Below are positions 1-64,000 of a stretch of 64,000 nt of DNA, in pieces. The stretch spans positions 1 through 64,000 of the forward strand of contig NZ_ABCT01000001.1 in the NCBI RefSeq assembly GCF_000170915.1, given 5' to 3'. This DNA comes from Limnobacter sp. MED105 (GTDB taxonomy: Bacteria; Pseudomonadota; Gammaproteobacteria; Burkholderiales; Burkholderiaceae_B). A program made the translations under genes and the position numbers. Below the pieces are notes generated by a model. The model was not told the DNA's origin and did no database searches. It saw only the letters and a program-made list of their open reading frames with translations. The stretch's first letter is position 1; the number at the start of each line of letters is the position of its first letter.

Positions 1-11
1 GAACGTCTCAC
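1..11 (-). CDS. Start of probable metal sensor histidine kinase (cut by window edge)
   Basis: Only the first codons are visible. A GTG at 11-9 on the minus strand overlaps the TGA stop of the response regulator (a GTGA junction). OmpR-type metal response regulators are normally followed by their sensor kinase, so this is probably the kinase start. The identity is inferred from context, because no kinase sequence lies inside the window. Confidence 0.35.
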
Positions 12-736
12 GATGAATAGTCCCCTGCGGTCTGCTCATTGGTCTGCTCAACGGCGCGTTGCTCCAGCACATAGCCCATGCCACGCACCGTGTGCAACAA
101 AGGCTGGTCAAAAGGTTCGTCCATCTTGCTGCGCAAGCGGCGTACCGCCACATCCACCACATTGGTTTCGCTGTCAAAGTGCATGTCCCACACCAATTCA
201 GCCAATTCAGTGCGGGAAAGCACCTCGCCTTTGCGGCGCAGCAGCAACCACAACAGGCTGAACTCTTTCGCGGTCAGGCGCAGGTCTTGCCCGGCACGCT
301 TGGCCTGACGTTTTACAGCATCCAGTTCAAGGTCTGCCAGGCTTAAGTGGCTGCTGTCAGCGGTGGCGCTCGGTTGACCTTGCGCACGGCGCGCCAGTGC
401 ATGCACACGGGCCACCAACTCGGAGAATGCAAAAGGCTTGGTGAGGTAATCGTCGGCACCCGCCTGCAAGCCCTTGACGCGGTCTTCAACCATGGAGCGT
501 GCCGTCAGCATCAGTACAGGGATGTTCATGGTTTGGCGCAAGGCAGCCAGCACGCCCAAGCCATCCAGATCGGGCAGCATGCCATCCAGAATAATGAGTT
601 CGTAATGGCCCTCGGTGGCCAGGTGCAAACCATCAATGCCATTGTGGGCAACATCCACCACAAAGCCTTCCGAGCTCAGCCCTTTCTGAAGGTAGCTGGC
701 CAGTTTTTTTTCGTCTTCAATCACCAGAATTTTCAT
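8..736 (-). CDS. OmpR/CusR-type heavy-metal response regulator
   Basis: Two-component DNA-binding regulator of 242 residues. The receiver domain is residues 1-115, with acidic residues E7/D8, the phospho-acceptor D51 (in LIILDGMLPD) and the lysine of the LTKPF motif. A C-terminal winged helix (about 130-225) carries TNVVDVAVRRLRSKMD. Its N-terminus, with FVVDVAHNGIDGLHLA, closely matches the CusR/CopR/IrlR group that switches on metal efflux genes. It probably forms an operon with a kinase beyond the window edge. A perfect palindrome lies 67 bp upstream of its start. The nearby efflux operon (3-9.6 kb) is the obvious target, which is inference. Which metal is sensed cannot be read from the sequence. 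Confidence 0.93.
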   Translation of the reverse strand: MKILVIEDEKKLASYLQKGLSSEGFVVDVAHNGIDGLHLATEGHYELIILDGMLPDLDGLGVLAALRQTMNIPVLMLTARSMVEDRVKGLQAGADDYLTKPFAFSELVARVHALARRAQGQPSATADSSHLSLADLELDAVKRQAKRAGQDLRLTAKEFSLLWLLLRRKGEVLSRTELAELVWDMHFDSETNVVDVAVRRLRSKMDEPFDQPLLHTVRGMGYVLEQRAVEQTNEQTAGDYSS

Positions 737-802
737 CGAAACTGCACCGCTGTAGCCGAGTCAACACAACCCGCAGTATAGAAGCAGGGCCCATATTTTT
801 AA

Positions 803-818
803 ATTACAAATTTGTAAT
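803..818. promoter_or_regulatory. Perfect 16-bp palindrome, candidate CusR/CopR-type operator
   Basis: The sequence ATTACAAATTTGTAAT is a perfect inverted repeat in the divergent space between the response regulator (start 736) and the DUF4148 gene (start 924). Copper-type OmpR regulators bind TTACA/TGACA-type inverted repeats, so this is a good candidate for autoregulation and for control of the DUF4148 gene. Binding is inferred. Confidence 0.6.
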
Positions 819-923
819 GTGCCTGTGGGCGCTTGGTAATTCGACCCTGCGTAAAGTACGACTCATGCCAACGCAATACTGCAACGGCAAAATTTGATGA
901 AGTACCTCACAAGGAGATTTACC

Positions 924-1235
924 ATGAACGCACGTCAATTGATCGCTACTTCCGTATTGGCCATTTCAGCATCTGTACCAGCCGTGGTCATGGCCAACCC
1001 CTCAACACAGCAAGGCGACGGTACCAGCCACGTGGTTGCAGTTGAAAGCCAGCGTAACCAGGCTTCTCGCCAGGCCGTGTTGAATGAATACCAGAAAGCA
1101 GTGCAAACCGGCGAATTCAGCCCAGTTGCAGGCGACCCAAGCGAAACAGCGCAAGCCGCAACTTCTACAGCAACACGCGCTGAAGTGCTGAGCAAGATCA
1201 ACGGTGTAGACCTCACCGAAGGTGATGCCAGCTAA
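924..1235 (+). CDS. DUF4148-type exported small protein
   Basis: Small secreted protein of 103 residues with a signal peptide (about 1-24, ending VVMA). The mature part is low in complexity and rich in Ala, Gln and Thr. It shows the pattern of Burkholderiales DUF4148 proteins: a tyrosine-containing helix followed by GEFSPVAGD and a C-terminal segment starting TRAEVLSKI. The ATG at 924 is chosen over the one at 894 because AAGGAG sits at 911-916 and the signal peptide begins there. Function is unknown. It is divergent from a metal response regulator, and such pairs recur in this lineage, so stress-dependent expression is plausible. A strong terminator follows. Confidence 0.8.
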   Translation: MNARQLIATSVLAISASVPAVVMANPSTQQGDGTSHVVAVESQRNQASRQAVLNEYQKAVQTGEFSPVAGDPSETAQAATSTATRAEVLSKINGVDLTEGDAS

Positions 1236-1270
1236 TTGTTAAAAACCGGGTAGTTTTCCGGTTTTCAAAG

Positions 1271-1306
1271 GGCGCCTGTGATTCCCCGCACAGGCGCCTT
1301 TTGTTT
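1271..1306 (+). terminator. Rho-independent terminator after the DUF4148 gene
   Basis: A perfect 10-bp stem (GGCGCCTGTG / CACAGGCGCC) with an 8-nt loop is followed by TTTTGTTTT. A weaker stem, AAAACCGG / CCGGTTTT, precedes it at about 1242-1265. Confidence 0.9.
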
Positions 1307-1345
1307 TAAGATGAAGTTCATCTTTGCTTCAAAGCAGTGCCTCCC

Positions 1346-2671
1346 ATGTCGTCCAGCCAGAAACCTCCCAAGAACAACAACGAATCTGCAGTGCCTTCGG
1401 GGCGCTTTGCGCGACTAAGCCGTTTCGGCGCGCTGGCCACCACAGTGGCAGGTTCGGTCGTGAAGAATGGCACCAAACAATTGGCACAGGGCAAACGACC
1501 CAAACTAAGCAGCTTGTTGCTAACCCCAAAAAACGCCCTGCGTGTGGCCGATCAACTGGCCCAGCTGCGCGGTGCTGCGATGAAACTGGGTCAATTGGTG
1601 TCGATGGACGCAGGCGACATGTTGCCACCGCAACTGGCCGAAATTATGGCCAAGCTGCGCCAAGACGCCAAACACATGCCGCGTAAACAACTGCTGGCTG
1701 TGCTTGAGAAAGAGTGGGGCGAGAATTGGGATGAACGCGTGCGTGAATTCAACCTGACCCCAATTGCCGCCGCATCAATTGGGCAAGTGCATGAGGCCAT
1801 TTCACTCGATGGTGAAAAACTCGCCATCAAAATTCAATACCCCGGTGTTCGCGACAGCATCGACAGCGACATTGACAATGTGGCCACTATTTTGCGCTTC
1901 ACAGGCTTGGTGCCCAAAACTTTTGATTTGGCTGCATTGCTGGCAGAAGCCAAAAAGCAACTGCATGAGGAGGCGGACTACCTGCGAGAAGCTGAGTACA
2001 TCGCGAAGTACACCGAAGCATTGGGCGAAGACGAACGGTTCGAAATTCCCACGGTAAATACCGACCTGACCACACACGGTATTTTGGCCATGCGCTATGT
2101 GGAAGGCGTGCCGATTGAACAAATGGTCCACGCCACCCAACCAGTTCGGGACAAAATTGCCACCACCATGTTCCAGTTGTTGTTCAAGGAATTGCTGGGC
2201 ATGCGCCTGATGCAAACCGACCCCAACTTTGCGAACTACCGCTACAACCCCAAAACAGGCCGAGTGGTGTTGCTTGATTTTGGCGCCACCCGTAGTTTTG
2301 ATGAAGAATTGGTGAACGGATACATCGATGTCATGAAGGCGGCGCAAGCGGGAAGCCGCGAGTTAATGCAAAAAGCGGGCATGCGCATTGGTTACTTCGA
2401 TTCCACCACAAAACCTTACCACCGCGACCTGGTACTGGACCTCATGGAACTGGCCTGCGAGCCCTATTGCACCGAGGGTTGTTTCGATTTTGGCAACACC
2501 GACCTGGCTGCGCGAATTCGCGACAAAGGCTTTGAGCTGGGCGAAGACCGAAAATTCTGGCATGCCCCGCCCATTGACTGCCTGTTCATACACCGCAAAC
2601 TGGGTGGTCTGTTCTTGCTGGTCACCCGCTTGAAGGCGCGGGTGGATGTTTCAAAAACCGCTGAGTTTTAG
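1346..2671 (+). CDS. ABC1/COQ8-like atypical kinase (UbiB superfamily)
   Basis: Protein kinase-like ATPase of the ABC1/ADCK/UbiB superfamily, linked in other organisms to ubiquinone biosynthesis. Diagnostic elements in order are the KxGQ motif (MKLGQLVSMD), the alanine-rich loop AAASIGQ replacing the usual glycine-rich loop, the lysine in AIKIQYPGV, the catalytic-loop equivalent QTDPNFANY, and the metal-binding DFG in LLDFGATR. About 441 residues with no C-terminal transmembrane pair, so closer to mitochondrial COQ8/ADCK3 than to E. coli UbiB. ATG 1346 is preferred to GTG 1337; neither has a clear ribosome site. It is alone between a terminator and the convergent efflux operon. Substrate unknown. 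Confidence 0.88.
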   Translation: MSSSQKPPKNNNESAVPSGRFARLSRFGALATTVAGSVVKNGTKQLAQGKRPKLSSLLLTPKNALRVADQLAQLRGAAMKLGQLVSMDAGDMLPPQLAEIMAKLRQDAKHMPRKQLLAVLEKEWGENWDERVREFNLTPIAAASIGQVHEAISLDGEKLAIKIQYPGVRDSIDSDIDNVATILRFTGLVPKTFDLAALLAEAKKQLHEEADYLREAEYIAKYTEALGEDERFEIPTVNTDLTTHGILAMRYVEGVPIEQMVHATQPVRDKIATTMFQLLFKELLGMRLMQTDPNFANYRYNPKTGRVVLLDFGATRSFDEELVNGYIDVMKAAQAGSRELMQKAGMRIGYFDSTTKPYHRDLVLDLMELACEPYCTEGCFDFGNTDLAARIRDKGFELGEDRKFWHAPPIDCLFIHRKLGGLFLLVTRLKARVDVSKTAEF

Positions 2672-2697
2672 ACTCTGGGCTGAAGCATGATCCAAAC

Positions 2698-3093
2698 TCA
2701 GTTTGTTTTAAATCGGACTGTGGCTTTTTTCTTGTTGGCGAATTCCACTGTAGCTACTGCGGTGTAGCCAGATCCCTTCAAATCCACACCCTCACCCGAC
2801 AAAAGCGCCCCCTGGCCCGCCAGTGTTCTTTCCATTTTTTGGCCCGCCACTAAAAATACCAATTTGCCTTTGGCCTGAGTCAAATCAACCGGCTTGCCGT
2901 GATCACGCACATACAGTTCAGTGGCCTGCGGATTCAACACCAACTCAAACTCCATGTGGCTGCTTTCCACAACCACTCCACCGTGCCTGGGGTCAAGGTC
3001 ATGCGGAACGCCTTCTTTTGCGTGTGCAACACCTGCGCCCAAAGCAAGGCTGAACATCACCGTCGACACCAACAATTTGGCTGATTTCATCAT
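2698..3093 (-). CDS. Small periplasmic protein of the metal efflux operon
   Basis: Protein of 131 residues with a signal peptide (cleavage after GVAHA). The mature N-terminus is rich in potential metal ligands (HDLDPRHGG, SSHMEF); the rest looks like a small beta-sandwich. It is the last gene of the minus-strand efflux operon, 26 bp after the RND pump, with AGGAG just upstream of two adjacent ATGs (3093 or 3090). No named family was recognised. A periplasmic metal-binding or metal-delivery role is inferred from position and composition. Confidence 0.75.
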   Translation of the reverse strand: MMKSAKLLVSTVMFSLALGAGVAHAKEGVPHDLDPRHGGVVVESSHMEFELVLNPQATELYVRDHGKPVDLTQAKGKLVFLVAGQKMERTLAGQGALLSGEGVDLKGSGYTAVATVEFANKKKATVRFKTN

Positions 3094-3119
3094 TGTTCTC
3101 CTTCAGTCAATTTCAAATA

Positions 3120-6100
3120 CTAGAAAGCTTGTGCATCGGCCTGTTCCATCAATTTCTCGGCGTCTTTACGCCCAAAAACCCAAAACAATGCTGGGGTTAA
3201 AAAGGTGTCTAGCAAAGTGGAACTGATCAAGCCACTAAAAATAACCACCGCCACCGGGTGCAAAATTTCGGTGCCCGGGCGCTCTGCCTCAAACAGCAAA
3301 GGCGCCAGGGCAAAGGCAGTGACCAGTGCGGTCATCAACACAGGGCTGAGCCGTTCAAGCGAGCCGCGAAGAATCATGGACTGGGTGAACTGTTCGTGTT
3401 CAAACCGCATCAGGTTGATGTAGTGGCTCACCTTCAAAATGCCATTGCGAACTGAAATACCTGCAAGCGTAATGAAACCGATCAACGCCGCCACCGACAA
3501 AGGCTGTCCGGATAACCACAAACCAAGAACCGCGCCCACCATGGCCAAAGGAATATTGCCCATGATGATGGCCGACAGGCGAACCGATTGATAACGGCTG
3601 TAAAGCACCGCAAACATCAGCACCAGTGAAATGATCGATAGAAAACCCACCAAGCGTGTGGCTTCTTCTTGTGCCTCGAACTGGCCGCCCAAGGTAATGA
3701 AATAGCCGTCTGGCAAATTAAAGGCAGTGACTGTAGCCCGAATATCCTCAACCACCTCAGAAAGAGCCCTGCCTTGTGCATTGGCGGAAATCACGATCCG
3801 ACGTTTCCCGTCGTCCCGGCTGATCTGGTTGGGACCGTCGCTGTCTTCAATCTCTGCCAACACGGACAAAGGTACAGCGCCTTGCGGGGTGGCAATCAGC
3901 AAGGTTTTCAATTGCTCAAGACTGCGGTCTTTCTCTGCCAGCTTCAGCACCAGGGCAAAGCGCCGGTTGCCCTCGACCACCTGGGTAATTTTTTCACCCT
4001 CCACCAAGGCCTGCAGAGTGTGCAAAATTTCAGAAGTGGACACGCCATATTGCGAGGCCACGTCATAATTCACACGTACTTTGATTTCTGGTGCAAGCAC
4101 CTGTTTTTCTACCTCAAGGTCGACCAATCCATCAATTTTCGATAGTTGTGCACGCAGGGTTTCAGCAGTACCACGCAAAGTATCCAGGTCTTCGCCAAAC
4201 ACCTTGATTGCGATTTGCGAACGCACCCCAGACAACATGTGATCAATGCGATGTGAAATGGGCTGCCCCACCGCAATCGCGGCTGGCAAGTTCTTGAGTC
4301 GTTCGCGGATGTCCGCCTGCAACTCGCCCATGGGGCGAGTCATCTCGCTGGCGGGAATCAAACCAAGGTCAAGTTCTGACACATGCACACCCTCTGCATG
4401 CTCATCCAGTTCAGCACGTCCGCTTCGTCGGCCCACATGAGTAATCTCCGGAATATCCTGCAGAAGTAACTCGGCCTGCGTGGCCAACTTCGAGGTTTCT
4501 TCCAGGGTTACGCCAGGGTTCAGGCGCATGCCGATCAGCAAGGTGCCCTCGTTGAAGGGTGGAAGAAAAGTTTTTGCGAAAAAGGGTACAGATGCGCCTG
4601 CAAGCAACACCGCAATCAGCCCTGCAAACATCGCGGTTTTGGGTTTGTTCAGCACCGTGGCAAGGCTGACCTGGTAGCGCGCCTTTAGCCACTTCAGAAT
4701 TCGGGTGTCGCCGTGGTCCAGATTCTTGATGCCTGGCAACAGGTAATACGACAGCACGGGCGTGACCGTAACAGACACCACCAAAGACGCCAGCGTGGAC
4801 ACAATAAACGCAATGCCCAAAGGCACAAACAACTTGCCTTCGATGCCGGGCAATGCAAACAATGGAATGAACACCAGCACAATAATGACCGTGGCGTACA
4901 CAATGCCGGTTCGTACTTCCAGAGATGCTTTGCGTACAAGGCCCACCAGGTCGAAAGCAACACCAGGGTGTTTGGCCCTTTGCTCCTTCAAACGGCGAAG
5001 AATGTTTTCGACATCCACCACAGCGTCGTCGACCAAACCACCAATGGCAATGGCCAAACCGCCAAGCGTCATGGTGTTGATGGAAAGTCCAAAATATTCG
5101 AACACCAGTGCCGTGATAAAAATGGAAACCGGAATGGCCACCAGTGCGATTACCGTAGGTCGAACCGTGCCCAGAAAGAAGAATAGAACTGCGGCTACAA
5201 ACACCGACGCACCAATCAATTTGCCTTGCAAGGTCGAAATGGACGACTCAATAAAACTGGCCTGACGAAAGGTAACACGTGGTTTTTCTATGCCCTGGGG
5301 CAAGCTGCCTGTCATTGCTTCCATGGCACTTTCAATGCGCTGGGTCAGTGCAATAGTGTCCGCACTGGGCTGCTTCTGAATTCCAAGAATGACAGCGGGT
5401 TTGCCTTCATAACCAGCATCGCCCCGCTTAACCGCTGCAGCAAAATTCACTTCAGCCACCTGCCGCAGCAGCACCGGGGTTTGCTTACTCGAGCCCACGA
5501 CAATGTTGCGTAAATCGTCCAGTGAAGTGGTTCGCCCCAAATGACGAATCAAATACTCGCGACCATTGAGGGACAAAAATCCACCTGAAGTGTTGGATGC
5601 AAAACCACTCAAAGCCTGCTGAAGGTTTTCGATGGTAATACCCAGATCGACCATGCGCTGCAAGTTGGGCTGTACCTGAAACTGGCGCACTTCACCACCA
5701 ATCGGAATGACTTGCGCCACACCCTGAATGGACAACAAGCGAGGGCGAAGCACCCAATCTGCATATTCGCGCACTTCCATCGGTGTGGTTTTACCCAGAT
5801 CAATCGGAATGGCGATTTGCATGATTTCGCCCATGATTGAGCTGACTGGCCCCATGGTCGGTGCCACACCAGCGGGAATCGACTCCTCCATGCTCGAGAG
5901 CCGTTCCGACACCATTTGACGTGCCCGATAAATCTCAGTGTCCCAATTGAAAGTGACATAGATGAAAGACAGGCCCGCACTGGACACTGACCGTATTACC
6001 TCTACACCCGGCAAACCATTCAATGCAGTTTCCAGCGGAAAGGTAATCAGTTGCTCCACTTCTTCCGAGGCCATGCCACCCGCCTCGGTGATGACCGTGA

Positions 6101-6239
6101 CCGTGGGCTTGTTCAAATCCGGAAAAACATCCACCGGGGTTTGGCTTAAGGTGAATGCACCGTACAGGGTCAGGATAAATGCACCCAGCAACACCAGCAG
6201 CCGGTTTTTCAGACTGCTGTCCAGCAACATTTGAAACAT
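3120..6239 (-). CDS. Heavy-metal efflux RND pump (CzcA/CusA family)
   Basis: Inner-membrane proton-driven antiporter of 1039 residues, the usual length. The N-terminus (VDVFPDLNKPTVTV, then EVEQLITFPLE) is typical of HME-RND pumps. It has two large periplasmic loops and twelve membrane spans. Transmembrane segment 4 reads AIGGLVDDAVVDVENI, with two adjacent aspartates. This is neither the classic CzcA pattern (DFGxxxDGA) nor the CusA pattern, so the cation cannot be assigned. GGGAG overlies the adaptor stop, giving tight coupling to the adaptor gene 12 bp upstream. It should assemble with the adaptor (6252-7364) and the outer membrane protein (7938-9185). Confidence 0.95.
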   Translation of the reverse strand: MFQMLLDSSLKNRLLVLLGAFILTLYGAFTLSQTPVDVFPDLNKPTVTVITEAGGMASEEVEQLITFPLETALNGLPGVEVIRSVSSAGLSFIYVTFNWDTEIYRARQMVSERLSSMEESIPAGVAPTMGPVSSIMGEIMQIAIPIDLGKTTPMEVREYADWVLRPRLLSIQGVAQVIPIGGEVRQFQVQPNLQRMVDLGITIENLQQALSGFASNTSGGFLSLNGREYLIRHLGRTTSLDDLRNIVVGSSKQTPVLLRQVAEVNFAAAVKRGDAGYEGKPAVILGIQKQPSADTIALTQRIESAMEAMTGSLPQGIEKPRVTFRQASFIESSISTLQGKLIGASVFVAAVLFFFLGTVRPTVIALVAIPVSIFITALVFEYFGLSINTMTLGGLAIAIGGLVDDAVVDVENILRRLKEQRAKHPGVAFDLVGLVRKASLEVRTGIVYATVIIVLVFIPLFALPGIEGKLFVPLGIAFIVSTLASLVVSVTVTPVLSYYLLPGIKNLDHGDTRILKWLKARYQVSLATVLNKPKTAMFAGLIAVLLAGASVPFFAKTFLPPFNEGTLLIGMRLNPGVTLEETSKLATQAELLLQDIPEITHVGRRSGRAELDEHAEGVHVSELDLGLIPASEMTRPMGELQADIRERLKNLPAAIAVGQPISHRIDHMLSGVRSQIAIKVFGEDLDTLRGTAETLRAQLSKIDGLVDLEVEKQVLAPEIKVRVNYDVASQYGVSTSEILHTLQALVEGEKITQVVEGNRRFALVLKLAEKDRSLEQLKTLLIATPQGAVPLSVLAEIEDSDGPNQISRDDGKRRIVISANAQGRALSEVVEDIRATVTAFNLPDGYFITLGGQFEAQEEATRLVGFLSIISLVLMFAVLYSRYQSVRLSAIIMGNIPLAMVGAVLGLWLSGQPLSVAALIGFITLAGISVRNGILKVSHYINLMRFEHEQFTQSMILRGSLERLSPVLMTALVTAFALAPLLFEAERPGTEILHPVAVVIFSGLISSTLLDTFLTPALFWVFGRKDAEKLMEQADAQAF

Positions 6240-6251
6240 GTCGGCGCTCCC

Positions 6252-7364
6252 TTATCGAACCTGGTTGATCAAGGTTGAACCCTGAACCACCACACGTTCA
6301 TCGCCGGTCAGGCCGCTTCGCACCAACACCTCAACGCCGTTCAGCGGCTCGGCCAACACCACCTTGGGCTCGAACAGTTCCGGTTCTTTCTTGACCCATA
6401 CAATGGTTTGATTGGCCGCGTTTTTAACCACGGCTGCGCTCGGTATGGCAATGCCATTCACCTGGTCAGCCAACTCGCCGTACACTTTCAATAGCTGGCC
6501 GGTGGCAAAGCGAATGTTTTCAACATCGCGCGCCTCAAACACAAGGGACAGCGACTGATTTTTGACGCTGCTGGCTGCGCCCACATAATTCAGCTTCAAA
6601 GTTTGATTGCCTGCCTGAATTGTGGCGGAGGAAAACGCGGGCACTGCGCCGGGCTCAAACCAATTGGCCTGAACACGCACCACGTTTGGATTCACCACTT
6701 CAAACAGCACATCGCCTTCAGAAAAAACCTTGCCAGAAACCGCTGCCGTAGCGGCCAGAATACCTGTGGTGGGCGCACGCAGTTCTTCGCGTGAACTGAT
6801 ACCACTCGACAGGGCAGACACCTGCCCGGTCAAACTGTTGACCTGTGCTTCAGCGGCCTGAATTTCTTTCTTGGGGACAGTTTCAGCCAACTGATTGAGC
6901 CGCACCAAACGTTGCTCGGCCAAGGTCAATTCTGATTTCAGCTGTGCAATTTGCGCTTGCTGGCTGCTGCGTTCAAGCGGCGACTGATGCATGTGCACAT
7001 AACCCAGAAGCTGGTTTTTTTTGACTGGCTCGCCAAGGCGTGGAACACCGGAACTGGCGGGTACAAAATGCCCGCCCAGTATGGTTTGCACCACACCGCC
7101 CGATTGCGGATCCATTGCAACCTGCCCGTTCAACTCAATTACTTTTGCCACAGGTTTTACTTGCACCACCTGGGTGCGCAGGCCAAGCTGGCGCTGTGCG
7201 GGTTTCGGAAGAAATACTTCACCTGTGGCTTGCCGCTTGGGCGCATCGCCCGGGCTTGCAATGGGTGCTTCATCACCATGGTCATGGCCTGGGCCTGCGA
7301 CCAATGGCAACGGGCTCAACAAGCCAAGCGCCAATACCGAGAGTACCAACTGTTTGCTCAACAT
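6252..7364 (-). CDS. Periplasmic adaptor (membrane fusion protein) of the RND efflux system
   Basis: 370 residues: a signal peptide (about 1-23), a histidine-rich N-terminal segment AGPGHDHGDEAP, then the adaptor fold. That fold has a barrel-sandwich half (LLGYVHMHQSPLE), an alpha-hairpin coiled coil (about 125-190), the second lipoyl half (LRAPTTGIL), then beta-barrel and membrane-proximal domains. It links the inner-membrane pump to the outer-membrane channel. The His/Asp segment may bind metal and is almost identical to the start of the neighbouring mature protein at 7366-7941. The ATG is one base past the upstream stop, with AAAGGAG in front. Confidence 0.93.
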   Translation of the reverse strand: MLSKQLVLSVLALGLLSPLPLVAGPGHDHGDEAPIASPGDAPKRQATGEVFLPKPAQRQLGLRTQVVQVKPVAKVIELNGQVAMDPQSGGVVQTILGGHFVPASSGVPRLGEPVKKNQLLGYVHMHQSPLERSSQQAQIAQLKSELTLAEQRLVRLNQLAETVPKKEIQAAEAQVNSLTGQVSALSSGISSREELRAPTTGILAATAAVSGKVFSEGDVLFEVVNPNVVRVQANWFEPGAVPAFSSATIQAGNQTLKLNYVGAASSVKNQSLSLVFEARDVENIRFATGQLLKVYGELADQVNGIAIPSAAVVKNAANQTIVWVKKEPELFEPKVVLAEPLNGVEVLVRSGLTGDERVVVQGSTLINQVR

Positions 7365-7365
7365 G

Positions 7366-7941
7366 TTATTTCTCTCCTTTGGACTTCAAACGCACCACGG
7401 CAAAACCAATCACGGCCAGGACCAGCAAAGCACCTGCGCCATACAGCAAAGTATCGAACTGATGGGAGTGATCATGCTCCTCGTGGCTGTGCTCGCCATG
7501 TTGGTCGAGTAACAGTTCACCCGCGAGAAGATCAATGTTCTCGCCTGCAGACACGGTCATGGCCACAGCCACTGCACCTTCTTCGACCCCCTCGGGCAAC
7601 TGCGCATCAAATTCGCCTTCACTGTGCAATTCAACGGGCACTTGTTGGCCGTTCAGTTCCAGTTCCACCTTGGCGTTTTGCACGGGGGCATTGGTGGCTG
7701 CATGGTCAATGTAAATTTCAAGCATGCGGCCTTTCAAAATGCCGACCGCCTCGAACAGTTCCGATTCCATGACCACGCGGGGCGACGCTTCACCAACTGC
7801 AACCGGTGCTTCATCACCATGGTCATGACCCGGGCCTGCGTAAGCTGTCGTGAAGAGGAGCGAGCCGGCAAGCACTGCGGCTGACAATACATTGGTTAAA
7901 AATTTGCTCTGTTTCATGACGTTGATCTCAATGTTATTCAT
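7366..7941 (-). CDS. Histidine-rich membrane-anchored protein of the efflux operon
   Basis: 191 residues: a signal peptide, a mature N-terminus AGPGHDHGDEAPVA shared with the adaptor next door, a beta-rich periplasmic domain (about 50-140), a second His cluster (HGEHSHEEHDHSHQ), one membrane span near the C-terminus (about 164-183) and a short basic cytoplasmic tail. It is likely a periplasmic metal-binding accessory anchored in the inner membrane. ATG 7941 overlaps the TolC-like gene's stop as ATGA, which supports this start; an internal ATG at 7917 is the alternative. No named family was recognised. Confidence 0.8.
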   Translation of the reverse strand: MNNIEINVMKQSKFLTNVLSAAVLAGSLLFTTAYAGPGHDHGDEAPVAVGEASPRVVMESELFEAVGILKGRMLEIYIDHAATNAPVQNAKVELELNGQQVPVELHSEGEFDAQLPEGVEEGAVAVAMTVSAGENIDLLAGELLLDQHGEHSHEEHDHSHQFDTLLYGAGALLVLAVIGFAVVRLKSKGEK

Positions 7942-9185
7942 GGTAGAAGTCCCAAGGCCTGTTTGTAGGCTGAAACTTTTGCGGCATATTCAATGGCAGA
8001 TTTCCGAGCCAGTTTCTCGGCCTCAAAGGCCTTTTGCTCGGCAATCAACAACGTGGGCAAATCGGTTTCACCCAGATCGAAGGAATTTTTGTACAACTCG
8101 AAGGTTTTTGTGGCCAGCCTGGCTTGCGCTTGAGCCGACGCTTTAATTTGCGCAAACAAGTCCAACTTACTTTCAGCCGCACGACCAAGAGCAACGATTT
8201 GCCGCTGGGTTTTTGTCAGTGCCGCTTCGGCAGCAATGCTTTCACTTTCTGCCTGCAATACCCGGCTTTGATATTCCGACGAGTTGCCCAAAGGAATTCG
8301 CGTGGACACCACCAAAGATTTCTCGCTGGCCGAGGTGAATGCACCACGGTCGCTGATGATGGCCAAACCCACCTCAGGATTCGCCCGCGCTTGGGTTTGC
8401 ACCAAATCGATTTGTTGTTGCTGGGCCAACACCTGAAGCTGCGCCAGTTTGATCGCGGGGTGATCCAGCGGTTTCAGCCCATTGGGAATGTCGGTGCTCT
8501 CGGTTTGAATCTGTGAAAGCACTGAAACAGGCAAACCGATGGTGGCCGCATAATCTGCACTCACATCACTTAAAGCGCTTTGAGTTCGGGCAAATTCTGC
8601 TCGGGTCTGTTCATACAGTGCAGAGGCCTGATAAAAATCGGTTTGGGCCAAGTCGCCGGCCTTCACCCGCTTTTCAACATCAACCATCAACTCTTGCGCT
8701 GATTCAAGTCGTGCCTGTGCGATTTCTGCATCAAGGTTCGCCGCCAGGGTATTCCACAGCGTTTGACGAACAAGACCAGCGAGTTCGAGTTTTTTCTGTT
8801 CAAGTTGCAACTGCACCAACTCAATTTCGGTGTCTCGCAATGATTGGGTACGCGCCCGCTCATTCCAGTTCCAGATGGGTGCGGACACACCGAGCTCGAT
8901 TTCTCGCAAGCCCTGGTTGTTGTAGTTCCGGTCCGATCGATACGACCCTTCCAGTGAAAGTGGTTGGGCAGTCAAGGCGCTGGCTGCACTCCTTCTCGCT
9001 TTGAATGCTTCAATGCGCTTCAGTGCCGACTGCACTTCTGGATCAATGCTCAAGGCCGATTCAAAGACATCTTGAACCGTCACAGTGGTTTCCGCAGGCA
9101 TGGCTTGCTGAGTAAACGCAGCAGGAGAAGCGCTTAAAAACAATAAAGCCAGGCAAGTGGACACCACACGATGTGGTGAATTCAT
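7938..9185 (-). CDS. TolC-family outer membrane efflux protein (CzcC/CusC-like)
   Basis: Outer-membrane channel of the RND system, about 415 residues. After the signal peptide come two outer-membrane-efflux repeats dominated by long amphipathic helices (about 60-220 and 245-410), as in TolC. The start at 9185 is chosen because the signal peptide begins there and GGAG lies 8 bases upstream; the frame stays open to 9245 without a credible ribosome site. It is the second gene of the efflux operon, and its stop overlaps the start of the His-rich protein. Confidence 0.92.
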   Translation of the reverse strand: MNSPHRVVSTCLALLFLSASPAAFTQQAMPAETTVTVQDVFESALSIDPEVQSALKRIEAFKARRSAASALTAQPLSLEGSYRSDRNYNNQGLREIELGVSAPIWNWNERARTQSLRDTEIELVQLQLEQKKLELAGLVRQTLWNTLAANLDAEIAQARLESAQELMVDVEKRVKAGDLAQTDFYQASALYEQTRAEFARTQSALSDVSADYAATIGLPVSVLSQIQTESTDIPNGLKPLDHPAIKLAQLQVLAQQQQIDLVQTQARANPEVGLAIISDRGAFTSASEKSLVVSTRIPLGNSSEYQSRVLQAESESIAAEAALTKTQRQIVALGRAAESKLDLFAQIKASAQAQARLATKTFELYKNSFDLGETDLPTLLIAEQKAFEAEKLARKSAIEYAAKVSAYKQALGLLP

Positions 9186-9270
9186 GGGGTATTTCTCCAA
9201 ACAAAACAGCTGAACTGCCCTTTTCAGCCTGCACAAACAGGTCATCAGGGGTAGTTAATTCAAGTTTTGT

Positions 9271-9624
9271 TCAGACCCACTTCGGGCGTTCTATGCGGTT
9301 TGACGAGAAAGATTGAAAGCCGTTGAACTCTTCAGGTGCTTGGTCCAAGGCATTGGGAAGTGTGGCAAAAGTCAACAAACTAGGCAATACGCTCACACTG
9401 TATGCATGGCAATGGTGGTGATCACCATCGCAGTTTTGGTCTTGCTGCTTGTTGTTGTCTGGTTCGTGATGTGCGGCGTGGTGATCATGCCCATCGTGGG
9501 TATGAAGCACTGCCTCAATCGCAGATTCATGCTCTGCCCCGTGTCCATGATAGGTTTCTACCGCCGCAAGCGCTGCTTGAAGCGGTAATACCAACATGAG
9601 AAGGGCGAGAAAAAATCTTTGCAT
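9271..9624 (-). CDS. CzcI-like exported histidine-rich protein, first gene of the efflux operon
   Basis: 117 residues beginning MQRFFLALLMLVLPLQAALA, very like the signal peptide of CzcI-type proteins that precede czc operons. The middle is extremely rich in His and Asp (HTHDGHDHHAAHH and DGDHHHCHAY), a likely periplasmic metal buffer or sensor. No Shine-Dalgarno is visible before the ATG, and a TATAC-containing stretch sits only a few bases upstream, so leaderless translation is possible. It precedes the channel, accessory, adaptor and pump genes on the same strand. Confidence 0.82.
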   Translation of the reverse strand: MQRFFLALLMLVLPLQAALAAVETYHGHGAEHESAIEAVLHTHDGHDHHAAHHEPDNNKQQDQNCDGDHHHCHAYSVSVLPSLLTFATLPNALDQAPEEFNGFQSFSSNRIERPKWV

Positions 9625-9669
9625 ACGTATAAGAGTAGCACAGGCCCTTGAAGGTTCAATTCCATGGCT

Positions 9670-10449
9670 TCAGTTCAAATCCACAATCTCCCCATCTTGC
9701 GGAACTACCAGTCGCTTACTGAGCCCTGCATGCTGTGCAGCAATCAGCAATTGATCCCGAGTCACCGGGCAGTGGCTGATCGCCTCCAGGTGGTTGGCAA
9801 TTACCGTGCCGCTGGCAGCCCGCGTGAACTCAAGCACATCACTGACACCCATAATAATTTCACCGCCCACATCAAATTGCGCCCCTCCGGCAGGCACCAC
9901 ACTAACTTCCGGCTTTCGGGTCCACAAGAACTCTTGAATGCGGGGTGTGAAAATGGTGTCCCCACTCAGGTAAAGCGAGGGCTCACCCGGAAGCTGAATG
10001 AAGTAACCCACCCCGTGTTCCATCAATGAACCCACAAAACCCCGCCCATGCACACACGGCACAGTGCTGATCAAACCGCCCAGAAAAGGGGCCTTCTTGC
10101 TGCCTGCATCGGGCGGCAAGGACTGTACATTCAAACCCTTGCCAACCAAATGTGGCGCATCGTGTGCGGTACAAATCACAGGTATTTGACGCTCTCTAAG
10201 CCAGGCTTTGCCAAAACGGTCCAGGTGATCAAAGTGGCCTTTCTGGCAATGGGTAATCAAGCAATGGGTCACTCCCAGAAGGGCCAAATCGGCTTGGGGT
10301 GGCAAATCCACCGTGGGGTTTCGCAACATGCCGCCAGAAAGTTTGAGCGGCGGCAGTGCGTTCTTCGGAGACAACATGGGATCAACCAACACCCGGTATT
10401 CTCCGAATTCCAGAATAATGGTGGCATTGCGCAGTTGCTGAATTTTCAT
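9670..10449 (-). CDS. MBL-fold metallo-hydrolase (UlaG-like)
   Basis: 259-residue metallo-beta-lactamase-fold hydrolase. Visible features are an N-terminal beta-strand start (NATIILEFGEYRVLVDP), the metal site THCQKGHFDHLD in place of HxHxDH, a later aspartate in YLSGDTIF, and a distal histidine in ANHLEAISH. The layout resembles UlaG-type lactonases and related small-molecule hydrolases; the substrate is unknown. It is divergent from a GlxA-like regulator across 106 bp, so that regulator may control it. Confidence 0.85.
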   Translation of the reverse strand: MKIQQLRNATIILEFGEYRVLVDPMLSPKNALPPLKLSGGMLRNPTVDLPPQADLALLGVTHCLITHCQKGHFDHLDRFGKAWLRERQIPVICTAHDAPHLVGKGLNVQSLPPDAGSKKAPFLGGLISTVPCVHGRGFVGSLMEHGVGYFIQLPGEPSLYLSGDTIFTPRIQEFLWTRKPEVSVVPAGGAQFDVGGEIIMGVSDVLEFTRAASGTVIANHLEAISHCPVTRDQLLIAAQHAGLSKRLVVPQDGEIVDLN

Positions 10450-10513
10450 GACTCTTCTCCGGTATGGGATGCTGAATCATGGCAAGAAAACACATTCTCC
10501 AGTTATGGCATAG

Positions 10514-10533
10514 AATGACAACTTTCAGTCATT
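10514..10533. promoter_or_regulatory. Inverted repeat in the divergent MBL/GlxA promoter
   Basis: AATGAC and GTCATT are separated by 8 bases, 23 bp before the GlxA-like gene and about 65 bp before the divergent hydrolase. It is a plausible operator for the adjacent AraC-type regulator; binding is inferred. Confidence 0.4.
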
Positions 10534-10555
10534 TTCTGCCACACCCGGAAAACTT

Positions 10556-11512
10556 ATGAAAATTGGACTTTTGCTGTACGACCAATGCATGCCTGCGGGC
10601 TTGATGGCATTCAATGACCTGCTACAAGCCAGCAACCGACTGTCGGGCAAACTGCTGTTTGAAACCTGCTTGGTGGGTACCGGCCTGAAACCTGTGCAAT
10701 GCGCCAATCAAATGGTGTTGACTGCCAACTCACTGCTTCAAGACACGCCACTGGATGTGCTGCTGGTGCCCGGCATGTGGACTGAATCGCCCAGCCAGTT
10801 GCCGGAGCTGCTTGCCCAACACGCCAAGCTGATTGAGCAAATTCGACAACTGCCCGATCACACCAAAGTGTGGAGCTACTGCACAGGTGTGTGCTTCCTG
10901 GCCGAAAGCGGCCGGCTTCGCCGCCAACGCGCCACAGTCACTTGGTGGCTGGCCAATGCCATGCAAAAAAACTACCCCAACGTGAATTGGCTGATTGACA
11001 GCGATTGCGTGGTAACCCCAAAAACCGCCACGGCTGCAGGTGTTCACGGTTACCTGCTTCTTGCGCAGCAATTGATCGAAAAGTCGCTGAGTAAACCCGC
11101 GTTTCAGGAGTTCATCAAACTGATGGTGCTACCCAGGCCAGTGCAGCAGCACCCTGCTTTCAGATCGTTTGCCTTTATGGAGCAGGCTGACCCTTTGCTC
11201 AGAAAACTGGCAGCGATCGTGGCGCAAATGCCTGCAGAACAGATCACCGTGCAAACACTGGCGGGAAAACTAAATTTGAGCGAACGCACTTTGGCCCGAA
11301 AGGTGAGCGCTTTGACTGAAATACCCGTGGCCAGTTATGCCCGGCAGCTGAAACTTCACCAAGTGAGCGAACAACTGATTTGGTCAAGCCTTCCAGTCAA
11401 CACCATTAGCGAAGAACTGGGCTACAGCGACGAATCGAATTTAAGGCGACAATTCAAACAAGCCACCGGGCTTTCACCGGTTCAATATCGCAAGAAGTAC
11501 GCTCGAGCCTGA
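10556..11512 (+). CDS. GlxA-like transcriptional regulator (DJ-1/PfpI domain plus AraC HTH)
   Basis: 318 residues in two domains. The N-terminal DJ-1/PfpI-like amidotransferase fold (about 1-190) has the nucleophile-elbow region SYCTGVCFLAESG; in GlxA proteins this domain senses ligands. The C-terminal AraC/XylS double helix-turn-helix (about 220-315) has LAGKLNLSERTLARKV and the signature ELGYSDESNLRRQFKQATG. It is divergent from the MBL hydrolase, which it may regulate. The ligand is unknown. Confidence 0.9.
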   Translation: MKIGLLLYDQCMPAGLMAFNDLLQASNRLSGKLLFETCLVGTGLKPVQCANQMVLTANSLLQDTPLDVLLVPGMWTESPSQLPELLAQHAKLIEQIRQLPDHTKVWSYCTGVCFLAESGRLRRQRATVTWWLANAMQKNYPNVNWLIDSDCVVTPKTATAAGVHGYLLLAQQLIEKSLSKPAFQEFIKLMVLPRPVQQHPAFRSFAFMEQADPLLRKLAAIVAQMPAEQITVQTLAGKLNLSERTLARKVSALTEIPVASYARQLKLHQVSEQLIWSSLPVNTISEELGYSDESNLRRQFKQATGLSPVQYRKKYARA

Positions 11513-11524
11513 CCTTGAATTGAA

Positions 11525-12187
11525 TCAGTGAGAATGACCATGCGAATGTGCAGCACCCGCAGTGGCTTCACCCCGCAACTCAGCCCGCGCCTGTTTGATC
11601 ACGCTGAACGAGGCCGTTAAACCGAGTGTGGCCATCAGCGTAGCCACCGCAAGATCGGGCCAGGCAGTTTGAGTAACACCCACCAACAATGCAGCGCCCA
11701 ACACAGCCAGGTTACCGATTGCATCGTTGCGGCTGCACAACCAAACCGAACGCATATTGGAGTCGCCATTGCGGTAGCGGTACTGAATGGCAGCCACACC
11801 CACGTTTACACTCAAGGCCATCACACCCACCACACCCATGGTTGCGTAAGAGGGAACCTCGCCATGCAGGGCTGCATAGCCCGCGAAACCCAACACACCC
11901 ACGCCATACAAACCCATGGACACACCCTTGAGCAAGGCTGCCTTGGCCCGGGTTTGAAGCGCCATGCCCAACACAAACAGGGACAAGGCATAGTTGGCCG
12001 CATCGCCACCAAAATCGAGTGAATCGGCAAGTAGCGACACCGAACCAGCCGACCAACTGGCGCCCACTTCAATAAAAAACATCGCGGCGTTCGCGATCAG
12101 TGCGATCCACAGCACCTTGCGAAAGCCAGGGTTGTTTGCTGCGGACTTGGCCGCTTGATCGGATGGGCAATGGTTGCAACCGGGCAT
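11525..12187 (-). CDS. CDF-like cation transporter with histidine tail
   Basis: 220 residues with about six membrane spans and the outline of a cation diffusion facilitator. The two metal-site segments read ADSLDFGGDA and SRNDAIGN, so the usual HxxxD pairs are replaced by Asp/Asp and Asn/Asp/Asn. The C-terminus ends HSHGHSH, and the N-terminus has CNHCPSD, a further potential metal site. The C-terminal cytoplasmic domain of classical CDF proteins is missing. It probably exports a divalent metal, but the altered ligands mean specificity cannot be assigned. Confidence 0.82.
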   Translation of the reverse strand: MPGCNHCPSDQAAKSAANNPGFRKVLWIALIANAAMFFIEVGASWSAGSVSLLADSLDFGGDAANYALSLFVLGMALQTRAKAALLKGVSMGLYGVGVLGFAGYAALHGEVPSYATMGVVGVMALSVNVGVAAIQYRYRNGDSNMRSVWLCSRNDAIGNLAVLGAALLVGVTQTAWPDLAVATLMATLGLTASFSVIKQARAELRGEATAGAAHSHGHSH

Positions 12188-12220
12188 GATGTGTCCTGGA
12201 TTGAGTATTTCATAACTGTA

Positions 12221-13495
12221 TTAGAAACCCTGACACAGTGGCAAGGTCAAGGCCCACAACCGGTCTTGCCCCCAAACCACCGTGTTGCCCACTTTGAATG
12301 AAGGCACGCCCCAAAGCCCGGCGGCAAACAACTCCTCCCGATTGGCTGTAGCCCGCTCGCGCCAGGCCTCGTGCTGCAAAGCCACCTGTGCGCCTTCCCA
12401 GCGCAAGCCAGCGCGTTCTACAATTTTTCTCAGGCCTTTGTCGCTGCCCGCATCAATGCCTTCAGCCCAAACACCTTGCATATAAGAAAGCACAAATTCC
12501 TGCCCTTTGCTGTGCTGTTCGGCGAACGGGATTAGGGCCAAACCCCGCTCGGTGGGTTTGCCCACGGGGTCATTCAAGCGACCAAAGGAAATGCCGCGCA
12601 CATGCGCCTCTCGCGCTGTGTCGTACACAATGTATTCGCGTTTCACTTTGGGAACGGGTAGGCCGCGCATCACCATGGGCAACACAAAACGCAAATTGAC
12701 TTTTGCGCCAGTCCGCCGACCCAACTCGAAAATGCGAGGGGCCACAATCGCGGAATAGGGGCTGCGAAACGAGAAGAAAAAATCAATGTCGGGCGGGTTG
12801 TTCAGCGGCTTGGCGTGCTCAAGGCCGTCGTCTGCGGGAAACAGCAGGGCAATGGCCCCATTGGTTTGCGCACCCAGTGCCTGCAAACGCTGCTCCAGGT
12901 GGTACAGGCGGTCAATACCCCAATACCATTCGCCCTCGTAATACAACATGCCGCCCAGGTAGTGCCCAAGCTTTTCTCGCAAAGCGTCGGCTTGTGCAAT
13001 GTGGGTTTGTACGTCCATTTGCCCGGACGTAAGCTGGGGTTCATCGCTGCCCCACAACCATTGGCCCACCGAGGCGGCCTGCTCAACAAACTGACCGCTT
13101 TCAATGGCGGCCACCAAGCTTTGCGTGGCTTGAAGTACACGCGGTGCGGCAGGCTGCTGGCCACAATCCACAAAACTCAAACCATGACGCTGCGCCAGCA
13201 AAGCCGCATCCACGCGGCTGTAGGCCACCAGTTTTTCGCGTTCAGGCGCGGCTGAATCGGGCGGCGGGCTGACCACATAGGGCTTCAGTTCAACCTGGTA
13301 ACGCGCCAGAAAACGTGGCAAAGCCTGGGCCAGCAAATGGCTGTAGGGGTCGTCAACCTGGTGAAAGTAGTAAACCTGGTGGGGGCGGCCCGAGGCCAAC
13401 CGTGCCTTCTCGGCTTTGGCGCGTTGGGCCAGCAAGGTGCTGCGCGCAAAGCGGTGTTGGGTGATCATGGGCATCAACAGGGTTTTTAAACTCAT
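12221..13495 (-). CDS. Tandem DsbA/HCCA-isomerase-like thioredoxin-fold protein
   Basis: 424 residues with two thioredoxin-fold units of the DsbA / 2-hydroxychromene-2-carboxylate isomerase (kappa GST-like) type. Unit 1 is about residues 38-220 (VYYFHQVDDPYSHL) and unit 2 about 235-420 (DFFFSFRSPYSAI, ending GLWGVPSFKVGNTVVWGQD). Neither unit has a CxxC; both have the serine-type motif (DPYS, SPYS) of glutathione-dependent isomerases. Such enzymes are usually single-unit, so this looks like an internal duplication. AAGGTGG precedes the ATG. Substrate unknown. Confidence 0.8.
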   Translation of the reverse strand: MSLKTLLMPMITQHRFARSTLLAQRAKAEKARLASGRPHQVYYFHQVDDPYSHLLAQALPRFLARYQVELKPYVVSPPPDSAAPEREKLVAYSRVDAALLAQRHGLSFVDCGQQPAAPRVLQATQSLVAAIESGQFVEQAASVGQWLWGSDEPQLTSGQMDVQTHIAQADALREKLGHYLGGMLYYEGEWYWGIDRLYHLEQRLQALGAQTNGAIALLFPADDGLEHAKPLNNPPDIDFFFSFRSPYSAIVAPRIFELGRRTGAKVNLRFVLPMVMRGLPVPKVKREYIVYDTAREAHVRGISFGRLNDPVGKPTERGLALIPFAEQHSKGQEFVLSYMQGVWAEGIDAGSDKGLRKIVERAGLRWEGAQVALQHEAWRERATANREELFAAGLWGVPSFKVGNTVVWGQDRLWALTLPLCQGF

Positions 13496-13528
13496 GGTGC
13501 CACCTTTGAAGTTTACATACTGTCAATA

Positions 13529-15442
13529 TTAAGCTGTTTTCACTGGTTTGCCATACAAGGCCTGCTCAATGAAGTTTTTTTGCACCGTGGCGCGGGGTAC
13601 TTTTTGATCAAACCAGCTGCGCACGTTCTGGTCCAGTCCAATGCCGTGCATGTAGTTGTAAAGCGCGCGGTTCAGGCCTTCGCCCAGTGCGGCGTGATCA
13701 ACCCCGGTGGGGTCGATAAAACCAATGTCGTTTTTCGCAAAAGTGCCCTGGGGCAGGGGCTTTAGCTGAATGCCGTATTCTTCCGGGTTTTTGCCCACAG
13801 GCGAATGCACCGTGCAGGCAAAGCGGTGAAAATACCCCGATTGAATGCAGCCTTCTGCAAACAGCTGGCGCACATATTCCAGCGCATCCACGGTGTCTTG
13901 CACGGTTTGGGTGGGGAAGCCATACATCAGGTAGGCATGCACCAACACACCGGCATCGGTAAAGCCTTTGGTTACGCGGGCAACCTGCTCCACCGAAACA
14001 CCCTTCTTCATCAAGTTCAACAAGCGGTCAGATGCCACTTCAAGCCCACCACTGACTGCAATGCAACCGCTGTCGGCCAGCAACTGGCACAGCTCGGGTG
14101 TGAAGGATTTTTCAAACCGAATATTGCCCCACCAGGAAATGGACACATTGCGTGCAATCAATTCTTGCGCCAAGGCCTTCAAGGCTTTGGGGGGCGCGGC
14201 TTCATCCACAAAATGAAAACCGGTTTGCCCGGTTTCCGCCACAATTTGTTCAATTCGGTTTACCAGCTCGGTGGCCGTGGCGTTTTCATAGCGGGAAATG
14301 TAGTCGAGCGACACATCGCAAAAACTGCATTTTTTCCAATAACAACCATGGGCCACAGTCAGCTTGTTCCAGCGCCCGTCGCTCCACAGCCGGTGCATGG
14401 GGTTCAGCATGTCGAGCAGGCTTAGGTAACTGTTCAGGGGCAGGCCGTCCCAAGTGGGGGTGCCCACGTCGCCAAACGGCACATCGGGTTCGGCCCAACT
14501 GGTGTACTGCACTTTGCCCTCGGCATTGCGCGTGAAAGTACGCACCAGCCGCTGCGGGCCGCGCTTGCCTTGCAGGTGTTCAATCAAACACAGCAGGGGG
14601 CGCTCGCCAGAATCGAGCGTGACAAAATCAACAAAGTCGAACAATCGGGGCTCGGCGAGTTCGCGCAATTCAGTGTTCACATACCCACCGCCCAAACCAA
14701 TTTTGATGGCCGGGTTTTCGGCCTTCATAGCCTGTGCCATGCGAAGCGCGGCATACACCGCGCCGGGGAAAGGCACGGATAACAACACCAACTGCGGCTG
14801 CTGGCGCTTGAATTCTTCCAGGGTCAATTCCACCAAAATTTCATCAATCAAGGTGAAGGGTTGCTGCAAGGCAGTGGCCAGCGGGTCGAAGCTGGGCTGG
14901 CTGCCGGCCAGCGATTCCGCGTAGCGCACAAACTCGAAGCGCTCGTCAATTGCGTCGGCAATGACATCGGCCAGGTCGTTCAGGTACAGCGTGGCCAGGT
15001 GGCGGGCTTTGTCTTGCGCGCCCAGGGCACCAAAAGCCCAAGCCAGCGGGTCGCCACCTTCCTCGTCCACATACACATCCAGCGATTCAAACCGCGGGCC
15101 TTCCGGCAAAAAAGCGCGGCTGTTGATGCGGTGCGCCAAGGTTGAATCACCCCCCTGCAAAAATCGAATGGTGGGGGCAATGGTGGCGCGGTAACGGCTG
15201 AACTGGTCCATGAACAGGGCCACACGCTCGGTGACTTCCTCGTACTGTTCAATTTCTGCTGCAATTCTGTCCAGCCCCTCGGGTGAAAACAGCTTCAGCA
15301 CCAGGCCCAGTGCAATGTCTGCCTGCACAGCATCAATGCCCTGCTTGCGCAGAAAGCCGGTGATGTAGGCGGTTGAAGGATAGGGCGTGTTGAGCTGCGT
15401 CATCGGCGGGATGAAGGACAACACACGGAAAGGGGTAGACAC
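13529..15442 (-). CDS. B12-binding-domain radical SAM protein
   Basis: 637 residues. The N-terminal half resembles the cobalamin-binding domain of class-B radical SAM enzymes (LSVPFPGAVYAALR and GLGGGYVN). The radical SAM core starts near residue 365 with GCYWKKCSFCD, a Cx4Cx2C arrangement, one residue longer than the textbook Cx3Cx2C. Downstream, SGGLEVASDRLL and YLMYGFPTQT fit the SAM barrel. GTG 15442 has GAGG 7 bases upstream. Substrate unknown. A tiny membrane-protein ORF lies just upstream on the same strand. Confidence 0.85.
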   Translation of the reverse strand: MSTPFRVLSFIPPMTQLNTPYPSTAYITGFLRKQGIDAVQADIALGLVLKLFSPEGLDRIAAEIEQYEEVTERVALFMDQFSRYRATIAPTIRFLQGGDSTLAHRINSRAFLPEGPRFESLDVYVDEEGGDPLAWAFGALGAQDKARHLATLYLNDLADVIADAIDERFEFVRYAESLAGSQPSFDPLATALQQPFTLIDEILVELTLEEFKRQQPQLVLLSVPFPGAVYAALRMAQAMKAENPAIKIGLGGGYVNTELRELAEPRLFDFVDFVTLDSGERPLLCLIEHLQGKRGPQRLVRTFTRNAEGKVQYTSWAEPDVPFGDVGTPTWDGLPLNSYLSLLDMLNPMHRLWSDGRWNKLTVAHGCYWKKCSFCDVSLDYISRYENATATELVNRIEQIVAETGQTGFHFVDEAAPPKALKALAQELIARNVSISWWGNIRFEKSFTPELCQLLADSGCIAVSGGLEVASDRLLNLMKKGVSVEQVARVTKGFTDAGVLVHAYLMYGFPTQTVQDTVDALEYVRQLFAEGCIQSGYFHRFACTVHSPVGKNPEEYGIQLKPLPQGTFAKNDIGFIDPTGVDHAALGEGLNRALYNYMHGIGLDQNVRSWFDQKVPRATVQKNFIEQALYGKPVKTA

Positions 15443-15506
15443 GATAAAACCTCGGGCTGAACGTGCCTAGATTCTACACCTTGAAGAAGTAATCGATTCG
15501 AGGGTT

Positions 15507-15590
15507 TTATGCGGCAAAGACTTCGTAAAGCACCACGCTGGCCAACAAGGCCACAGACCACTGCTGAATTGCTTCCCAAAACTTTTTCAT
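15507..15590 (-). CDS. Putative 27-residue small membrane protein
   Basis: A short frame begins ATG at 15590 and ends TAA at 15507. It encodes 27 residues: a polar, basic start MKKFWEAIQQW, then a hydrophobic stretch SVALLASVVLYEVFAA, consistent with one membrane helix. GAGGG is well placed, 8 bases before the ATG. It sits 64 bp upstream of the radical SAM gene on the same strand and may be co-transcribed. No family is recognised. The ribosome site plus a helix-like composition is the whole case. Confidence 0.5.
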   Translation of the reverse strand: MKKFWEAIQQWSVALLASVVLYEVFAA

Positions 15591-15672
15591 GATTCAGGCC
15601 CTCGGTTAAAAAATCCAGCAGCCAAGCAGGCTGCGATTACAATAGACACCGGTTTAAAACAAAGTTCAATAC

Positions 15673-16050
15673 ATGACCCGCAACCTGACCGTATTTGCCA
15701 AGTGCAACACGCCGCTTGAACACGACCGGCCACGCCCGGGCCGGCTGGAAAAGGGCAACCCCCTTCGCAGCACCTGGAACCACTATGAACACCATGGCGT
15801 AAGCGCAGGCGTGTGGGCCTGCGAAACCGGCGCTTGGCGAATCGCTTTTGCGCCGGGCAAAGACGAGTTTTTTCATGTGCTGGAAGGGCGCATTCAAATT
15901 ACGAATGCCGAAGGGCAGGCCGAGCAGTTTGGCCCAGGTGATGCGGGGGTAATACCCGCCGAATTCACCGGTGTATTCGAAGTGCTGGAACCTGTGCGCA
16001 AACATTATGTAATCGTTGATCGCGCGGCAATGCAAGCGGTGGATCAATAA
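15673..16050 (+). CDS. Small cupin-domain protein
   Basis: 125 residues forming a single cupin barrel. The central motifs are recognisable (FFHVLEGRIQITNAEG, then FGPGDAGVIPAEFTG), but with only one clear metal-type histidine in the first motif. This resembles the DUF861/EutQ-like cupins of unknown activity. A TACAAT -10-like hexamer lies at 15638-15643. The downstream TRIC-type gene starts one base after its stop, so the two are probably co-translated. Confidence 0.8.
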   Translation: MTRNLTVFAKCNTPLEHDRPRPGRLEKGNPLRSTWNHYEHHGVSAGVWACETGAWRIAFAPGKDEFFHVLEGRIQITNAEGQAEQFGPGDAGVIPAEFTGVFEVLEPVRKHYVIVDRAAMQAVDQ

Positions 16051-16051
16051 G

Positions 16052-16696
16052 ATGGCGGCGCTCAACCCCGGCGAATTCAGCCAGAACATTCAACTGGGCA
16101 TTGAAGTTGTGGCCACGCTGGCCTTTGCCCTTAGCGGCATACTGGAAGGGGCACGCAAGCGGCTGGATGCCGTGGGTGTGTGCGTGGTGGCATTTCTTGC
16201 TGCCTTTGGTGGCGGTACCCTGCGCGACCTGTTGCTCGATGTGCGGCCCTTCTTCTGGGTGAAATACATTGAACTGCTGTGGGCCGTGTTTGTGCTGTGC
16301 ATTGTGGCCATGCTGTTTATGCGGCAGCGGCATTTCAGGTTCACTGAAAAAGCCATTCTGTGGCCCGATACTTTGGGGCTGGGCCTGTTCACCGCCGCAG
16401 GCGTTTTCGCGGCCATTCAGGCCGGCATGCCCAGCCTGGTTGCCGTGTTCATGGGTGTCATTACCGGCGTGTTCGGTGGCGTGCTTCGCGACATTGTGTG
16501 CAATGAAATTCCGCAAGCCTTCAAAGACCACCGCCCCTATGCCATTTGCGCTTTTTTCGGCGGCTGGGCCTACATTGGCCTGCGCGAACTGAGTAACCCG
16601 GCATATGTGAACATGCTGGGTTGCGTGCTGGTGACTGTGGGTTTGCGCGCATTTGCCGTGTGGAAAAATGTGCGGCTTCCGGAGTGGAGAAGTTAG
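16052..16696 (+). CDS. TRIC-type cation channel family protein (UPF0126)
   Basis: 214-residue membrane protein with seven predicted spans and two repeats of the UPF0126 unit, each with a glycine-rich signature (FGGGTLRDLLLD and FGGVLRDIVCNEIP). Homologues are prokaryotic trimeric intracellular cation channels conducting K+ or Na+. ATG 16052 is chosen because it follows the cupin stop at 16050 by one base; the frame extends back to 16016 inside the cupin. The physiological role in this organism is unknown. Confidence 0.87.
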   Translation: MAALNPGEFSQNIQLGIEVVATLAFALSGILEGARKRLDAVGVCVVAFLAAFGGGTLRDLLLDVRPFFWVKYIELLWAVFVLCIVAMLFMRQRHFRFTEKAILWPDTLGLGLFTAAGVFAAIQAGMPSLVAVFMGVITGVFGGVLRDIVCNEIPQAFKDHRPYAICAFFGGWAYIGLRELSNPAYVNMLGCVLVTVGLRAFAVWKNVRLPEWRS

Positions 16697-16705
16697 CTTG
16701 GTGGC

Positions 16706-17197
16706 TTAAAACAAACCCATGGCCAGGCCACTTGCAAATGCAGCGCCCAACTCATGGCAACGCTGTAAATCGGCTCGGTTAATTGTTTTGCTTGCCAGTA
16801 TTTGTTCGGGCGTTTGTGCGTGGGTGCATACAATGTGTGGCGGCGCCATTTCCGTTAAACGCCACCCCGTGGCAATGCGCTGAATTTGCTTCACAGCGCC
16901 CTGCCCGTCGCTGCCGGCGCACACCAACACGGTGTAGGGCCGCCCATTGATTTGATCCAGCGCTGCATAGTAGGTGCGGTCGAAAAAGTCTTTCATCAAA
17001 CCCGCCATGCTGCCCAAGGTTTCAGGGGCAATGAACACATAGCCGTGCGCATTCAACACATGTTCAGCGGTTGTGTCACTGGCATTCAAAAGCAAGGTAC
17101 TTGTGTTGGGTTCAGTGCCCGCACCTTCAGCCACCGCCTGGGCCATGGCTTTGGAACCGCCGGTGATGGAGTGATAGGTGATGAGGAGGGTTTTCAT
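16706..17197 (-). CDS. Flavodoxin-like FMN protein / NAD(P)H-dependent reductase
   Basis: 163 residues with a flavodoxin fold. The phosphate-binding loop TYHSITGGSKAMAQ is near the N-terminus, followed by GYVFIAPETLGSMAGLMKDF, which contacts FMN in this family. Probably an electron-transfer or quinone/nitro-reductase type flavoprotein. It is followed upstream by a MerR-type regulator on the same strand (56 bp gap), so the two may share control. Partner and substrate unknown. Confidence 0.83.
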   Translation of the reverse strand: MKTLLITYHSITGGSKAMAQAVAEGAGTEPNTSTLLLNASDTTAEHVLNAHGYVFIAPETLGSMAGLMKDFFDRTYYAALDQINGRPYTVLVCAGSDGQGAVKQIQRIATGWRLTEMAPPHIVCTHAQTPEQILASKTINRADLQRCHELGAAFASGLAMGLF

Positions 17198-17252
17198 GGC
17201 TCAAGCACCCAATAGGCGACGAGCAAGATAATCATTCGATACGCTGATTAAG

Positions 17253-17666
17253 TTAATCAAAGTTCAAAATTCCCATATTTCGCAAAATGCGATCCGCGTT
17301 GTCATCGCAATCCATGTCTTCAGGTTTGCTCTCGATCAAATGAATCATGTTTTGCAACTGCGACTTGCCTTGGGCCAACTTCAATTCCATGGCCTCGATG
17401 TCGGCCACTTTCTTTTTCAGCATACCCACCAGCTCTTCATGCTTCCAGTGGCTTAAATTACCGGGCATCACCTGCCGTATCTCGTCCAAGGTAAAGCCTG
17501 TTTGTTGGGCGTTGGCAATGATGTTCAAGACAGCCACTGCTTCGAGTGGGTACTCACGGTAGCCATTCGACTTTCGGCTTACCGCGGTAATTAAACCCTT
17601 CGATTCGTAAAACCGGATGGTTGCCGCGGACAATCCGCTACGCCTGGCCAATTCGCCAATTTTCAT
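17253..17666 (-). CDS. MerR-family transcriptional regulator
   Basis: 137 residues. The N-terminal winged helix carries ELARRSGLSAATIRFYESKGLI and SNGYREYP, the MerR signature, followed by a long dimerisation coiled coil (about 80-118). The C-terminal effector part contains a lone cysteine in MDCDDNADR, not a clear metal-binding set. It is divergent from an Old Yellow Enzyme gene, and both promoters show the long 19-bp spacer typical of MerR targets, so it probably controls both. A redox or electrophile signal would fit the enzyme but is inference. Confidence 0.9.
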   Translation of the reverse strand: MKIGELARRSGLSAATIRFYESKGLITAVSRKSNGYREYPLEAVAVLNIIANAQQTGFTLDEIRQVMPGNLSHWKHEELVGMLKKKVADIEAMELKLAQGKSQLQNMIHLIESKPEDMDCDDNADRILRNMGILNFD

Positions 17667-17701
17667 GGGGATCGTGTCCTGTCAAAGATACTCGCTTCGT
17701 C

Positions 17702-17732
17702 AGTTTAAGGTTGTAGTGGACTTGAAGGTCAA
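17702..17732 (-). promoter_or_regulatory. MerR-type promoter of the MerR gene (19-bp spacer)
   Basis: On the minus strand, TTGACC (17732-17727) and TAAACT (17707-17702) are separated by 19 bp. The spacer begins TTCAAGTCCACT, resembling the spacer of the divergent promoter. The MerR start is 36 bp downstream. Over-long spacers are the hallmark of promoters activated by MerR-family proteins. Confidence 0.65.
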
Positions 17733-17770
17733 TGAACTCTGATCACCTGTCGTTTTTTTACTCCGGGGTA

Positions 17771-17801
17771 TTGACCCTCAAGTTCACTTTAAGCTTATTG
17801 T
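17771..17801 (+). promoter_or_regulatory. MerR-type promoter of the Old Yellow Enzyme gene (19-bp spacer)
   Basis: TTGACC (17771-17776) and TATTGT (17796-17801) are separated by 19 bp. The spacer holds CTCAAGTTCACTTTAAG, an imperfect dyad resembling SoxR/MerR-family operators. The OYE start codon is 29 bp downstream. This is sequence evidence for regulation by the divergent MerR protein. Confidence 0.7.
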
Positions 17802-17829
17802 TTGCTCCATTGCAACCCTGGAGAACAAC

Positions 17830-19059
17830 ATGAGCCTCTTCACCACCTTCACGCTACCGAACGGTTTACAGCTTCCCAACCGCTTGGCCAAAGCCGCTAT
17901 GGAAGAAAATCTGGCCAACTCCGACCAAGCTCCTTCCGAACAATTGATTCGCCTTTACGGCGCGTGGGCTACGGGTGGCGTGGGCTTGATGATCACAGGC
18001 AATGTAATGGTTGATCGCCGAGCAATGACTGGCCCCGGCGGCGTGGTACTGGAAAACGACGCCCAAGCTGTGCAGTTTGAACGCTGGGCGAAGGCGGCGA
18101 AATCGAATGGTGGGCAAGTGTGGATGCAAATCAACCACCCGGGTCGCCAAATGCCGGCCAATTTGGGGCAGACCACAGTGGCCCCTTCAGAAGTTCCCAT
18201 GGACTTAGGTAACTTCTCTAAGCAATTTACTCCCCCGCGAGAACTAACAGCCAATGAGATTGAAGACGTCAAAAACCGGTTCATCCATGCTGCGGCATTG
18301 GCTGAAAAGTTTGGTTTTGACGGGGTTCAGATTCACGCTGCCCATGGTTATTTGCTCAGCCAGTTCTTGTCACCTATTTCGAACAAGCGCAAAGACCAAT
18401 GGGGTGGCTCAATCGAAAACCGGGCACGCTTGTTGGTTAATGTAGTGAAAGGTATTCGGGCCGCAGTGCGGCCCCAGTTTGCAGTGGCAGTAAAAATAAA
18501 CTCGGCAGACTTTCAACGCGGCGGCTTTAGCGAAGACGATGCCAAGGCCGTTGTTAAAATGCTTAATCCGCTTGGGCTAGACTTGATTGAATTATCCGGC
18601 GGCAGCTACGAAGCACCCGCCATGCAGGGCAGCGCACGCGATGGTCGCACTCTGGCACGCGAGGCTTACTTTCTTGAATTTGCCAAAGATATTGCCACGG
18701 TGGCCACTGTGCCCATCATGGTGACAGGAGGTATACGCCGACAGGCGGTGGCTGAACAGGTGTTGGCCACTGAAGGCATCAGCCTGGTGGGTATCGCCAC
18801 TGCATTGGCGCTGAACCCGAATTTGCCTGATGAGTGGAAACAGGGTCAAGCCAGCGTGCCCGAATTGCGCACCATTAAGTGGAACAACAAGGTGCTGGCC
18901 TCGCTGGCTTATATGGCCATGGTGAAATACCAATTGAACAGGGTCAGCCAGGGCCGTGATCCCAATGCACAGGTAAGCCCGGCATTTGCATTGCTACAAC
19001 AGCAAGTTGGTACGTTCTTCAGGACCAGACAGTACAGAAAGTGGATGATGCAGGAGTAA
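17830..19059 (+). CDS. Old Yellow Enzyme family NADH:flavin oxidoreductase
   Basis: 409-residue FMN-dependent TIM-barrel ene-reductase. Conserved elements are LANRLAKAAMEE near the start, WMQINHPGRQ, the catalytic-site strand IHAAHGYLLSQFLSP, and the family signature NKRKDQWGGSIENRARL. These enzymes reduce activated C=C bonds of electrophiles using NAD(P)H. GGAG lies 7 bases before the ATG. Expression is probably controlled by the divergent MerR regulator through the promoter at 17771-17801. Confidence 0.93.
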   Translation: MSLFTTFTLPNGLQLPNRLAKAAMEENLANSDQAPSEQLIRLYGAWATGGVGLMITGNVMVDRRAMTGPGGVVLENDAQAVQFERWAKAAKSNGGQVWMQINHPGRQMPANLGQTTVAPSEVPMDLGNFSKQFTPPRELTANEIEDVKNRFIHAAALAEKFGFDGVQIHAAHGYLLSQFLSPISNKRKDQWGGSIENRARLLVNVVKGIRAAVRPQFAVAVKINSADFQRGGFSEDDAKAVVKMLNPLGLDLIELSGGSYEAPAMQGSARDGRTLAREAYFLEFAKDIATVATVPIMVTGGIRRQAVAEQVLATEGISLVGIATALALNPNLPDEWKQGQASVPELRTIKWNNKVLASLAYMAMVKYQLNRVSQGRDPNAQVSPAFALLQQQVGTFFRTRQYRKWMMQE

Positions 19060-19075
19060 ATCCACAACCCAACAA

Positions 19076-20077
19076 TCAATACAAATTGTGTTTGTAATCC
19101 AACTGCAGCCCCTTCTCCATAGCACCCGGCAGCGACACCGCTGCCCGCGCTATCTTGGCCTGCAAAGAACCTTCCTTGCTTTGCTTGATATGCGCTTTGA
19201 AAATTTCGGAAGGCACCAAATCCTCGGGCTTTTGTTGGGCGGGCCACAACGCAGAACTCACAATCGCCCCACTTGTAATCATCTGCATTGAAGTTGGCTT
19301 GATGCGTGTAACAAGCAGCGGCTTCTTGCCCTGCACCTCAAATTGCGCTAGCAGGGCCTCATCATCGCAAAGTTCAGCCGTGCCTTTCACCTCCAGCATG
19401 GCGGCGCAACCGGGTACCAATACCAGCAAGGAAACCTCAGGCTGCTCAAGAATATTGCGGAAGCTGTCGATTCGTCGATTGCCGGGGCGATCCGCAAAAT
19501 AAACAAATCCATCGCCCTGTTGAATCAGGAAATTTTCTGGATCGCCTTTGGGGCTTACATCGGCCTGCCCATTTCGATTGATACTGCCCAGCACCAAAAA
19601 ACTGGCCCGCTTGATGAACTGCGAAATTTCTCCCGGTGCTTCGCCGATGTACGTAGGCAGCCAAAAATCTGATCGCCTGAATGACTTGGCGCAGTGCAGG
19701 TAACACTCTTCCACCTGCAGGCTAAGCAGCCCACCTGCAACACCAGAAACCTTGCCATTCACGCGCAGTGTTTCTTCCATGCCGCTGACCATGAAGAGCG
19801 CGCCGAATGACACATCGGGTTTAACCAAATCACCGTTGTCCAGTGCTGCCACAGGCACTGACAATTGCCCAGATTCGATCACCGACACGAAGCCTTGTGC
19901 GCCACCAGCGGCCGTTACATGAATATCACCGGGCTGGCCAAAAGCCAGGAATCCAAAACTGGAATAAGACAACCACCGCAAGGCATGCTCGTCCACATAG
20001 TCGATCACTTTAAGGTCTCGAGGCGCGGGCAACTTGCCCACTCGCTTTTGAACCTGCTCGATGGTGGTCAGCTTCAT
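19076..20077 (-). CDS. PPOX-class FMN-binding flavoprotein
   Basis: About 333 residues. The C-terminal part (about 140-300) is a pyridoxamine-phosphate-oxidase-like split barrel, with VLGSINRNGQADVSPKGDP and FADRPGNRRIDSFRNI, typical of FMN-binding PPOX proteins. The N-terminal 130 residues look like a second, more divergent barrel. ATG 20077 is favoured over the in-frame TTG at 20083 because AAGGGG is 7 bases upstream. It faces the TetR gene across a palindromic operator. Substrate unknown. Confidence 0.8.
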   Translation of the reverse strand: MKLTTIEQVQKRVGKLPAPRDLKVIDYVDEHALRWLSYSSFGFLAFGQPGDIHVTAAGGAQGFVSVIESGQLSVPVAALDNGDLVKPDVSFGALFMVSGMEETLRVNGKVSGVAGGLLSLQVEECYLHCAKSFRRSDFWLPTYIGEAPGEISQFIKRASFLVLGSINRNGQADVSPKGDPENFLIQQGDGFVYFADRPGNRRIDSFRNILEQPEVSLLVLVPGCAAMLEVKGTAELCDDEALLAQFEVQGKKPLLVTRIKPTSMQMITSGAIVSSALWPAQQKPEDLVPSEIFKAHIKQSKEGSLQAKIARAAVSLPGAMEKGLQLDYKHNLY

Positions 20078-20104
20078 ACTCAAACCCCTTCATAAACATT
20101 TGAC

Positions 20105-20120
20105 TTAAACGATCGTTTAA
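20105..20120. promoter_or_regulatory. TetR-type palindromic operator
   Basis: TTAAACGATCGTTTAA is a perfect 16-bp palindrome between the divergent PPOX gene (start 20077) and the TetR gene (start 20160). Its size and position suit autoregulation plus control of the PPOX gene by the adjacent TetR protein. Confidence 0.75.
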
Positions 20121-20159
20121 CTTAATCTTTGGCCGATCATAGCAGCAAACTTCTGAATC

Positions 20160-20759
20160 ATGCAACGAGTCGCCCTTCAAGACAAACGCGAAAATCTTCA
20201 ACAGGCCTTGCTTCGTGTAATCGCCCGTGACGGCATAGAGCAAGCCACAGTTCGCAACATCGCCGCTGAAGCGAACATTAACCCGGCCGCGATCAGTTAT
20301 GCGTTTGCCGGAAAAGACGAACTCATGATGTCCCTGCACCTGGCTTTGCAAGCCGACGTTCATGATGTGATTACTCAAGCAGTAAAAGCCTGCAGCACCA
20401 TTGAAGAAGCCATTGCCAAAATGGCGAAAGCGTATTTTGAACACACGGTGCGCGACCCCGATCGCCAACGCGCCCACATGGAGCTGACCTTGTCTGCATT
20501 GGCCCGTGTTGAATCACGTGAGATCGCCAAAATGCAGTACGAGGGCTATATCAAACAACTGGTTGACGCAGTAAGCCAGCTCGACGACGGCTGTATTTCC
20601 AAGGCAGACATCACAGCAATTGCGCGCCTGGGCCTGGCCATCATGGACGGCGTCATTATTCAGTACCTGAGTACGCACAATCTGTCTGCCTGCAAAAAAA
20701 CCCTGAATTTGGGAATCGCCCTGCTGGTCAACCATTGCAAACTGCTCAAGGAACAATAG
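20160..20759 (+). CDS. TetR-family transcriptional regulator
   Basis: 199 residues. The N-terminal helix-turn-helix has GIEQATVRNIAAEANINPAAISYAF, with F/Y at the recognition-helix end as in TetR proteins. The C-terminal helical domain (about 75-195) binds an unknown ligand. Its stop overlaps the GTG of the amine oxidase gene (TAGTG), so the two are translated as a pair. A perfect operator-like palindrome lies about 40 bp upstream. Confidence 0.9.
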   Translation: MQRVALQDKRENLQQALLRVIARDGIEQATVRNIAAEANINPAAISYAFAGKDELMMSLHLALQADVHDVITQAVKACSTIEEAIAKMAKAYFEHTVRDPDRQRAHMELTLSALARVESREIAKMQYEGYIKQLVDAVSQLDDGCISKADITAIARLGLAIMDGVIIQYLSTHNLSACKKTLNLGIALLVNHCKLLKEQ

Positions 20760-22117
20760 TGGACGCAACGCTTGATGCGGTCGTGATCGGTGCTGGCTTC
20801 AGCGGTTTGAATGCAGCACGCATTCTTCGTGGCGAAGGCAAAAACATCGTGGTGCTGGAGGCGCGCGACCGGGTTGGCGGGCGCACAAAGCACGGCCAAA
20901 TTGCCAGGCTTGACATTGACTTGGGCGGCATGTGGCTGGCGCCAAGCCAGGTTCGACTCGCCGAATTGGCAGACCGCATGAATGTGGGGCGCTACCCCAC
21001 CTACCTTGCAGGCAAATCAGTGCTGACCATGGCAGGAAAAACAGGCTTGGTGAACGGGGAAGACTTCACCGAGTTTCTGACTATTCAGGAGAAAATTCAG
21101 GCCTACCTGCTGCTGCGAAAAATCAACCACCTGCTGTCTGCTCTGGATGAAGTCGACCCCTGGGGCAGCCCACAATCAAAGAAACTCGATTCGACTTCGG
21201 TCGAGATCTGGCTTTGTGAAGCCACACAATCCGAGCGACTTCGTTCGCTGATCCGCGTTATTTGTGCATCCCTTTTCTGCGCCGAAACCTCACAAATTTC
21301 ACTGCTCTTCTTCCTGAACTACCTGAAAGGTGGTGGTGGGCTGGAATCCATGATTTCTGCGGACACCGGGGGAGGACAAAACCTGTTGTTTCACGGGGGC
21401 GTGCACCAAATAGCCAGAAACATGGCGCAGGAACTGGGTTCAGCCTTGCGCTTGAATGAACCTGTGCATTCGATTGATGTAAGCAATGGCATCGCGGTGG
21501 TGAACACACAGTCCGCTCAATTTTGGGCAAAGCGAGTGATTGTCGCAGTGCCCCCTACATTGACCAACAAAATCAATTTCAACCCACCCTTGCCCAGTGC
21601 ACAAACTGCACTGCACACGCGACTCAGCATGGGCAGCGTCATCAAGTTCTGGATTGCTTACCCGACGCCGTTTTGGCGACAGCAAGGGTTCAACGGCAGC
21701 ATTGTTCGCGACGACCGCCCAGCCTCCCCCTGTTTTGATGTTTCTCCTCCGAATAGTGAACTCGGCTTGATTGCAGGTTTTTTCGAGGCCGACCATGCCA
21801 TACACGCAGGCGACTCAAACACATTGCATCGCCGCGAAACCGTCATCGCGATGTTGGCAGCGCATTTCGGTGAACAGGCACTCAAACCTTTGGACTACAT
21901 CGATGTGGATTGGTCTCGAGAGGAATGGTCCAAAGGCTGTTATGGCGCATTTGCGCCGCCCGGGGTAATGTCGCATTACGGCAGTTCGATTCGAACACCA
22001 CACCGTTCGATTCACTGGGCGGGCACAGAAACCGCCACCCAATGGGCAGGCTACATCGAAGGTGCACTTCAAGCAGGCGAACGGGCTGCGCAAGAAGTGT
22101 TGCGGGGGCTTTCTTGA
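20759..22117 (+). CDS. Flavin monoamine oxidase family protein
   Basis: About 452-residue FAD enzyme. The N-terminal Rossmann motif VIGAGFSGLNAARIL is followed by VLEARDRVGGRT, the amine oxidase signature. The C-terminal FAD-binding segment HWAGTETATQWAGYIEGAL is typical of monoamine oxidases. Amine oxidation to an aldehyde with H2O2 release is expected; the substrate is unknown. GTG 20759 is chosen because AAGGA precedes it and it overlaps the TetR stop; a TTG at 20735 is also in frame. Confidence 0.9.
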   Translation: MDATLDAVVIGAGFSGLNAARILRGEGKNIVVLEARDRVGGRTKHGQIARLDIDLGGMWLAPSQVRLAELADRMNVGRYPTYLAGKSVLTMAGKTGLVNGEDFTEFLTIQEKIQAYLLLRKINHLLSALDEVDPWGSPQSKKLDSTSVEIWLCEATQSERLRSLIRVICASLFCAETSQISLLFFLNYLKGGGGLESMISADTGGGQNLLFHGGVHQIARNMAQELGSALRLNEPVHSIDVSNGIAVVNTQSAQFWAKRVIVAVPPTLTNKINFNPPLPSAQTALHTRLSMGSVIKFWIAYPTPFWRQQGFNGSIVRDDRPASPCFDVSPPNSELGLIAGFFEADHAIHAGDSNTLHRRETVIAMLAAHFGEQALKPLDYIDVDWSREEWSKGCYGAFAPPGVMSHYGSSIRTPHRSIHWAGTETATQWAGYIEGALQAGERAAQEVLRGLS

Positions 22118-22129
22118 AAACTTGCCATA

Positions 22130-22972
22130 TTATTCTTCCAGCGCATCAGGATTCTCAATCGCATTCTTCTCAGCAGAGGTAAGGCGTCGTTCTACTTTCT
22201 TCACATCTTCGGCAGGCGGTAAGCTTTCAGGCCGAATACCCCGACTGAGAAGAGTTTTTCGGACTGCCTCGTTGTTGGTTACGTGTTCTTGCGAGATTTG
22301 TTGTTCATGCCCCATGGCCTGCTCACGGGCGTTATGAATGGTAATTTCGGTAGCGAAGTCTTTTGCCTTCAAAATAATGGTGGGTGCGAAATCAGCCAGT
22401 GGGCAATTATCAGGCACTTTCCATTGGGCTTTCATTGCTTTGGTATTTTTACCAAACAACGCGGTGTCTCCCTTGCTTCGTATCAGCGCAAAATTTTCGC
22501 TGCCGCCAGTTTGTTCATAAATAATGTCCGACAACTCTTTCTCTGTTGCAGATAATTTTTTGCGTGCGGTAACTCGTTCCACCTCCAACAGTCTTTGCTC
22601 TATCAACTCAGCCTTTCTGGTTTGAATTGCAAAGTAAGTTTGCGCAAACGCAATTTCCTGTTTTTGCGGATCGCCATTCTGAGCAATCAAGTAGCAGGCG
22701 TATCTTGTCAACATGATGTCACTGATCTCACGCTGGCTTCCTGAGCCAAGTTCAACCATTTTCCTGACATCGGCAAAATGGTTGATGACATCGTGACCGG
22801 ACACGTCACAAGCAGTCTTAGCTTTTGAAATGACATTTAAAAAGTTATCCCACTTGCTATAACCCAATAAATGCTGAACATCTCGGGCTAACCAATACTC
22901 AACCCCATTCTCAGTTGACTGGGCATGACCTTCAAAGCTTTCTGTCAGGTTGTGAATCAAGTCGTTTTTCAT
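22130..22972 (-). CDS. dinD: DinD-like DNA damage-inducible protein
   Basis: About 280 residues matching DinD, an SOS-associated protein of E. coli reported to act on RecA filaments. It has an N-terminal BRO-type domain (YWLARDVQHLLGYSKWDNFLNVI), then the DinD-typical region DIMLTRYACYLIAQNGDP, KQEIAFAQTYFAIQTRK and ALFGKNTKAMK. ATG 22972 with AGGG upstream is preferred to the GTG at 22993, which lies inside the preceding gene. It is the last gene of a lysozyme remnant / LprI-like / DinD cassette. No LexA box was identified. Mobile-element or phage origin is likely. Confidence 0.85.
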   Translation of the reverse strand: MKNDLIHNLTESFEGHAQSTENGVEYWLARDVQHLLGYSKWDNFLNVISKAKTACDVSGHDVINHFADVRKMVELGSGSQREISDIMLTRYACYLIAQNGDPQKQEIAFAQTYFAIQTRKAELIEQRLLEVERVTARKKLSATEKELSDIIYEQTGGSENFALIRSKGDTALFGKNTKAMKAQWKVPDNCPLADFAPTIILKAKDFATEITIHNAREQAMGHEQQISQEHVTNNEAVRKTLLSRGIRPESLPPAEDVKKVERRLTSAEKNAIENPDALEE

Positions 22973-22989
22973 TCTTTTCCCTATCTCTT

Positions 22990-23382
22990 TCACCGTTTAC
23001 TTCCTGTGCATACATCACCCTCAACAACCGGTTCAAGCCATTGCTTCAATGTGGTGATTCGTTCCTGAGTTAAACCCAGCCGCGTGATGCATTGGCACAT
23101 CGGCAAAACCGAACCATAGTCGATAAAACGCTGTGAGGGAAACTGCATGAGCGATTCGGCATCCACGTATTGCACCCACTGTTTTTGACTATTGTTCAGT
23201 GCTGTCAGAAATACCGAATCGTCGCGTTTCCTCTGCTTAATCTGAAGCAGCGTACCTTCCATCTCTGCATTTGCACTTTTGAGCTGTGTACAAAACTCCT
23301 CTTCAACGGTGCTGCTTGCGAAGGCCCAAGATGGCACCGAGAAAAATCCGAGAAAAACAAGCTTGAACATCAACTTATTCAT
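22990..23382 (-). CDS. LprI/DUF1311-like exported protein, putative lysozyme inhibitor
   Basis: 130 residues with a signal peptide (about 1-22). The mature part contains cysteines and the segment ALNNSQKQWVQYVDAES, which resembles the core of LprI-type lysozyme inhibitors (DUF1311), where a Q-x-x-W helix is conserved. Its ATG lies inside the end of the lysozyme-like gene (8-nt overlap), so it belongs with a muramidase-like gene. An immunity or inhibitor role is an attractive inference but unproven. Confidence 0.65.
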   Translation of the reverse strand: MNKLMFKLVFLGFFSVPSWAFASSTVEEEFCTQLKSANAEMEGTLLQIKQRKRDDSVFLTALNNSQKQWVQYVDAESLMQFPSQRFIDYGSVLPMCQCITRLGLTQERITTLKQWLEPVVEGDVCTGSKR

Positions 23383-23699
23383 TTACCTTTCCTTCAAACA
23401 AGTCAGCCTCTCTTAGTCTGCGTCTGGTAAGACCCGACAATATTTTCCCCCCAGCGCGGTCATATCGCTTCATACATGCAGGTAGCATGCCCAACATCGA
23501 GAAAAAATAATTCATCACCACTTGATTTGGATATTCCTTTCGCGAACTGCTTTTCGTTCTCTCTTCCATCACATAGACCGCGATGAACCAAGTGTCCCCA
23601 ACCGACGGTGCAATGCCCAGCTCCATCAGTGTCATACAGTTTGGCTCGAAACTGCTCAAAATCCTGAATCAACTTTTTACCTTTATCGCCCAACTTCAT
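23375..23699 (-). pseudogene. Phage-type (GH24) lysozyme, internally deleted and frameshifted
   Basis: The first reading frame (start ATG 23699, with GAGGGG upstream) begins MKLGDKGKKLIQDFEQFRAK and continues through CTVGWGHLVHRG, the catalytic N-lobe of GH24 lysozymes (Glu in DFEQ, Asp and Thr downstream). It runs to a stop at 23460. The other frame then supplies the family's C-terminal end, AGGKILSGLTRRRLREADLF, up to 23375. Roughly 50 residues of the normal middle are missing, so the gene is probably dead. Its end overlaps the LprI-like start. Confidence 0.75.
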
Positions 23700-23860
23700 A
23701 AATTCCCCCCTCAAAATTGCCAGTATCCAAATTCCTCTGTCAAAGGCAAAAATGAGGTCCCGCCTGCCATTCCGGGGGCTATCCCACACTTCCCAATCAG
23801 CGTAGACTGATTTACAAAATAATCAAAAAAGTTGTCAACACACCTCAGGAAGTAGAGCCC

Positions 23861-24475
23861 ATGGACACAATGCCTCAAGAACCCACACCCAAAGACTTCT
23901 CGGACAAGTTCGCCAAGTCGCTGACCATGTTTTTTCGCTGGTTCGCCGACACTTTCTTTGCCAAACGCTACGGTCACCGGGCGGTCATTCTGGAAACAGT
24001 GGCGGGTGTACCGGGCATGGTGGCTGGCATGTGGATTCACCTGAAAAGCTTGCGGAAAATGAAAACCGGCTACGGCCCCACCATTCGAACCCTGCTTGAA
24101 GAGGCCGAGAACGAACGCATGCATTTGATGATTTTCATTGAAATTGCAAAGCCCAGCGTGGGCGAGCGGCTGTTGGTGTTGTTTGCCCAGCTGGTGTTTT
24201 GGCACTTCTATTTCATACTGTATGTGTTCTTCCCGAAAACTGCGCACCGCATGGTGGGCTACTTCGAGAACCAGGCAGTGGTCAGTTACACCGACTACCT
24301 GGCGGAAATTGATGCAGGGCGAATTGAAAACATTGCTGCACCAAAAATTGCAATCGACTATTACAAACTACCCGCTGACGCGAAGTTGCGCGATGTGGTC
24401 ATTGCCGTGAGAAATGACGAACAAGGCCACGCCGACGTGAATCATGAAATGGCCGATCATCCGCTGCTGGTATAG
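23861..24475 (+). CDS. Alternative oxidase (cyanide-insensitive ubiquinol oxidase)
   Basis: 204 residues with the di-iron ligand pattern of AOX: ILETVAGVPG, EEAENERMH, FENQAVVSYTDYL and RNDEQGHADVNH. The last is a variant of the common RADExxH box that keeps the ligand Glu and His. It oxidises ubiquinol and reduces oxygen to water without pumping protons. Two hydrophobic helices anchor it to the membrane face. Shorter than plant AOX because the N-terminal extension is absent. Upstream, TGATT-N8-AATCA (23808-23825) is a weak dyad of unknown meaning. Confidence 0.92.
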   Translation: MDTMPQEPTPKDFSDKFAKSLTMFFRWFADTFFAKRYGHRAVILETVAGVPGMVAGMWIHLKSLRKMKTGYGPTIRTLLEEAENERMHLMIFIEIAKPSVGERLLVLFAQLVFWHFYFILYVFFPKTAHRMVGYFENQAVVSYTDYLAEIDAGRIENIAAPKIAIDYYKLPADAKLRDVVIAVRNDEQGHADVNHEMADHPLLV

Positions 24476-24477
24476 CC

Positions 24478-24807
24478 TCAGCCAATCGCCTTCTCCTGAT
24501 TCAAGCGAATCAGAAGGTACACAGCAAACCCGGTGGCAACACCGGGCACCACGCCCAGCAGCAAGGCAACCCAGCCATGGCGTATGCCTTTCACCTTCGC
24601 CTCGTACATCACCCACACGGCCAACACAGCCCAGGTGAAGAAAATGTCCATGGCATAACCTGACGCATAGGGGTTTACAAACCCACCGGCGAATGCGCCC
24701 ACAATGTCGGGGTTCTCGATAAACGGCGGAATACATACCAAGGCAAAGGCCACTGCAAAAGCCACAGCCAGCACAATCAGGAATCTGCGATACGCCTGTG
24801 TTCCCAT
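24478..24807 (-). CDS. DUF2834 membrane protein
   Basis: 109 residues with three membrane spans: an N-terminal span, one around FFTWAVLAVWVMYEAKVKG and one near the C-terminus. The central segment NPYASGYAMDIFFTW followed by a basic loop matches DUF2834. Function unknown. It converges with the alternative oxidase gene two bases away, and the two stops face each other. Confidence 0.7.
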   Translation of the reverse strand: MGTQAYRRFLIVLAVAFAVAFALVCIPPFIENPDIVGAFAGGFVNPYASGYAMDIFFTWAVLAVWVMYEAKVKGIRHGWVALLLGVVPGVATGFAVYLLIRLNQEKAIG

Positions 24808-24878
24808 AAAATTCGAGCCCCTTTCTTAGTCATCACGATTTCACTACTATATCCCCACCGCATTCAACCACACGCCAC

Positions 24879-25523
24879 ATGCTTCGTTACCACACCATTC
24901 CCGTTACGCCATTTGCTCAAAATTGTTCAATCGTGTGGTGCAGTGAAACCAACAAGGCCGCAATTATCGACCCCGGCGGCGACCTGGACCAACTCACCAA
25001 AGCAATCGCGGACCGCAATCTTGAACTGCAGGCCATTTGGCTGACCCATGCGCACATCGACCATGCCGGTGGCGTGGCCGAGCTGGCGGCGAAATTGAAC
25101 TTGCCCATCATCGGGCCGCACGAAGGCGACCAGTTCTGGATTGATCGCCTGGCCGACCAAAGTCGCATGTTCAACTTTCCATTGAGTAAACCTTTCACAC
25201 CCAACCGCTGGCTGGCCGATGGCGACACAGTACAAATTGGCAATTGCACCCTGAATGTGCGCCACTGCCCTGGCCACACGCCGGGCCATGTGGTGTTTCA
25301 CTCCGAGGAGGCCAAACGTGCATTTGTGGGCGATGTTTTATTCGTGGGCAGCATGGGCCGAACCGACTTTCCCGGTGGCGACCATGAAACCCTGATCGAC
25401 AGCATCCGCAACCGCTTGTGGCCCATGGGCAACGACACCGTGTTTATTCCAGGCCACGGGCCAGAGGGAAGCTTTGGCCAGGAACGCCGAAGCAACCCGT
25501 ATGTGCGCGACCTTCAGTTTTAA
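24879..25523 (+). CDS. Glyoxalase II-like MBL hydrolase (YcbL/GloC type)
   Basis: 214-residue metallo-beta-lactamase-fold thioesterase. The metal motif THAHIDHAGG, the histidine in RHCPGHTPGHV, the aspartate in FVGDVLFVGSMGRTDFPGGD and the final FIPGHGP are all in place. YcbL-type enzymes hydrolyse S-lactoylglutathione. It lacks the extra C-terminal domain of classic GloB. The gene at 25533 follows after 9 bases, probably in one transcript. Confidence 0.88.
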   Translation: MLRYHTIPVTPFAQNCSIVWCSETNKAAIIDPGGDLDQLTKAIADRNLELQAIWLTHAHIDHAGGVAELAAKLNLPIIGPHEGDQFWIDRLADQSRMFNFPLSKPFTPNRWLADGDTVQIGNCTLNVRHCPGHTPGHVVFHSEEAKRAFVGDVLFVGSMGRTDFPGGDHETLIDSIRNRLWPMGNDTVFIPGHGPEGSFGQERRSNPYVRDLQF

Positions 25524-25532
25524 AGCATCGCC

Positions 25533-26144
25533 ATGAGCCCGTTCAATGCGCTCTTGTTTTACCTTCCAAACCATGCCTTTGCCAGGCAAGCCAAACCTGC
25601 AGTGTCTGCCGAACTTTGGCAAACTGCGCAATGCATTCAACAAAGCATTCAACACACACGCCCACCACACACGCTGGGCTTGGGCCTGATCATTCGCTAC
25701 ATGGAATGGGATGTGGCCTTGTACCGCGCAGCGCTTGAACAAGGCATGCCCCCCGCCAAAGCAGGCCTGCTGATTGAAACCATCAACTGGCAAGTGTTTG
25801 GTCCACCCATTGAATTGGGGTTCAAATTGTCGCGCTTGCGCAGTGCAAAGGTCCTGGTTCGCGCACGCTGGCTCACCGACCTGATGTTCGCAGTGATGTT
25901 CACCAAACCGTTTGCACGAACTGTGCGACGCGACAGTAATGCAGTGGTCTTCGATGTCACCCTTTGCCCGCTGGCCAACTACTTCAAAAGCCAGGGTGTA
26001 CCGGAACTAACCCGCCATGCAGCATGCAGCCTGGACCACCAAATGGCTGCCCAATGGGGCTTGCAGCTGCAGCGCACGCAAACCATTGCGCAAGAACACC
26101 CGCTGTGCGACTTCAGGTTTGTGCCACCCAAAACGCCCCGATAA
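25533..26144 (+). CDS. L-2-amino-thiazoline-4-carboxylic acid hydrolase family protein
   Basis: 203 residues. The C-terminal half holds FDVTLCPLANYFKSQG, CSLDHQMAAQWG and HPLCDFRF. This pattern of conserved cysteines, aspartates and a final CDFRF is characteristic of the ATC hydrolase family (PF14196-like). Family members may act on thiazoline or other substrates; most are uncharacterised. Its 3' end overlaps the convergent NUDIX gene by 32 bp. Confidence 0.65.
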   Translation: MSPFNALLFYLPNHAFARQAKPAVSAELWQTAQCIQQSIQHTRPPHTLGLGLIIRYMEWDVALYRAALEQGMPPAKAGLLIETINWQVFGPPIELGFKLSRLRSAKVLVRARWLTDLMFAVMFTKPFARTVRRDSNAVVFDVTLCPLANYFKSQGVPELTRHAACSLDHQMAAQWGLQLQRTQTIAQEHPLCDFRFVPPKTPR

Positions 26145-26655
26145 TCGTTTTCACATCACTCACTTCACCTGCCTTGATTTGCCGCATCAACTCGGCAGGT
26201 TCAACCAGCACCACGTCCAGAAATTCATTGTGGTCCAGCTGTCTTTCTTTCAGGGTCAAGCCACGCGCCACATACAGTTCAATTTTCTCGGTGGAATAAG
26301 AAATGACCGGGTGAATGGTGGTGATGTATTCAAGCGTTTGTGCCACATAACCGGTTTCTTCCAACAATTCTCTATGCGCTGTGGCAGCAGGGTCTTCACC
26401 GGGATCAATTTTGCCGGCCGGGAACTCCAGAAACACACGGTGTAAGGGGTAGCGAAATTGCCGCTCCATCACAAAGCGGCCATCGTCCAGAATCGGGATA
26501 ATGGCCACAGCACCGGGGTGTACCGTGTACTCGCGCACCGACTGTTCGCCATTGGGCAGGCTCACGATGTCTTGGTGCACCTTCATCAAATGCCCGTCAA
26601 ACACACGTGTGCTGGTGATACAGGTTTCTTCCAGATGCTTTTCAGAATTGGACAT
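26113..26655 (-). CDS. NUDIX hydrolase, ADP-ribose pyrophosphatase type
   Basis: About 180 residues. The NUDIX box is complete: GKIDPGEDPAATAHRELLEE, followed by TGYVA. Upstream are PGAVAIIPILDDGRFVMERQ and RYPLHRVFLEFPAG, as in ADP-ribose pyrophosphatases, which split ADP-ribose into AMP and ribose 5-phosphate. ATG 26655 is chosen by homology to the usual start; the frame extends to 26697. No strong ribosome site is visible. Confidence 0.88.
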   Translation of the reverse strand: MSNSEKHLEETCITSTRVFDGHLMKVHQDIVSLPNGEQSVREYTVHPGAVAIIPILDDGRFVMERQFRYPLHRVFLEFPAGKIDPGEDPAATAHRELLEETGYVAQTLEYITTIHPVISYSTEKIELYVARGLTLKERQLDHNEFLDVVLVEPAELMRQIKAGEVSDVKTIIGAFWVAQT

Positions 26656-26766
26656 ACACGCCACTTCAAGTAATTCAAACACCACATTTGAACACATTGA
26701 GTTCTCAGCGTTAACCCTAGGCCTGCCGGTGGTAAACTCAATCGCCTTCCTTTTGTAAATTTCCCC

Positions 26767-27987
26767 ATGTCCCTGCTGTCCAGCTTGCTATTGCTCATTG
26801 TGGTTGCCCGCTTGTTCGGCCGCCTGTTTGCACGCTACAACCAGCCCGAGCTGATCGGTGAAATTCTGGCCGGGGTATTGCTGGGCCCTGCCATTCTCGG
26901 CTTGATTGAACCCAACAAAGCCTTGGCAGGCGTCACTGAATTGGCCGTGTTCCTGATTATTCTGAATGCGGGCCTTGAAATGCGTTTTTCCGACATTGTG
27001 GGCGCCATGAAAGGGCGCGGACTCATGCTGGCTGCCATCAGTTTTTTCATTCCGTTCGGTGGCGGTGTGTTGGTGGCGGCAGCTTTCGAGCAAGACATCA
27101 TGCGCATGATCTTTTTGGGCCTGTGTATTTCAATTACAGCGCTGCCTGTGGCCGTGAAGTTAATGGACAGTCTTGGAATTTTACACACACCCATTGCCAG
27201 GTTTTCGCTGGCCACCGCGGTGGTAAACGACGTAGCTGCCCTGTTTATTTTGGGCATTGTGTTGAACTTGCCTGAAACATTGACTCTAGGTGATGCCAGC
27301 GCGGCTGTTGGCATTGCCACCCTGAAACTGATTGCCATGGGTATGGTGGTAGTGGGGCTGAACCAATTACTGAACTGGCTTGAAAAACGGAACATCAACG
27401 TGCAGGCCTTGCCTGAATCGATGATCAAGGTATTTGGTCCGGAAGCCCTGTTTGGCATCGTCATTGTGTTTGTGCTGGTGTTTGGCACCATCAGCGAGGC
27501 CCTTGGCTTTCACTTTGTGATTGGCGCTTTTTTTGGCGCGCTGTTTCTCGACAAAAAACACTTCATCGCCTCGCGCTACAAAGACCTGCAAGGTACGCTG
27601 GGGTCGATTACCAACGGGTTTCTGGGCCCAATCTTTTTCGCGTATCTGGGGCTGGAACTACAACTGGTCAGCTTAAGTGAATGGAACTTCCCGCTGGTGG
27701 TTATTGTGGTGTCAATTGTCACCAAACTGTTTGCAGGCTGGTTGGGTGGTTTAATGGTGGGCATGGACCACCGGGAATCACTGGGCCTGGGGGCTGTGCT
27801 TAACGGCCGTGGCGTGATGGAACTGGTTGTGGCTGGCATTGCCTACCAAAACGGCTTTATCGGCCCCACCATGTTCTCAACCCTGGTATTGATGGGCATA
27901 GTCACTACCTTCCTGACACCTATTTTCTTCAAGCAGGTGTACCGGGGCAACAAGCTCGAAGAATATCGCCAGGAAAGCCGTAGCTGA
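26767..27987 (+). CDS. Cation:proton antiporter (CPA2/KefB-like)
   Basis: 406-residue membrane protein with about 12 spans. It begins with a typical monovalent cation:proton antiporter segment (NQPELIGEILAGVLLGPAILG). The conserved unwound-helix region contains ATAVVNDVAALFIL, with the key Asn-Asp pair, and later LNGRGVMELVVAGIAYQNG. There is no RCK/TrkA-N domain, so it lacks the regulatory part of KefB/C. Likely exchanges Na+ or K+ for H+; the ion is not determined. Confidence 0.88.
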   Translation: MSLLSSLLLLIVVARLFGRLFARYNQPELIGEILAGVLLGPAILGLIEPNKALAGVTELAVFLIILNAGLEMRFSDIVGAMKGRGLMLAAISFFIPFGGGVLVAAAFEQDIMRMIFLGLCISITALPVAVKLMDSLGILHTPIARFSLATAVVNDVAALFILGIVLNLPETLTLGDASAAVGIATLKLIAMGMVVVGLNQLLNWLEKRNINVQALPESMIKVFGPEALFGIVIVFVLVFGTISEALGFHFVIGAFFGALFLDKKHFIASRYKDLQGTLGSITNGFLGPIFFAYLGLELQLVSLSEWNFPLVVIVVSIVTKLFAGWLGGLMVGMDHRESLGLGAVLNGRGVMELVVAGIAYQNGFIGPTMFSTLVLMGIVTTFLTPIFFKQVYRGNKLEEYRQESRS

Positions 27988-27989
27988 TT

Positions 27990-28784
27990 TCACTCCGCTT
28001 TTTTTACCGCCATGGCGTGCCCAGGCCAGGTTATTTCAAGTTCATAGGCAATTGACCGCGACAGTCCGTCCAGGTCTGGGAACAGCGTGGCGTGGGTGAT
28101 GTTCATTCGGTAAAGCGCCAACATGGCTTCCTTGCGAAGGCTGGCGGGCAGAACAAATTTGCGAATCATCGCAGGGCCCGTCTCATAGTGCTGAATGATT
28201 TCGTCGATCGGCTTGTCCAGCACACCGGGCACCACGAAAGTACCCGACTGCGCCACCAATCGCCCGTCCATTCGATCGGGCTCACCCACCCACATGATGT
28301 CGTTGGTGTTCGATGCAAAATAACGCTCAAAATTACCCTGAATTCGCGGATCAATCATGTCACGGTGCAGGGTGGCATTGTTGCTGGGTGTGGCCATCCA
28401 CAAACGGGGCGTGTCCAGCGCAAATACCGCCGAATTTTTAACCGCCCTTTCCAGCGCAAAAAATGCAGCGACGAAAGGCGATTTGGTGAAATCGAGCATG
28501 CGCGTAGGCGCACCGTGATGCTGCATCAGTGCAAGGCATCGAACATCGTCATCCAGCACGCTGGCATCGGGCAAATAATTGTGCGCTTTGCGACGGAAAA
28601 TCCGGAAGGCGCGCTCTTCCCGTGAACGCCAGGTGGCTTTGTCGGGCACATAGTTGTGCAAGTAGCGGGACAAAGAACTTAGCAAAGACCAGTCCGCATC
28701 CTGCAAACCCCGAAAAGCCCAACCATCGCACTCAGAAGTCAAGGCAACGAATTCGTTCCAGTTGGTAATTTGTAGGGTGTCCAA
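27990..28784 (-). CDS. FRG-domain protein
   Basis: About 264 residues. The N-terminal FRG domain is recognised from WAFRGLQDADWSLLSSLSRY (the naming Phe-Arg-Gly triplet) and LALMQHHGAPTRMLDFTKSP, the family hallmark. The biochemical activity of FRG proteins is unknown; they are common in accessory and defence-related neighbourhoods. TTG 28784 is favoured because GAGGAG lies 6 bases upstream; TTG 28790 overlaps that site. It ends 2 bp from the convergent antiporter gene, and there is no partner gene. Confidence 0.8.
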   Translation of the reverse strand: MDTLQITNWNEFVALTSECDGWAFRGLQDADWSLLSSLSRYLHNYVPDKATWRSREERAFRIFRRKAHNYLPDASVLDDDVRCLALMQHHGAPTRMLDFTKSPFVAAFFALERAVKNSAVFALDTPRLWMATPSNNATLHRDMIDPRIQGNFERYFASNTNDIMWVGEPDRMDGRLVAQSGTFVVPGVLDKPIDEIIQHYETGPAMIRKFVLPASLRKEAMLALYRMNITHATLFPDLDGLSRSIAYELEITWPGHAMAVKKAE

Positions 28785-28812
28785 AATCAACTCCTCAACT
28801 GTATCTGCCGAC

Positions 28813-31572
28813 TCAACCGCTGTTTCTCAAGCCGGTGGCAATGCCGTTGATCGACAAATGCACGCCACGGGCCACGCGTTCATCCAGTTCGCCCTGGCGG
28901 TGCCTGCGCAGCAACTCCACCTGCACATGGTTCAGCGGGTCAACATACGGGAAACGCGCTTCAATGGAACGTTTCAGCAAGGGGTTATCGGAAAGCAGTT
29001 CTTCCTGCCCGGTCAGCCACAACAATCCCTCCACGGCGCGGGCGTGTTCTGCGGCAATGCGGCCAAATACTTTCTCGCGCAATTCAGCATCTTCCACCAT
29101 GGCTGCGTAACGCGATGCAATGGCCATGTCGGCCTTGGCCAGCACCATGTTCAATGTAGACAGCATGGTGTTGAAGAATGGCCATTGTTTGGCCATGGCT
29201 TGCAGGTCAAGCAATTCCGCTTCAGTCAAACTGCTGCGCAACGTAGCCACCGCTATGCCAAAACCATACCAGCCTGGCAGCATGACACGGCTTTGCGCCC
29301 AACTGAACACCCATGGAATGGCACGTAAATCTTCAATGGTCCAATTGGCTTTGCGTGAAGCAGGGCGGCTGCCAATGTTCAAACTGGCAATCTCGGATAT
29401 CACCGTAGACTGTTTGAAGTACTCCAGAAAACCATCGGTGTTGTACACCAAATCACGATAGGCATTGAAGGCATGGTTCGACAACTTCGCCATCAGTTCC
29501 AGGTACTTGCTTGGCACTTCACGGGTCAGTTCGGTGTGCTCGGAAACCATCAGGTTTGCAGACACCAACACCTCCAGGTTGCGCCTGCCCAGCGATTCAA
29601 TGCCGTACTTGGCGGCGATCACTTCGCCTTGTTCGGTCAGGCGAATTCGGCCGTCGACCGCACCCGGTGGCTGACCCAAAATGGCGTGGTAACTGGAACC
29701 GCCACCACGACCCACAGAACCACCCCGGCCGTGGAACAGGCGAATTTTAATACCGTGTTTTGCAAACACATCCACCAAACCAATTTCGGCCTGGTACAGG
29801 CTCCAACCGGAAGTGACAAAACCACCGTCCTTGTTGCTGTCTGAGTAGCCCAGCATCACCTCCTGCACATGCCCGCGAGAGGCCACCAAAGCTCGGTACT
29901 CGGCAATGTCAAACAGTGTCGCCATGATTGCAGGGGCAGCCTGCAGGTCTTCAATGGTTTCAAACAGCGGCACAATGTTCACCGCCAATTCACCTGTGGC
30001 CACATTGAGTAAATGGGCTTCTTTCAACAACACCGCCAGCTCAAGCAAATCACTTACCGACGCTGTTTTGGAAATAATGCAGTTTTGAATGGCCGACACA
30101 CCCAGCACCTGATGCGCCAATTTGGCTTTTCTGAAAATTGCCATTTCAGAATGCGTGCGTTCGCTGTACTGCAAAGAATCGCTGAACAACAAACGGGGGG
30201 TGCGCAACTCGGCACACAACAAAGCCACGCGCTCAGCCTCGCTGCTGGCCAAATAATCGGTTTTCCCCAAGGTGGATTGCTTAAGCAGGTCGGCCACCAC
30301 CGCTTCGAACACATCGCTGTTCTGACGCAAATCGAGCGCCATCAGCGAGAAACCAAATACCTTCACTTTGCGGGCCAACAGAGCCAGTCGCCCTTCGGCA
30401 ATCCGCTGCATGCCGTTCTCGCTCAGTGCGCTGAACAGGGTATTCAAATCGGACAGCAAACCGGCAGGGCTTGAATAGGCCTGGGCCGTGCACTCACCTT
30501 GGACTGCTTGTTGCAAAGTGGCTTGAAGCCGGTTGCGGATCGCCACGCAGGCACGGCGCAAGGTTTCGTCCATGCGGTGGGCTGAGTCTTCGCCCGATGT
30601 ATTGGCCAAATCCGTTAATGGCGGGTTGGGCTTCAAGAAATAATCTGTAACGCTAAATTCGCGTATCAGGCAATTCACCTCGGCCAGGTAATGCTCCAGC
30701 ACTTTACTGCTTTGAATTTTCAAAGTCGTGTCCAGCACCTGCGCAGTCACAAACGGGTTGCCATCGCGGTCGCCACCAATCCACGAGCCCACGGTCAGCA
30801 CCTTGCCCAGCGGGTCTTCGTTCACCGGCAAAAAGTTATCGGTACTGGGCAAGCTCAACAGGCTTTGCAACTTGCGGTACACCTGCGGCACCTGGGCAAA
30901 AAAAGTGGAATCGAAATAGGCCAGTGCGTTATTCACCTCGTCTATGACACTCAACTTGTTTCGGCGCAGCAGGCGGGTTTGAAACAGGCGCTGTACAGCT
31001 GCTTTCAGCTCATCACGCCAGGCATTGGCCTCCTCAAGCGTCAATTGAATTTCATCGCGGTGGCGAATCAACGCAATGATGCTTTGCTGTGCATCCAGCA
31101 CACTCTTGCGCTGTACCTCGGTGGGGTGCGCAGTCAACACCGGCACCGATTCGGTTTTCTTCAAACGCGCAAGCACAGCGTCGCGATTCACGCCGACACG
31201 GCTCAACTCGGCAATCGTGTAATCCAGGCTGGCCTCACGCGCGGGCATTCCGGCCAACTCATGCTGGCGGTTGCGGCGAATCAAATGGCAGTCCTCGGCA
31301 ATGTTGCTCAACATTGAGAAAATCGAGAATGAGCGAATCAGCGAAATGGTTTCATCTTGAGTCAAGGCCTCAAGTCGCGCTTCCAGTTTGGTGCGCGCTG
31401 CATTGTCATCAAACCGGCGGTACTGCACCGACAACTGGCGCACTTCTTCAATGGCCGCAAACACGGGCAAGCCCTGTTGCTCGGCAATTATTTCGCCCAA
31501 CAAGGCGCCCAGCAGGCGAATGTCGTCGCGCAGTTGAGAGTCTTTTTCTTCATCGTTTAATTGCTTGTTCAC
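28813..31572 (-). CDS. ppc: Phosphoenolpyruvate carboxylase
   Basis: 919 residues. It carboxylates PEP to oxaloacetate, refilling the TCA cycle. Diagnostic sites are VLTAHPTEVQRKSVL (first catalytic His), GYSDSNKDGG, FHGRGGSVGRGGG (the mobile loop with the catalytic arginine), and the C-terminal GIATGLRNSG that contributes to the active site. GTG 31572 is chosen because it overlaps the zwf stop as GTGA and follows AGAGGA; the frame extends to 31590 inside zwf. Coupling to zwf suggests joint control with glucose catabolism. Confidence 0.96.
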   Translation of the reverse strand: MNKQLNDEEKDSQLRDDIRLLGALLGEIIAEQQGLPVFAAIEEVRQLSVQYRRFDDNAARTKLEARLEALTQDETISLIRSFSIFSMLSNIAEDCHLIRRNRQHELAGMPAREASLDYTIAELSRVGVNRDAVLARLKKTESVPVLTAHPTEVQRKSVLDAQQSIIALIRHRDEIQLTLEEANAWRDELKAAVQRLFQTRLLRRNKLSVIDEVNNALAYFDSTFFAQVPQVYRKLQSLLSLPSTDNFLPVNEDPLGKVLTVGSWIGGDRDGNPFVTAQVLDTTLKIQSSKVLEHYLAEVNCLIREFSVTDYFLKPNPPLTDLANTSGEDSAHRMDETLRRACVAIRNRLQATLQQAVQGECTAQAYSSPAGLLSDLNTLFSALSENGMQRIAEGRLALLARKVKVFGFSLMALDLRQNSDVFEAVVADLLKQSTLGKTDYLASSEAERVALLCAELRTPRLLFSDSLQYSERTHSEMAIFRKAKLAHQVLGVSAIQNCIISKTASVSDLLELAVLLKEAHLLNVATGELAVNIVPLFETIEDLQAAPAIMATLFDIAEYRALVASRGHVQEVMLGYSDSNKDGGFVTSGWSLYQAEIGLVDVFAKHGIKIRLFHGRGGSVGRGGGSSYHAILGQPPGAVDGRIRLTEQGEVIAAKYGIESLGRRNLEVLVSANLMVSEHTELTREVPSKYLELMAKLSNHAFNAYRDLVYNTDGFLEYFKQSTVISEIASLNIGSRPASRKANWTIEDLRAIPWVFSWAQSRVMLPGWYGFGIAVATLRSSLTEAELLDLQAMAKQWPFFNTMLSTLNMVLAKADMAIASRYAAMVEDAELREKVFGRIAAEHARAVEGLLWLTGQEELLSDNPLLKRSIEARFPYVDPLNHVQVELLRRHRQGELDERVARGVHLSINGIATGLRNSG

Positions 31573-33035
31573 AATCCATCCTCTGACCAAATTGCACCGG
31601 CCCGCATCGCCATGGCAGTGGCCGCTGAGGGGCCATACGTGCCGCTGGTGTAAGGCACAGGTTCCATGCTGTGGCTTTTCAAGTCATTCAAAATGCGGTC
31701 GACAAATTGCCACTGTGTTTGTACCTCATCCCGGCGCAAAAACAAGCCCAAGCGACCACGCAAAATATCGGTGATCAAACGCTCGTAAGCATCGCGCACA
31801 GGAATGCGCCAGGTGTTGAAAAAATCAAGGTCCAGTGACACCGGCTTCAAGCGTTCACGTTCACCCGGCGTTTTTGCGAGCAACTTCAGTTCAAGTTTGT
31901 CCTCGGGTTGCAGGTGAATCACCAACTGGTTACCCACCCACTGGCCACCCACGGGTTCGAACAAAGGCTTGGGCACATCGCGAAACTGAATCACGATTTC
32001 CGCGAAGCGGCGCGGCATCCGTTTGCCGGTTCGCACTAAAAACGGCACGCCTGCCCAGCGCCAGGTTTGCACTTCGGTGCGAAACGACACATAGGTTTCG
32101 GTGGTGGAATTTGCAGCCACTCCTTTCTCGTCGCGGTACTTGGGCACAGGCTGGCCTTTCACATAGCCCTCGCCATACTGGCCCACCACAATTTCCGGAA
32201 TTCCGGTGACCTGCGGCACTTTCAGTGATCGCAACACCTTCAGCTTTTCATCGCGCAGGGAATTTGCTTCCAGGCTGACTGGTGGTTCCATGGCCACCGT
32301 GGCCAGCAACTGCAGCATGTGGCTTTGAACCATGTCGCGCAGCGCACCGGCATGTTCGTAAAAACCGGCGCGGTCTTCCACACCCAGGTCTTCAGCCACG
32401 GTAATTTGTACATGGGCCACATGTTCGCGGGTCAACAATGGTTCGAAAATCCGATTGCCCAAACGCAGTGCCAACAAATTCTGTACCGCCTGTTTGCCCA
32501 GGTAATGATCGATTCGATAAACCTGTGATTCATCCAGTTTGGCGGCCACGGCTTCTTCAATCAGTGCTGATTCTTTGGCATTGAAACCCAAGGGTTTTTC
32601 TAGAACCAAGCGAAGCCTGGACGGATCCCGCACGGTAGGAATGCAATTGATCAAATCAATGAATCGCGAAGAAGGCAGGGCAGCGTAATGCACCACAGGT
32701 TCGGGGCTGCCGGTCACTGCATTGGCCATGGCTCTGCACGATTCGGGCGTGCCCAGCACCACTTGCAAGGTGTGCAGATACGGCAGCAAAGCCGGAATCG
32801 ATTCCCGTGCTGCTTCATCGCCCGCAGCTTTCAGAAACGAATCGACTTGAGCCAAAGCCTCTTCAGGGCTCAGGGCTTCGCGTTGTGCAAAAATGATTCT
32901 GGATTCCGCAGAAAAGTATCCCGATTTTGCCAAGTGTCCCAGTGCGGGAATAATTTTACGCTTGGCCAAATCGCCGCCTGCCCCATGCAACACAAAGGTG
33001 AAAGCGCCAACGGGCAAGGGGGAATTGTCGGTCAT
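31569..33035 (-). CDS. zwf: Glucose-6-phosphate 1-dehydrogenase
   Basis: 488 residues. It oxidises glucose 6-phosphate to 6-phosphogluconolactone with NAD(P)+. The Rossmann N-terminus FVLHGAGGDLAKRKIIPAL is followed by the active-site signature YRIDHYLGKQAVQN and by EKPLG. It is divergent from edd; the 107-bp gap holds a HexR-like box. No pgl gene (6-phosphogluconolactonase) is seen in the window. The stop overlaps the ppc start by 4 bases. Confidence 0.96.
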   Translation of the reverse strand: MTDNSPLPVGAFTFVLHGAGGDLAKRKIIPALGHLAKSGYFSAESRIIFAQREALSPEEALAQVDSFLKAAGDEAARESIPALLPYLHTLQVVLGTPESCRAMANAVTGSPEPVVHYAALPSSRFIDLINCIPTVRDPSRLRLVLEKPLGFNAKESALIEEAVAAKLDESQVYRIDHYLGKQAVQNLLALRLGNRIFEPLLTREHVAHVQITVAEDLGVEDRAGFYEHAGALRDMVQSHMLQLLATVAMEPPVSLEANSLRDEKLKVLRSLKVPQVTGIPEIVVGQYGEGYVKGQPVPKYRDEKGVAANSTTETYVSFRTEVQTWRWAGVPFLVRTGKRMPRRFAEIVIQFRDVPKPLFEPVGGQWVGNQLVIHLQPEDKLELKLLAKTPGERERLKPVSLDLDFFNTWRIPVRDAYERLITDILRGRLGLFLRRDEVQTQWQFVDRILNDLKSHSMEPVPYTSGTYGPSAATAMAMRAGAIWSEDGL

Positions 33036-33084
33036 TTTAGGTTCCAGATCAGTTGATCAAGTTAGTTACATTAATTGCTAGTTT

Positions 33085-33103
33085 TTTGTAATTATGTTAC
33101 AAA
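33085..33103. promoter_or_regulatory. HexR-like operator between zwf and edd
   Basis: TTTGTAA and TTACAAA are perfectly inverted around 5 bases. This matches the TGTAA-N5-TTACA core described for HexR, the KDPG-responsive repressor of zwf, edd and eda in many proteobacteria. It is placed to control zwf-ppc and edd-eda together. No hexR gene is present in the window. Confidence 0.72.
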
Positions 33104-33142
33104 CACTGCACATTCACAAGTTATCTTCTCGAGGTTTGCGCC

Positions 33143-34936
<1,794 letters not shown>

Positions 34937-34950
34937 AACAAGGACAAGCC

Positions 34951-35619
34951 ATGAACACGCAACCCTCCCCCGACACTCGAGCCGAACGCACCCGCAACTG
35001 GTTACAACAAGGTGTTTTGCCGGTGGTGGTGATTCCCAATGTAAAACAGGGTTTGGAAATCGCCGAAGGCTTGTGTGCGGGCGGTATTACACAAATTGAA
35101 ATTACGCTGCGCACCCCCGAGGCGCTGCAAGCCTTGGGTGAAATAGCCAAACGCTTTCCCGACATGAATGTGTCTGCCGGCACGGTGCTGACACCAGCGC
35201 AGTTTGATCGAGCCGCTGACCTGGGGGCAACGCTGTTCATTTCGCCTGGCCTAACGGAAGTGCTGGCCGAGCATGCCTTGAACAAGGGATATGCCTGGGT
35301 GCCGGGTGTGGCCACTGCATCGGAAATGATGCGTGGGCTTGAACTGGGGTTTGAATTGCTGAAATTTTTCCCGGCCATGGCGGCTGGTGGCCCCAAAGCC
35401 CTTGCTGGCATTACAGCGCCATTGGCCGCGGCACGCGTTGTGCCCACAGGTGGCGTAACACTTGAAAACCTGCCGCAGTGGCGTGAAATCAAGGCCGTGC
35501 AAGCGGTGGGCGGCACATGGCTGACTGCGGGGCTGGACGGGGTGGCCAATGTAGCCAAGGTGGTTGAGCAGCGCGCGGCGCTGGCCATGGCGGCGTGGAA
35601 CAACACGGTGCTGGTTTAA
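34951..35619 (+). CDS. eda: KDPG/KHG aldolase
   Basis: 222 residues. It cleaves KDPG to pyruvate and glyceraldehyde 3-phosphate. The TIM-barrel active site is intact: EITLRTPEAL (catalytic Glu), SAGTVLTPAQ, LLKFFPAMAAGG (Schiff-base Lys) and VVPTGGV (phosphate loop). ATG 34951 is chosen from homology and AAGGA upstream; the frame runs back into edd. Directly after its stop begins a 43-bp imperfect tandem repeat and then structured element A. Confidence 0.95.
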   Translation: MNTQPSPDTRAERTRNWLQQGVLPVVVIPNVKQGLEIAEGLCAGGITQIEITLRTPEALQALGEIAKRFPDMNVSAGTVLTPAQFDRAADLGATLFISPGLTEVLAEHALNKGYAWVPGVATASEMMRGLELGFELLKFFPAMAAGGPKALAGITAPLAAARVVPTGGVTLENLPQWREIKAVQAVGGTWLTAGLDGVANVAKVVEQRAALAMAAWNNTVLV

Positions 35620-35687
35620 TCGGCTTGGGTTCAGCTCTCTCGCAGCTTTCTTAATCGCCCAATTGGCTTGGGTTCCGATCTCTCGCC
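35620..35687. repeat. 43-bp imperfect tandem repeat bordering structured element A
   Basis: About 1.6 copies of a 43-bp unit start immediately after the eda stop. GGCTTGGGTTC...CTCTCGC occurs at about 35622-35645 and again at about 35664-35686. The inner part of the second copy also forms the outer arm of element A. It has no coding character. Confidence 0.6.
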
Positions 35688-35836
35688 AGAAAACCTGATT
35701 GTCCCTTTTTGAGATTCACCCTGACTCACCTCGCTCGGCAAAAGAGCGGGCCGAGTCTCGGTGCCGGCCTGCGGCCGACCGTGGCGGATGAATTCAAACG
35801 GGCAGGTTTTCTTGAAGGCGAGGCGATCGAAACACC
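35671..35836 (-). repeat. Structured palindromic element, copy A (minus orientation)
   Basis: Core 35688-35812. On the minus strand the core is closed by AGAAAACCTG / CAGGTTTTCT. It contains hairpin 1 (TCGGCC, loop GCA, GGCCGG) and hairpin 2 (ACCGAG-A-CTCGGC, loop, GCCGAG), the distal part of hairpin 2 being degraded. Outer arms (GGCGAG...GATCG on both sides) extend the palindrome. Copies B and C have the same design but different bases. The 130 bp between A and B (to about 35945) hold nothing I can recognise. Confidence 0.75.
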
Positions 35837-35945
35837 GCCGCCGATTGGGCGATGAAATCAGCCGTGAGTCGCGTTGTAGTGGAGAAACGCTGCTCGGGAG
35901 ACCTAGGAACCGAACTAGCAGATGTGCGCACTCTGCGGGTTTGAG

Positions 35946-36140
35946 CCAACTCGGCAGTGGGATTGCTTGTTCAGCACTTAAAGAAAACCGCCCCGTTTGA
36001 ACCAAGGCTTCAATGCTCGCCAAATGGCGACACCCAAGACCCGACCATCTGTTTTGTCGGGCTTGGGTGAATTGAATGCCTTGCTTCAAAAAGGGACTAA
36101 GCGGTTTTCTGTGCGGAATCGAGCAACCCCGACGAGGTGG
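35946..36140 (+). repeat. Structured palindromic element, copy B
   Basis: Core 35982-36110, closed by AGAAAACCGC / GCGGTTTTCT and continued inward by TTTGAA-c-CAAGGC / GCCTTG-c-TTCAAA. Hairpin 1 is TCGCC-AAAT-GGCGA (36017-36030). Hairpin 2 is CACCCAAG, a bulged A, CCCGAC, a 10-nt loop, then GTCGGG and CTTGGGTG (36031-36069). Outer arms CCAACTCG and CGAGGTGG bound it. It lies between eda and the MFS gene. Confidence 0.85.
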
Positions 36141-36180
36141 TGACAACTTGGCAACCACGACGAGTTGAGCAAAGAACCCC
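36125..36180. repeat. Partial 28-bp tandem repeat after element B
   Basis: A 28-bp unit starting AACCCCGACGAGGTGGTG (36125-36152) is followed by a diverged second unit starting AACCACGACGAG (36153 on). The unit corresponds to the five-copy array after element C. The remaining 70 bp up to the MFS start hold no clear feature. Confidence 0.6.
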
Positions 36181-36251
36181 TCGGGTTACACCCAAGTGGC
36201 ACAAGCGCGCCCACATGCGACACTGCTTGAAGTCACCACAAGAACAAAACC

Positions 36252-37538
36252 ATGTCACCCAATCACCTTTCCCCGCCGCCCCTGCGGATGTCGTTCATTA
36301 TCTGGGGCCTGGCTGCTGCTTTTTACCTGTTCGGTTTTTTCCAGCGCGTTACACCCGGCGTACTTACCGAAGAACTTAGCACCACATTTGACCTCAGCCG
36401 CGCAGCGCTGGGGAACCTGTCTGCGTTTTACTTCTACTTTTACGCCGCCATGCAAATACCCGTCGGCCTGCTGGTCGATCGAATCGGTCCCCGCAAAATT
36501 TTGACTGCGGGCTGCATACTCGGCGGTGTTGGCGCGCTGATGTTCGGCTTTGCGCCCACTCTGGGTTGGGCCGCAGTGGGTCGTGGCCTGGTCGGTGGTT
36601 CAGTTGCAGTGGCTTGGGTTTCCATGCTGATGTTGGTGGCCCAGTGGTTTTCGCCAGCGCGTTTTGCCAGCATGTCGGGCGTTAGCCTGGCCGTGGGCAC
36701 CATGGGTGCGGTACTGGCCGGCGTGCCCTTGCGTGCGCTTTCTGATTTGTTTGGCTGGCGCATGGTGATGGGTGCCAGCGGAATTATTGCGGTGGTTCTG
36801 GGCTTACTCATCTGGATTTACGTACGCGACATGCCCTCACAACGCGGCTACAAAAACCACGTCGCCAAACGCCCCGCGCATGAAGTCACCTTGCCTTTGC
36901 TCACCGCCTTGGGCCACACACTTCGCTTTCCCGCCGTGTGGTTGATTTTCTGGATTCCCAGTGGCGTGTGCGGCGCCATTCTTACGTTCACCGGCCTGTG
37001 GGGCGTGCCCTACCTGACCACCTGGCATGGGCTCAGCGTGAAAGAGGCCTCACTGATCATCACCGGCATGCTGATCGCGTTTGCCGCCGGTAGCCTGTTT
37101 TTTGGAGCACTTTCCGACAAACTCAAACAACGCAAGTTGCCCTATTTTTTGGGTGCAATTTTTTCCATCAGCGGCTTCATTGTTCTGGGTATTCAACCTG
37201 AACTTCCGATTGCACTTGTTTCCGTTTTACTTTGGGCCACGGCCTTTGGTGGTGGCTCCATGGTGCTGAGCTTCGGTTACGTCAAAGAGTCCGTACCGCA
37301 CCATTTGGGCGCAACCGCAGTGGGTATTGTGAACCTGGGTGTGATGGTCGGCCCACTGGTGCAGCAACCCGTGCTGGGTGCAATTCTTGACCACTATGCG
37401 GCTGCAGAAAACATCACCGGCGCCTACTCAAAAGCCGGCATGACCGTGTGCATGCTGGTGCTGGCGGTGTGGGTAGGCACATCAATTGTCAGTTTGATGT
37501 TGAGCCGCGAAACTCACGCAAAGCCCAGATTCGCGTGA
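36252..37538 (+). CDS. MFS transporter
   Basis: 428 residues with 12 predicted spans. The loop between spans 2 and 3 holds GLLVDRIGPRKIL, the major facilitator signature, and the cytoplasmic mid-loop is short. Start FYLFGFFQRVTPGVLTEEL is typical of the organic-anion/sugar-acid branch. The substrate cannot be read. Genes of the Entner-Doudoroff pathway lie upstream, but more than 600 bp of repeats separate them, so co-transcription is doubtful. Repeat elements lie on both sides. Confidence 0.88.
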   Translation: MSPNHLSPPPLRMSFIIWGLAAAFYLFGFFQRVTPGVLTEELSTTFDLSRAALGNLSAFYFYFYAAMQIPVGLLVDRIGPRKILTAGCILGGVGALMFGFAPTLGWAAVGRGLVGGSVAVAWVSMLMLVAQWFSPARFASMSGVSLAVGTMGAVLAGVPLRALSDLFGWRMVMGASGIIAVVLGLLIWIYVRDMPSQRGYKNHVAKRPAHEVTLPLLTALGHTLRFPAVWLIFWIPSGVCGAILTFTGLWGVPYLTTWHGLSVKEASLIITGMLIAFAAGSLFFGALSDKLKQRKLPYFLGAIFSISGFIVLGIQPELPIALVSVLLWATAFGGGSMVLSFGYVKESVPHHLGATAVGIVNLGVMVGPLVQQPVLGAILDHYAAAENITGAYSKAGMTVCMLVLAVWVGTSIVSLMLSRETHAKPRFA

Positions 37539-37547
37539 TCATCCCAG

Positions 37548-37738
37548 CCACCTCGACAGCGGATTTGCCTGTTTCGCACATTCAAGAGAACCGCCCCGTG
37601 TGAATTGATTCGCAGCGTTCGGCTGCAAGCCGACACCGAGACTCGGCCATGTCTTTTGCCGAGCTCGGTGAGCAAGAATTAATTCAAAAAGGGAAACAGC
37701 GGTTTTCTGTGCGGAATCAGGCAATCCCGTCGAGGTGG
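37548..37738 (+). repeat. Structured palindromic element, copy C
   Basis: Begins 10 bp after the MFS stop. Core 37585-37708, closed by AGAGAACCGC / GCGGTTTTCT and continued by TGAATTGATT / AATTAATTCA. Hairpin 1 is TCGGCT-GCA-AGCCGA (37619-37633). Hairpin 2 is CACCGAG, a bulged A, CTCGGC, a 10-nt loop, GCCGAG, CTCGGTG (37634-37670). Outer arms CCACCTCGAC... and ...GTCGAGGTGG close it. It could also terminate MFS transcription. Confidence 0.87.
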
Positions 37739-37862
37739 TGTTGCTTCGGCAATCCCGTTGAGGTGGTGTTGCTTCGGCAATCCCGTTGAGGGGGCGTAGC
37801 TTCGGCAATCCCGTTGAGGGGGCGTAGCTTCGGCAATCCCATCGAGGTGGCGATACTTCAGA
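37723..37862. repeat. Five-copy 28-bp tandem repeat array
   Basis: Units start at 37723, 37751, 37779, 37807 and 37835, consensus AATCCCGTTGAGGTGGTGTT plus GCTTCGGC. The units are directly adjacent without spacers; the last is partly degraded. The first unit is the outer right arm of element C, so the array looks like expansion of that arm. The period is not a multiple of three, so it is not coding. The 66 bp after it, up to the DUF3567 gene stop, are featureless. Confidence 0.9.
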
Positions 37863-37928
37863 AACAAGGGGGCTTTGAAAACCAAGCCGAGCGCAAATGT
37901 CTCGGCCATGGATTTTTCAACTCAAGAT

Positions 37929-38177
37929 TTAATGCAACGTAACCGGGTGTTGCATCCAGGGTTTGTAGCTTTCGATAAAAGCTTCAATGTCGTCGATATC
38001 GGGTTCTTGGGCGGCAAGGTATTTCACCTCTTCGCGGAATTTTTCAGCCGCATCGCCCTGCAAAAACAGCTCGCGCTGATTGTTCTTGTCCACGATTTCA
38101 ATGCCAAGGCTGGGTTGCCCCTCGCTCATGACCAAATCCACCACGCAGTAAAAGGGGCTATCAATCATCATTAACAT
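37929..38177 (-). CDS. DUF3567 family protein
   Basis: 82 residues. DSPFYCVVDL, LGIEIVDKNNQRELFLQGDAAEKFR and the C-terminal YKPWMQHPVTLH match DUF3567, a small conserved Burkholderiales family of unknown function. GGAGG 6 bases upstream fixes ATG 38177. No partner genes are evident. Confidence 0.82.
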   Translation of the reverse strand: MLMMIDSPFYCVVDLVMSEGQPSLGIEIVDKNNQRELFLQGDAAEKFREEVKYLAAQEPDIDDIEAFIESYKPWMQHPVTLH

Positions 38178-38260
38178 CGCAAACCTCCGAATAATACTTT
38201 CAGGTTGAATATGGTGATCTATCTAGCAATTTCAAGGCCACGCCTTGGGCGTCTAACCCC

Positions 38261-38668
38261 TTACGCAACTTCCTCCACAAGAGTTATATCGGCAAACCAG
38301 TCATTCCATTGAGGCTCTTTCAATAACTTTAACACTTGTTCAGGATGACTTTGGCTTTCCAGTTCGACTAACAATACATTGGGTTGGTTCAATCTTAAGG
38401 TACGAGCAAGGTGTGTAGACAGCACCAGTTTGGAGGAACAACACAAACACCCCGGGCTGAGTCGAAGCACATGGATACCGCGTGCTTTGCGCGCAGCATC
38501 GGTTTCAAACATGTTTGCTTGCGCCTCGACAGAGGCCACTGAGAAATATTCCGTGCTACCCATCAGGGTGAGCTTTCCGGCACCAGCATGATCGTTCAAC
38601 AGCTGCTCGATGCGCTGCGCCCGCAATTCGGGGTTGCGGCCAGACACCAGGAAAACCTGCGTTTTCAT
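38261..38668 (-). CDS. CobW/COG0523-like fragment without a P-loop
   Basis: 135 residues. The order of elements resembles the N-terminal G3E GTPase domain of CobW/COG0523 metal chaperones, with a start KTQVFLVSGRNPELRAQRI where a GxxGxGKT P-loop would be, and SPGCLCCSSKLVLSTHLART, the CxCC metal motif and following helix. The Walker A lysine/threonine motif is absent, so GTP hydrolysis is unlikely. It overlaps trkH by ATGA, which suggests co-expression. Function unknown. Confidence 0.6.
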   Translation of the reverse strand: MKTQVFLVSGRNPELRAQRIEQLLNDHAGAGKLTLMGSTEYFSVASVEAQANMFETDAARKARGIHVLRLSPGCLCCSSKLVLSTHLARTLRLNQPNVLLVELESQSHPEQVLKLLKEPQWNDWFADITLVEEVA

Positions 38669-40125
38669 TTGCGCCAGAAGGCTGGGGTGAACAGCACCAG
38701 AATGGTGAACATTTCCAGGCGACCCAGCAGCATGGCAAACGAGTACACCCAGGTCTGGAAATCACCAAGACCGGCAAAATTGGAAGCAGGGCCCAATTCA
38801 CCCAAGGCAGGGCCCAAACAATTGATCATGGCGATCGTGCCGGTCAGGGCAGCGATCGGCTCCAGGCCGGTGAACATCTGAATCATCGTGATCAGAATAA
38901 TGCTCATGCCGTACATCAACATGAATGCAAGTACCCCGGAGATCACCTGTGAATTAACCGCGCTGCCGCGAATGCGAACCGGATTCACGGCGCGCGGATG
39001 CAAAATTCTGGAAAGCTCGCCCACCGCATGCTGAAACAAAATAACGGCACGCAGCATTTTGATACCACCGCCTGTAGAGCCCGCTGCTGTGGCAAAAATA
39101 CTCAGGAAAATCATCAACAGCGGCGCAAACAAAGGCCATTGGCCGTAATCGGTGTTTGCAAAACCAGTGGTGGTGGCCACCGACACCACATTGAACAAAC
39201 TGAATCGGAACGCTTCGCTGAAAGTGGTGTACTGCTGATGGGCCAGCAAATAAACGGTAATGAACAACACCGACGCCAGCATCAGCAACAAGAACCATTT
39301 GGCCTCAGGGCAGGTTGAGTAGGGTCGAAAAGACTTCCCGCGCCACGCCAAAAAGTGAATCGAAAAATTGATGCCCGCAATCAACATGAAAGTGACCGCG
39401 ACCATTTCAACCGCAGCAGAATCAAAATAGGCGTAGCTTGCGTCGTGCGAAGAAAATCCGGACAGCGACATCGTTGTACCCGCGTGCATGAAGGCATCCA
39501 GCCAGGTCATGCCCGCCAACTTGTAACTGATGGCGCAAGCCAGTGACAACACAAAGTAAACCAGATACAACGACTTCGCAGTTTCTGTAATACGGGGGGT
39601 CAGTTTGCTGTCTTTCATCGGCCCAGGCGTTTCGGCCTTGAACACCTGCGAGCCACCCACACCCAGCAAAGGCAAAATAGCGACCGCCAGCACCAGAATG
39701 CCCATGCCGCCCATCCAGGCCAACAAGGATCTCCAGATATTGATGCTGGCGGGCATGGTGTCCAGTCCCGTCAGTACGGTGGCACCCGTGGTGGTAAGCG
39801 CCGACACCATTTCAAAGTAAGCATCGGTCAAACTCAGATCGGGGAAAAAAATCATCAACGGAATGGTCGAGAACGCAGGCAGACCAGCCCACACCATGGA
39901 CACCAACAGAAAGCCATCACGCGGCTGCAGTTCCCGTTTGAACTTGCGGGTCAACAAATGTGAGCCTACGCCCACGGAGAAAGTCAGAAGAAAACCAGTC
40001 GCAAATGCGTGGACAGTAGGTTCGTCGGTGATAAAAGCGTAGGCGAGTGGCACCAGAAATGCCACCGAAAACAGAGCAACCGCAAACCCCAGAACCGTGA
40101 CAACTGGAAAAAATGAATTCCTCAT
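38665..40125 (-). CDS. trkH: Trk potassium uptake channel subunit TrkH
   Basis: 486-residue membrane protein with four repeats of the M1-P-M2 type. Selectivity-filter segments are visible in VSALTTTGATVLTGLD, SLSGFSSHD, VSVATTTGFANTDYG and the GTIAMINCLGPALG region. It forms the K+-conducting part of Trk, gated by TrkA, whose gene lies 15 bp upstream on the same strand. It overlaps the CobW-like fragment by 4 bases. Confidence 0.94.
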   Translation of the reverse strand: MRNSFFPVVTVLGFAVALFSVAFLVPLAYAFITDEPTVHAFATGFLLTFSVGVGSHLLTRKFKRELQPRDGFLLVSMVWAGLPAFSTIPLMIFFPDLSLTDAYFEMVSALTTTGATVLTGLDTMPASINIWRSLLAWMGGMGILVLAVAILPLLGVGGSQVFKAETPGPMKDSKLTPRITETAKSLYLVYFVLSLACAISYKLAGMTWLDAFMHAGTTMSLSGFSSHDASYAYFDSAAVEMVAVTFMLIAGINFSIHFLAWRGKSFRPYSTCPEAKWFLLLMLASVLFITVYLLAHQQYTTFSEAFRFSLFNVVSVATTTGFANTDYGQWPLFAPLLMIFLSIFATAAGSTGGGIKMLRAVILFQHAVGELSRILHPRAVNPVRIRGSAVNSQVISGVLAFMLMYGMSIILITMIQMFTGLEPIAALTGTIAMINCLGPALGELGPASNFAGLGDFQTWVYSFAMLLGRLEMFTILVLFTPAFWRK

Positions 40126-40140
40126 GCTGCACGCGCCACG

Positions 40141-41517
40141 TTAGATGAACCCCACGCCGACCTGGAACAGTTTCTCGACCTGCGGCACCAGTTTGCGGTT
40201 TTCTACGAAAGTAATGATGTGGTCTTCGGCCTCAATCACCGTGTCGTGGTGCGCCATGATCACTTTGTCACCACGCACAATTGCGCCAATCACGGCACCC
40301 TTGGGCATGTCGATTTTTTCAATGGCCCGGCCCACCACTTTCGACGATTTCGAATCGCCATGCGCAATGGTTTCAATCGCTTCGGCCACGCCACGGCGCA
40401 GGCGGTGCACAGCCACCACATCACCCCGGCGAATGTGTTTGAGCAATTCACTGAGTGTGGCATTTGAAGGCGCCAGTGCAATGTCGATTTGTCCGCCTTG
40501 CACCAGTTCGGCGTACACCTTGCGCTGAATCAGCGCGATCACCCGGCGTGCGCCCATGCGTTTGGCCAACAGGGACGACATGATGTTGTTTTCATCGTCA
40601 TTGGTCAGCGCGATGAAGGTGTCCACATCCTGCACATTTTCTTCGGCCAGCAAATCTTCATCGGTGGCATCGCCATACAACACCAAGGTGCGCGAGCCCA
40701 GCTGATTCGCCAGGTCTTCGCAACGCTTGCGATCGGCATCAATCACCTTGACCTGGTAATTTTCTTCAAGACTTTTCGCCAGGCGCAAACCAATGTTGCC
40801 ACCACCGGCAATCATCACTTTGGTAACTGGTTTCGACATGCGGCGAAGTTCCGACATCACCGTGCGTACATGCTCAGTGGCCGACAGGCAAAACACCTCG
40901 TCGCCCGGCTGAATCATGGTGTAACCCTCTACGGCCACAGGCTGGTTTTCGCGAAACAAAGCCACAATTCGTACATCTACTTTGGGCAGGTGCTTTCGAA
41001 TGTCTTCGATGGGGTGGGAAACCAAGGGCCCACCCGCGTAAGCACGCACGGAAACCAAAGTGACTTTGCCATCGGCGAAATCGAGAACCTGCAGAGCATC
41101 GGGAAATTCAATCAGGCGCTCAATGTGGTTGGTCACGCTTTGCTCGGGGCAAATCACGTGGTCCACATTGAAACCCTCGTCACCGTGCAACTGGGCCTGT
41201 TCCATCATTTCAGGCGAGCGCACACGGGCAATTCGGCGGGGCACATTGAACATCAGTGCAGCCATTCGGCAGGCCACCAAATTGGTTTCGTCGCTACGGG
41301 TTACCGCCACCAACATGTCGGCGTCTTCGGCACCGGCCTGTTTCAGCACGCGCGGCAAAGCACCATTGCCGGCAATGGTGCGCAAATCGTAGCGGTCTTG
41401 AAGATCCGCCAGTACTTTGGGGTCCGGGTCGATCAGGGTGATGTCGTTGTGTTCGGACACCAGGCTTTCAGCGAGGCTGGCCCCCACACGCCCGGCGCCG
41501 ACGATGATGATTTTCAT
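40141..41517 (-). CDS. trkA: Trk system potassium regulatory protein TrkA
   Basis: 458 residues with two RCK units, each a Rossmann NAD-binding domain (MKIIIVGAGRVGASLAE at the start, VTKVMIAGGGNIGLRLAK around residue 230) plus a TrkA-C domain. It gates TrkH in response to nucleotide or NAD binding at the membrane. ATG 41517 overlaps the NtrX-like stop as ATGA. Confidence 0.95.
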   Translation of the reverse strand: MKIIIVGAGRVGASLAESLVSEHNDITLIDPDPKVLADLQDRYDLRTIAGNGALPRVLKQAGAEDADMLVAVTRSDETNLVACRMAALMFNVPRRIARVRSPEMMEQAQLHGDEGFNVDHVICPEQSVTNHIERLIEFPDALQVLDFADGKVTLVSVRAYAGGPLVSHPIEDIRKHLPKVDVRIVALFRENQPVAVEGYTMIQPGDEVFCLSATEHVRTVMSELRRMSKPVTKVMIAGGGNIGLRLAKSLEENYQVKVIDADRKRCEDLANQLGSRTLVLYGDATDEDLLAEENVQDVDTFIALTNDDENNIMSSLLAKRMGARRVIALIQRKVYAELVQGGQIDIALAPSNATLSELLKHIRRGDVVAVHRLRRGVAEAIETIAHGDSKSSKVVGRAIEKIDMPKGAVIGAIVRGDKVIMAHHDTVIEAEDHIITFVENRKLVPQVEKLFQVGVGFI

Positions 41518-42236
41518 GCGATATTCTTGCGCGCAGTGCGGCCCACTTCCACACCCAGCTGCTTGAGTTTGCGATACAAATGCGTGCGCTCAATGCCAGT
41601 GCGTTCGGCCAGGCGCGTCATGCTGCCGTTTTCCAGGCGCAAGTGGTATTCAAAATAAATTCGTTCGAATGAATCACGGGCATCGCGCAGCTGTGCATCC
41701 AGATCGAGTGTGGACAATTCCGCCAAGGCTTGGCCCAAGGGGCTGGAATCAGGCGCGGCAGCCACACCACTGTTTGTTGAAATCGAGGAACCACTGCTTG
41801 AGTTGGCAACGCCACCCACGCCATTTGATTTGGGCTGAGACTGCATCAAAGCACGTGCTGACTGCACCATTTTGCCGCGGGCAAGGCCCTTTTCTACGGC
41901 ACCCAACAACTTTTGCAATGAAATGGGTTTTTCCAGAAAATCGAGCGCACCAATGCGTGTGGCTTCAACTGCGGTGTCGATTGTGGCGTGACCACTCATC
42001 ATGATGACAGGCATGGTCAACAGGCCTTTCACAGACCATTCTTTCAGCAAGGTGACACCATCGGTGTCGGGCATCCAGATGTCGAGCAGCACCAAGTCGG
42101 GCTGCTCTTGGTCACGTAGTGCGCGTGCCTGACCTGCATTTTCTGCAAGCAGCACAGCATGCCCTTCGTCGCCGAGAATCTCGGACAAAAGTTCTCGAAT
42201 TCCAATTTCGTCATCAACAACGAGAATGGTCGCCAT
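41514..42236 (-). CDS. NtrX-like response regulator lacking the AAA+ domain
   Basis: 240 residues. The receiver domain (1-120) has D52 in LVLLDIWMPDTDG and the conserved K of LEKPIS. Then comes a serine/glycine-rich linker and a Fis-type helix-turn-helix ending LAERTGIERTHLYRKLKQLG. Canonical NtrX has a sigma-54 AAA+ module between them; here it is absent, so it cannot act as a standard sigma-54 activator. It lies directly after its kinase gene (18 bp) and is coupled to trkA. Confidence 0.9.
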   Translation of the reverse strand: MATILVVDDEIGIRELLSEILGDEGHAVLLAENAGQARALRDQEQPDLVLLDIWMPDTDGVTLLKEWSVKGLLTMPVIMMSGHATIDTAVEATRIGALDFLEKPISLQKLLGAVEKGLARGKMVQSARALMQSQPKSNGVGGVANSSSGSSISTNSGVAAAPDSSPLGQALAELSTLDLDAQLRDARDSFERIYFEYHLRLENGSMTRLAERTGIERTHLYRKLKQLGVEVGRTARKNIA

Positions 42237-42254
42237 GGTTAGAGAGTTCCTTCT

Positions 42255-44528
42255 TTATGCGGCCTGACTATGTTCGGCATTGTTCAAGGTGTCTTGCAAT
42301 ACGGGGAAAGTGAGTTCCACCGCCGCACCGACAACCCGCCCTTGTGCATCTACCCTGTTTCGAATGGCTATTCGCGCCTTGTGTTCATCTGCAATTTTTC
42401 TAACGATTGCCAGACCCAAACCGGTGCCTTTGGTTTTCGTGGTGATGTAAGGCTCGAAGGCCTTGGCCAGCAGGTCGGGATTGAACCCCGGCCCGTTGTC
42501 CGCCACCACAAGCTTCACGCCCACCAACTGTTCCTGTTCGCCTTCCGGCGCTTTCAAACCTTCGGTACGCACTTCCACTTTGGGTTGATCGCAATCGACA
42601 CATGCGTCTAATGCATTTTGCAACAAATTATGAATCACTTGGCGCAACTGAGACGAATCTCCGGCCACCAGCGGTAATTTTTCAGTCAATTTTGGAATGA
42701 AGCGGTTTTCCGCCTGTTCCTCGATGCCCACATGCACATCGTACAGTGCCAACACATCGACCACCAAGTCATTCAAATCCAGTGGCTTCAAATCAGCTGG
42801 TGGCAAACGCGCATAGTCTCGAAAATCGTTAACCAACCGTTTCAACGATTCCACCTGGTTGACGATGGTACGCGTGGCTCGCTGCAAAATTCCCGATTCG
42901 GGTTCTTGCAGCTTGTCAGCCAGCTTCATTTGCAAGCGTTCTGCAGAAAGCTGAATCGGCGTCAGCGGATTTTTAATTTCATGCGCAAGGCGGCGAGCCA
43001 CCTCGCCCCAGGCTGCCGTGCGCTGTGCAGAAATCAAAGCAGTAATATCGTCGCATACCAGCACGTAACCCGCCTTTTCACCGGGCAAGCGCGAGCCTCG
43101 CACCAGAATCGATTTTGAGCTTTGTGAATCAAAGGCACGCGGAATTTCCAGCTGCTTTTGCCAAATACCGCTTTCTTCGCCCTCATTGCCCTGGTTGTCG
43201 GCCACGCTGGCGCGCACGGCCATGGCAAAGCCCTCCAGGCCAGGCATGTCATCCAGAGGGTGGCCTTGGTTTTCTGCCAGTGAACGATCAAAAATTCGCA
43301 ATGCGCCGTCGTTGTACATTTTCAGGCGCAGCTTGTGGTCCAGCACCAGCACACCGGCCGACAAACTGGTCAGCAAACTTTGCAGGAAATCGTTGTTGGC
43401 CGCGAGCTGATTTTGGTTGGCCTGCAATCGGCGCTGCGCTTCCGACAGTTGCCGGGTCATGGTGTTGAATGAATCGACCAACTCCCGCAATTCATCATCC
43501 GCATTCACAGGCTGCATGGTTTTGAAGTTGCCACTGGCCAGGGCCTTGGTACCCTCGGCAAGCCACAACAAAGGAGAGGACAATCTTGATGAAAGCCAGA
43601 ATGCCGCTGCAACCGACACAAACACCGTGAGCAACAAGGCCAAGGTCAGCGTGATGCCATAAATTTTTCGCAAGCCCGAGCGCGACAACTGCAATTCCTG
43701 ATAATCGCGGTACACGCTTTGCACCGCATTGGCCCGCTGCGAAAGTGTTGTGGGCACGGGGTGCATAATTTGTACATAGCGCTGACCCAAATCAAAACTG
43801 GTCAAAGGCGGCGCAATGGGCACCACCACACGCATGTACAAGCGCCCATCGGGGTCATCGGGATCGGGTTCGATTTGCTGGAAAGGGCGTGTCATCAGCG
43901 CTTGGCGCAACATCACCTGCGTGGGCAGGCTGGGCAACAGGCTGTCTAGCTGACCACCGGAACTGCCCAAAATCTGCCCGGTTTCTGTCAGCAAAGTGAG
44001 TTCTTGTACATTGGCCGCATCGCGAAGCCGGGGCAGTTCCAGCAGTTGTTCGCTGGGTGTCGCACGCGAAAGCTCGATGGAAATGGACTGCCCTTTCAAA
44101 GCCAGTTCATTGATCAAACTGTCCAGCGCGGTTTGGCCCAGATTCAAACCCGATTCCAGTGCACCATCTACACGCACGTCAAACCAGCTGTCGATACTTT
44201 TTGCGAGAAATTGCACCGAGACCAGGTACAGCACAAAGCCGGGGATGAGACCCATCAACGCAAACGACAGCGACATGCGCAACATGAGCCGCGAGCCAAA
44301 AACACCCGCACGGTACCGGCGCACCATCCGCACAATCAGCAAAGCCAGAATACTGAACAAGCCTGCAGCAATAATGCCGTTCAAGGTGATCAGCAAAGGG
44401 TAATTGCTTTCAAAAAAATCGGTGTTCGAGGAGGCCGAAGCCAAAAGAAACAGCAACACCCCACCCAGGCTGCCCAGAATCAGCAGCGTGTAACGCAGCC
44501 ACCGGGTATTCTCCAGCCAGGGATTCAT
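42255..44528 (-). CDS. NtrY-like membrane sensor histidine kinase
   Basis: About 757 residues: N-terminal membrane spans around a periplasmic loop, a HAMP region (about 300-370), a PAS-like domain, then HisKA with ARRLAHEIKNPLTPIQ (phospho-acceptor His) and an ATPase domain with NLLQNALDA, DNGPGF and GTGLGLAIV. It should phosphorylate the NtrX-like regulator downstream. ATG 44528 overlaps the DUF4390 stop as ATGA; the open frame extends to 44570 inside that gene. Confidence 0.92.
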   Translation of the reverse strand: MNPWLENTRWLRYTLLILGSLGGVLLFLLASASSNTDFFESNYPLLITLNGIIAAGLFSILALLIVRMVRRYRAGVFGSRLMLRMSLSFALMGLIPGFVLYLVSVQFLAKSIDSWFDVRVDGALESGLNLGQTALDSLINELALKGQSISIELSRATPSEQLLELPRLRDAANVQELTLLTETGQILGSSGGQLDSLLPSLPTQVMLRQALMTRPFQQIEPDPDDPDGRLYMRVVVPIAPPLTSFDLGQRYVQIMHPVPTTLSQRANAVQSVYRDYQELQLSRSGLRKIYGITLTLALLLTVFVSVAAAFWLSSRLSSPLLWLAEGTKALASGNFKTMQPVNADDELRELVDSFNTMTRQLSEAQRRLQANQNQLAANNDFLQSLLTSLSAGVLVLDHKLRLKMYNDGALRIFDRSLAENQGHPLDDMPGLEGFAMAVRASVADNQGNEGEESGIWQKQLEIPRAFDSQSSKSILVRGSRLPGEKAGYVLVCDDITALISAQRTAAWGEVARRLAHEIKNPLTPIQLSAERLQMKLADKLQEPESGILQRATRTIVNQVESLKRLVNDFRDYARLPPADLKPLDLNDLVVDVLALYDVHVGIEEQAENRFIPKLTEKLPLVAGDSSQLRQVIHNLLQNALDACVDCDQPKVEVRTEGLKAPEGEQEQLVGVKLVVADNGPGFNPDLLAKAFEPYITTKTKGTGLGLAIVRKIADEHKARIAIRNRVDAQGRVVGAAVELTFPVLQDTLNNAEHSQAA

Positions 44529-45142
44529 TTCCAGGCCTCGCGTTTGGGCGTGAACTCGAAAGTGAGCCACTCAGAGGACAAATCCCATTCGCTGTTGACC
44601 AAAGCACTGATTTGGAATGGCTTGGGCAATTCAGTCAACAGCAGGCGAAAACGCACTTGCGCCGTGTAGGGCTGGCCAATTTCAATTCGATCACGTGGAA
44701 TGACTGCCCAGTCGCGCACCTTGGTCATGTGCTGCATGGCGTCTTCGAGCGTGGGGGTGTTGTAGGTGTTGTTGGGGGTTACTACGCGGTAAGTGCGGGT
44801 CAGGGCGTTGTAAGACAAATTAAGCGGGTAAGTGGTACTGACCACTTCTTCGTCTACCCAGTACCAACGCGAGCGCATCAGTTGAAAATCGACCGTGAAT
44901 TGCAAAGGCAGGCCGCGGTCAACGGCTTCGCGTAATTTGTAGCCCAACTCAATTTCAAATTCTGCGGCCAGGTTCCATGCGGCGGCCGCGGGAGGTTTGC
45001 TGGGTTCCAGCTTGACAGCGGTTACACGCGTTGACGAATCAAGCTGGGCCAACCCCAAGGTCAGAACGCACATCAGCACGAGGCCCAACAGGCCATGCAA
45101 AGCACGTGTCCATGACGAGGGATGGGCCTGGCTAAATTTCAA
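44525..45142 (-). CDS. DUF4390 family exported protein
   Basis: 205 residues with an N-terminal signal or anchor (about 14-35) and a beta-rich mature domain: FEIELGYKLREAVDRGLPLQF and RSRWYWVDEEV are typical of DUF4390. The family sits between rsmB and ntrY in many betaproteobacteria, as it does here. Function unknown. Placement suggests a periplasmic accessory to the NtrYX-like system, which is inference. Confidence 0.83.
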   Translation of the reverse strand: MKFSQAHPSSWTRALHGLLGLVLMCVLTLGLAQLDSSTRVTAVKLEPSKPPAAAAWNLAAEFEIELGYKLREAVDRGLPLQFTVDFQLMRSRWYWVDEEVVSTTYPLNLSYNALTRTYRVVTPNNTYNTPTLEDAMQHMTKVRDWAVIPRDRIEIGQPYTAQVRFRLLLTELPKPFQISALVNSEWDLSSEWLTFEFTPKREAWK

Positions 45143-45151
45143 GGCACATCC

Positions 45152-46519
45152 TCAAGAGGTTAGGGATTTTTCAAACTTGGCGTAAAAGAACCCGTCGGGA
45201 GATGCATCAAAGCCTTGATCGGGGTTAGCCGGTGCAACTGGTAACACCCAACCAGGCGCATTTTGCGCCAGGGCATCGGAATGATTGTCGAGAAATGCTT
45301 TTGCCAACAGGGGCCCCTCTTCAGGAAAGATGGAACAGGTCACCAGCAAAAGTGTACCGCCCGGCTTTAGGGTAGACCACAGGGCATTCAGTATTTTGTG
45401 TTGAATCTGCGACAACTTGGCAATATCGTCCGGTCTGCGCAACCACGGAATATCGGGATGGCGGCGAACCACGCCAGAACCCGTGCAAGGCACGTCGGCC
45501 AAAATACCATCGAAAGGCACACCGTCCCACCAAGTATCGAGCAGCTCGGCTTGCGCCACTTTCAGGCGCAAATCCCATTGCCCATTCAGGGTGGGGGCAA
45601 TGCGGCGAATGTTGTCTTCGACACGGCCCAAGCGCTGCGGGCTGGAATCAAGGGCCACCAGTTCAATGTCGGCCAACTCGAGCAAGTGCCCGGTTTTTCC
45701 ACCCGGTGCAGCACAGGCGTCCAGAATACGCTGACCATTTTGTGGATTCAGCAACTGCGAGGCCAACTGGGCTGCGCTGTCTTGTACCGACACCTGGCCC
45801 AAATCAAAACCGGGCAAAGCAGATACTGGCACCGGCTTGGCCAGCAACACCGCCTGCTCACCAATCACACTGGCTTGCATGCCTGCTGCATTCAGTTGCT
45901 CGGCATAAGCCGACGCTGAACTACTGCGCGTGTTAACGCGCACCACCAAAGGCGGGTGACTTTGCGCCTGCGCCAACATTGTTTCCCAGTGTTGCGGATG
46001 GCTGGCTTTCAGTTTTTCAATCCACCAAGCAGGCAAGTTGTGCTGCGCCAGCGGATCTTCCATGGCCTTGTTTCGCCAAGTGTTTGAGTCGCGCAAAAAA
46101 TTGCGCAAGCAGGCATTGGCCAAGCCCTTGGCACGTGCAAACTGCTCGCTGCCGGTGCAGGCGTACACCATCTGGTCTACCACGGTGTGCGCGGGATACT
46201 TGGGGTTTTTATCGTCCCAAAGCAAACCAAAACCCAGTGCCATCAATTCATTCAGGGGCTCGGGGTTCAGCAACGTTTTGCCGCTGATCAAGCGGGTTAG
46301 CACTTGCCCACGGCCCAGGTTGCGCATGCCGAAGTAAGCCAGGTCTTGAATGGCACCCAAGGCTTGCGGGGTTTTGACACCCTTGGTTTCAGCGGCCAGG
46401 GCTTGGTCCAGTGAGCGACCCTCTCGCAAAACCCGGGTCATGACTGCCGCAGCCTTGAGCAGGGCAAATGCCAAACTGGCTTCGGTCAGTTTGGGCGGCG
46501 TGCTGTGAACCGGCTTCAA
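45152..46519 (-). CDS. rsmB: 16S rRNA (cytosine-967-C5)-methyltransferase
   Basis: 455 residues. An N-terminal NusB-like RNA-binding domain (about 1-140) is followed by an m5C methyltransferase domain with SAM-binding [18 protein letters not shown] and the two catalytic cysteine motifs [12 protein letters not shown] and [10 protein letters not shown]. The start is TTG at 46519, overlapping the htpX stop as TTGA; no ATG fits the family N-terminus. Confidence 0.94.
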
Positions 46520-47385
46520 CGTGGACCGCCAGTGCGGGCCATTTCCATGAGGCGGGCAATTCGTTCTTCAGTGGGGGGGTGAGTCGAAAACAGGCCGGCT
46601 ATGCCTTGGCCTGACAGCGGATTCATGATCATCATTTGAGCGGTTTCCGGGTGCGCTTCAGTGGTACGGAACGGAATGCCCTTGGCATACCGTTGAATTT
46701 TATCCAGCGCGCTGGCCAAAGCTGCCGGGTCGCCACAAATTTCTGCGCCGCCACGGTCTGCCTCGTATTCACGAGCGCGGGAAATTGACATTTGGATTAA
46801 CGATGCCGCCAAAGGCGCCAGAATGGCCAAGGCAATGCTGGCAATCGGGTTCATCGGCTGGCCGTTTTCATCACGGCCCCCAAAAAACAGGGCAAAGTTG
46901 GCCAGGGCCGAGATTGCACCGGCCATAGTGGCCGAGATGGTTGAAATCAGAATGTCGCGGTGCTTCACGTGGGCCAACTCATGCGCCATGACACCCCGCA
47001 GTTCGCGCGCAGAAAGCACCTGTAAAATTCCGGTGGTTGCGGCCACCGCAGCATTGTCGGGGTTACGCCCGGTTGCAAAGGCATTGGGGGCGCTGTCGTT
47101 GATCAGGTACACGCGCGGCATGGGCATGTCCGCACGCTGCGCGAGCTCAGCCACCATGTTATAAAACTCGGGGGCATTGCTGGCATCTACCTCTTTGGCC
47201 TTGTACATGCGCAAAACCATTTTGTCGGAAAACCAGTACGCACCAAAATTCATGACCAGTGCAAAGCCCAAGGCCAGCAACATGCCACCACGGCCACCCA
47301 ACATGCCGCCCAGCACCACGAACAGGGCGGTGATGGCCGCCATCAGCATGAAGGTTTTCATCCAGTTAAACATGATCTTGTTCAT
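46516..47385 (-). CDS. htpX: Membrane zinc metalloprotease HtpX
   Basis: 289 residues. Four membrane spans and the M48 zinc motif [13 protein letters not shown], with the downstream third ligand in [10 protein letters not shown]. It degrades damaged membrane proteins, with the active site facing the cytoplasm. An internal ATG at 47373 is an alternative start. It is translationally coupled to rsmB. Confidence 0.94.
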
Positions 47386-47471
47386 CCCGGCCGATTCGCG
47401 GCCTGTTGATTCGACAACTTGAAAATAAGGCTTTTTCGTGCAATTTCAAGATTAACGCGTGCCAACCTAGC

Positions 47472-48455
47472 CTAGTTGGAGGCCGATTCGCCCAATTGGT
47501 TTCCGGCCTGCAAGCCCAATGCCTGTGCCACTTGCTGGGCGGGTTGGCGCTTACTGCCGGCTTTTTGAAGGGTTCGAATGCGCAACACCCCCTGTCCGCA
47601 TTGCACTTCAATTCCTGAGCTATCCACCGACAACACCTCGCCCGGTTGACCCATCAAGCCGGCCAAGACAACAGTTTCAGGGTCAAAGCACTTCAAGGGC
47701 TCACTGCCCCACACTGTGTTTGCACCAGGAAAAGGATCGAAGGCACGCAGTGTACGCTGAAGTTCAACTGCACTGCGATGCCAGTTGATCACGCCTTCCG
47801 CTTTTGTGATTTTCTCGGCATAGGTCACCCCTACTTCAGGTTGTGGAACCAAGGGCAGTGTTCCTGACGCAAGCGAATCCAGCGCCTCGACCAACAAATC
47901 ACCGCCCAGGTCGGCCAATTTGTCGTGCAGGGTGGTGGTGGTGTCGGTGTGTTCTATCGGCAATGAACGCCACAGGCGCACAGGGCCCGTGTCGAGCCCG
48001 GCTTCCATTTGCATGATGCACACGCCGGTTTCAGCATCGCCCGCCTCGATACAACGCTGAATGGGCGCAGCGCCACGCCAGCGCGGCAGCAAGCTGCCAT
48101 GTATGTTCAGGCAACCCAAGCGCGGGGCATCCAGCACGGTTTGCGGCAAAATAAGCCCGTAAGCCGCCACGATTAACACGTCCAGTGTTTGACCATGCGC
48201 TGCTGTTTTCAAAGCATTCAGCGCGTGCTCGGCCTCCTCGCCTTTTTTCAAGCTGGCGGGTTGTAATACAGGCAAGCCGTGTTCAAGTGCCAGTTGTTTC
48301 ACTGGGGAAGCCTGCAACTTCATGCCTCGGCCGGCAGGGCGGTCGGGTTGCGTTAGCACCAGGTGCACAGGGTAACCGGCAGCAATCAGCTTCGCCAGCG
48401 CAACCCGAGCAAACTCGGGCGTGCCGGCGAAACCCACATTCAGGGTTCGATTCAT
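47472..48455 (-). CDS. fmt: Methionyl-tRNA formyltransferase
   Basis: About 327 residues. It formylates initiator Met-tRNA with 10-formyl-THF. LNVGFAGTPEFARVALAKL is the canonical start, LNIHGSLLPRWRGAAPIQR carries the folate/catalytic site, and the C-terminal OB-like domain includes GEVLSVDSSGIEV. ATG 48455 matches the family start; an in-frame TTG at 48473 overlaps the def stop. Confidence 0.95.
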   Translation of the reverse strand: MNRTLNVGFAGTPEFARVALAKLIAAGYPVHLVLTQPDRPAGRGMKLQASPVKQLALEHGLPVLQPASLKKGEEAEHALNALKTAAHGQTLDVLIVAAYGLILPQTVLDAPRLGCLNIHGSLLPRWRGAAPIQRCIEAGDAETGVCIMQMEAGLDTGPVRLWRSLPIEHTDTTTTLHDKLADLGGDLLVEALDSLASGTLPLVPQPEVGVTYAEKITKAEGVINWHRSAVELQRTLRAFDPFPGANTVWGSEPLKCFDPETVVLAGLMGQPGEVLSVDSSGIEVQCGQGVLRIRTLQKAGSKRQPAQQVAQALGLQAGNQLGESASN

Positions 48456-48469
48456 GGGGGATTGGGCGA

Positions 48470-48979
48470 TCAAGCGGTTTGAAGCTTGTCTTGCTTCTTC
48501 ATCTTGGTTTTGATGCGGGTTTGCTTCAACTGCGAGAGGTATTCAACAAAGACCTTGCCATTGAGGTGGTCAATTTCATGCTGAATACACACAGCCAGCA
48601 ATTCATCGCAATCAATTTCAAACCACTCACCCTTCACGTTTTGGGCGCGCACCTTCACCGTGTCAGGGCGCTCAACCTTCTCGTAAATACCGGGCACCGA
48701 CAAACAACCTTCCTCGTACACCTTGCATTCTTTGCTGGCGTCGATGATCTCGGGATTGATGAATACGGTGAGGCCCGATTTGTCATCGGTGACATCGATC
48801 ACGATGATTCGTTTGTGCACGTTCACCTGCGTGGCAGCGAGGCCAACGCCTGGCGCGTCGTACATGGTTTCTGCCATGTCCTGAGTGAGCTTGACAAGCG
48901 CGTCATCAAACTGGGTGACAGGGGTGGCAACCGTTTTCAAGCGCGGATCCGGATAACGCAAAATTGGGAGTAAAGCCAT
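48470..48979 (-). CDS. def: Peptide deformylase
   Basis: 169 residues. It removes the N-formyl group from new proteins. All three motifs are present: [19 protein letters not shown] (metal cysteine) and QHEIDHLNG (metal histidines). It is the first gene of the minus-strand run and divergent from dprA; about 95 bp separates the two starts. Confidence 0.97.
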
Positions 48980-49074
48980 GCTTTCAAAAAACCTTCACAG
49001 TCAACACTAAAAGGATATACCTTCTGTGGCAAAAATAGTTCGCAAATTCCATCACTTGTCGATTGGCCCCTTGC

Positions 49075-50163
49075 ATGAGTGAGCTGCTCAACGCCATGAA
49101 CCTGGCGTACAACACCACGATCAAGGCACGAGCCCGCTACGAACTGGCGCAAAAAGGCCCTGGCTGCAGTTTACCCGCCCCATGCGAAGCTGTTCGACTT
49201 TGGCATGCACTGGCCAGCACTTGGTTGTTGCAAAGCAACAAAAGGTTCTGGGTGAGCATTCTTGGTCCCGGCTATCCGCAAAGCCTGCTTGCATTGAAAG
49301 ACCCACCCCTGATTCTGTTCGGCGAAGGCCGTCAGGATTTGCTGAAAACCCGGGGTATCGCGATTGTAGGCAGCAGAAATGCCACACGCACCGGATTGAG
49401 CAACGCACAAGGTTTTGGCAAGGCTTTTGCACAAGCCCAATGGGTTGTTGTCAGTGGCCTGGCAGAGGGTATCGACGGTGCGGCACACGCCGGGGCACTT
49501 CAAGCCTTGGGGGCCACCATTGCCGTGCTGGGTTGCGGACCCGACGAAATTTACCCACCGCATCATGCTGGTCTTAAAGCGCAAATTGTGGGGCAGGGCG
49601 GGTTGGTGTTGTCGGAGTATCCACCGGGTACCGCGCCGCAAGCTGGTTTTTTTCCACGTCGAAACCGCATTATTGCAGGCCTGGCCGATGCGCTGCTGGT
49701 GGTTGAGGCGGCCATGCGATCAGGTTCTCTAATTACTGCCCGGGTTGCCAGTGAACTGGGGCGCCCGGTAGGGGCCATTCCCGGCTCTATCCACAGCAGC
49801 CAGAGCAAAGGCTGTCACGACATGATCAAAAAAGGAGCCTTGCTGGTAGAAACAGCCCAAGAATTGATGGAAGAGGCCAAGGCCAGCTTGCCGGCGTACA
49901 AACTTGCCAGCGTGTTGCAAGAAGATGACAGCGATTGCCACACTGAAATGACCTGCACCATAGACACTGACGCTGAACCCGACGAAGAGCTGGGCCGGGT
50001 ATTGCAATACCTGGGGCACGACCCTGTGCACACGGACACACTGGCCCGACAATTGGGTTTGGGCACGGAAGACACCTTGGCTGCGCTGACCGAACTGGAG
50101 CTGCTGGGGCTGGTACTCAGTGAAAGCGGTAACCGCTGGGTGCGTTCAAATGGTGTATTTTAA
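49075..50163 (+). CDS. dprA: DNA-processing protein DprA
   Basis: About 362 residues. It binds incoming single-stranded DNA and loads RecA during natural transformation. The extended Rossmann fold carries IAIVGSRNATRTG, VSGLAEGIDGAAH and FPRRNRIIAGL. A C-terminal winged helix (about 295-362) follows an acidic linker rich in Asp and Glu. ATG 49075 is preferred to the TTG at 49063. Confidence 0.94.
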   Translation: MSELLNAMNLAYNTTIKARARYELAQKGPGCSLPAPCEAVRLWHALASTWLLQSNKRFWVSILGPGYPQSLLALKDPPLILFGEGRQDLLKTRGIAIVGSRNATRTGLSNAQGFGKAFAQAQWVVVSGLAEGIDGAAHAGALQALGATIAVLGCGPDEIYPPHHAGLKAQIVGQGGLVLSEYPPGTAPQAGFFPRRNRIIAGLADALLVVEAAMRSGSLITARVASELGRPVGAIPGSIHSSQSKGCHDMIKKGALLVETAQELMEEAKASLPAYKLASVLQEDDSDCHTEMTCTIDTDAEPDEELGRVLQYLGHDPVHTDTLARQLGLGTEDTLAALTELELLGLVLSESGNRWVRSNGVF

Positions 50164-50285
50164 AAAAAGGCTGTTGGAACAACAGAATTGAAGATTCTAG
50201 AGAAAGCCTTGATTTGTTGAAGGACTGACACTTACACTTCGGCGCACAAGGCCTTGAAATTACATACACCGACGAGTTGGACTAA

Positions 50286-52844
50286 TTGAGTAGCGAAAAC
50301 CCCAAAAAACTGATCATCGCGGAAAAACCCTCCGTGGCCGCCGACATTGCGCGCTCCATCGGTGGTTTCACCAAACACGACGATTACTTTGAAAGCGACG
50401 AGTACGTGCTGTCGTCGGCCGTTGGCCATTTGGTGGAAATCAAGGCGCCCGACGAGTTTGAAGTGAAGCGCGGCAAATGGAGTTTTGCCAACCTGCCCGT
50501 GCTGCCAACCCACTTTGACCTGAACCCGATTGCGAAAACCGAGTCGCGCCTGAAGGTGCTGAACAAACTGATCAAGCGCAAAGATGTGGTTGGCCTGATC
50601 AACGCTTGTGATGCGGGCCGCGAGGGTGAACTGATTTTCCGCCTGATTGCGCAATACGCAAAAAGCAGCAAACCGGTTGAACGCCTTTGGCTTCAATCAA
50701 TGACACCCGCAGCCATCCGCCAGGCCTTTGAAAACCTGCGCAGCGACGCCGACATGATGCCACTGGCCGATGCTGCCCGCTGCCGCTCGGAAGCTGACTG
50801 GCTGGTGGGTATCAACGGCACACGCGCCATGACTGCTTTTAATAGCAAGGAAGGCGGCTTTTACCTGACCACGGTGGGTCGGGTTCAAACCCCCACCCTG
50901 GCCATTGTTGTAGAGCGTGAAGAAAAAATCCGCAAGTTTGTGCCACGCACTTACTTCGAGATTCGCGCCAGTTTTGGCGCACAGGCCGGTGCTTACGAAG
51001 GCAAGTGGTTTGACCGCGACTTTAAAAAAGCAGAAGACCCTGAGCAGCGCGCAGACCGCCTGTGGGACGAAGCCAAAGCCAAAGCCATTGTGGCTGCCTG
51101 TGATGGCAAGCCCGGCACGGTGGAAGAAGAAAGCAAACCCACCACCCAAATTGCACCCCAGTTGTTCGACTTGACCAGCCTGCAACGCGAGGCCAACAGC
51201 CGTTTCGGTTTTTCAGCCAAAAACACCTTGGGCCTGGCCCAGGCGCTGTATGAAAAACACAAGGTGCTGACTTACCCACGTACTGATTCAAAAGCATTGC
51301 CCGAAGATTACATGGGCACCGTCAATCAAACCCTGAAAAGCTTTGTGGGTTTGGATCACGGCCACATTGCTGGCGCTTACGGCCAGTTTTGTGAACAGAT
51401 TCTGAAAAACAACTGGGTTAAACCCAACAAACGGGTGTTCGACAACAGCAAGATTTCGGATCACTTTGCGATTATTCCAACCCTGCAAGTGCCCAAAAAC
51501 TTGAGCGAACCCGAGGCCAAGTTGTATGACCTGGTAGTCAAGCGTTTCCTGGCCGTGTTTTTCCCGCCTGCGGAATTCAATGTCACCACGCGCATTACCA
51601 CCGTCGAGGGTCATCCATTTAAAACCGAGGGCAAGGTGCTGGTGAAGCCGGGCTGGCTGGCCATTTACGGCCGTGCTGCAGCTGCCGCTGGCGATGACAG
51701 CCTGGTGGCAGTTGACGCAGGAGAAAAGGTCAGCACCGACGAAATCGATGTACACACGCTGAGTACCAAACCACCTGCACGCTACAGTGAAGCCACGTTG
51801 CTCTCCGCCATGGAAGGCGCAGGCAAGCTGGTGGAAGAAGAAGAACTGCGCGATGCCATGGGCACAAAGGGCTTGGGCACGCCAGCCACACGCGCGGCAA
51901 CCATTGAAGGTTTGATCAATGAAAAGTATCTGGTGCGTGAAGAACGCGCTTTGGTGCCAACCGCCAAGGCATTCCAGCTGCTGACCCTGCTGCGAGGCCT
52001 GGACGTTGAAGAATTGACCATGCCTGAGTTGACTGGCGAGTGGGAGTACAAACTTTCCCTGATGGAGAAGGGCGAACTCTCTCGCGAACAGTTCATGCAG
52101 GAAATCGCCAAGATTACGCAAAACATTGTTGATCGCGCGAAAAACTACACGGAAGAAACCATTCCCGGCGACTACGCCACCTTGATTACGCCTTGCCCGA
52201 ACTGTGGCAGCGTGGTGAAAGAAAATTACCGCCGCTTTGCCTGCACGAAGTGCGAGTTCTCGATTTCGAAAGTACCGGGCGGCCGCCAGTTCGAAGTGGC
52301 CGAGGTGGAAAAGCTGTTGCAAGACCGAGAATTGCCGATGCTCGATGGTTTCCGCAGCAAAATGGGGCGTCCATTTGCCGCTGTATTGAAGTTGAATGAC
52401 GAACACAAGCTGGAGTTTGACTTTGGTCAAGCCAAAGACGATGACAACGGCGAGCCAGTCGACTTCTCGGGTGAAACCCGCTTGGGTCCTTGCCCCAAGT
52501 GCGCATCCAATGTGTATGAGCAGGCCACCAGCTATGTGTGCGAAAAATCGGTGGGGCCGAGCAAAAGCTGTGACTTCCGTTCAGGCAAAGTGATTTTGCA
52601 GCAACCGATTGACCGCGAACAAATGGAAAAGCTGTTGCTCGACGGTAAAACCGATTTGCTGACTCGCTTTGTGTCCTCGAAAACCCGCCGTGCATTCAAG
52701 GCGTTTTTGGTCAAGAAACCCGATGGTGCAATCGGCTTTGAATTCGAAGCGAAAGCCGAGAAAAAGCCTGGTGCAAGCAAAGGCAAAACTGCTGCCAAGC
52801 CAGCAGCAAAAGCCAAAGCCAAGGCCACCAAAGAAGCATCTTGA
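50286..52844 (+). CDS. topB: DNA topoisomerase III
   Basis: 852 residues, type IA. The Toprim domain begins KKLIIAEKPSVAADIARSIG, and NACDAGREGELIF carries its acidic residues. The catalytic tyrosine is in LTYPRTDSKAL. After about residue 620 come zinc-finger-like modules (CPNCGSVV...CTKC and CPKCASNV). The extreme C-terminus is a Lys/Ala-rich tail that probably contacts DNA. TTG 50286 is the only credible start; no strong ribosome site is seen. Confidence 0.93.
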   Translation: MSSENPKKLIIAEKPSVAADIARSIGGFTKHDDYFESDEYVLSSAVGHLVEIKAPDEFEVKRGKWSFANLPVLPTHFDLNPIAKTESRLKVLNKLIKRKDVVGLINACDAGREGELIFRLIAQYAKSSKPVERLWLQSMTPAAIRQAFENLRSDADMMPLADAARCRSEADWLVGINGTRAMTAFNSKEGGFYLTTVGRVQTPTLAIVVEREEKIRKFVPRTYFEIRASFGAQAGAYEGKWFDRDFKKAEDPEQRADRLWDEAKAKAIVAACDGKPGTVEEESKPTTQIAPQLFDLTSLQREANSRFGFSAKNTLGLAQALYEKHKVLTYPRTDSKALPEDYMGTVNQTLKSFVGLDHGHIAGAYGQFCEQILKNNWVKPNKRVFDNSKISDHFAIIPTLQVPKNLSEPEAKLYDLVVKRFLAVFFPPAEFNVTTRITTVEGHPFKTEGKVLVKPGWLAIYGRAAAAAGDDSLVAVDAGEKVSTDEIDVHTLSTKPPARYSEATLLSAMEGAGKLVEEEELRDAMGTKGLGTPATRAATIEGLINEKYLVREERALVPTAKAFQLLTLLRGLDVEELTMPELTGEWEYKLSLMEKGELSREQFMQEIAKITQNIVDRAKNYTEETIPGDYATLITPCPNCGSVVKENYRRFACTKCEFSISKVPGGRQFEVAEVEKLLQDRELPMLDGFRSKMGRPFAAVLKLNDEHKLEFDFGQAKDDDNGEPVDFSGETRLGPCPKCASNVYEQATSYVCEKSVGPSKSCDFRSGKVILQQPIDREQMEKLLLDGKTDLLTRFVSSKTRRAFKAFLVKKPDGAIGFEFEAKAEKKPGASKGKTAAKPAAKAKAKATKEAS

Positions 52845-52856
52845 GCCGCTATGGAA

Positions 52857-53951
52857 TTACGCCTTCGCAGCGCGGGGCGTAATTTTTCCCAACAGTTTCG
52901 ATTCGATTGGCCTGCCCATGCAGTGACCAGCCACAATTGCCCCACCCAAAGCAGCCCACAACAAACCACGAGACCCAAAGCCTGTGCTCATGAACACGCC
53001 CGGCATGTGCGGTACGGGCCCAATGGCAGGCAGGCGATCGTGCCACACCGATCGCACTGCGCAGCGGTGATCAAGCAAATCTCCAAGTGGTAACTCAGGA
53101 AATGCCGCCTTGAACCGGGCGATATTCAACTCATCGGCCTCGGCGGTGGGGTTCAAGTGCAACACTGGCCGCTCGTAAGTTGCCCCCAGCACCAACCAGT
53201 CTTCGGCCGCAGGGGCAATGGCGTAACTTTCACCCGACAACACCACACCGGGTTTCACTGTGCACCTCAGTTTGCTGATTTGCCCTTTGACGGTGTTTGC
53301 GCGGGCCCCATGGATCGGTGCCAATTCAAGTGCATGTTCAGCCGCGCACACCACCACTGCCGAATGTTGTTGCCGCAAGGGGTTTATATCGGCAATGGCG
53401 CAGTTGTAATGGGGGTGAAGCAACTCTCCACAGGCCTGCAAATTGGCCTGTACCCAACGGGCGGGTTTCACCCAGCCACCTTGCGGGAAAAACAGACCGC
53501 TCAAGGGAGTGGGCAAGAACGCATTGGGCTGCGCCCAACGCACCAGTGTTTGCGGAAAATTCAATAACGCCAGTGTCTCGCGCGCGCGGTCTGCCTCTTC
53601 AGGCGGCACAGTTTGCAAATGGCCAGGGGTGTCCCAATCCACACCTTTTTCAAGCAAACCCTGCGCAGTCAAATCCGCGAGCGCCCGCAAGGTGTGCTCA
53701 AAACCCAAACGTGTCAATTGCGACAAAGGCGAATCGCCACGGGTAATGTGGGGGTGAAACGCGCCCACCCAGTTACCGGAAGCACCCGCCGCGGGGCCGC
53801 TGGCTGAATCATAGAGGTGCACCGGCACACCCAGCTTACAAAGCGCCAGTGCCACGCTGCTGCCCGCAATACCCGCACCGATCACTGCAACTGTAGGTGA
53901 GAGTGAAGTTTGGATGGGTGCGGCCTGGGACGCTTTATCCGAAGAAGACAT
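52857..53951 (-). CDS. FAD-dependent oxidoreductase resembling the MnmC C-terminal domain
   Basis: About 364 residues. The Rossmann motif VAVIGAGIAGSSVALALCK is followed by ASGNWVGAFHPHITRGDS, GGWVKPARWV and STGFGSRGLLWAALGG. Their order matches the FAD oxidase half of MnmC, which acts on wobble uridine 34 of tRNA. The methyltransferase half is absent here and may be encoded elsewhere. GTG 53993 is the alternative start; neither has a strong ribosome site. Confidence 0.78.
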   Translation of the reverse strand: MSSSDKASQAAPIQTSLSPTVAVIGAGIAGSSVALALCKLGVPVHLYDSASGPAAGASGNWVGAFHPHITRGDSPLSQLTRLGFEHTLRALADLTAQGLLEKGVDWDTPGHLQTVPPEEADRARETLALLNFPQTLVRWAQPNAFLPTPLSGLFFPQGGWVKPARWVQANLQACGELLHPHYNCAIADINPLRQQHSAVVVCAAEHALELAPIHGARANTVKGQISKLRCTVKPGVVLSGESYAIAPAAEDWLVLGATYERPVLHLNPTAEADELNIARFKAAFPELPLGDLLDHRCAVRSVWHDRLPAIGPVPHMPGVFMSTGFGSRGLLWAALGGAIVAGHCMGRPIESKLLGKITPRAAKA

Positions 53952-54025
53952 GGGTTGTGTGGGCAACAAGACAGACGCCGCATTGTAACTCACACCCGGT
54001 CTGGTGATTATTTTTTGCGCATGCT

Positions 54026-54047
54026 AATATGAGCGAGTAATCATATT
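54026..54047. promoter_or_regulatory. ArsR-type inverted repeat before the YeeE/YedE genes
   Basis: AATATGA and TCATATT are separated by 8 bases, 14 bp upstream of the first transporter gene. Persulfide- and sulfide-responsive ArsR regulators (BigR/SqrR type) use similar AT-rich dyads before YeeE/YedE genes. No arsR gene is in the window, so the regulator is inferred. Confidence 0.5.
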
Positions 54048-54061
54048 CAATTGGATGCACC

Positions 54062-54493
54062 ATGTTCACTGTCAATTGGGAAGCTTTTACGCCCTACCCG
54101 GCTTTGTTCGGCGGGCTGTTGATTGGTCTGTCTGCGGTCATGCTGATTCTGTTGACTGGCCGTGTGGCAGGTATCAGCGGCATCGTGGGGGGGTTGTTAA
54201 AACCACAGCATGGTGAAACATTGTGGCGACTGACTTTTGTGCTGGGCATGGCCGCAGCACCCTGGCTGTACCAGGCCATGGTGGGAAGTTTTGAATTTGA
54301 AAGCCCGCGTGGCACTGTCGCCCTGATTGTTGCAGGGTTGTTGGTGGGGTATGGCACACGGCTTGGATCGGGCTGTACCAGCGGACACGGCGTATGCGGG
54401 CTTTCACGGCTGTCACTGCGCTCGCTGGTAGCAACTGGCGTTTTCATGGTCACCGGTTTCGTGGTGGCCTCTCTGCTTATGCATGCAATTTAA
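54062..54493 (+). CDS. YeeE/YedE-type sulfur transporter, first half
   Basis: 143-residue membrane protein with about four spans. The signature GSGCTSGHGVCGLSRLS, with two cysteines, is the conserved thiosulfate/sulfur relay motif of YeeE/YedE permeases. It is half-size, and the second half is encoded 12 bp downstream. The pair probably imports a sulfur species such as thiosulfate; the actual substrate is not determined. Confidence 0.85.
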   Translation: MFTVNWEAFTPYPALFGGLLIGLSAVMLILLTGRVAGISGIVGGLLKPQHGETLWRLTFVLGMAAAPWLYQAMVGSFEFESPRGTVALIVAGLLVGYGTRLGSGCTSGHGVCGLSRLSLRSLVATGVFMVTGFVVASLLMHAI

Positions 54494-54505
54494 GGGGCGC
54501 ACATC

Positions 54506-54931
54506 GTGAAAAACAGCAACACGGGTTTTGCCGTGGTCAGCGGTATTGCAGGCCTGGTTTTTGGCTGGGGCTTGATCATCTCGGGCATGGCCAATCCAGC
54601 CAAGGTGATCGGTTTTCTGGACCTTTCCATGCCCTGGGACCCCTCACTCATGTTTGTGATGGGCGGCGCAATTGCCTTGGGCTTGCCAGGATTTTTATTG
54701 GCCAAGCGGCTGAAGAACAGCCTGATGGGCATGCCCATGAATTTGCCCACCCACACCCAAATCGACAAAAAACTACTCTTGGGCGCGGTGCTGTTTGGTG
54801 CAGGTTGGGGTATTGGCGGTTTTTGCCCTGGCCCGGCAGTAGTGGCCGCAGCAAGCCTGGCCACCGATGGACTTATTTTTATTGCTGCAATGCTGGTGGG
54901 CATGTTTGCGTTTTCAGTGCGCACCCAATAA
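54506..54931 (+). CDS. YeeE/YedE-type sulfur transporter, second half
   Basis: 141 residues with four spans. GLIISGMANPAKVIGFLDL and GAGWGIGGFCPGPAVV, the latter with a single conserved cysteine, identify the partner of the preceding gene. The two together equal one full-length YeeE. Its 3' end overlaps the convergent hybrid kinase gene by 18 bp. Confidence 0.85.
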   Translation: MKNSNTGFAVVSGIAGLVFGWGLIISGMANPAKVIGFLDLSMPWDPSLMFVMGGAIALGLPGFLLAKRLKNSLMGMPMNLPTHTQIDKKLLLGAVLFGAGWGIGGFCPGPAVVAAASLATDGLIFIAAMLVGMFAFSVRTQ

Positions 54932-57172
54932 CTGCCGAGCCAGTACTTGCCGCAGCTTTGGCACATCCACAGGTTTGCTTAAAAACTCGTTCATACCTGC
55001 ATCCATGCAGGCCTTTTCATCTTCCTGAAGCGCACCTGCAGTCAAAGCCACAATGGGCAAACGACTGACAGGACCAGGCAGTTGGCGAATAGCAATGGCG
55101 GCATCAATACCGTTCATCACAGGCATGTGAATATCCATCAACACCAGGTCAATCGATGAATCTGCACGCACCGCCTCAACGGCCATTTGGCCGTTGTCGA
55201 CCAACAACACATCTGCTTGCATTTTTGAGAGCAAAGCCTTGATCACGTGTTGATTCAACTTGTTGTCTTCAACCACCAGTATCTTCTTGCCCAGAAGCGA
55301 CAAGGTCCCTGGGGGTAAAACAGCCGCAGTCGAGTCAACTTGGGCAAATACGGTTTTAACCTGCAAAGTGAAGCCAAACACGCTGCCGGCCTGCGGCACA
55401 GAGGCCACAAACAGTTCGCCGCCCATTAACTCGGTCAATCGCTTGCAAATCGCCAAACCCAAGCCACTTCCACCAAAGCGACGGGTCGCCGTGTTGTCGG
55501 CCTGCTCAAAGGGACGGGTTAAACGTTCAAACTCACTGACATCGAAGCCGATGCCCTGGTCGTGCACCTCGGTTCGAATCACAGCGCCCTGAGTGTCCAG
55601 CCGATCTGCCTGTACTTTCACGCGCACCACGCCGCTGTCCGAAAACTTGATCGCATTGTTCAATAAATTCGACAACACTTGGCCATAACGCGCCGGGTCG
55701 CCATTGACCAGCAGGGGGGTCATGGCATCAATTTCAAGTTCAAGATCCAAGCCTTTGTGCTGCGCCTTTGCAGTAAACAGGCGTAAGGTTCTGCGCACTC
55801 GTTCATGCAAATCAAATTCAACGCTCTCGATCTTGATTGAGCCTGCCTCAATCTGCGAGAAGCTCAGCACGTCTTCAACCATACCGAGCAGTTGTTCCGA
55901 AGCCTCTCTGACCTGTTTCACATATTCTTTGGACTGAGGGTCTCTAACCTGATCGCCCAGTAGCGAGTTGAAACCCAGAATCGCATTCAGCGGCGTTCGA
56001 ATTTCATGGCTCATATTGGCCAGAAACTGGCTTTTTTCCTTGCTGGCACTCTCACGTTTTCGCTGTTGTACAAACGCGTAAATTGTCAGAAAGAGCAGTA
56101 CGTTGATCACGCCACCAGCCAACAAAATCAGATTGGGCAAGGCATTGTGAACATTCTGGTCAAAGTCCGGGGTACTTTCAAACCGGGCGGTCCAGGTTCG
56201 TCCCGACAACTCGATGGGGACGATCACAGCATGGGTGTGATCAAATGGTTGAGCTTGCGGCGGCGTATTTTCAACACTCAAGCCAGAGTCATAAATCAAA
56301 GATTCCGGCACCTGGTTTTCAGTGTCATATAACTGAAAGTTCAAGGGTATCTTTTCATTGCCCAACACGTTCCGCATTAAATCAGAAGCAATGAAGGGGC
56401 TGTACACAAAGCCTCGAATGGCCTGCCGGCGTGAATTAACGGAACTTAGATCCACACCTTTGGTGTACACAGGCAAATAAATCAGAAAGCCTTGCGCCGG
56501 GTGGCTTTCGTCTCCCTGCTTTAGCTGCACCAAACCCGATACAGTGGGCTGTCCGGTGTCCATGGCACGGCGCATCGCTTCGCGCCGCGTGGGCTCGGAA
56601 AACATGTCATACCCAAACGCACGCTGGTTACGTTCGTCAAAAGGTTCTATCAAGGTGATCGGGAAATACACCTCGCGCTCACCAGCGGGCGTCACCGAGT
56701 AGTCGGGGAATCCCTCAGCGCGAACACGGTTTTCATAGTGCTGTAACGCTTCTGGCTCTACACGTTCTGCGAAAGCAAAACCCTGCACCCCGGGCAACTC
56801 GCGCTGCAGGTCAAGCGAGGCGACGTAAACGCGCCAATGTTCCCGATTCACAGTAGTGTGAGCGTCAAAAAAAGCCACGCCGCCGCGCAACATTTGTTCG
56901 TATTGGTGTATCCGGCTCTGAATGCGCTCTTGGGCGTCGCGAACCTCAAATGAAAATCTGTCGTTGGCCCGTTTTTCAATGGCCTGGCTGGACAATACCC
57001 AACCAAGGGCGGTGATGACGATAGAAAGCACCAACACCAACCATGCTGTGACCTCGTTGTGAAACAGATCCGCAAAGTTTTTCTTGTTGACTTCCGTGTG
57101 CAGACTACTGGGGTTTGGCATAAATTGCTTACAGTTCAGCGAATGGCGCTGGAAATACATGCCACGCTGCAT
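54914..57172 (-). CDS. CHASE-domain hybrid sensor histidine kinase/response regulator
   Basis: 752 residues. Membrane span 1 (about 43-62), a periplasmic CHASE domain (about 80-300, with GVQGFAFAERV and FDERNQRAFGYDM), span 2 (about 345-367), HisKA with FLANMSHEIRTPLNAILG, an ATPase domain with NLLNNAIKF and GSGLGLAICKRL, and a C-terminal receiver with D in LVLMDIHMPVMNG. The receiver relays to a partner not in this region. ATGs at 57160 and 57121 are alternative starts. The ligand is unknown. Confidence 0.9.
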   Translation of the reverse strand: MQRGMYFQRHSLNCKQFMPNPSSLHTEVNKKNFADLFHNEVTAWLVLVLSIVITALGWVLSSQAIEKRANDRFSFEVRDAQERIQSRIHQYEQMLRGGVAFFDAHTTVNREHWRVYVASLDLQRELPGVQGFAFAERVEPEALQHYENRVRAEGFPDYSVTPAGEREVYFPITLIEPFDERNQRAFGYDMFSEPTRREAMRRAMDTGQPTVSGLVQLKQGDESHPAQGFLIYLPVYTKGVDLSSVNSRRQAIRGFVYSPFIASDLMRNVLGNEKIPLNFQLYDTENQVPESLIYDSGLSVENTPPQAQPFDHTHAVIVPIELSGRTWTARFESTPDFDQNVHNALPNLILLAGGVINVLLFLTIYAFVQQRKRESASKEKSQFLANMSHEIRTPLNAILGFNSLLGDQVRDPQSKEYVKQVREASEQLLGMVEDVLSFSQIEAGSIKIESVEFDLHERVRRTLRLFTAKAQHKGLDLELEIDAMTPLLVNGDPARYGQVLSNLLNNAIKFSDSGVVRVKVQADRLDTQGAVIRTEVHDQGIGFDVSEFERLTRPFEQADNTATRRFGGSGLGLAICKRLTELMGGELFVASVPQAGSVFGFTLQVKTVFAQVDSTAAVLPPGTLSLLGKKILVVEDNKLNQHVIKALLSKMQADVLLVDNGQMAVEAVRADSSIDLVLMDIHMPVMNGIDAAIAIRQLPGPVSRLPIVALTAGALQEDEKACMDAGMNEFLSKPVDVPKLRQVLARQLLGAH

Positions 57173-57209
57173 GCGGTTTTAGTATGCACGTAAACGCCCA
57201 AAACTGTGA

Positions 57210-58214
57210 TCAAAAATTGACCATTTGCCACGCATCCAACACATGAAGGGTTACCCGATCGCGTTCTGAAAACATGTTTAACAATTCAAGGGACCTTGGA
57301 AGGTCATCCAGCAACTTGGGCATGGGTTTTAAGGCAACCGGGTCACCCTCTTTAATGAGGGGCTGTGTGAAGTCATCCCAGTGAATCAGGTACACATGCT
57401 TTGCTTGTGTACGCACGACCATTTCCTGCCAGTAGTTCTCAATGTAGGCGTCGCTTAACTTACCCAAACCACCCATGCCCAAAAACACATGCTTCACAGA
57501 AACACCTTTGTTTTGACCTTCGACATAACCGGCACTGGGCTGAATCAGGGCGAATGGCCCAGACCCCAAGCTGGGATGGGACACCACAAAGGAATAGCTG
57601 ATTCCTTCCTTAAACTGCAAGGCATGGGCAGGAAGATAAACGGGTTTGCTGTTGAACCCACCCGTGAAACCTGTAGGCGCATGGGCAGACTGAATTAACT
57701 GAATGTCGAACTCGCCCAGTTTCACGCGGCCGCCACCCGGCACCACTTCCATTTGCGTGTTGGGCAAGTCTTGCCCTTTGGCAATTTGCAGGGTCGATTC
57801 TGAACCCACCACCCGCGCGCCGTATTGTTTGGCCAGAAACGGTGCATCCATGGAATGGTCGTAATGCGAATGCGCCACCAGGATGCCACTCAGCACACTG
57901 GGCATGTTCAGGCGCTTGAACATTTCCGTGGCCACCGCACCCACCTGAGTTTCATTCACTTTCAAACGGGTGAAAGCAACCTCGGACAAAGGTTGACGCG
58001 AGAAAAACCCGTCCACCAGCCAGGTGCTTTGTCCATCGGTCCATGCCATGGACGATGTTCCCAAAAACAGGGTTCGAACACCGGTGGCAGGGTTTTGTTT
58101 CAATGGGTCTGGAAATTGAACCGCGGGGTATGAGTTCACCAAGAAAACCAGTGCACCAAGCCCCAACAGGACAAATGCGAACAAGGCAAACAAAGTGAAA
58201 CGCACAATGCGCAT
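57210..58214 (-). CDS. Membrane-anchored MBL-fold metallo-hydrolase
   Basis: About 334 residues. An N-terminal hydrophobic segment (about 1-28) places it in the periplasm or membrane. The metal motif VAHSHYDHSMDAP, later histidines (QSAHAPTGF) and the C-terminal YLIHWDDF support an intact dinuclear site. ATG 58214 is preferred for the signal-like start and GGGG upstream; the frame starts at 58238 inside a terminator. Substrate unknown. Confidence 0.8.
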   Translation of the reverse strand: MRIVRFTLFALFAFVLLGLGALVFLVNSYPAVQFPDPLKQNPATGVRTLFLGTSSMAWTDGQSTWLVDGFFSRQPLSEVAFTRLKVNETQVGAVATEMFKRLNMPSVLSGILVAHSHYDHSMDAPFLAKQYGARVVGSESTLQIAKGQDLPNTQMEVVPGGGRVKLGEFDIQLIQSAHAPTGFTGGFNSKPVYLPAHALQFKEGISYSFVVSHPSLGSGPFALIQPSAGYVEGQNKGVSVKHVFLGMGGLGKLSDAYIENYWQEMVVRTQAKHVYLIHWDDFTQPLIKEGDPVALKPMPKLLDDLPRSLELLNMFSERDRVTLHVLDAWQMVNF

Positions 58215-58225
58215 GGCATACCCCA

Positions 58226-58260
58226 ACAAAAAAGCCACCCGGCCTTGGGTGGCTTTTTAT
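58226..58260. terminator. Bidirectional-looking terminator after the cytochrome P460 gene
   Basis: AAAAAGCCACCC and GGGTGGCTTTTT are perfectly inverted around a 6-base loop, flanked by A and T runs on both sides. On the minus strand it ends the cytochrome P460 transcript and separates it from the MBL gene. Confidence 0.88.
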
Positions 58261-58281
58261 TGTATTGAAAAACCCAGAGGT

Positions 58282-58863
58282 TTACTTGCTTACCAAGGCG
58301 GCCAAGTGGGCTTCTTCAACAGACATTGCTACTTTGCCTGCATGACCGTCCAGAATCTGGGCGCTCTTGCGCGTGTCAAAGTACTTGTCGTAATGGAAAA
58401 TGTAGTCTTTGTCGGCCAATGGCAGGTGGCAACCACGGCAGGTGGCGTAATCCACTTTGGCTGGTTGGCCATTTGCCTCAAACGCGGCATACACCCAATC
58501 GCCAGTCTTCATGCCCTCTGGTGCAGTACTGCCCCAGTTGTTACCCTTGTACATGACGAACACTTTTTCCAGACCAGTCTTGGTCATTTTGTCGCCGGTT
58601 TTGCTGGCTTTGTAAATTTCCATCACGCTAACAGTGCCATTGGCAAAGGCTTCGCCTTTCTTGGCTGCGGCACCGGTGGGGTTGATGTAAATGTCACGAA
58701 TGTGACCGGTGGGCTTTTCGATTCCGGCCAGGAATACAGGCCATGATTTGTAATCGGTGGGCTGGGCCAGTTCACCGTCTTTCGGGGCCGGGCCAAACAT
58801 ACCACCAGCAGCACAACCTGCCAATACAACAGCTGCGGAAGCAGCAAGCATCAATTTCTTCAT
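58282..58863 (-). CDS. Cytochrome P460 family lipoprotein
   Basis: 193 residues. A lipoprotein signal (VVLAGC, cysteine about residue 17) suggests outer- or inner-membrane anchoring. The heme motif is CRGCH, near residue 143, as in P460 cytochromes, and KVFVMYKGNNWGSTAPEGM is typical of the family. P460 proteins oxidise hydroxylamine or bind NO; here no nitrification genes are nearby, so the role is open. AAGGGG precedes the ATG. Confidence 0.85.
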   Translation of the reverse strand: MKKLMLAASAAVVLAGCAAGGMFGPAPKDGELAQPTDYKSWPVFLAGIEKPTGHIRDIYINPTGAAAKKGEAFANGTVSVMEIYKASKTGDKMTKTGLEKVFVMYKGNNWGSTAPEGMKTGDWVYAAFEANGQPAKVDYATCRGCHLPLADKDYIFHYDKYFDTRKSAQILDGHAGKVAMSVEEAHLAALVSK

Positions 58864-59145
58864 TTTTTCCCCTTTTTTATTTGCGCAACAGTCGTTACCA
58901 GTCTAAACATAGCGCCAACCCTTGTTCTACGCAACTGTTGTGTCTAGCCATGAATAGATGCAAGGGTTTACCCTTATTACCCCCCTCCATTTTGACCAAC
59001 GAATTTTAGTAAGGCCTATTCCCACTGCTTATTAACAAATTGCATTGAGAATCAAATCCTTAACCTAGATACATCCCCCTTGTGGTGGAAAAAATTTAAC
59101 AATCAACCGATTGAGACCCATGCTCAATCCAATGGAGCACAGCAC
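58864..59145. other. Divergent intergenic region (P460 / cache protein)
   Basis: 282 bp without a gene. It holds the P460 promoter and the cache-protein leader. AAGGGT-TT-ACCCTT (58962-58975) is a perfect 6-bp dyad, followed by a C-rich run. No other operator or RNA was recognised. Confidence 0.5.
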
Positions 59146-59697
59146 ATGAACCGATTCCAGTCTTTCGCAAAGGCCAGCTTGGCCACTTTCATTCTGACCA
59201 CAGGCAGCGCCGTGTTTGCAGGCACCGCCAATGATGTATTGCCTGAAATCAAAGCGATTGCCGCCAAACCTGAGGTGATTGCCGCTGTGAAGGCCCAAAA
59301 CGGAAAAGGGCTGACGCTGGACGCCATCAAGACAATGGACGGCAAATGGATTGCCGCATCGGGCGGTTTGCCAGAGGGCAAAGCCATGATGGAAAGCCCG
59401 GTATCAAAAGTGCTGCTGGCGGCTGAAAAAGCCAAGCCCTATTTCACTGAGACCATTTTGACCGACAACCAGGGTGCCAACGTGGCCATCAGCGCCATGA
59501 CTTCAGACTACTGGCAAGGCGATGAGCCCAAGTTCGTGAAGGCGTGGGCCGACGGCAAAGGCGATGACTACATTGCCCGTGCAAAGAAGGATGAAAGCTC
59601 TGGCGCAGTGGTTTCGCAAGTGTCCGTACCTGTAATGGATGGCGGCAAAGCGATTGGTACGTTAACTATCGGCGTGAATGTTCAAGCCCTTCCATGA
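59146..59697 (+). CDS. Periplasmic PDC/cache-type sensor-domain protein
   Basis: About 183 residues. A signal peptide (cleavage near AVFAG) precedes a single cache-like domain: [20 protein letters not shown] then QGDEPKF, and a final strand with [13 protein letters not shown]. It resembles the ligand-binding part of chemoreceptors but has no membrane or signalling part. GGAG is 8 bases before ATG 59146. It lies 10 bp before a chemoreceptor gene and may present a ligand to it, which is inference. Confidence 0.78.
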
Positions 59698-59707
59698 GCA
59701 AGTAACT

Positions 59708-61354
59708 ATGTCTTCCACCTTTATGAACAAAATCATCAATACCAGCCTGAATGTTCGGCTGGGTATTGTCATGGGCATACCCATAGCGGCCTTGCTCGCA
59801 TTGAGTGTGTTTGCTGTTTATCAAATTCATGCATTGAACCAGTTCAATCAGGAAAACACGGAAAAGCAGGTTTCTCTGTTGACCCAGGTGTCTAACCTGG
59901 GCAGTAAATCCGCGCTGCTGGCGCGCGAAGCCCGCAACGTGATTCTTGCCGATGAGCAAGAGCGGTTTGATTTGGCCAAATCACGCATGTTGGCGCTGGA
60001 TGCTGAAATCGATTTGCTGGGCCAAAGCATGCTGGCCAGCGCGCCCGCGGGCGAAACACGTGGGCTGATCGAAACCATCAACACCGACAACTCAGCTTTG
60101 CACAAGGTATACCAGAAGGTCATAGAACAATCCGAGTTAGGCGAAGTACAGGCAGCAACCCTGGTCTTACTGGGCGAAGGCGATCCGCTGGAGCAGCAAA
60201 TTGACAACGCCATGAATGCGTTGAACTCGAGTGTGAAAAGCACCATGGAAGCCGCGGTAGCCCAAGGCGATTCTGTGTTCCAGAACGCGCTGGTGACCAT
60301 TGGCATTGTGTGTGTGGCCATTGTGCTGTTGTGCGGCATTACAGTGGGTATGGTGGCGGCCTCGCTGCGCAAGCAAATTGGTGGTGAACCCGCCAAGGCG
60401 CTGAATGTGGTGGTGACCATGGCGCAAGGCAATTTGACTCAATCCGTTCCGAAATGCGAAAGCGGCTCGCTGATGGACGGCATGCAGCAACTGCAGGTGC
60501 GTTTGCGGGAAATCATCAACCAAGTATCACAAGCCTGCGGTACTTTTAAAACCGCCTCCAGTGAATTGGTGAATGTGGCATCGGGTTTGTCGGGTTCTGC
60601 AGAAAAACAGGCCGACAGCTCCAATGCCACAGCGGTCAGCGTAGAGCAGATGAGCGCCAGCGCCAAGTCCATTTCGGACTACGCGCACAAAACCGAAGTG
60701 CAGGCCAAGTTATCGGCCGATACGGCGAAAAGTGGCATGGCCTTGATGCAAACCCTGCAAGGCAAAATGAACGATATGGCGGGTCAAATGCAAACCACCA
60801 CCCAGGAAATTGCGGGGCTTGTGGAACGTTCTGACCGAATCAACGGCATTGTGTCCGTCATTCAGGGCATTGCCCAGCAGACCAACCTTCTCGCCTTGAA
60901 TGCCGCAATCGAAGCGGCCCGCGCTGGTGAGCAAGGCCGTGGCTTTGCAGTGGTGGCCGATGAAGTGCGCACCCTTGCGCAAAATACTGCTACTGCCACG
61001 GATGAAATTCGCACCTTGATCGGTGAAATTTGCACCTACTCCGAGCGCTCCAATAAATCGGTGGAGCAGGTGGGCGAGCACATGAGCGAGAACATGCAAT
61101 ATGCCGACAAGCTCATGGGTGGTCTACAGGAAATTGTTCAACACTTCGAGCAGTCCGTTGAATATGCGCTGGCTGTGGCCAACTCGACCAAGGAACAGGA
61201 AGCTGCAAGCATGGACATTTCCGAGCGGGTCAGCGATATTTCTGCCTTGTCCGAACAATTGAAAATGGCGAGCATGCAGCTTGAGGGCCAGTCCCGTCAG
61301 GTGGAAAGCATGTCAGAGGACCTGCAGCGGGCGGTGTCTTACTTCAAAACCTGA
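59708..61354 (+). CDS. Methyl-accepting chemotaxis protein
   Basis: 548 residues. Span 1 (about 18-40), a small periplasmic four-helix-like sensor (about 42-190), span 2 (about 192-215), then a cytoplasmic signalling coiled coil. The conserved tip [20 protein letters not shown] and [15 protein letters not shown] is intact, as are adjacent methylation-type glutamate/glutamine segments. The receptor passes signals to CheA/CheW, not encoded here. It follows the cache-protein gene and is probably co-transcribed. Confidence 0.92.
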
Positions 61355-61365
61355 AGTGCTGCACC

Positions 61366-61398
61366 TCAGTGTGACAACTTGGTGAATCGTCACACTGA
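61366..61398. promoter_or_regulatory. 10-bp inverted repeat before phoX
   Basis: TCAGTGTGAC and GTCACACTGA are perfectly inverted around 13 bases, 64 bp upstream of phoX. No T-run follows, so it is not a standard terminator. It may be an operator or a stem in the leader. It does not match the classic Pho box. Confidence 0.4.
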
Positions 61399-61461
61399 AG
61401 ACCGCTTCGGAAACCAAAATTCAGTTTGGCGGGTATTACAGGTTGATGTTGTTCAATCTGG

Positions 61462-62862
61462 ATGCCCGCCATGTCGTTTTCACCCGCTTTGCTCCCCAGC
61501 GTTCGCCGACGCAATCTGCTTAAAACATTCCTTTACGGTGCCAGTGCCAGCGCGCTGCCGTGGATGGCGGGCTGCGGCAGTTCAGACAACCCTTTGGGCT
61601 CAACCGGGGGGCGCGTGGGCGCCTCTGAAACAAACAGGTTTGGTGGAACGGCACTGAGCAACAACCAGTTTCGCTTCCGTAATATCGGCCCACTGGGCGA
61701 ACCCGATGCCAACGGCGTGCGCACCGCGGCTGGCTTTTCAACTCGCGTAGTCGCCATCAATAGTCTGCCGCCCGCACCGGGCGCGACCCCCTGGCATATC
61801 TTCAATGATGGCGGCGGCGTGGTGCCGCGCGAAGATGGCGGCTGGATTTACTGCTCCAACAGTGAAGTACCCGGCGTTGGCACCCTTGGTTTTCAGGTTC
61901 CTCAATTGGCTCCCCTCACCAATCCGCTAGAGGCACTGGTGCCCGGCCTGGGTGGTGCAAGCGCGTTGGTGTTTGGCCCGGACGGTACGATTGAAGACAG
62001 CTACCGCATATTACGCAACACTACATTTAACTGCGCAGGCGTAATAACACCCTGGAAAACCTGGCTCAGCTGTGAGGAAATTCCGACGGGCCTGGTGTGG
62101 GAATGCGATCCATTCGGTATCCAAGCTGCGCGCCCACTCCCAGCATTGGGCATGTTCAGCCATGAAGCCGTGGCCATCGACAGCGAACGCCGCGTGTTTT
62201 ACATGACCGAAGACATGCCCGATGGCCGGTTCTACCGCTGGGTACCTACCGCAGGTGATTGGCCAGCGGGTGCGGAACGCGCCAACATGAATCAGGGTTT
62301 GCTACAGGTGTTAAAAGTGGAAGGGGATGTAGCCGACGCGTTGAACGGCCCCGTGCGCTACAGCTGGGTGAATGCAGCCAACCCCAACGCACCCCAAATG
62401 GACAACCGATTGCCTGAAACTGCTGCGTTTGACGGTGGTGAAGGTGTTTGGTACCAAAACGACCGCGTATTTTTCGCCACGAAAGGCGATGATCGGCTTT
62501 GGATGTTGAATACCACTGCCCAAACCATCGAAGTGGTCTACGACATGGCCACCGCCACAGCCCCCAACAATATTTTGTCCGGCGTGGACAATATCACCAT
62601 GACGCCATTTGGCGAAGTACTGGTGGCCGAAGACGGCGGTGACATGCAAGTAGTTGTGGTGTACCCCGACGGCGTGCTGGTACCCCTGTTGCAAATTGTG
62701 GGGCAAGACCAATCCGAAATCGCAGGCATTGCCTTCAGCCCTGATGGCAAGCGCATGTACTTCACCAGCGACCGGGGAGGCCCCAACCTGCAAGGCGGTT
62801 ATGGCCTTGGTTTGGGCATGCTCTACGAACTGATGATTCCCGACACCCTGCCCAACGCATAA
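61462..62862 (+). CDS. phoX: PhoX-family alkaline phosphatase
   Basis: 466 residues. The twin-arginine signal RRRNLLKTFLYG is followed by a lipoprotein-like GCGSSDN. The body is a DUF839 beta-propeller: GGWIYCSNSEVPG, WKTWLSCEEIPTG, SHEAVAIDSERRVFYMTED and GEVLVAEDGGDMQ are its metal-site strands. PhoX releases phosphate from organic monoesters using calcium and iron. It is exported folded by Tat. ATG 61471 is an alternative start. It is 34 bp upstream of phoD. Confidence 0.88.
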   Translation: MPAMSFSPALLPSVRRRNLLKTFLYGASASALPWMAGCGSSDNPLGSTGGRVGASETNRFGGTALSNNQFRFRNIGPLGEPDANGVRTAAGFSTRVVAINSLPPAPGATPWHIFNDGGGVVPREDGGWIYCSNSEVPGVGTLGFQVPQLAPLTNPLEALVPGLGGASALVFGPDGTIEDSYRILRNTTFNCAGVITPWKTWLSCEEIPTGLVWECDPFGIQAARPLPALGMFSHEAVAIDSERRVFYMTEDMPDGRFYRWVPTAGDWPAGAERANMNQGLLQVLKVEGDVADALNGPVRYSWVNAANPNAPQMDNRLPETAAFDGGEGVWYQNDRVFFATKGDDRLWMLNTTAQTIEVVYDMATATAPNNILSGVDNITMTPFGEVLVAEDGGDMQVVVVYPDGVLVPLLQIVGQDQSEIAGIAFSPDGKRMYFTSDRGGPNLQGGYGLGLGMLYELMIPDTLPNA

Positions 62863-62896
62863 CAAACACACTCAAAACACTTTCAGGAATACCGCC

Positions 62897-64000
62897 ATGT
62901 CAGGTCCACGCCGCAAACGCAGTCGAATTCAAAAACGCCCTGGCATTACACGCCGCTTCTTTTTGAAAGGTTTGGGACTGGGCACAGCCGGAGTGGGTGG
63001 GCTAAGCCTGCTGCAAGGTTGTGGCAGTGACAACAACAACGGCCTGACCGATGGCCGCACCACACCGAATGAAGAAACCTCCACGCAGAATGTGCAGTTC
63101 TTGCACAGTGTGGCCAGTGGCGACCCTGCATTCGACAGCGTGGTGCTGTGGACTCGCATTACGCCTGAAAATACAAACCGCACCATTGCTGGCCGCGTGG
63201 ATGTGTTCAAAGACGAAGCATTGACCATGTTTGTGAAGTCCATGGACTTTCAAACCTCCTCGGCACAAGACTTCACCGTGAAACTGATTTGCGACGGTCT
63301 TGAACAGGACACGGTGTATTTCTACCAATTCCGCAGCAACGGCAAAACCAGCCCGGTTGGCCGCACCCGCACCACGCCCGCAGCAGGCAACAAACGACCC
63401 TTGAATTTTGGTGTGGTTAGTTGCTCCAGCCTGGCGCATGGCTTTTTCAATGCCTATGCCAAACTGGCCGAGCGCGACGACATCGACGCCATCATTCACC
63501 TGGGCGACTATATTTACGAATACGGCACAGGCCAGTACGGCAACGTGCGCGAGTACGAACCGGCGACAGAAATAATCTCGCTGTCCGACTACCGCACCCG
63601 CCACGCGCAATACAAGCGCGACGAAGACCTGCAGAAGCTGCACCAGCGCTTCCCGTTCATCACAATTTGGGACGACCATGAATCCACCAACAACTCTTAC
63701 CGCGACGGTGCAGAAAATCACACCGAGGGTGCGGAAGGTGTGTGGGAAGAACGCAAGGGATTTGCCCAGCGCGCCTACGACGAGTGGATGCCGATTCGCC
63801 TGCCGGAGCCCGGCAACCGCGCGAAAATTTTCCGCCGCGTGCAGTTTGGCGACATGGTGAACCTGTTCTTGCTCGACACCCGCCTGTTTGACCGCGACAT
63901 TGAGGCTGCAACACCCGTAAACCCCACCGACGGCGTGGCCAGCCAACCCGACCGCACCATGATTGGTGAAGAGCAGTACAACTTTTTGATTAACGGCATG
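62897..64000 (+). CDS. phoD: PhoD-like phosphatase (cut by window end)
   Basis: The first 368 codons are open to the window end, with no stop. A Tat signal TRRFFLKGLGLG and a lipoprotein-like QGCGS open the protein. An N-terminal PhoD domain (HSVASGDPAFDSVVLWTRIT) precedes the metallophosphoesterase core: FGVVSCSSLAHGFFNAYAKL, IHLGDYIYEYG and WDDHESTNN, which hold the metal ligands. PhoD releases phosphate from mono- and diesters. AGGA is about 8 bases upstream of the ATG. Likely co-transcribed with phoX. Confidence 0.9.
   Translation, partial: MSGPRRKRSRIQKRPGITRRFFLKGLGLGTAGVGGLSLLQGCGSDNNNGLTDGRTTPNEETSTQNVQFLHSVASGDPAFDSVVLWTRITPENTNRTIAGRVDVFKDEALTMFVKSMDFQTSSAQDFTVKLICDGLEQDTVYFYQFRSNGKTSPVGRTRTTPAAGNKRPLNFGVVSCSSLAHGFFNAYAKLAERDDIDAIIHLGDYIYEYGTGQYGNVREYEPATEIISLSDYRTRHAQYKRDEDLQKLHQRFPFITIWDDHESTNNSYRDGAENHTEGAEGVWEERKGFAQRAYDEWMPIRLPEPGNRAKIFRRVQFGDMVNLFLLDTRLFDRDIEAATPVNPTDGVASQPDRTMIGEEQYNFLINGM

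Follow-up and report, generated by a model that had tools for sequence, protein, structure and literature searches.

Folded palindromic elements form divergent, unlike pairs in Limnobacter genomes

Among the repeats that bacteria keep between their genes, BIME-1 is made of two oppositely oriented REPs, hybrid BIMEs exist (PMC2817692), and REPIN populations persist (PMC8049555). The elements that we describe here, from Limnobacter sp. MED105 and its congeners, resemble the REP/BIME/REPIN kind in being palindromic, extragenic and present in high copy number (51 copies in their own genome; 26 of 26 sites intergenic in the congener G007) and in forming inverted pairs (175 of 176 Limnobacter neighbours are divergent). 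The mosaic clusters and hybrid pairs described for REPs (PMC2817692) are further likenesses, and so are compensatory changes. The units themselves differ. REP units measure 20-40 bp and carry a GTAG-like tag, whereas Limnobacter cores span 121-133 nt and their ends lack such a tag; a core of ~125 nt in an element of ~195 bp, a three-way junction and fixed bulges also set them apart from REPs. In contrast to REPs, BIMEs and REPINs, pairing is almost strictly unlike and divergent, and the own genome has no Y1/RAYT gene. Bacterial MITEs (Correia/NEMIS, ERIC, RUP and YPAL) share with our elements a length of 100-200 bp, inverted ends, a strong fold and the absence of a protein (PMC2229807), but the Limnobacter elements have no target-site duplication and, by eye, no TA termini, and their core is complex, conserved and used in pairs. 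We assigned the family to neither REPs nor MITEs because its unit size, its architecture and its rule of unlike pairing are distinct and because the own genome lacks a RAYT; REP/BIME/REPIN is the nearest known kind, and it is by analogy only that the family would work like a REPIN. The bcr1-type repeats of the Bacillus cereus group, which are mobile, also have a conserved fold. Integron attC sites act as a folded strand whose bulges are conserved while the sequence varies, and have small genes as cargo, as a few Limnobacter pairs do; unlike attC, the Limnobacter elements are scattered genome-wide and have inverted, unlike ends, and their closing stem AGAAAACC/GGTTTTCT, judged by eye, does not fit the attC core box. 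A search of the open-access literature returned no title on such a Limnobacter repeat, which does not show that none is in print.

The window, that is, the whole stretch of 64,000 nucleotides that we analysed, comes from one contig of a 3.39-Mb draft genome (46 contigs). It holds three copies, A, B and C, which flank an MFS gene (36252-37538) just downstream of the end of eda (35619). GTDB genomes with orthologues of this MFS gene bear the name Limnobacter, in line with the genus. Bit scores are given for our first and second models of the core, R1 and R2; arms were called by sequence and arm profile.

~35618-35650: second, partial R_A-like unit beside copy A (sequence, arm profile)
35657-35687, minus strand: outer right arm of copy A, R_A (sequence, arm profile)
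35688-35812, minus strand: core of copy A, A class, with closing stem, 3' bulge and two hairpins (R1 132 bits, R2 126 bits)
35813-35850, minus strand: outer left arm of copy A, L_A, with the 5' bulge adjoining the core (sequence, arm profile)
35851-35943, no strand: spacer inside the divergent A-B pair
35944-35981, plus strand: outer left arm of copy B, L_B (sequence, arm profile)
35982-36110, plus strand: core of copy B, B1 class (R1 91.6 bits, R2 106.9 bits)
36111-36141, plus strand: outer right arm of copy B, R_B (sequence, arm profile)
37546-37584, plus strand: outer left arm of copy C, L_B (sequence, arm profile)
37585-37708, plus strand: core of copy C, B2 class (R1 134.5 bits, R2 125 bits)
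37709-37852, plus strand: right arm of copy C, R_B, with its tandem amplification (tandem repeat, arm profile)

The R_B arm of copy B is followed by another R_B-like unit, and the core of this copy has 92-96% identical counterparts at four more places in the own genome. Copy C, whose left arm begins 8 bases past the stop codon of the MFS gene, is partnerless at its window site. Its right arm has grown into a 28-bp tandem repeat of 4.8 units (37720-37852). The spacer of the A-B pair varies from 0 to ~1.5 kb in other loci and holds genes in five cases.

A preliminary description, made from the sequence alone, had claimed three copies (A on the minus strand, B and C on the plus strand) with closing stems, two hairpins and a bulged A in the second, and all of this held. 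The range that it gave, 35671-37738, covered the cores and missed most of the outer arms, which belong to the element. It had also inferred selection for a folded form, a claim that is supported by covariation growing as copies are added. It would have been refuted by a lack of further copies in the genome, by covariation that faded with more copies or by a match, trivially explained, to a known repeat or Rfam family; further copies are present (44 with the first model, 51 with the second), covariation was stronger on 20 and then on 89 copies, and no Rfam family matched.

RNA folding energies lay far below those of dinucleotide shuffles (z of -8.5, -6.2 and -4.8 for B, C and A), and none of 200 shuffles folded as well as the real copy in any of the three cases. 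The reverse strand of copy B folds equally well (z -9.3), and folding alone therefore cannot name the strand. When 20 own-genome copies were placed on one structure, 92% of the cells paired and 67 cells carried changes in both partners (mean of shuffles 25); further pair types were not in excess in these copies (26, and 24.0 in shuffles). On 89 copies, 40 of 45 pairs showed double change (28.2 in shuffles), and double-change cells numbered 573, against 162 in shuffles and 25-79 in slid controls. The 89-copy alignment was fitted to the structure and alignments across classes are model-based; sliding the partners destroys the covariation signal. We also compared wobble types as a test of strand and counted 37 G-U against 22 A-C (p 0.067); a first version of this test, with predicted consensus structures, had given 39 against 12. 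The outcome depends on the method and decides neither the strand nor between RNA and DNA. G-U makes up 82 of the 3869 pair cells. A search of the whole 64-kb window at the Rfam gathering threshold matched no family, and a further Rfam search returned only RF01930, a chance match that lies away from the elements and scored 16.9 of 80 bits.

Copies A, B and C are members of a high-copy family restricted to Limnobacter. The own genome, G000, has 44 matches with R1 at E 0.1 and 51 with R2 at E 0.01. R2 found 3-93 matches in 11 of 13 congeners searched (G007 43, G009 93, G006 60, G011 62, G012 35, G001 22, G003 46, G005 49, G008 93, G004 3 and G014 12) and none in the other two, G015 and G002; G010 and G013 were searched with R1 only. 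R1 matched 12 of 16 genomes of the genus and none of 44 others. When 399 Burkholderiales genomes were drawn and searched with R2, only two had matches, both Limnobacter, and none was found outside the genus. This search used stricter filters, and weak matches outside Limnobacter may have been lost.

In each element a core, usually 121-133 nt long, lies between a left and a right arm that pair with each other. Five classes (A, A4, B1, B2 and F3) have unlike stem sequences and keep one architecture, namely a long stem with 5' and 3' bulges and two hairpins. The 5' bulge lies in the left arm, adjoining the core, and reads TTCA in 89 of 127 cores, F3 being different; the 3' bulge, inside the closing stem, is 5 nt long in 81 and 4 nt long in 19 of 104 non-F3 cores. 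The loop of hairpin 2 is TTTTG in 94 and TTTAG in 30 of the 127 cores. By eye, the same bulges recur in G014 in one more set of elements, whose stems differ in sequence (7 of its 12 copies viewed), and the architecture is also kept in a class closed by GATCAAGTC, with which GAAAGCC-type A elements are paired. We annotated classes and arms at 60 loci, 24 of them from the own genome, and wherever arms were called they matched the class of their own core.

The arrangement of the elements follows a strict rule. Among 176 neighbouring matches less than 600 bp apart in 12 genomes, 175 were divergent, one was head to tail and none was convergent. This count took 562 of 569 R2 matches, leaving out one match in G009, two in G006, three weak ones in G003 and a partial one in G008; the members of one G001 pair included in the count share 28 bases. 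The two members are unlike: 45 of 46 classified divergent pairs join an A-class core to a B- or F-class core, with the left arms facing each other, and the remaining pair is B with F. One pair that is not among the 60 annotated loci, in G004, is A-like on both sides. A divergent pair reads as a reverse core and then a forward core from either side.

We placed the elements relative to genes in the congener G007 with a simple ORF rule. All 26 sites were intergenic and each adjoined one or more gene 3' ends; the neighbouring genes were convergent at 13 sites, codirectional at 13 and divergent at none. Comparison of 25 G007 loci with the G000 loci in hand gave 21 that match on both flanks, two that match on one and two that match on neither. 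The class make-up was unlike in 14 of the 21 shared loci, so sites persist and occupants change. The space between eda and the MFS gene is occupied by elements in five further loci. At the site of copy C, L083-L086 are empty, the element is cut short in L082, and L087, where the upstream pair is in the opposite order, has an F3 element. The copy-C-like element of L082 (1391-1530) ends abruptly on a short metagenome contig, probably where the assembly was broken or joined at a repeat. Whole pair units of ~430-620 bp have dispersed copies, and some B2 elements are nested in an F element, between its left and right arms (L123 and L036; others partly). We also observed that the flanks of L041 in G000 match those of two G007 loci ~6 kb apart, L112 and L113; the ~6 kb of DNA between two pairs was likely lost there by recombination.

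Constraint on the fold was visible between orthologues. In 19 same-class cores shared by G000 and G007, differences fell on 36 of 1758 paired positions and on 55 of 675 unpaired ones, a rate four times lower in stems. Among 30 changed pairs, 2 were compensatory, 14 were kept by a single change and 14 were broken. Cores were more alike than flanks in 18 of the 19 comparisons, the exception being copy C (core 87.1%, flanks 90.6%). Gene conversion from a shared pool could possibly add to the likeness of cores but would not favour stems.

A search confined to the Y1/RAYT family in the own genome did not identify a mover. PF01797, found in 5 of 14 controls, had no match there, and a RAYT as the mover in this genome was rejected. 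Exact repeats of at least 3 at the element ends occurred in 2 of 45 B, 1 of 61 A and 0 of 22 F elements (1.8, 0.9 and 0 in shuffles); we found no target-site duplication, and tandem arms blur the ends. No clean empty site was found, the best candidates retaining part of an arm. Spread by plasmid or phage was rejected for want of a match to copy C in plasmid and phage collections, and an exact 24-base A-class pattern had no match in viral contigs. Intrinsic terminators at the element ends were rejected as well (6 terminator-like sites, one of them inside B, against 3.7 in shuffles), and no promoter-like site was found in the region.

Some pairs enclose genes. Five divergent pairs 1071-1537 bp apart hold a two-gene cargo (two pairs in G009 and one each in G006, G001 and G004), and a recognisable cell-wall hydrolase is present in four of them. 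In one G009 cargo and in that of G006, an NlpC/P60 protein (E 4e-16 and 2e-16) precedes a protein whose start resembles that of a lipoprotein. This gene set also stands at the same cupin-ppc locus in G001, where the match of the hydrolase frame is limited to residues 66-154. The second G009 cargo consists of a C92-family protein (E 1e-7) and a partner with a signal-peptide-like start, and that of G004, a genome with only three copies, two of which flank the cargo, combines a small protein with a 132-aa protein without a family match. The cupin-ppc locus contains cargo in three species and a short pair in two (G000 and G007). The partner proteins have no Pfam match and are only inferred to be immunity proteins. 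A model of the immunity-like protein was usable (pLDDT 75.8), and no PDB entry matched it at E 0.001 or lower. For the 132-aa protein the model was poor (pLDDT 39.3), and its sequence matched nothing in PDB. Of 16 genomes of the genus, 15 carry a T6SS sheath gene, so T6SS could conceivably deliver the cargo. A T6SS link of a conserved pair near T6SS genes was dropped, since in G000 and G007 this pair is flanked by flavoprotein oxidoreductase-like genes. Among six close NlpC/P60 relatives, three lie away from any detectable pair. Two more divergent pairs are 3.9-4.0 kb apart, and the one that we examined encloses ordinary chromosomal genes.

The preliminary description had left a mobile repeat, a structured RNA and a transcript-end element open, and the choice is still not settled; the outer arms, the divergent unlike pairing, the one-genus range, the in-place class swaps and the gene cargo go beyond it. 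The evidence leans towards a mobile paired repeat placed at gene 3' ends, with doubts nearly as weighty as the support. On this explanation, the copies would be Limnobacter-specific modular palindromic elements of left arm, folded core and right arm that work as divergent unlike pairs, an A-class unit with a B- or F-class unit and left arms facing. They would spread non-autonomously, most likely through an enzyme acting in trans that recognises the core when it is folded as a single strand, by analogy with RAYT transposases, which are thought to act in this way on REPINs. The elements would stay at gene 3' ends, selection would keep them folded, and recombination would swap them between loci. 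The data show copy number, genus restriction, covariation and the pair rule, the position at gene 3' ends in one congener, the swapping of classes at shared loci and the slower change in stems. Movement and function are inferred, with the mover unidentified, and so are the role of a trans-acting enzyme in the spread, its recognition of DNA folded as a single strand and any host service, such as a bidirectional transcription block between genes. The absence of a Y1/RAYT gene from the own genome, of a target-site duplication and of a clean empty site counts against mobility; the ratio of 2 compensatory to 14 broken among 30 changed pairs, the exception of copy C and the undecided strand test also count against the explanation. 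Taken whole, the reading as a paired element of REPIN/BIME type, with folded units that are much larger, could as easily fail as hold. If it is true, bacteria keep interspersed pairs whose units are far larger and more intricately folded than REPs and obey a strict rule of unlike units back to back; movement without a RAYT, persistence at gene ends and the picking up of antibacterial modules could be tested in one genus, and a family with strong covariation, absent from Rfam, would be added.

A possible alternative is that the elements act mainly as RNA, as structured 3' untranslated elements or transcription blockers, with spread secondary and a two-fold symmetry that lets them work on transcripts from both sides. 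In its favour, all 26 G007 sites adjoin the 3' end of one gene or more and divergent genes flank none of them, stem positions are conserved in place, fold energies lie far under those of shuffles and a divergent pair shows the same core order from either side. Yet G-U was not clearly above A-C and accounts for so few of the pair cells (82 of 3869), no promoter-like site lies in the region, terminators at element ends are no more frequent than by chance, and copies also occur in tandem and nested forms. We consider it unlikely that the elements are neutral and inert, left over from an old burst, with arms kept complementary by template switching or arm-to-arm conversion and with classes swapped by ordinary homologous recombination. 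The class swaps and the likely 6-kb deletion between pairs do fit plain recombination, nested arms supply homology, and arms grow in tandem; but arm correction should erase the 3' and 5' bulges, which are kept, orthologous cores change less than flanks (18 of 19) and mostly outside stems, and neutrality would not require divergent, unlike pairing.

Least credible is a reading in which the A- and B-class units are the ends of gene cassettes that bracket effector/immunity-like cargo, most pairs now being cargo-less. It draws on the five divergent pairs with two-gene cargo (two in G009, one each in G006, G001 and G004), on the cupin-ppc locus with cargo in three species and a short pair in two, and on the G004 genome, where two of only three copies flank cargo. 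Against it, cargo is known from three loci only, at one of which it may descend from a single event, three of the six close NlpC/P60 relatives occur without a detectable pair, both units of the G004 pair are A-like and its main gene matches no family, and the ~4-kb divergent pair examined encloses ordinary chromosomal genes. A bolder version, also improbable, is a dispersed cassette system in which A and B/F ends would be the left and right substrates of an unidentified recombinase that works on folded ssDNA, inserts elements into older cores and mobilises small antibacterial gene pairs between the ends; nested arms would then be a record of insertions, and most pairs would now be empty.

Modules of an NlpC/P60 protein with a secreted partner were also seen without detectable elements, on contig C24 of G000 (12833-13282) and contig C17 of G015 (119008-119439). 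Two-gene modules between divergent elements, each a cell-wall hydrolase or an unidentified protein with a secreted-looking partner, lie at L152 1848-2799, L154 2030-3098, L153 1726-2888 and L076 1957-2549.
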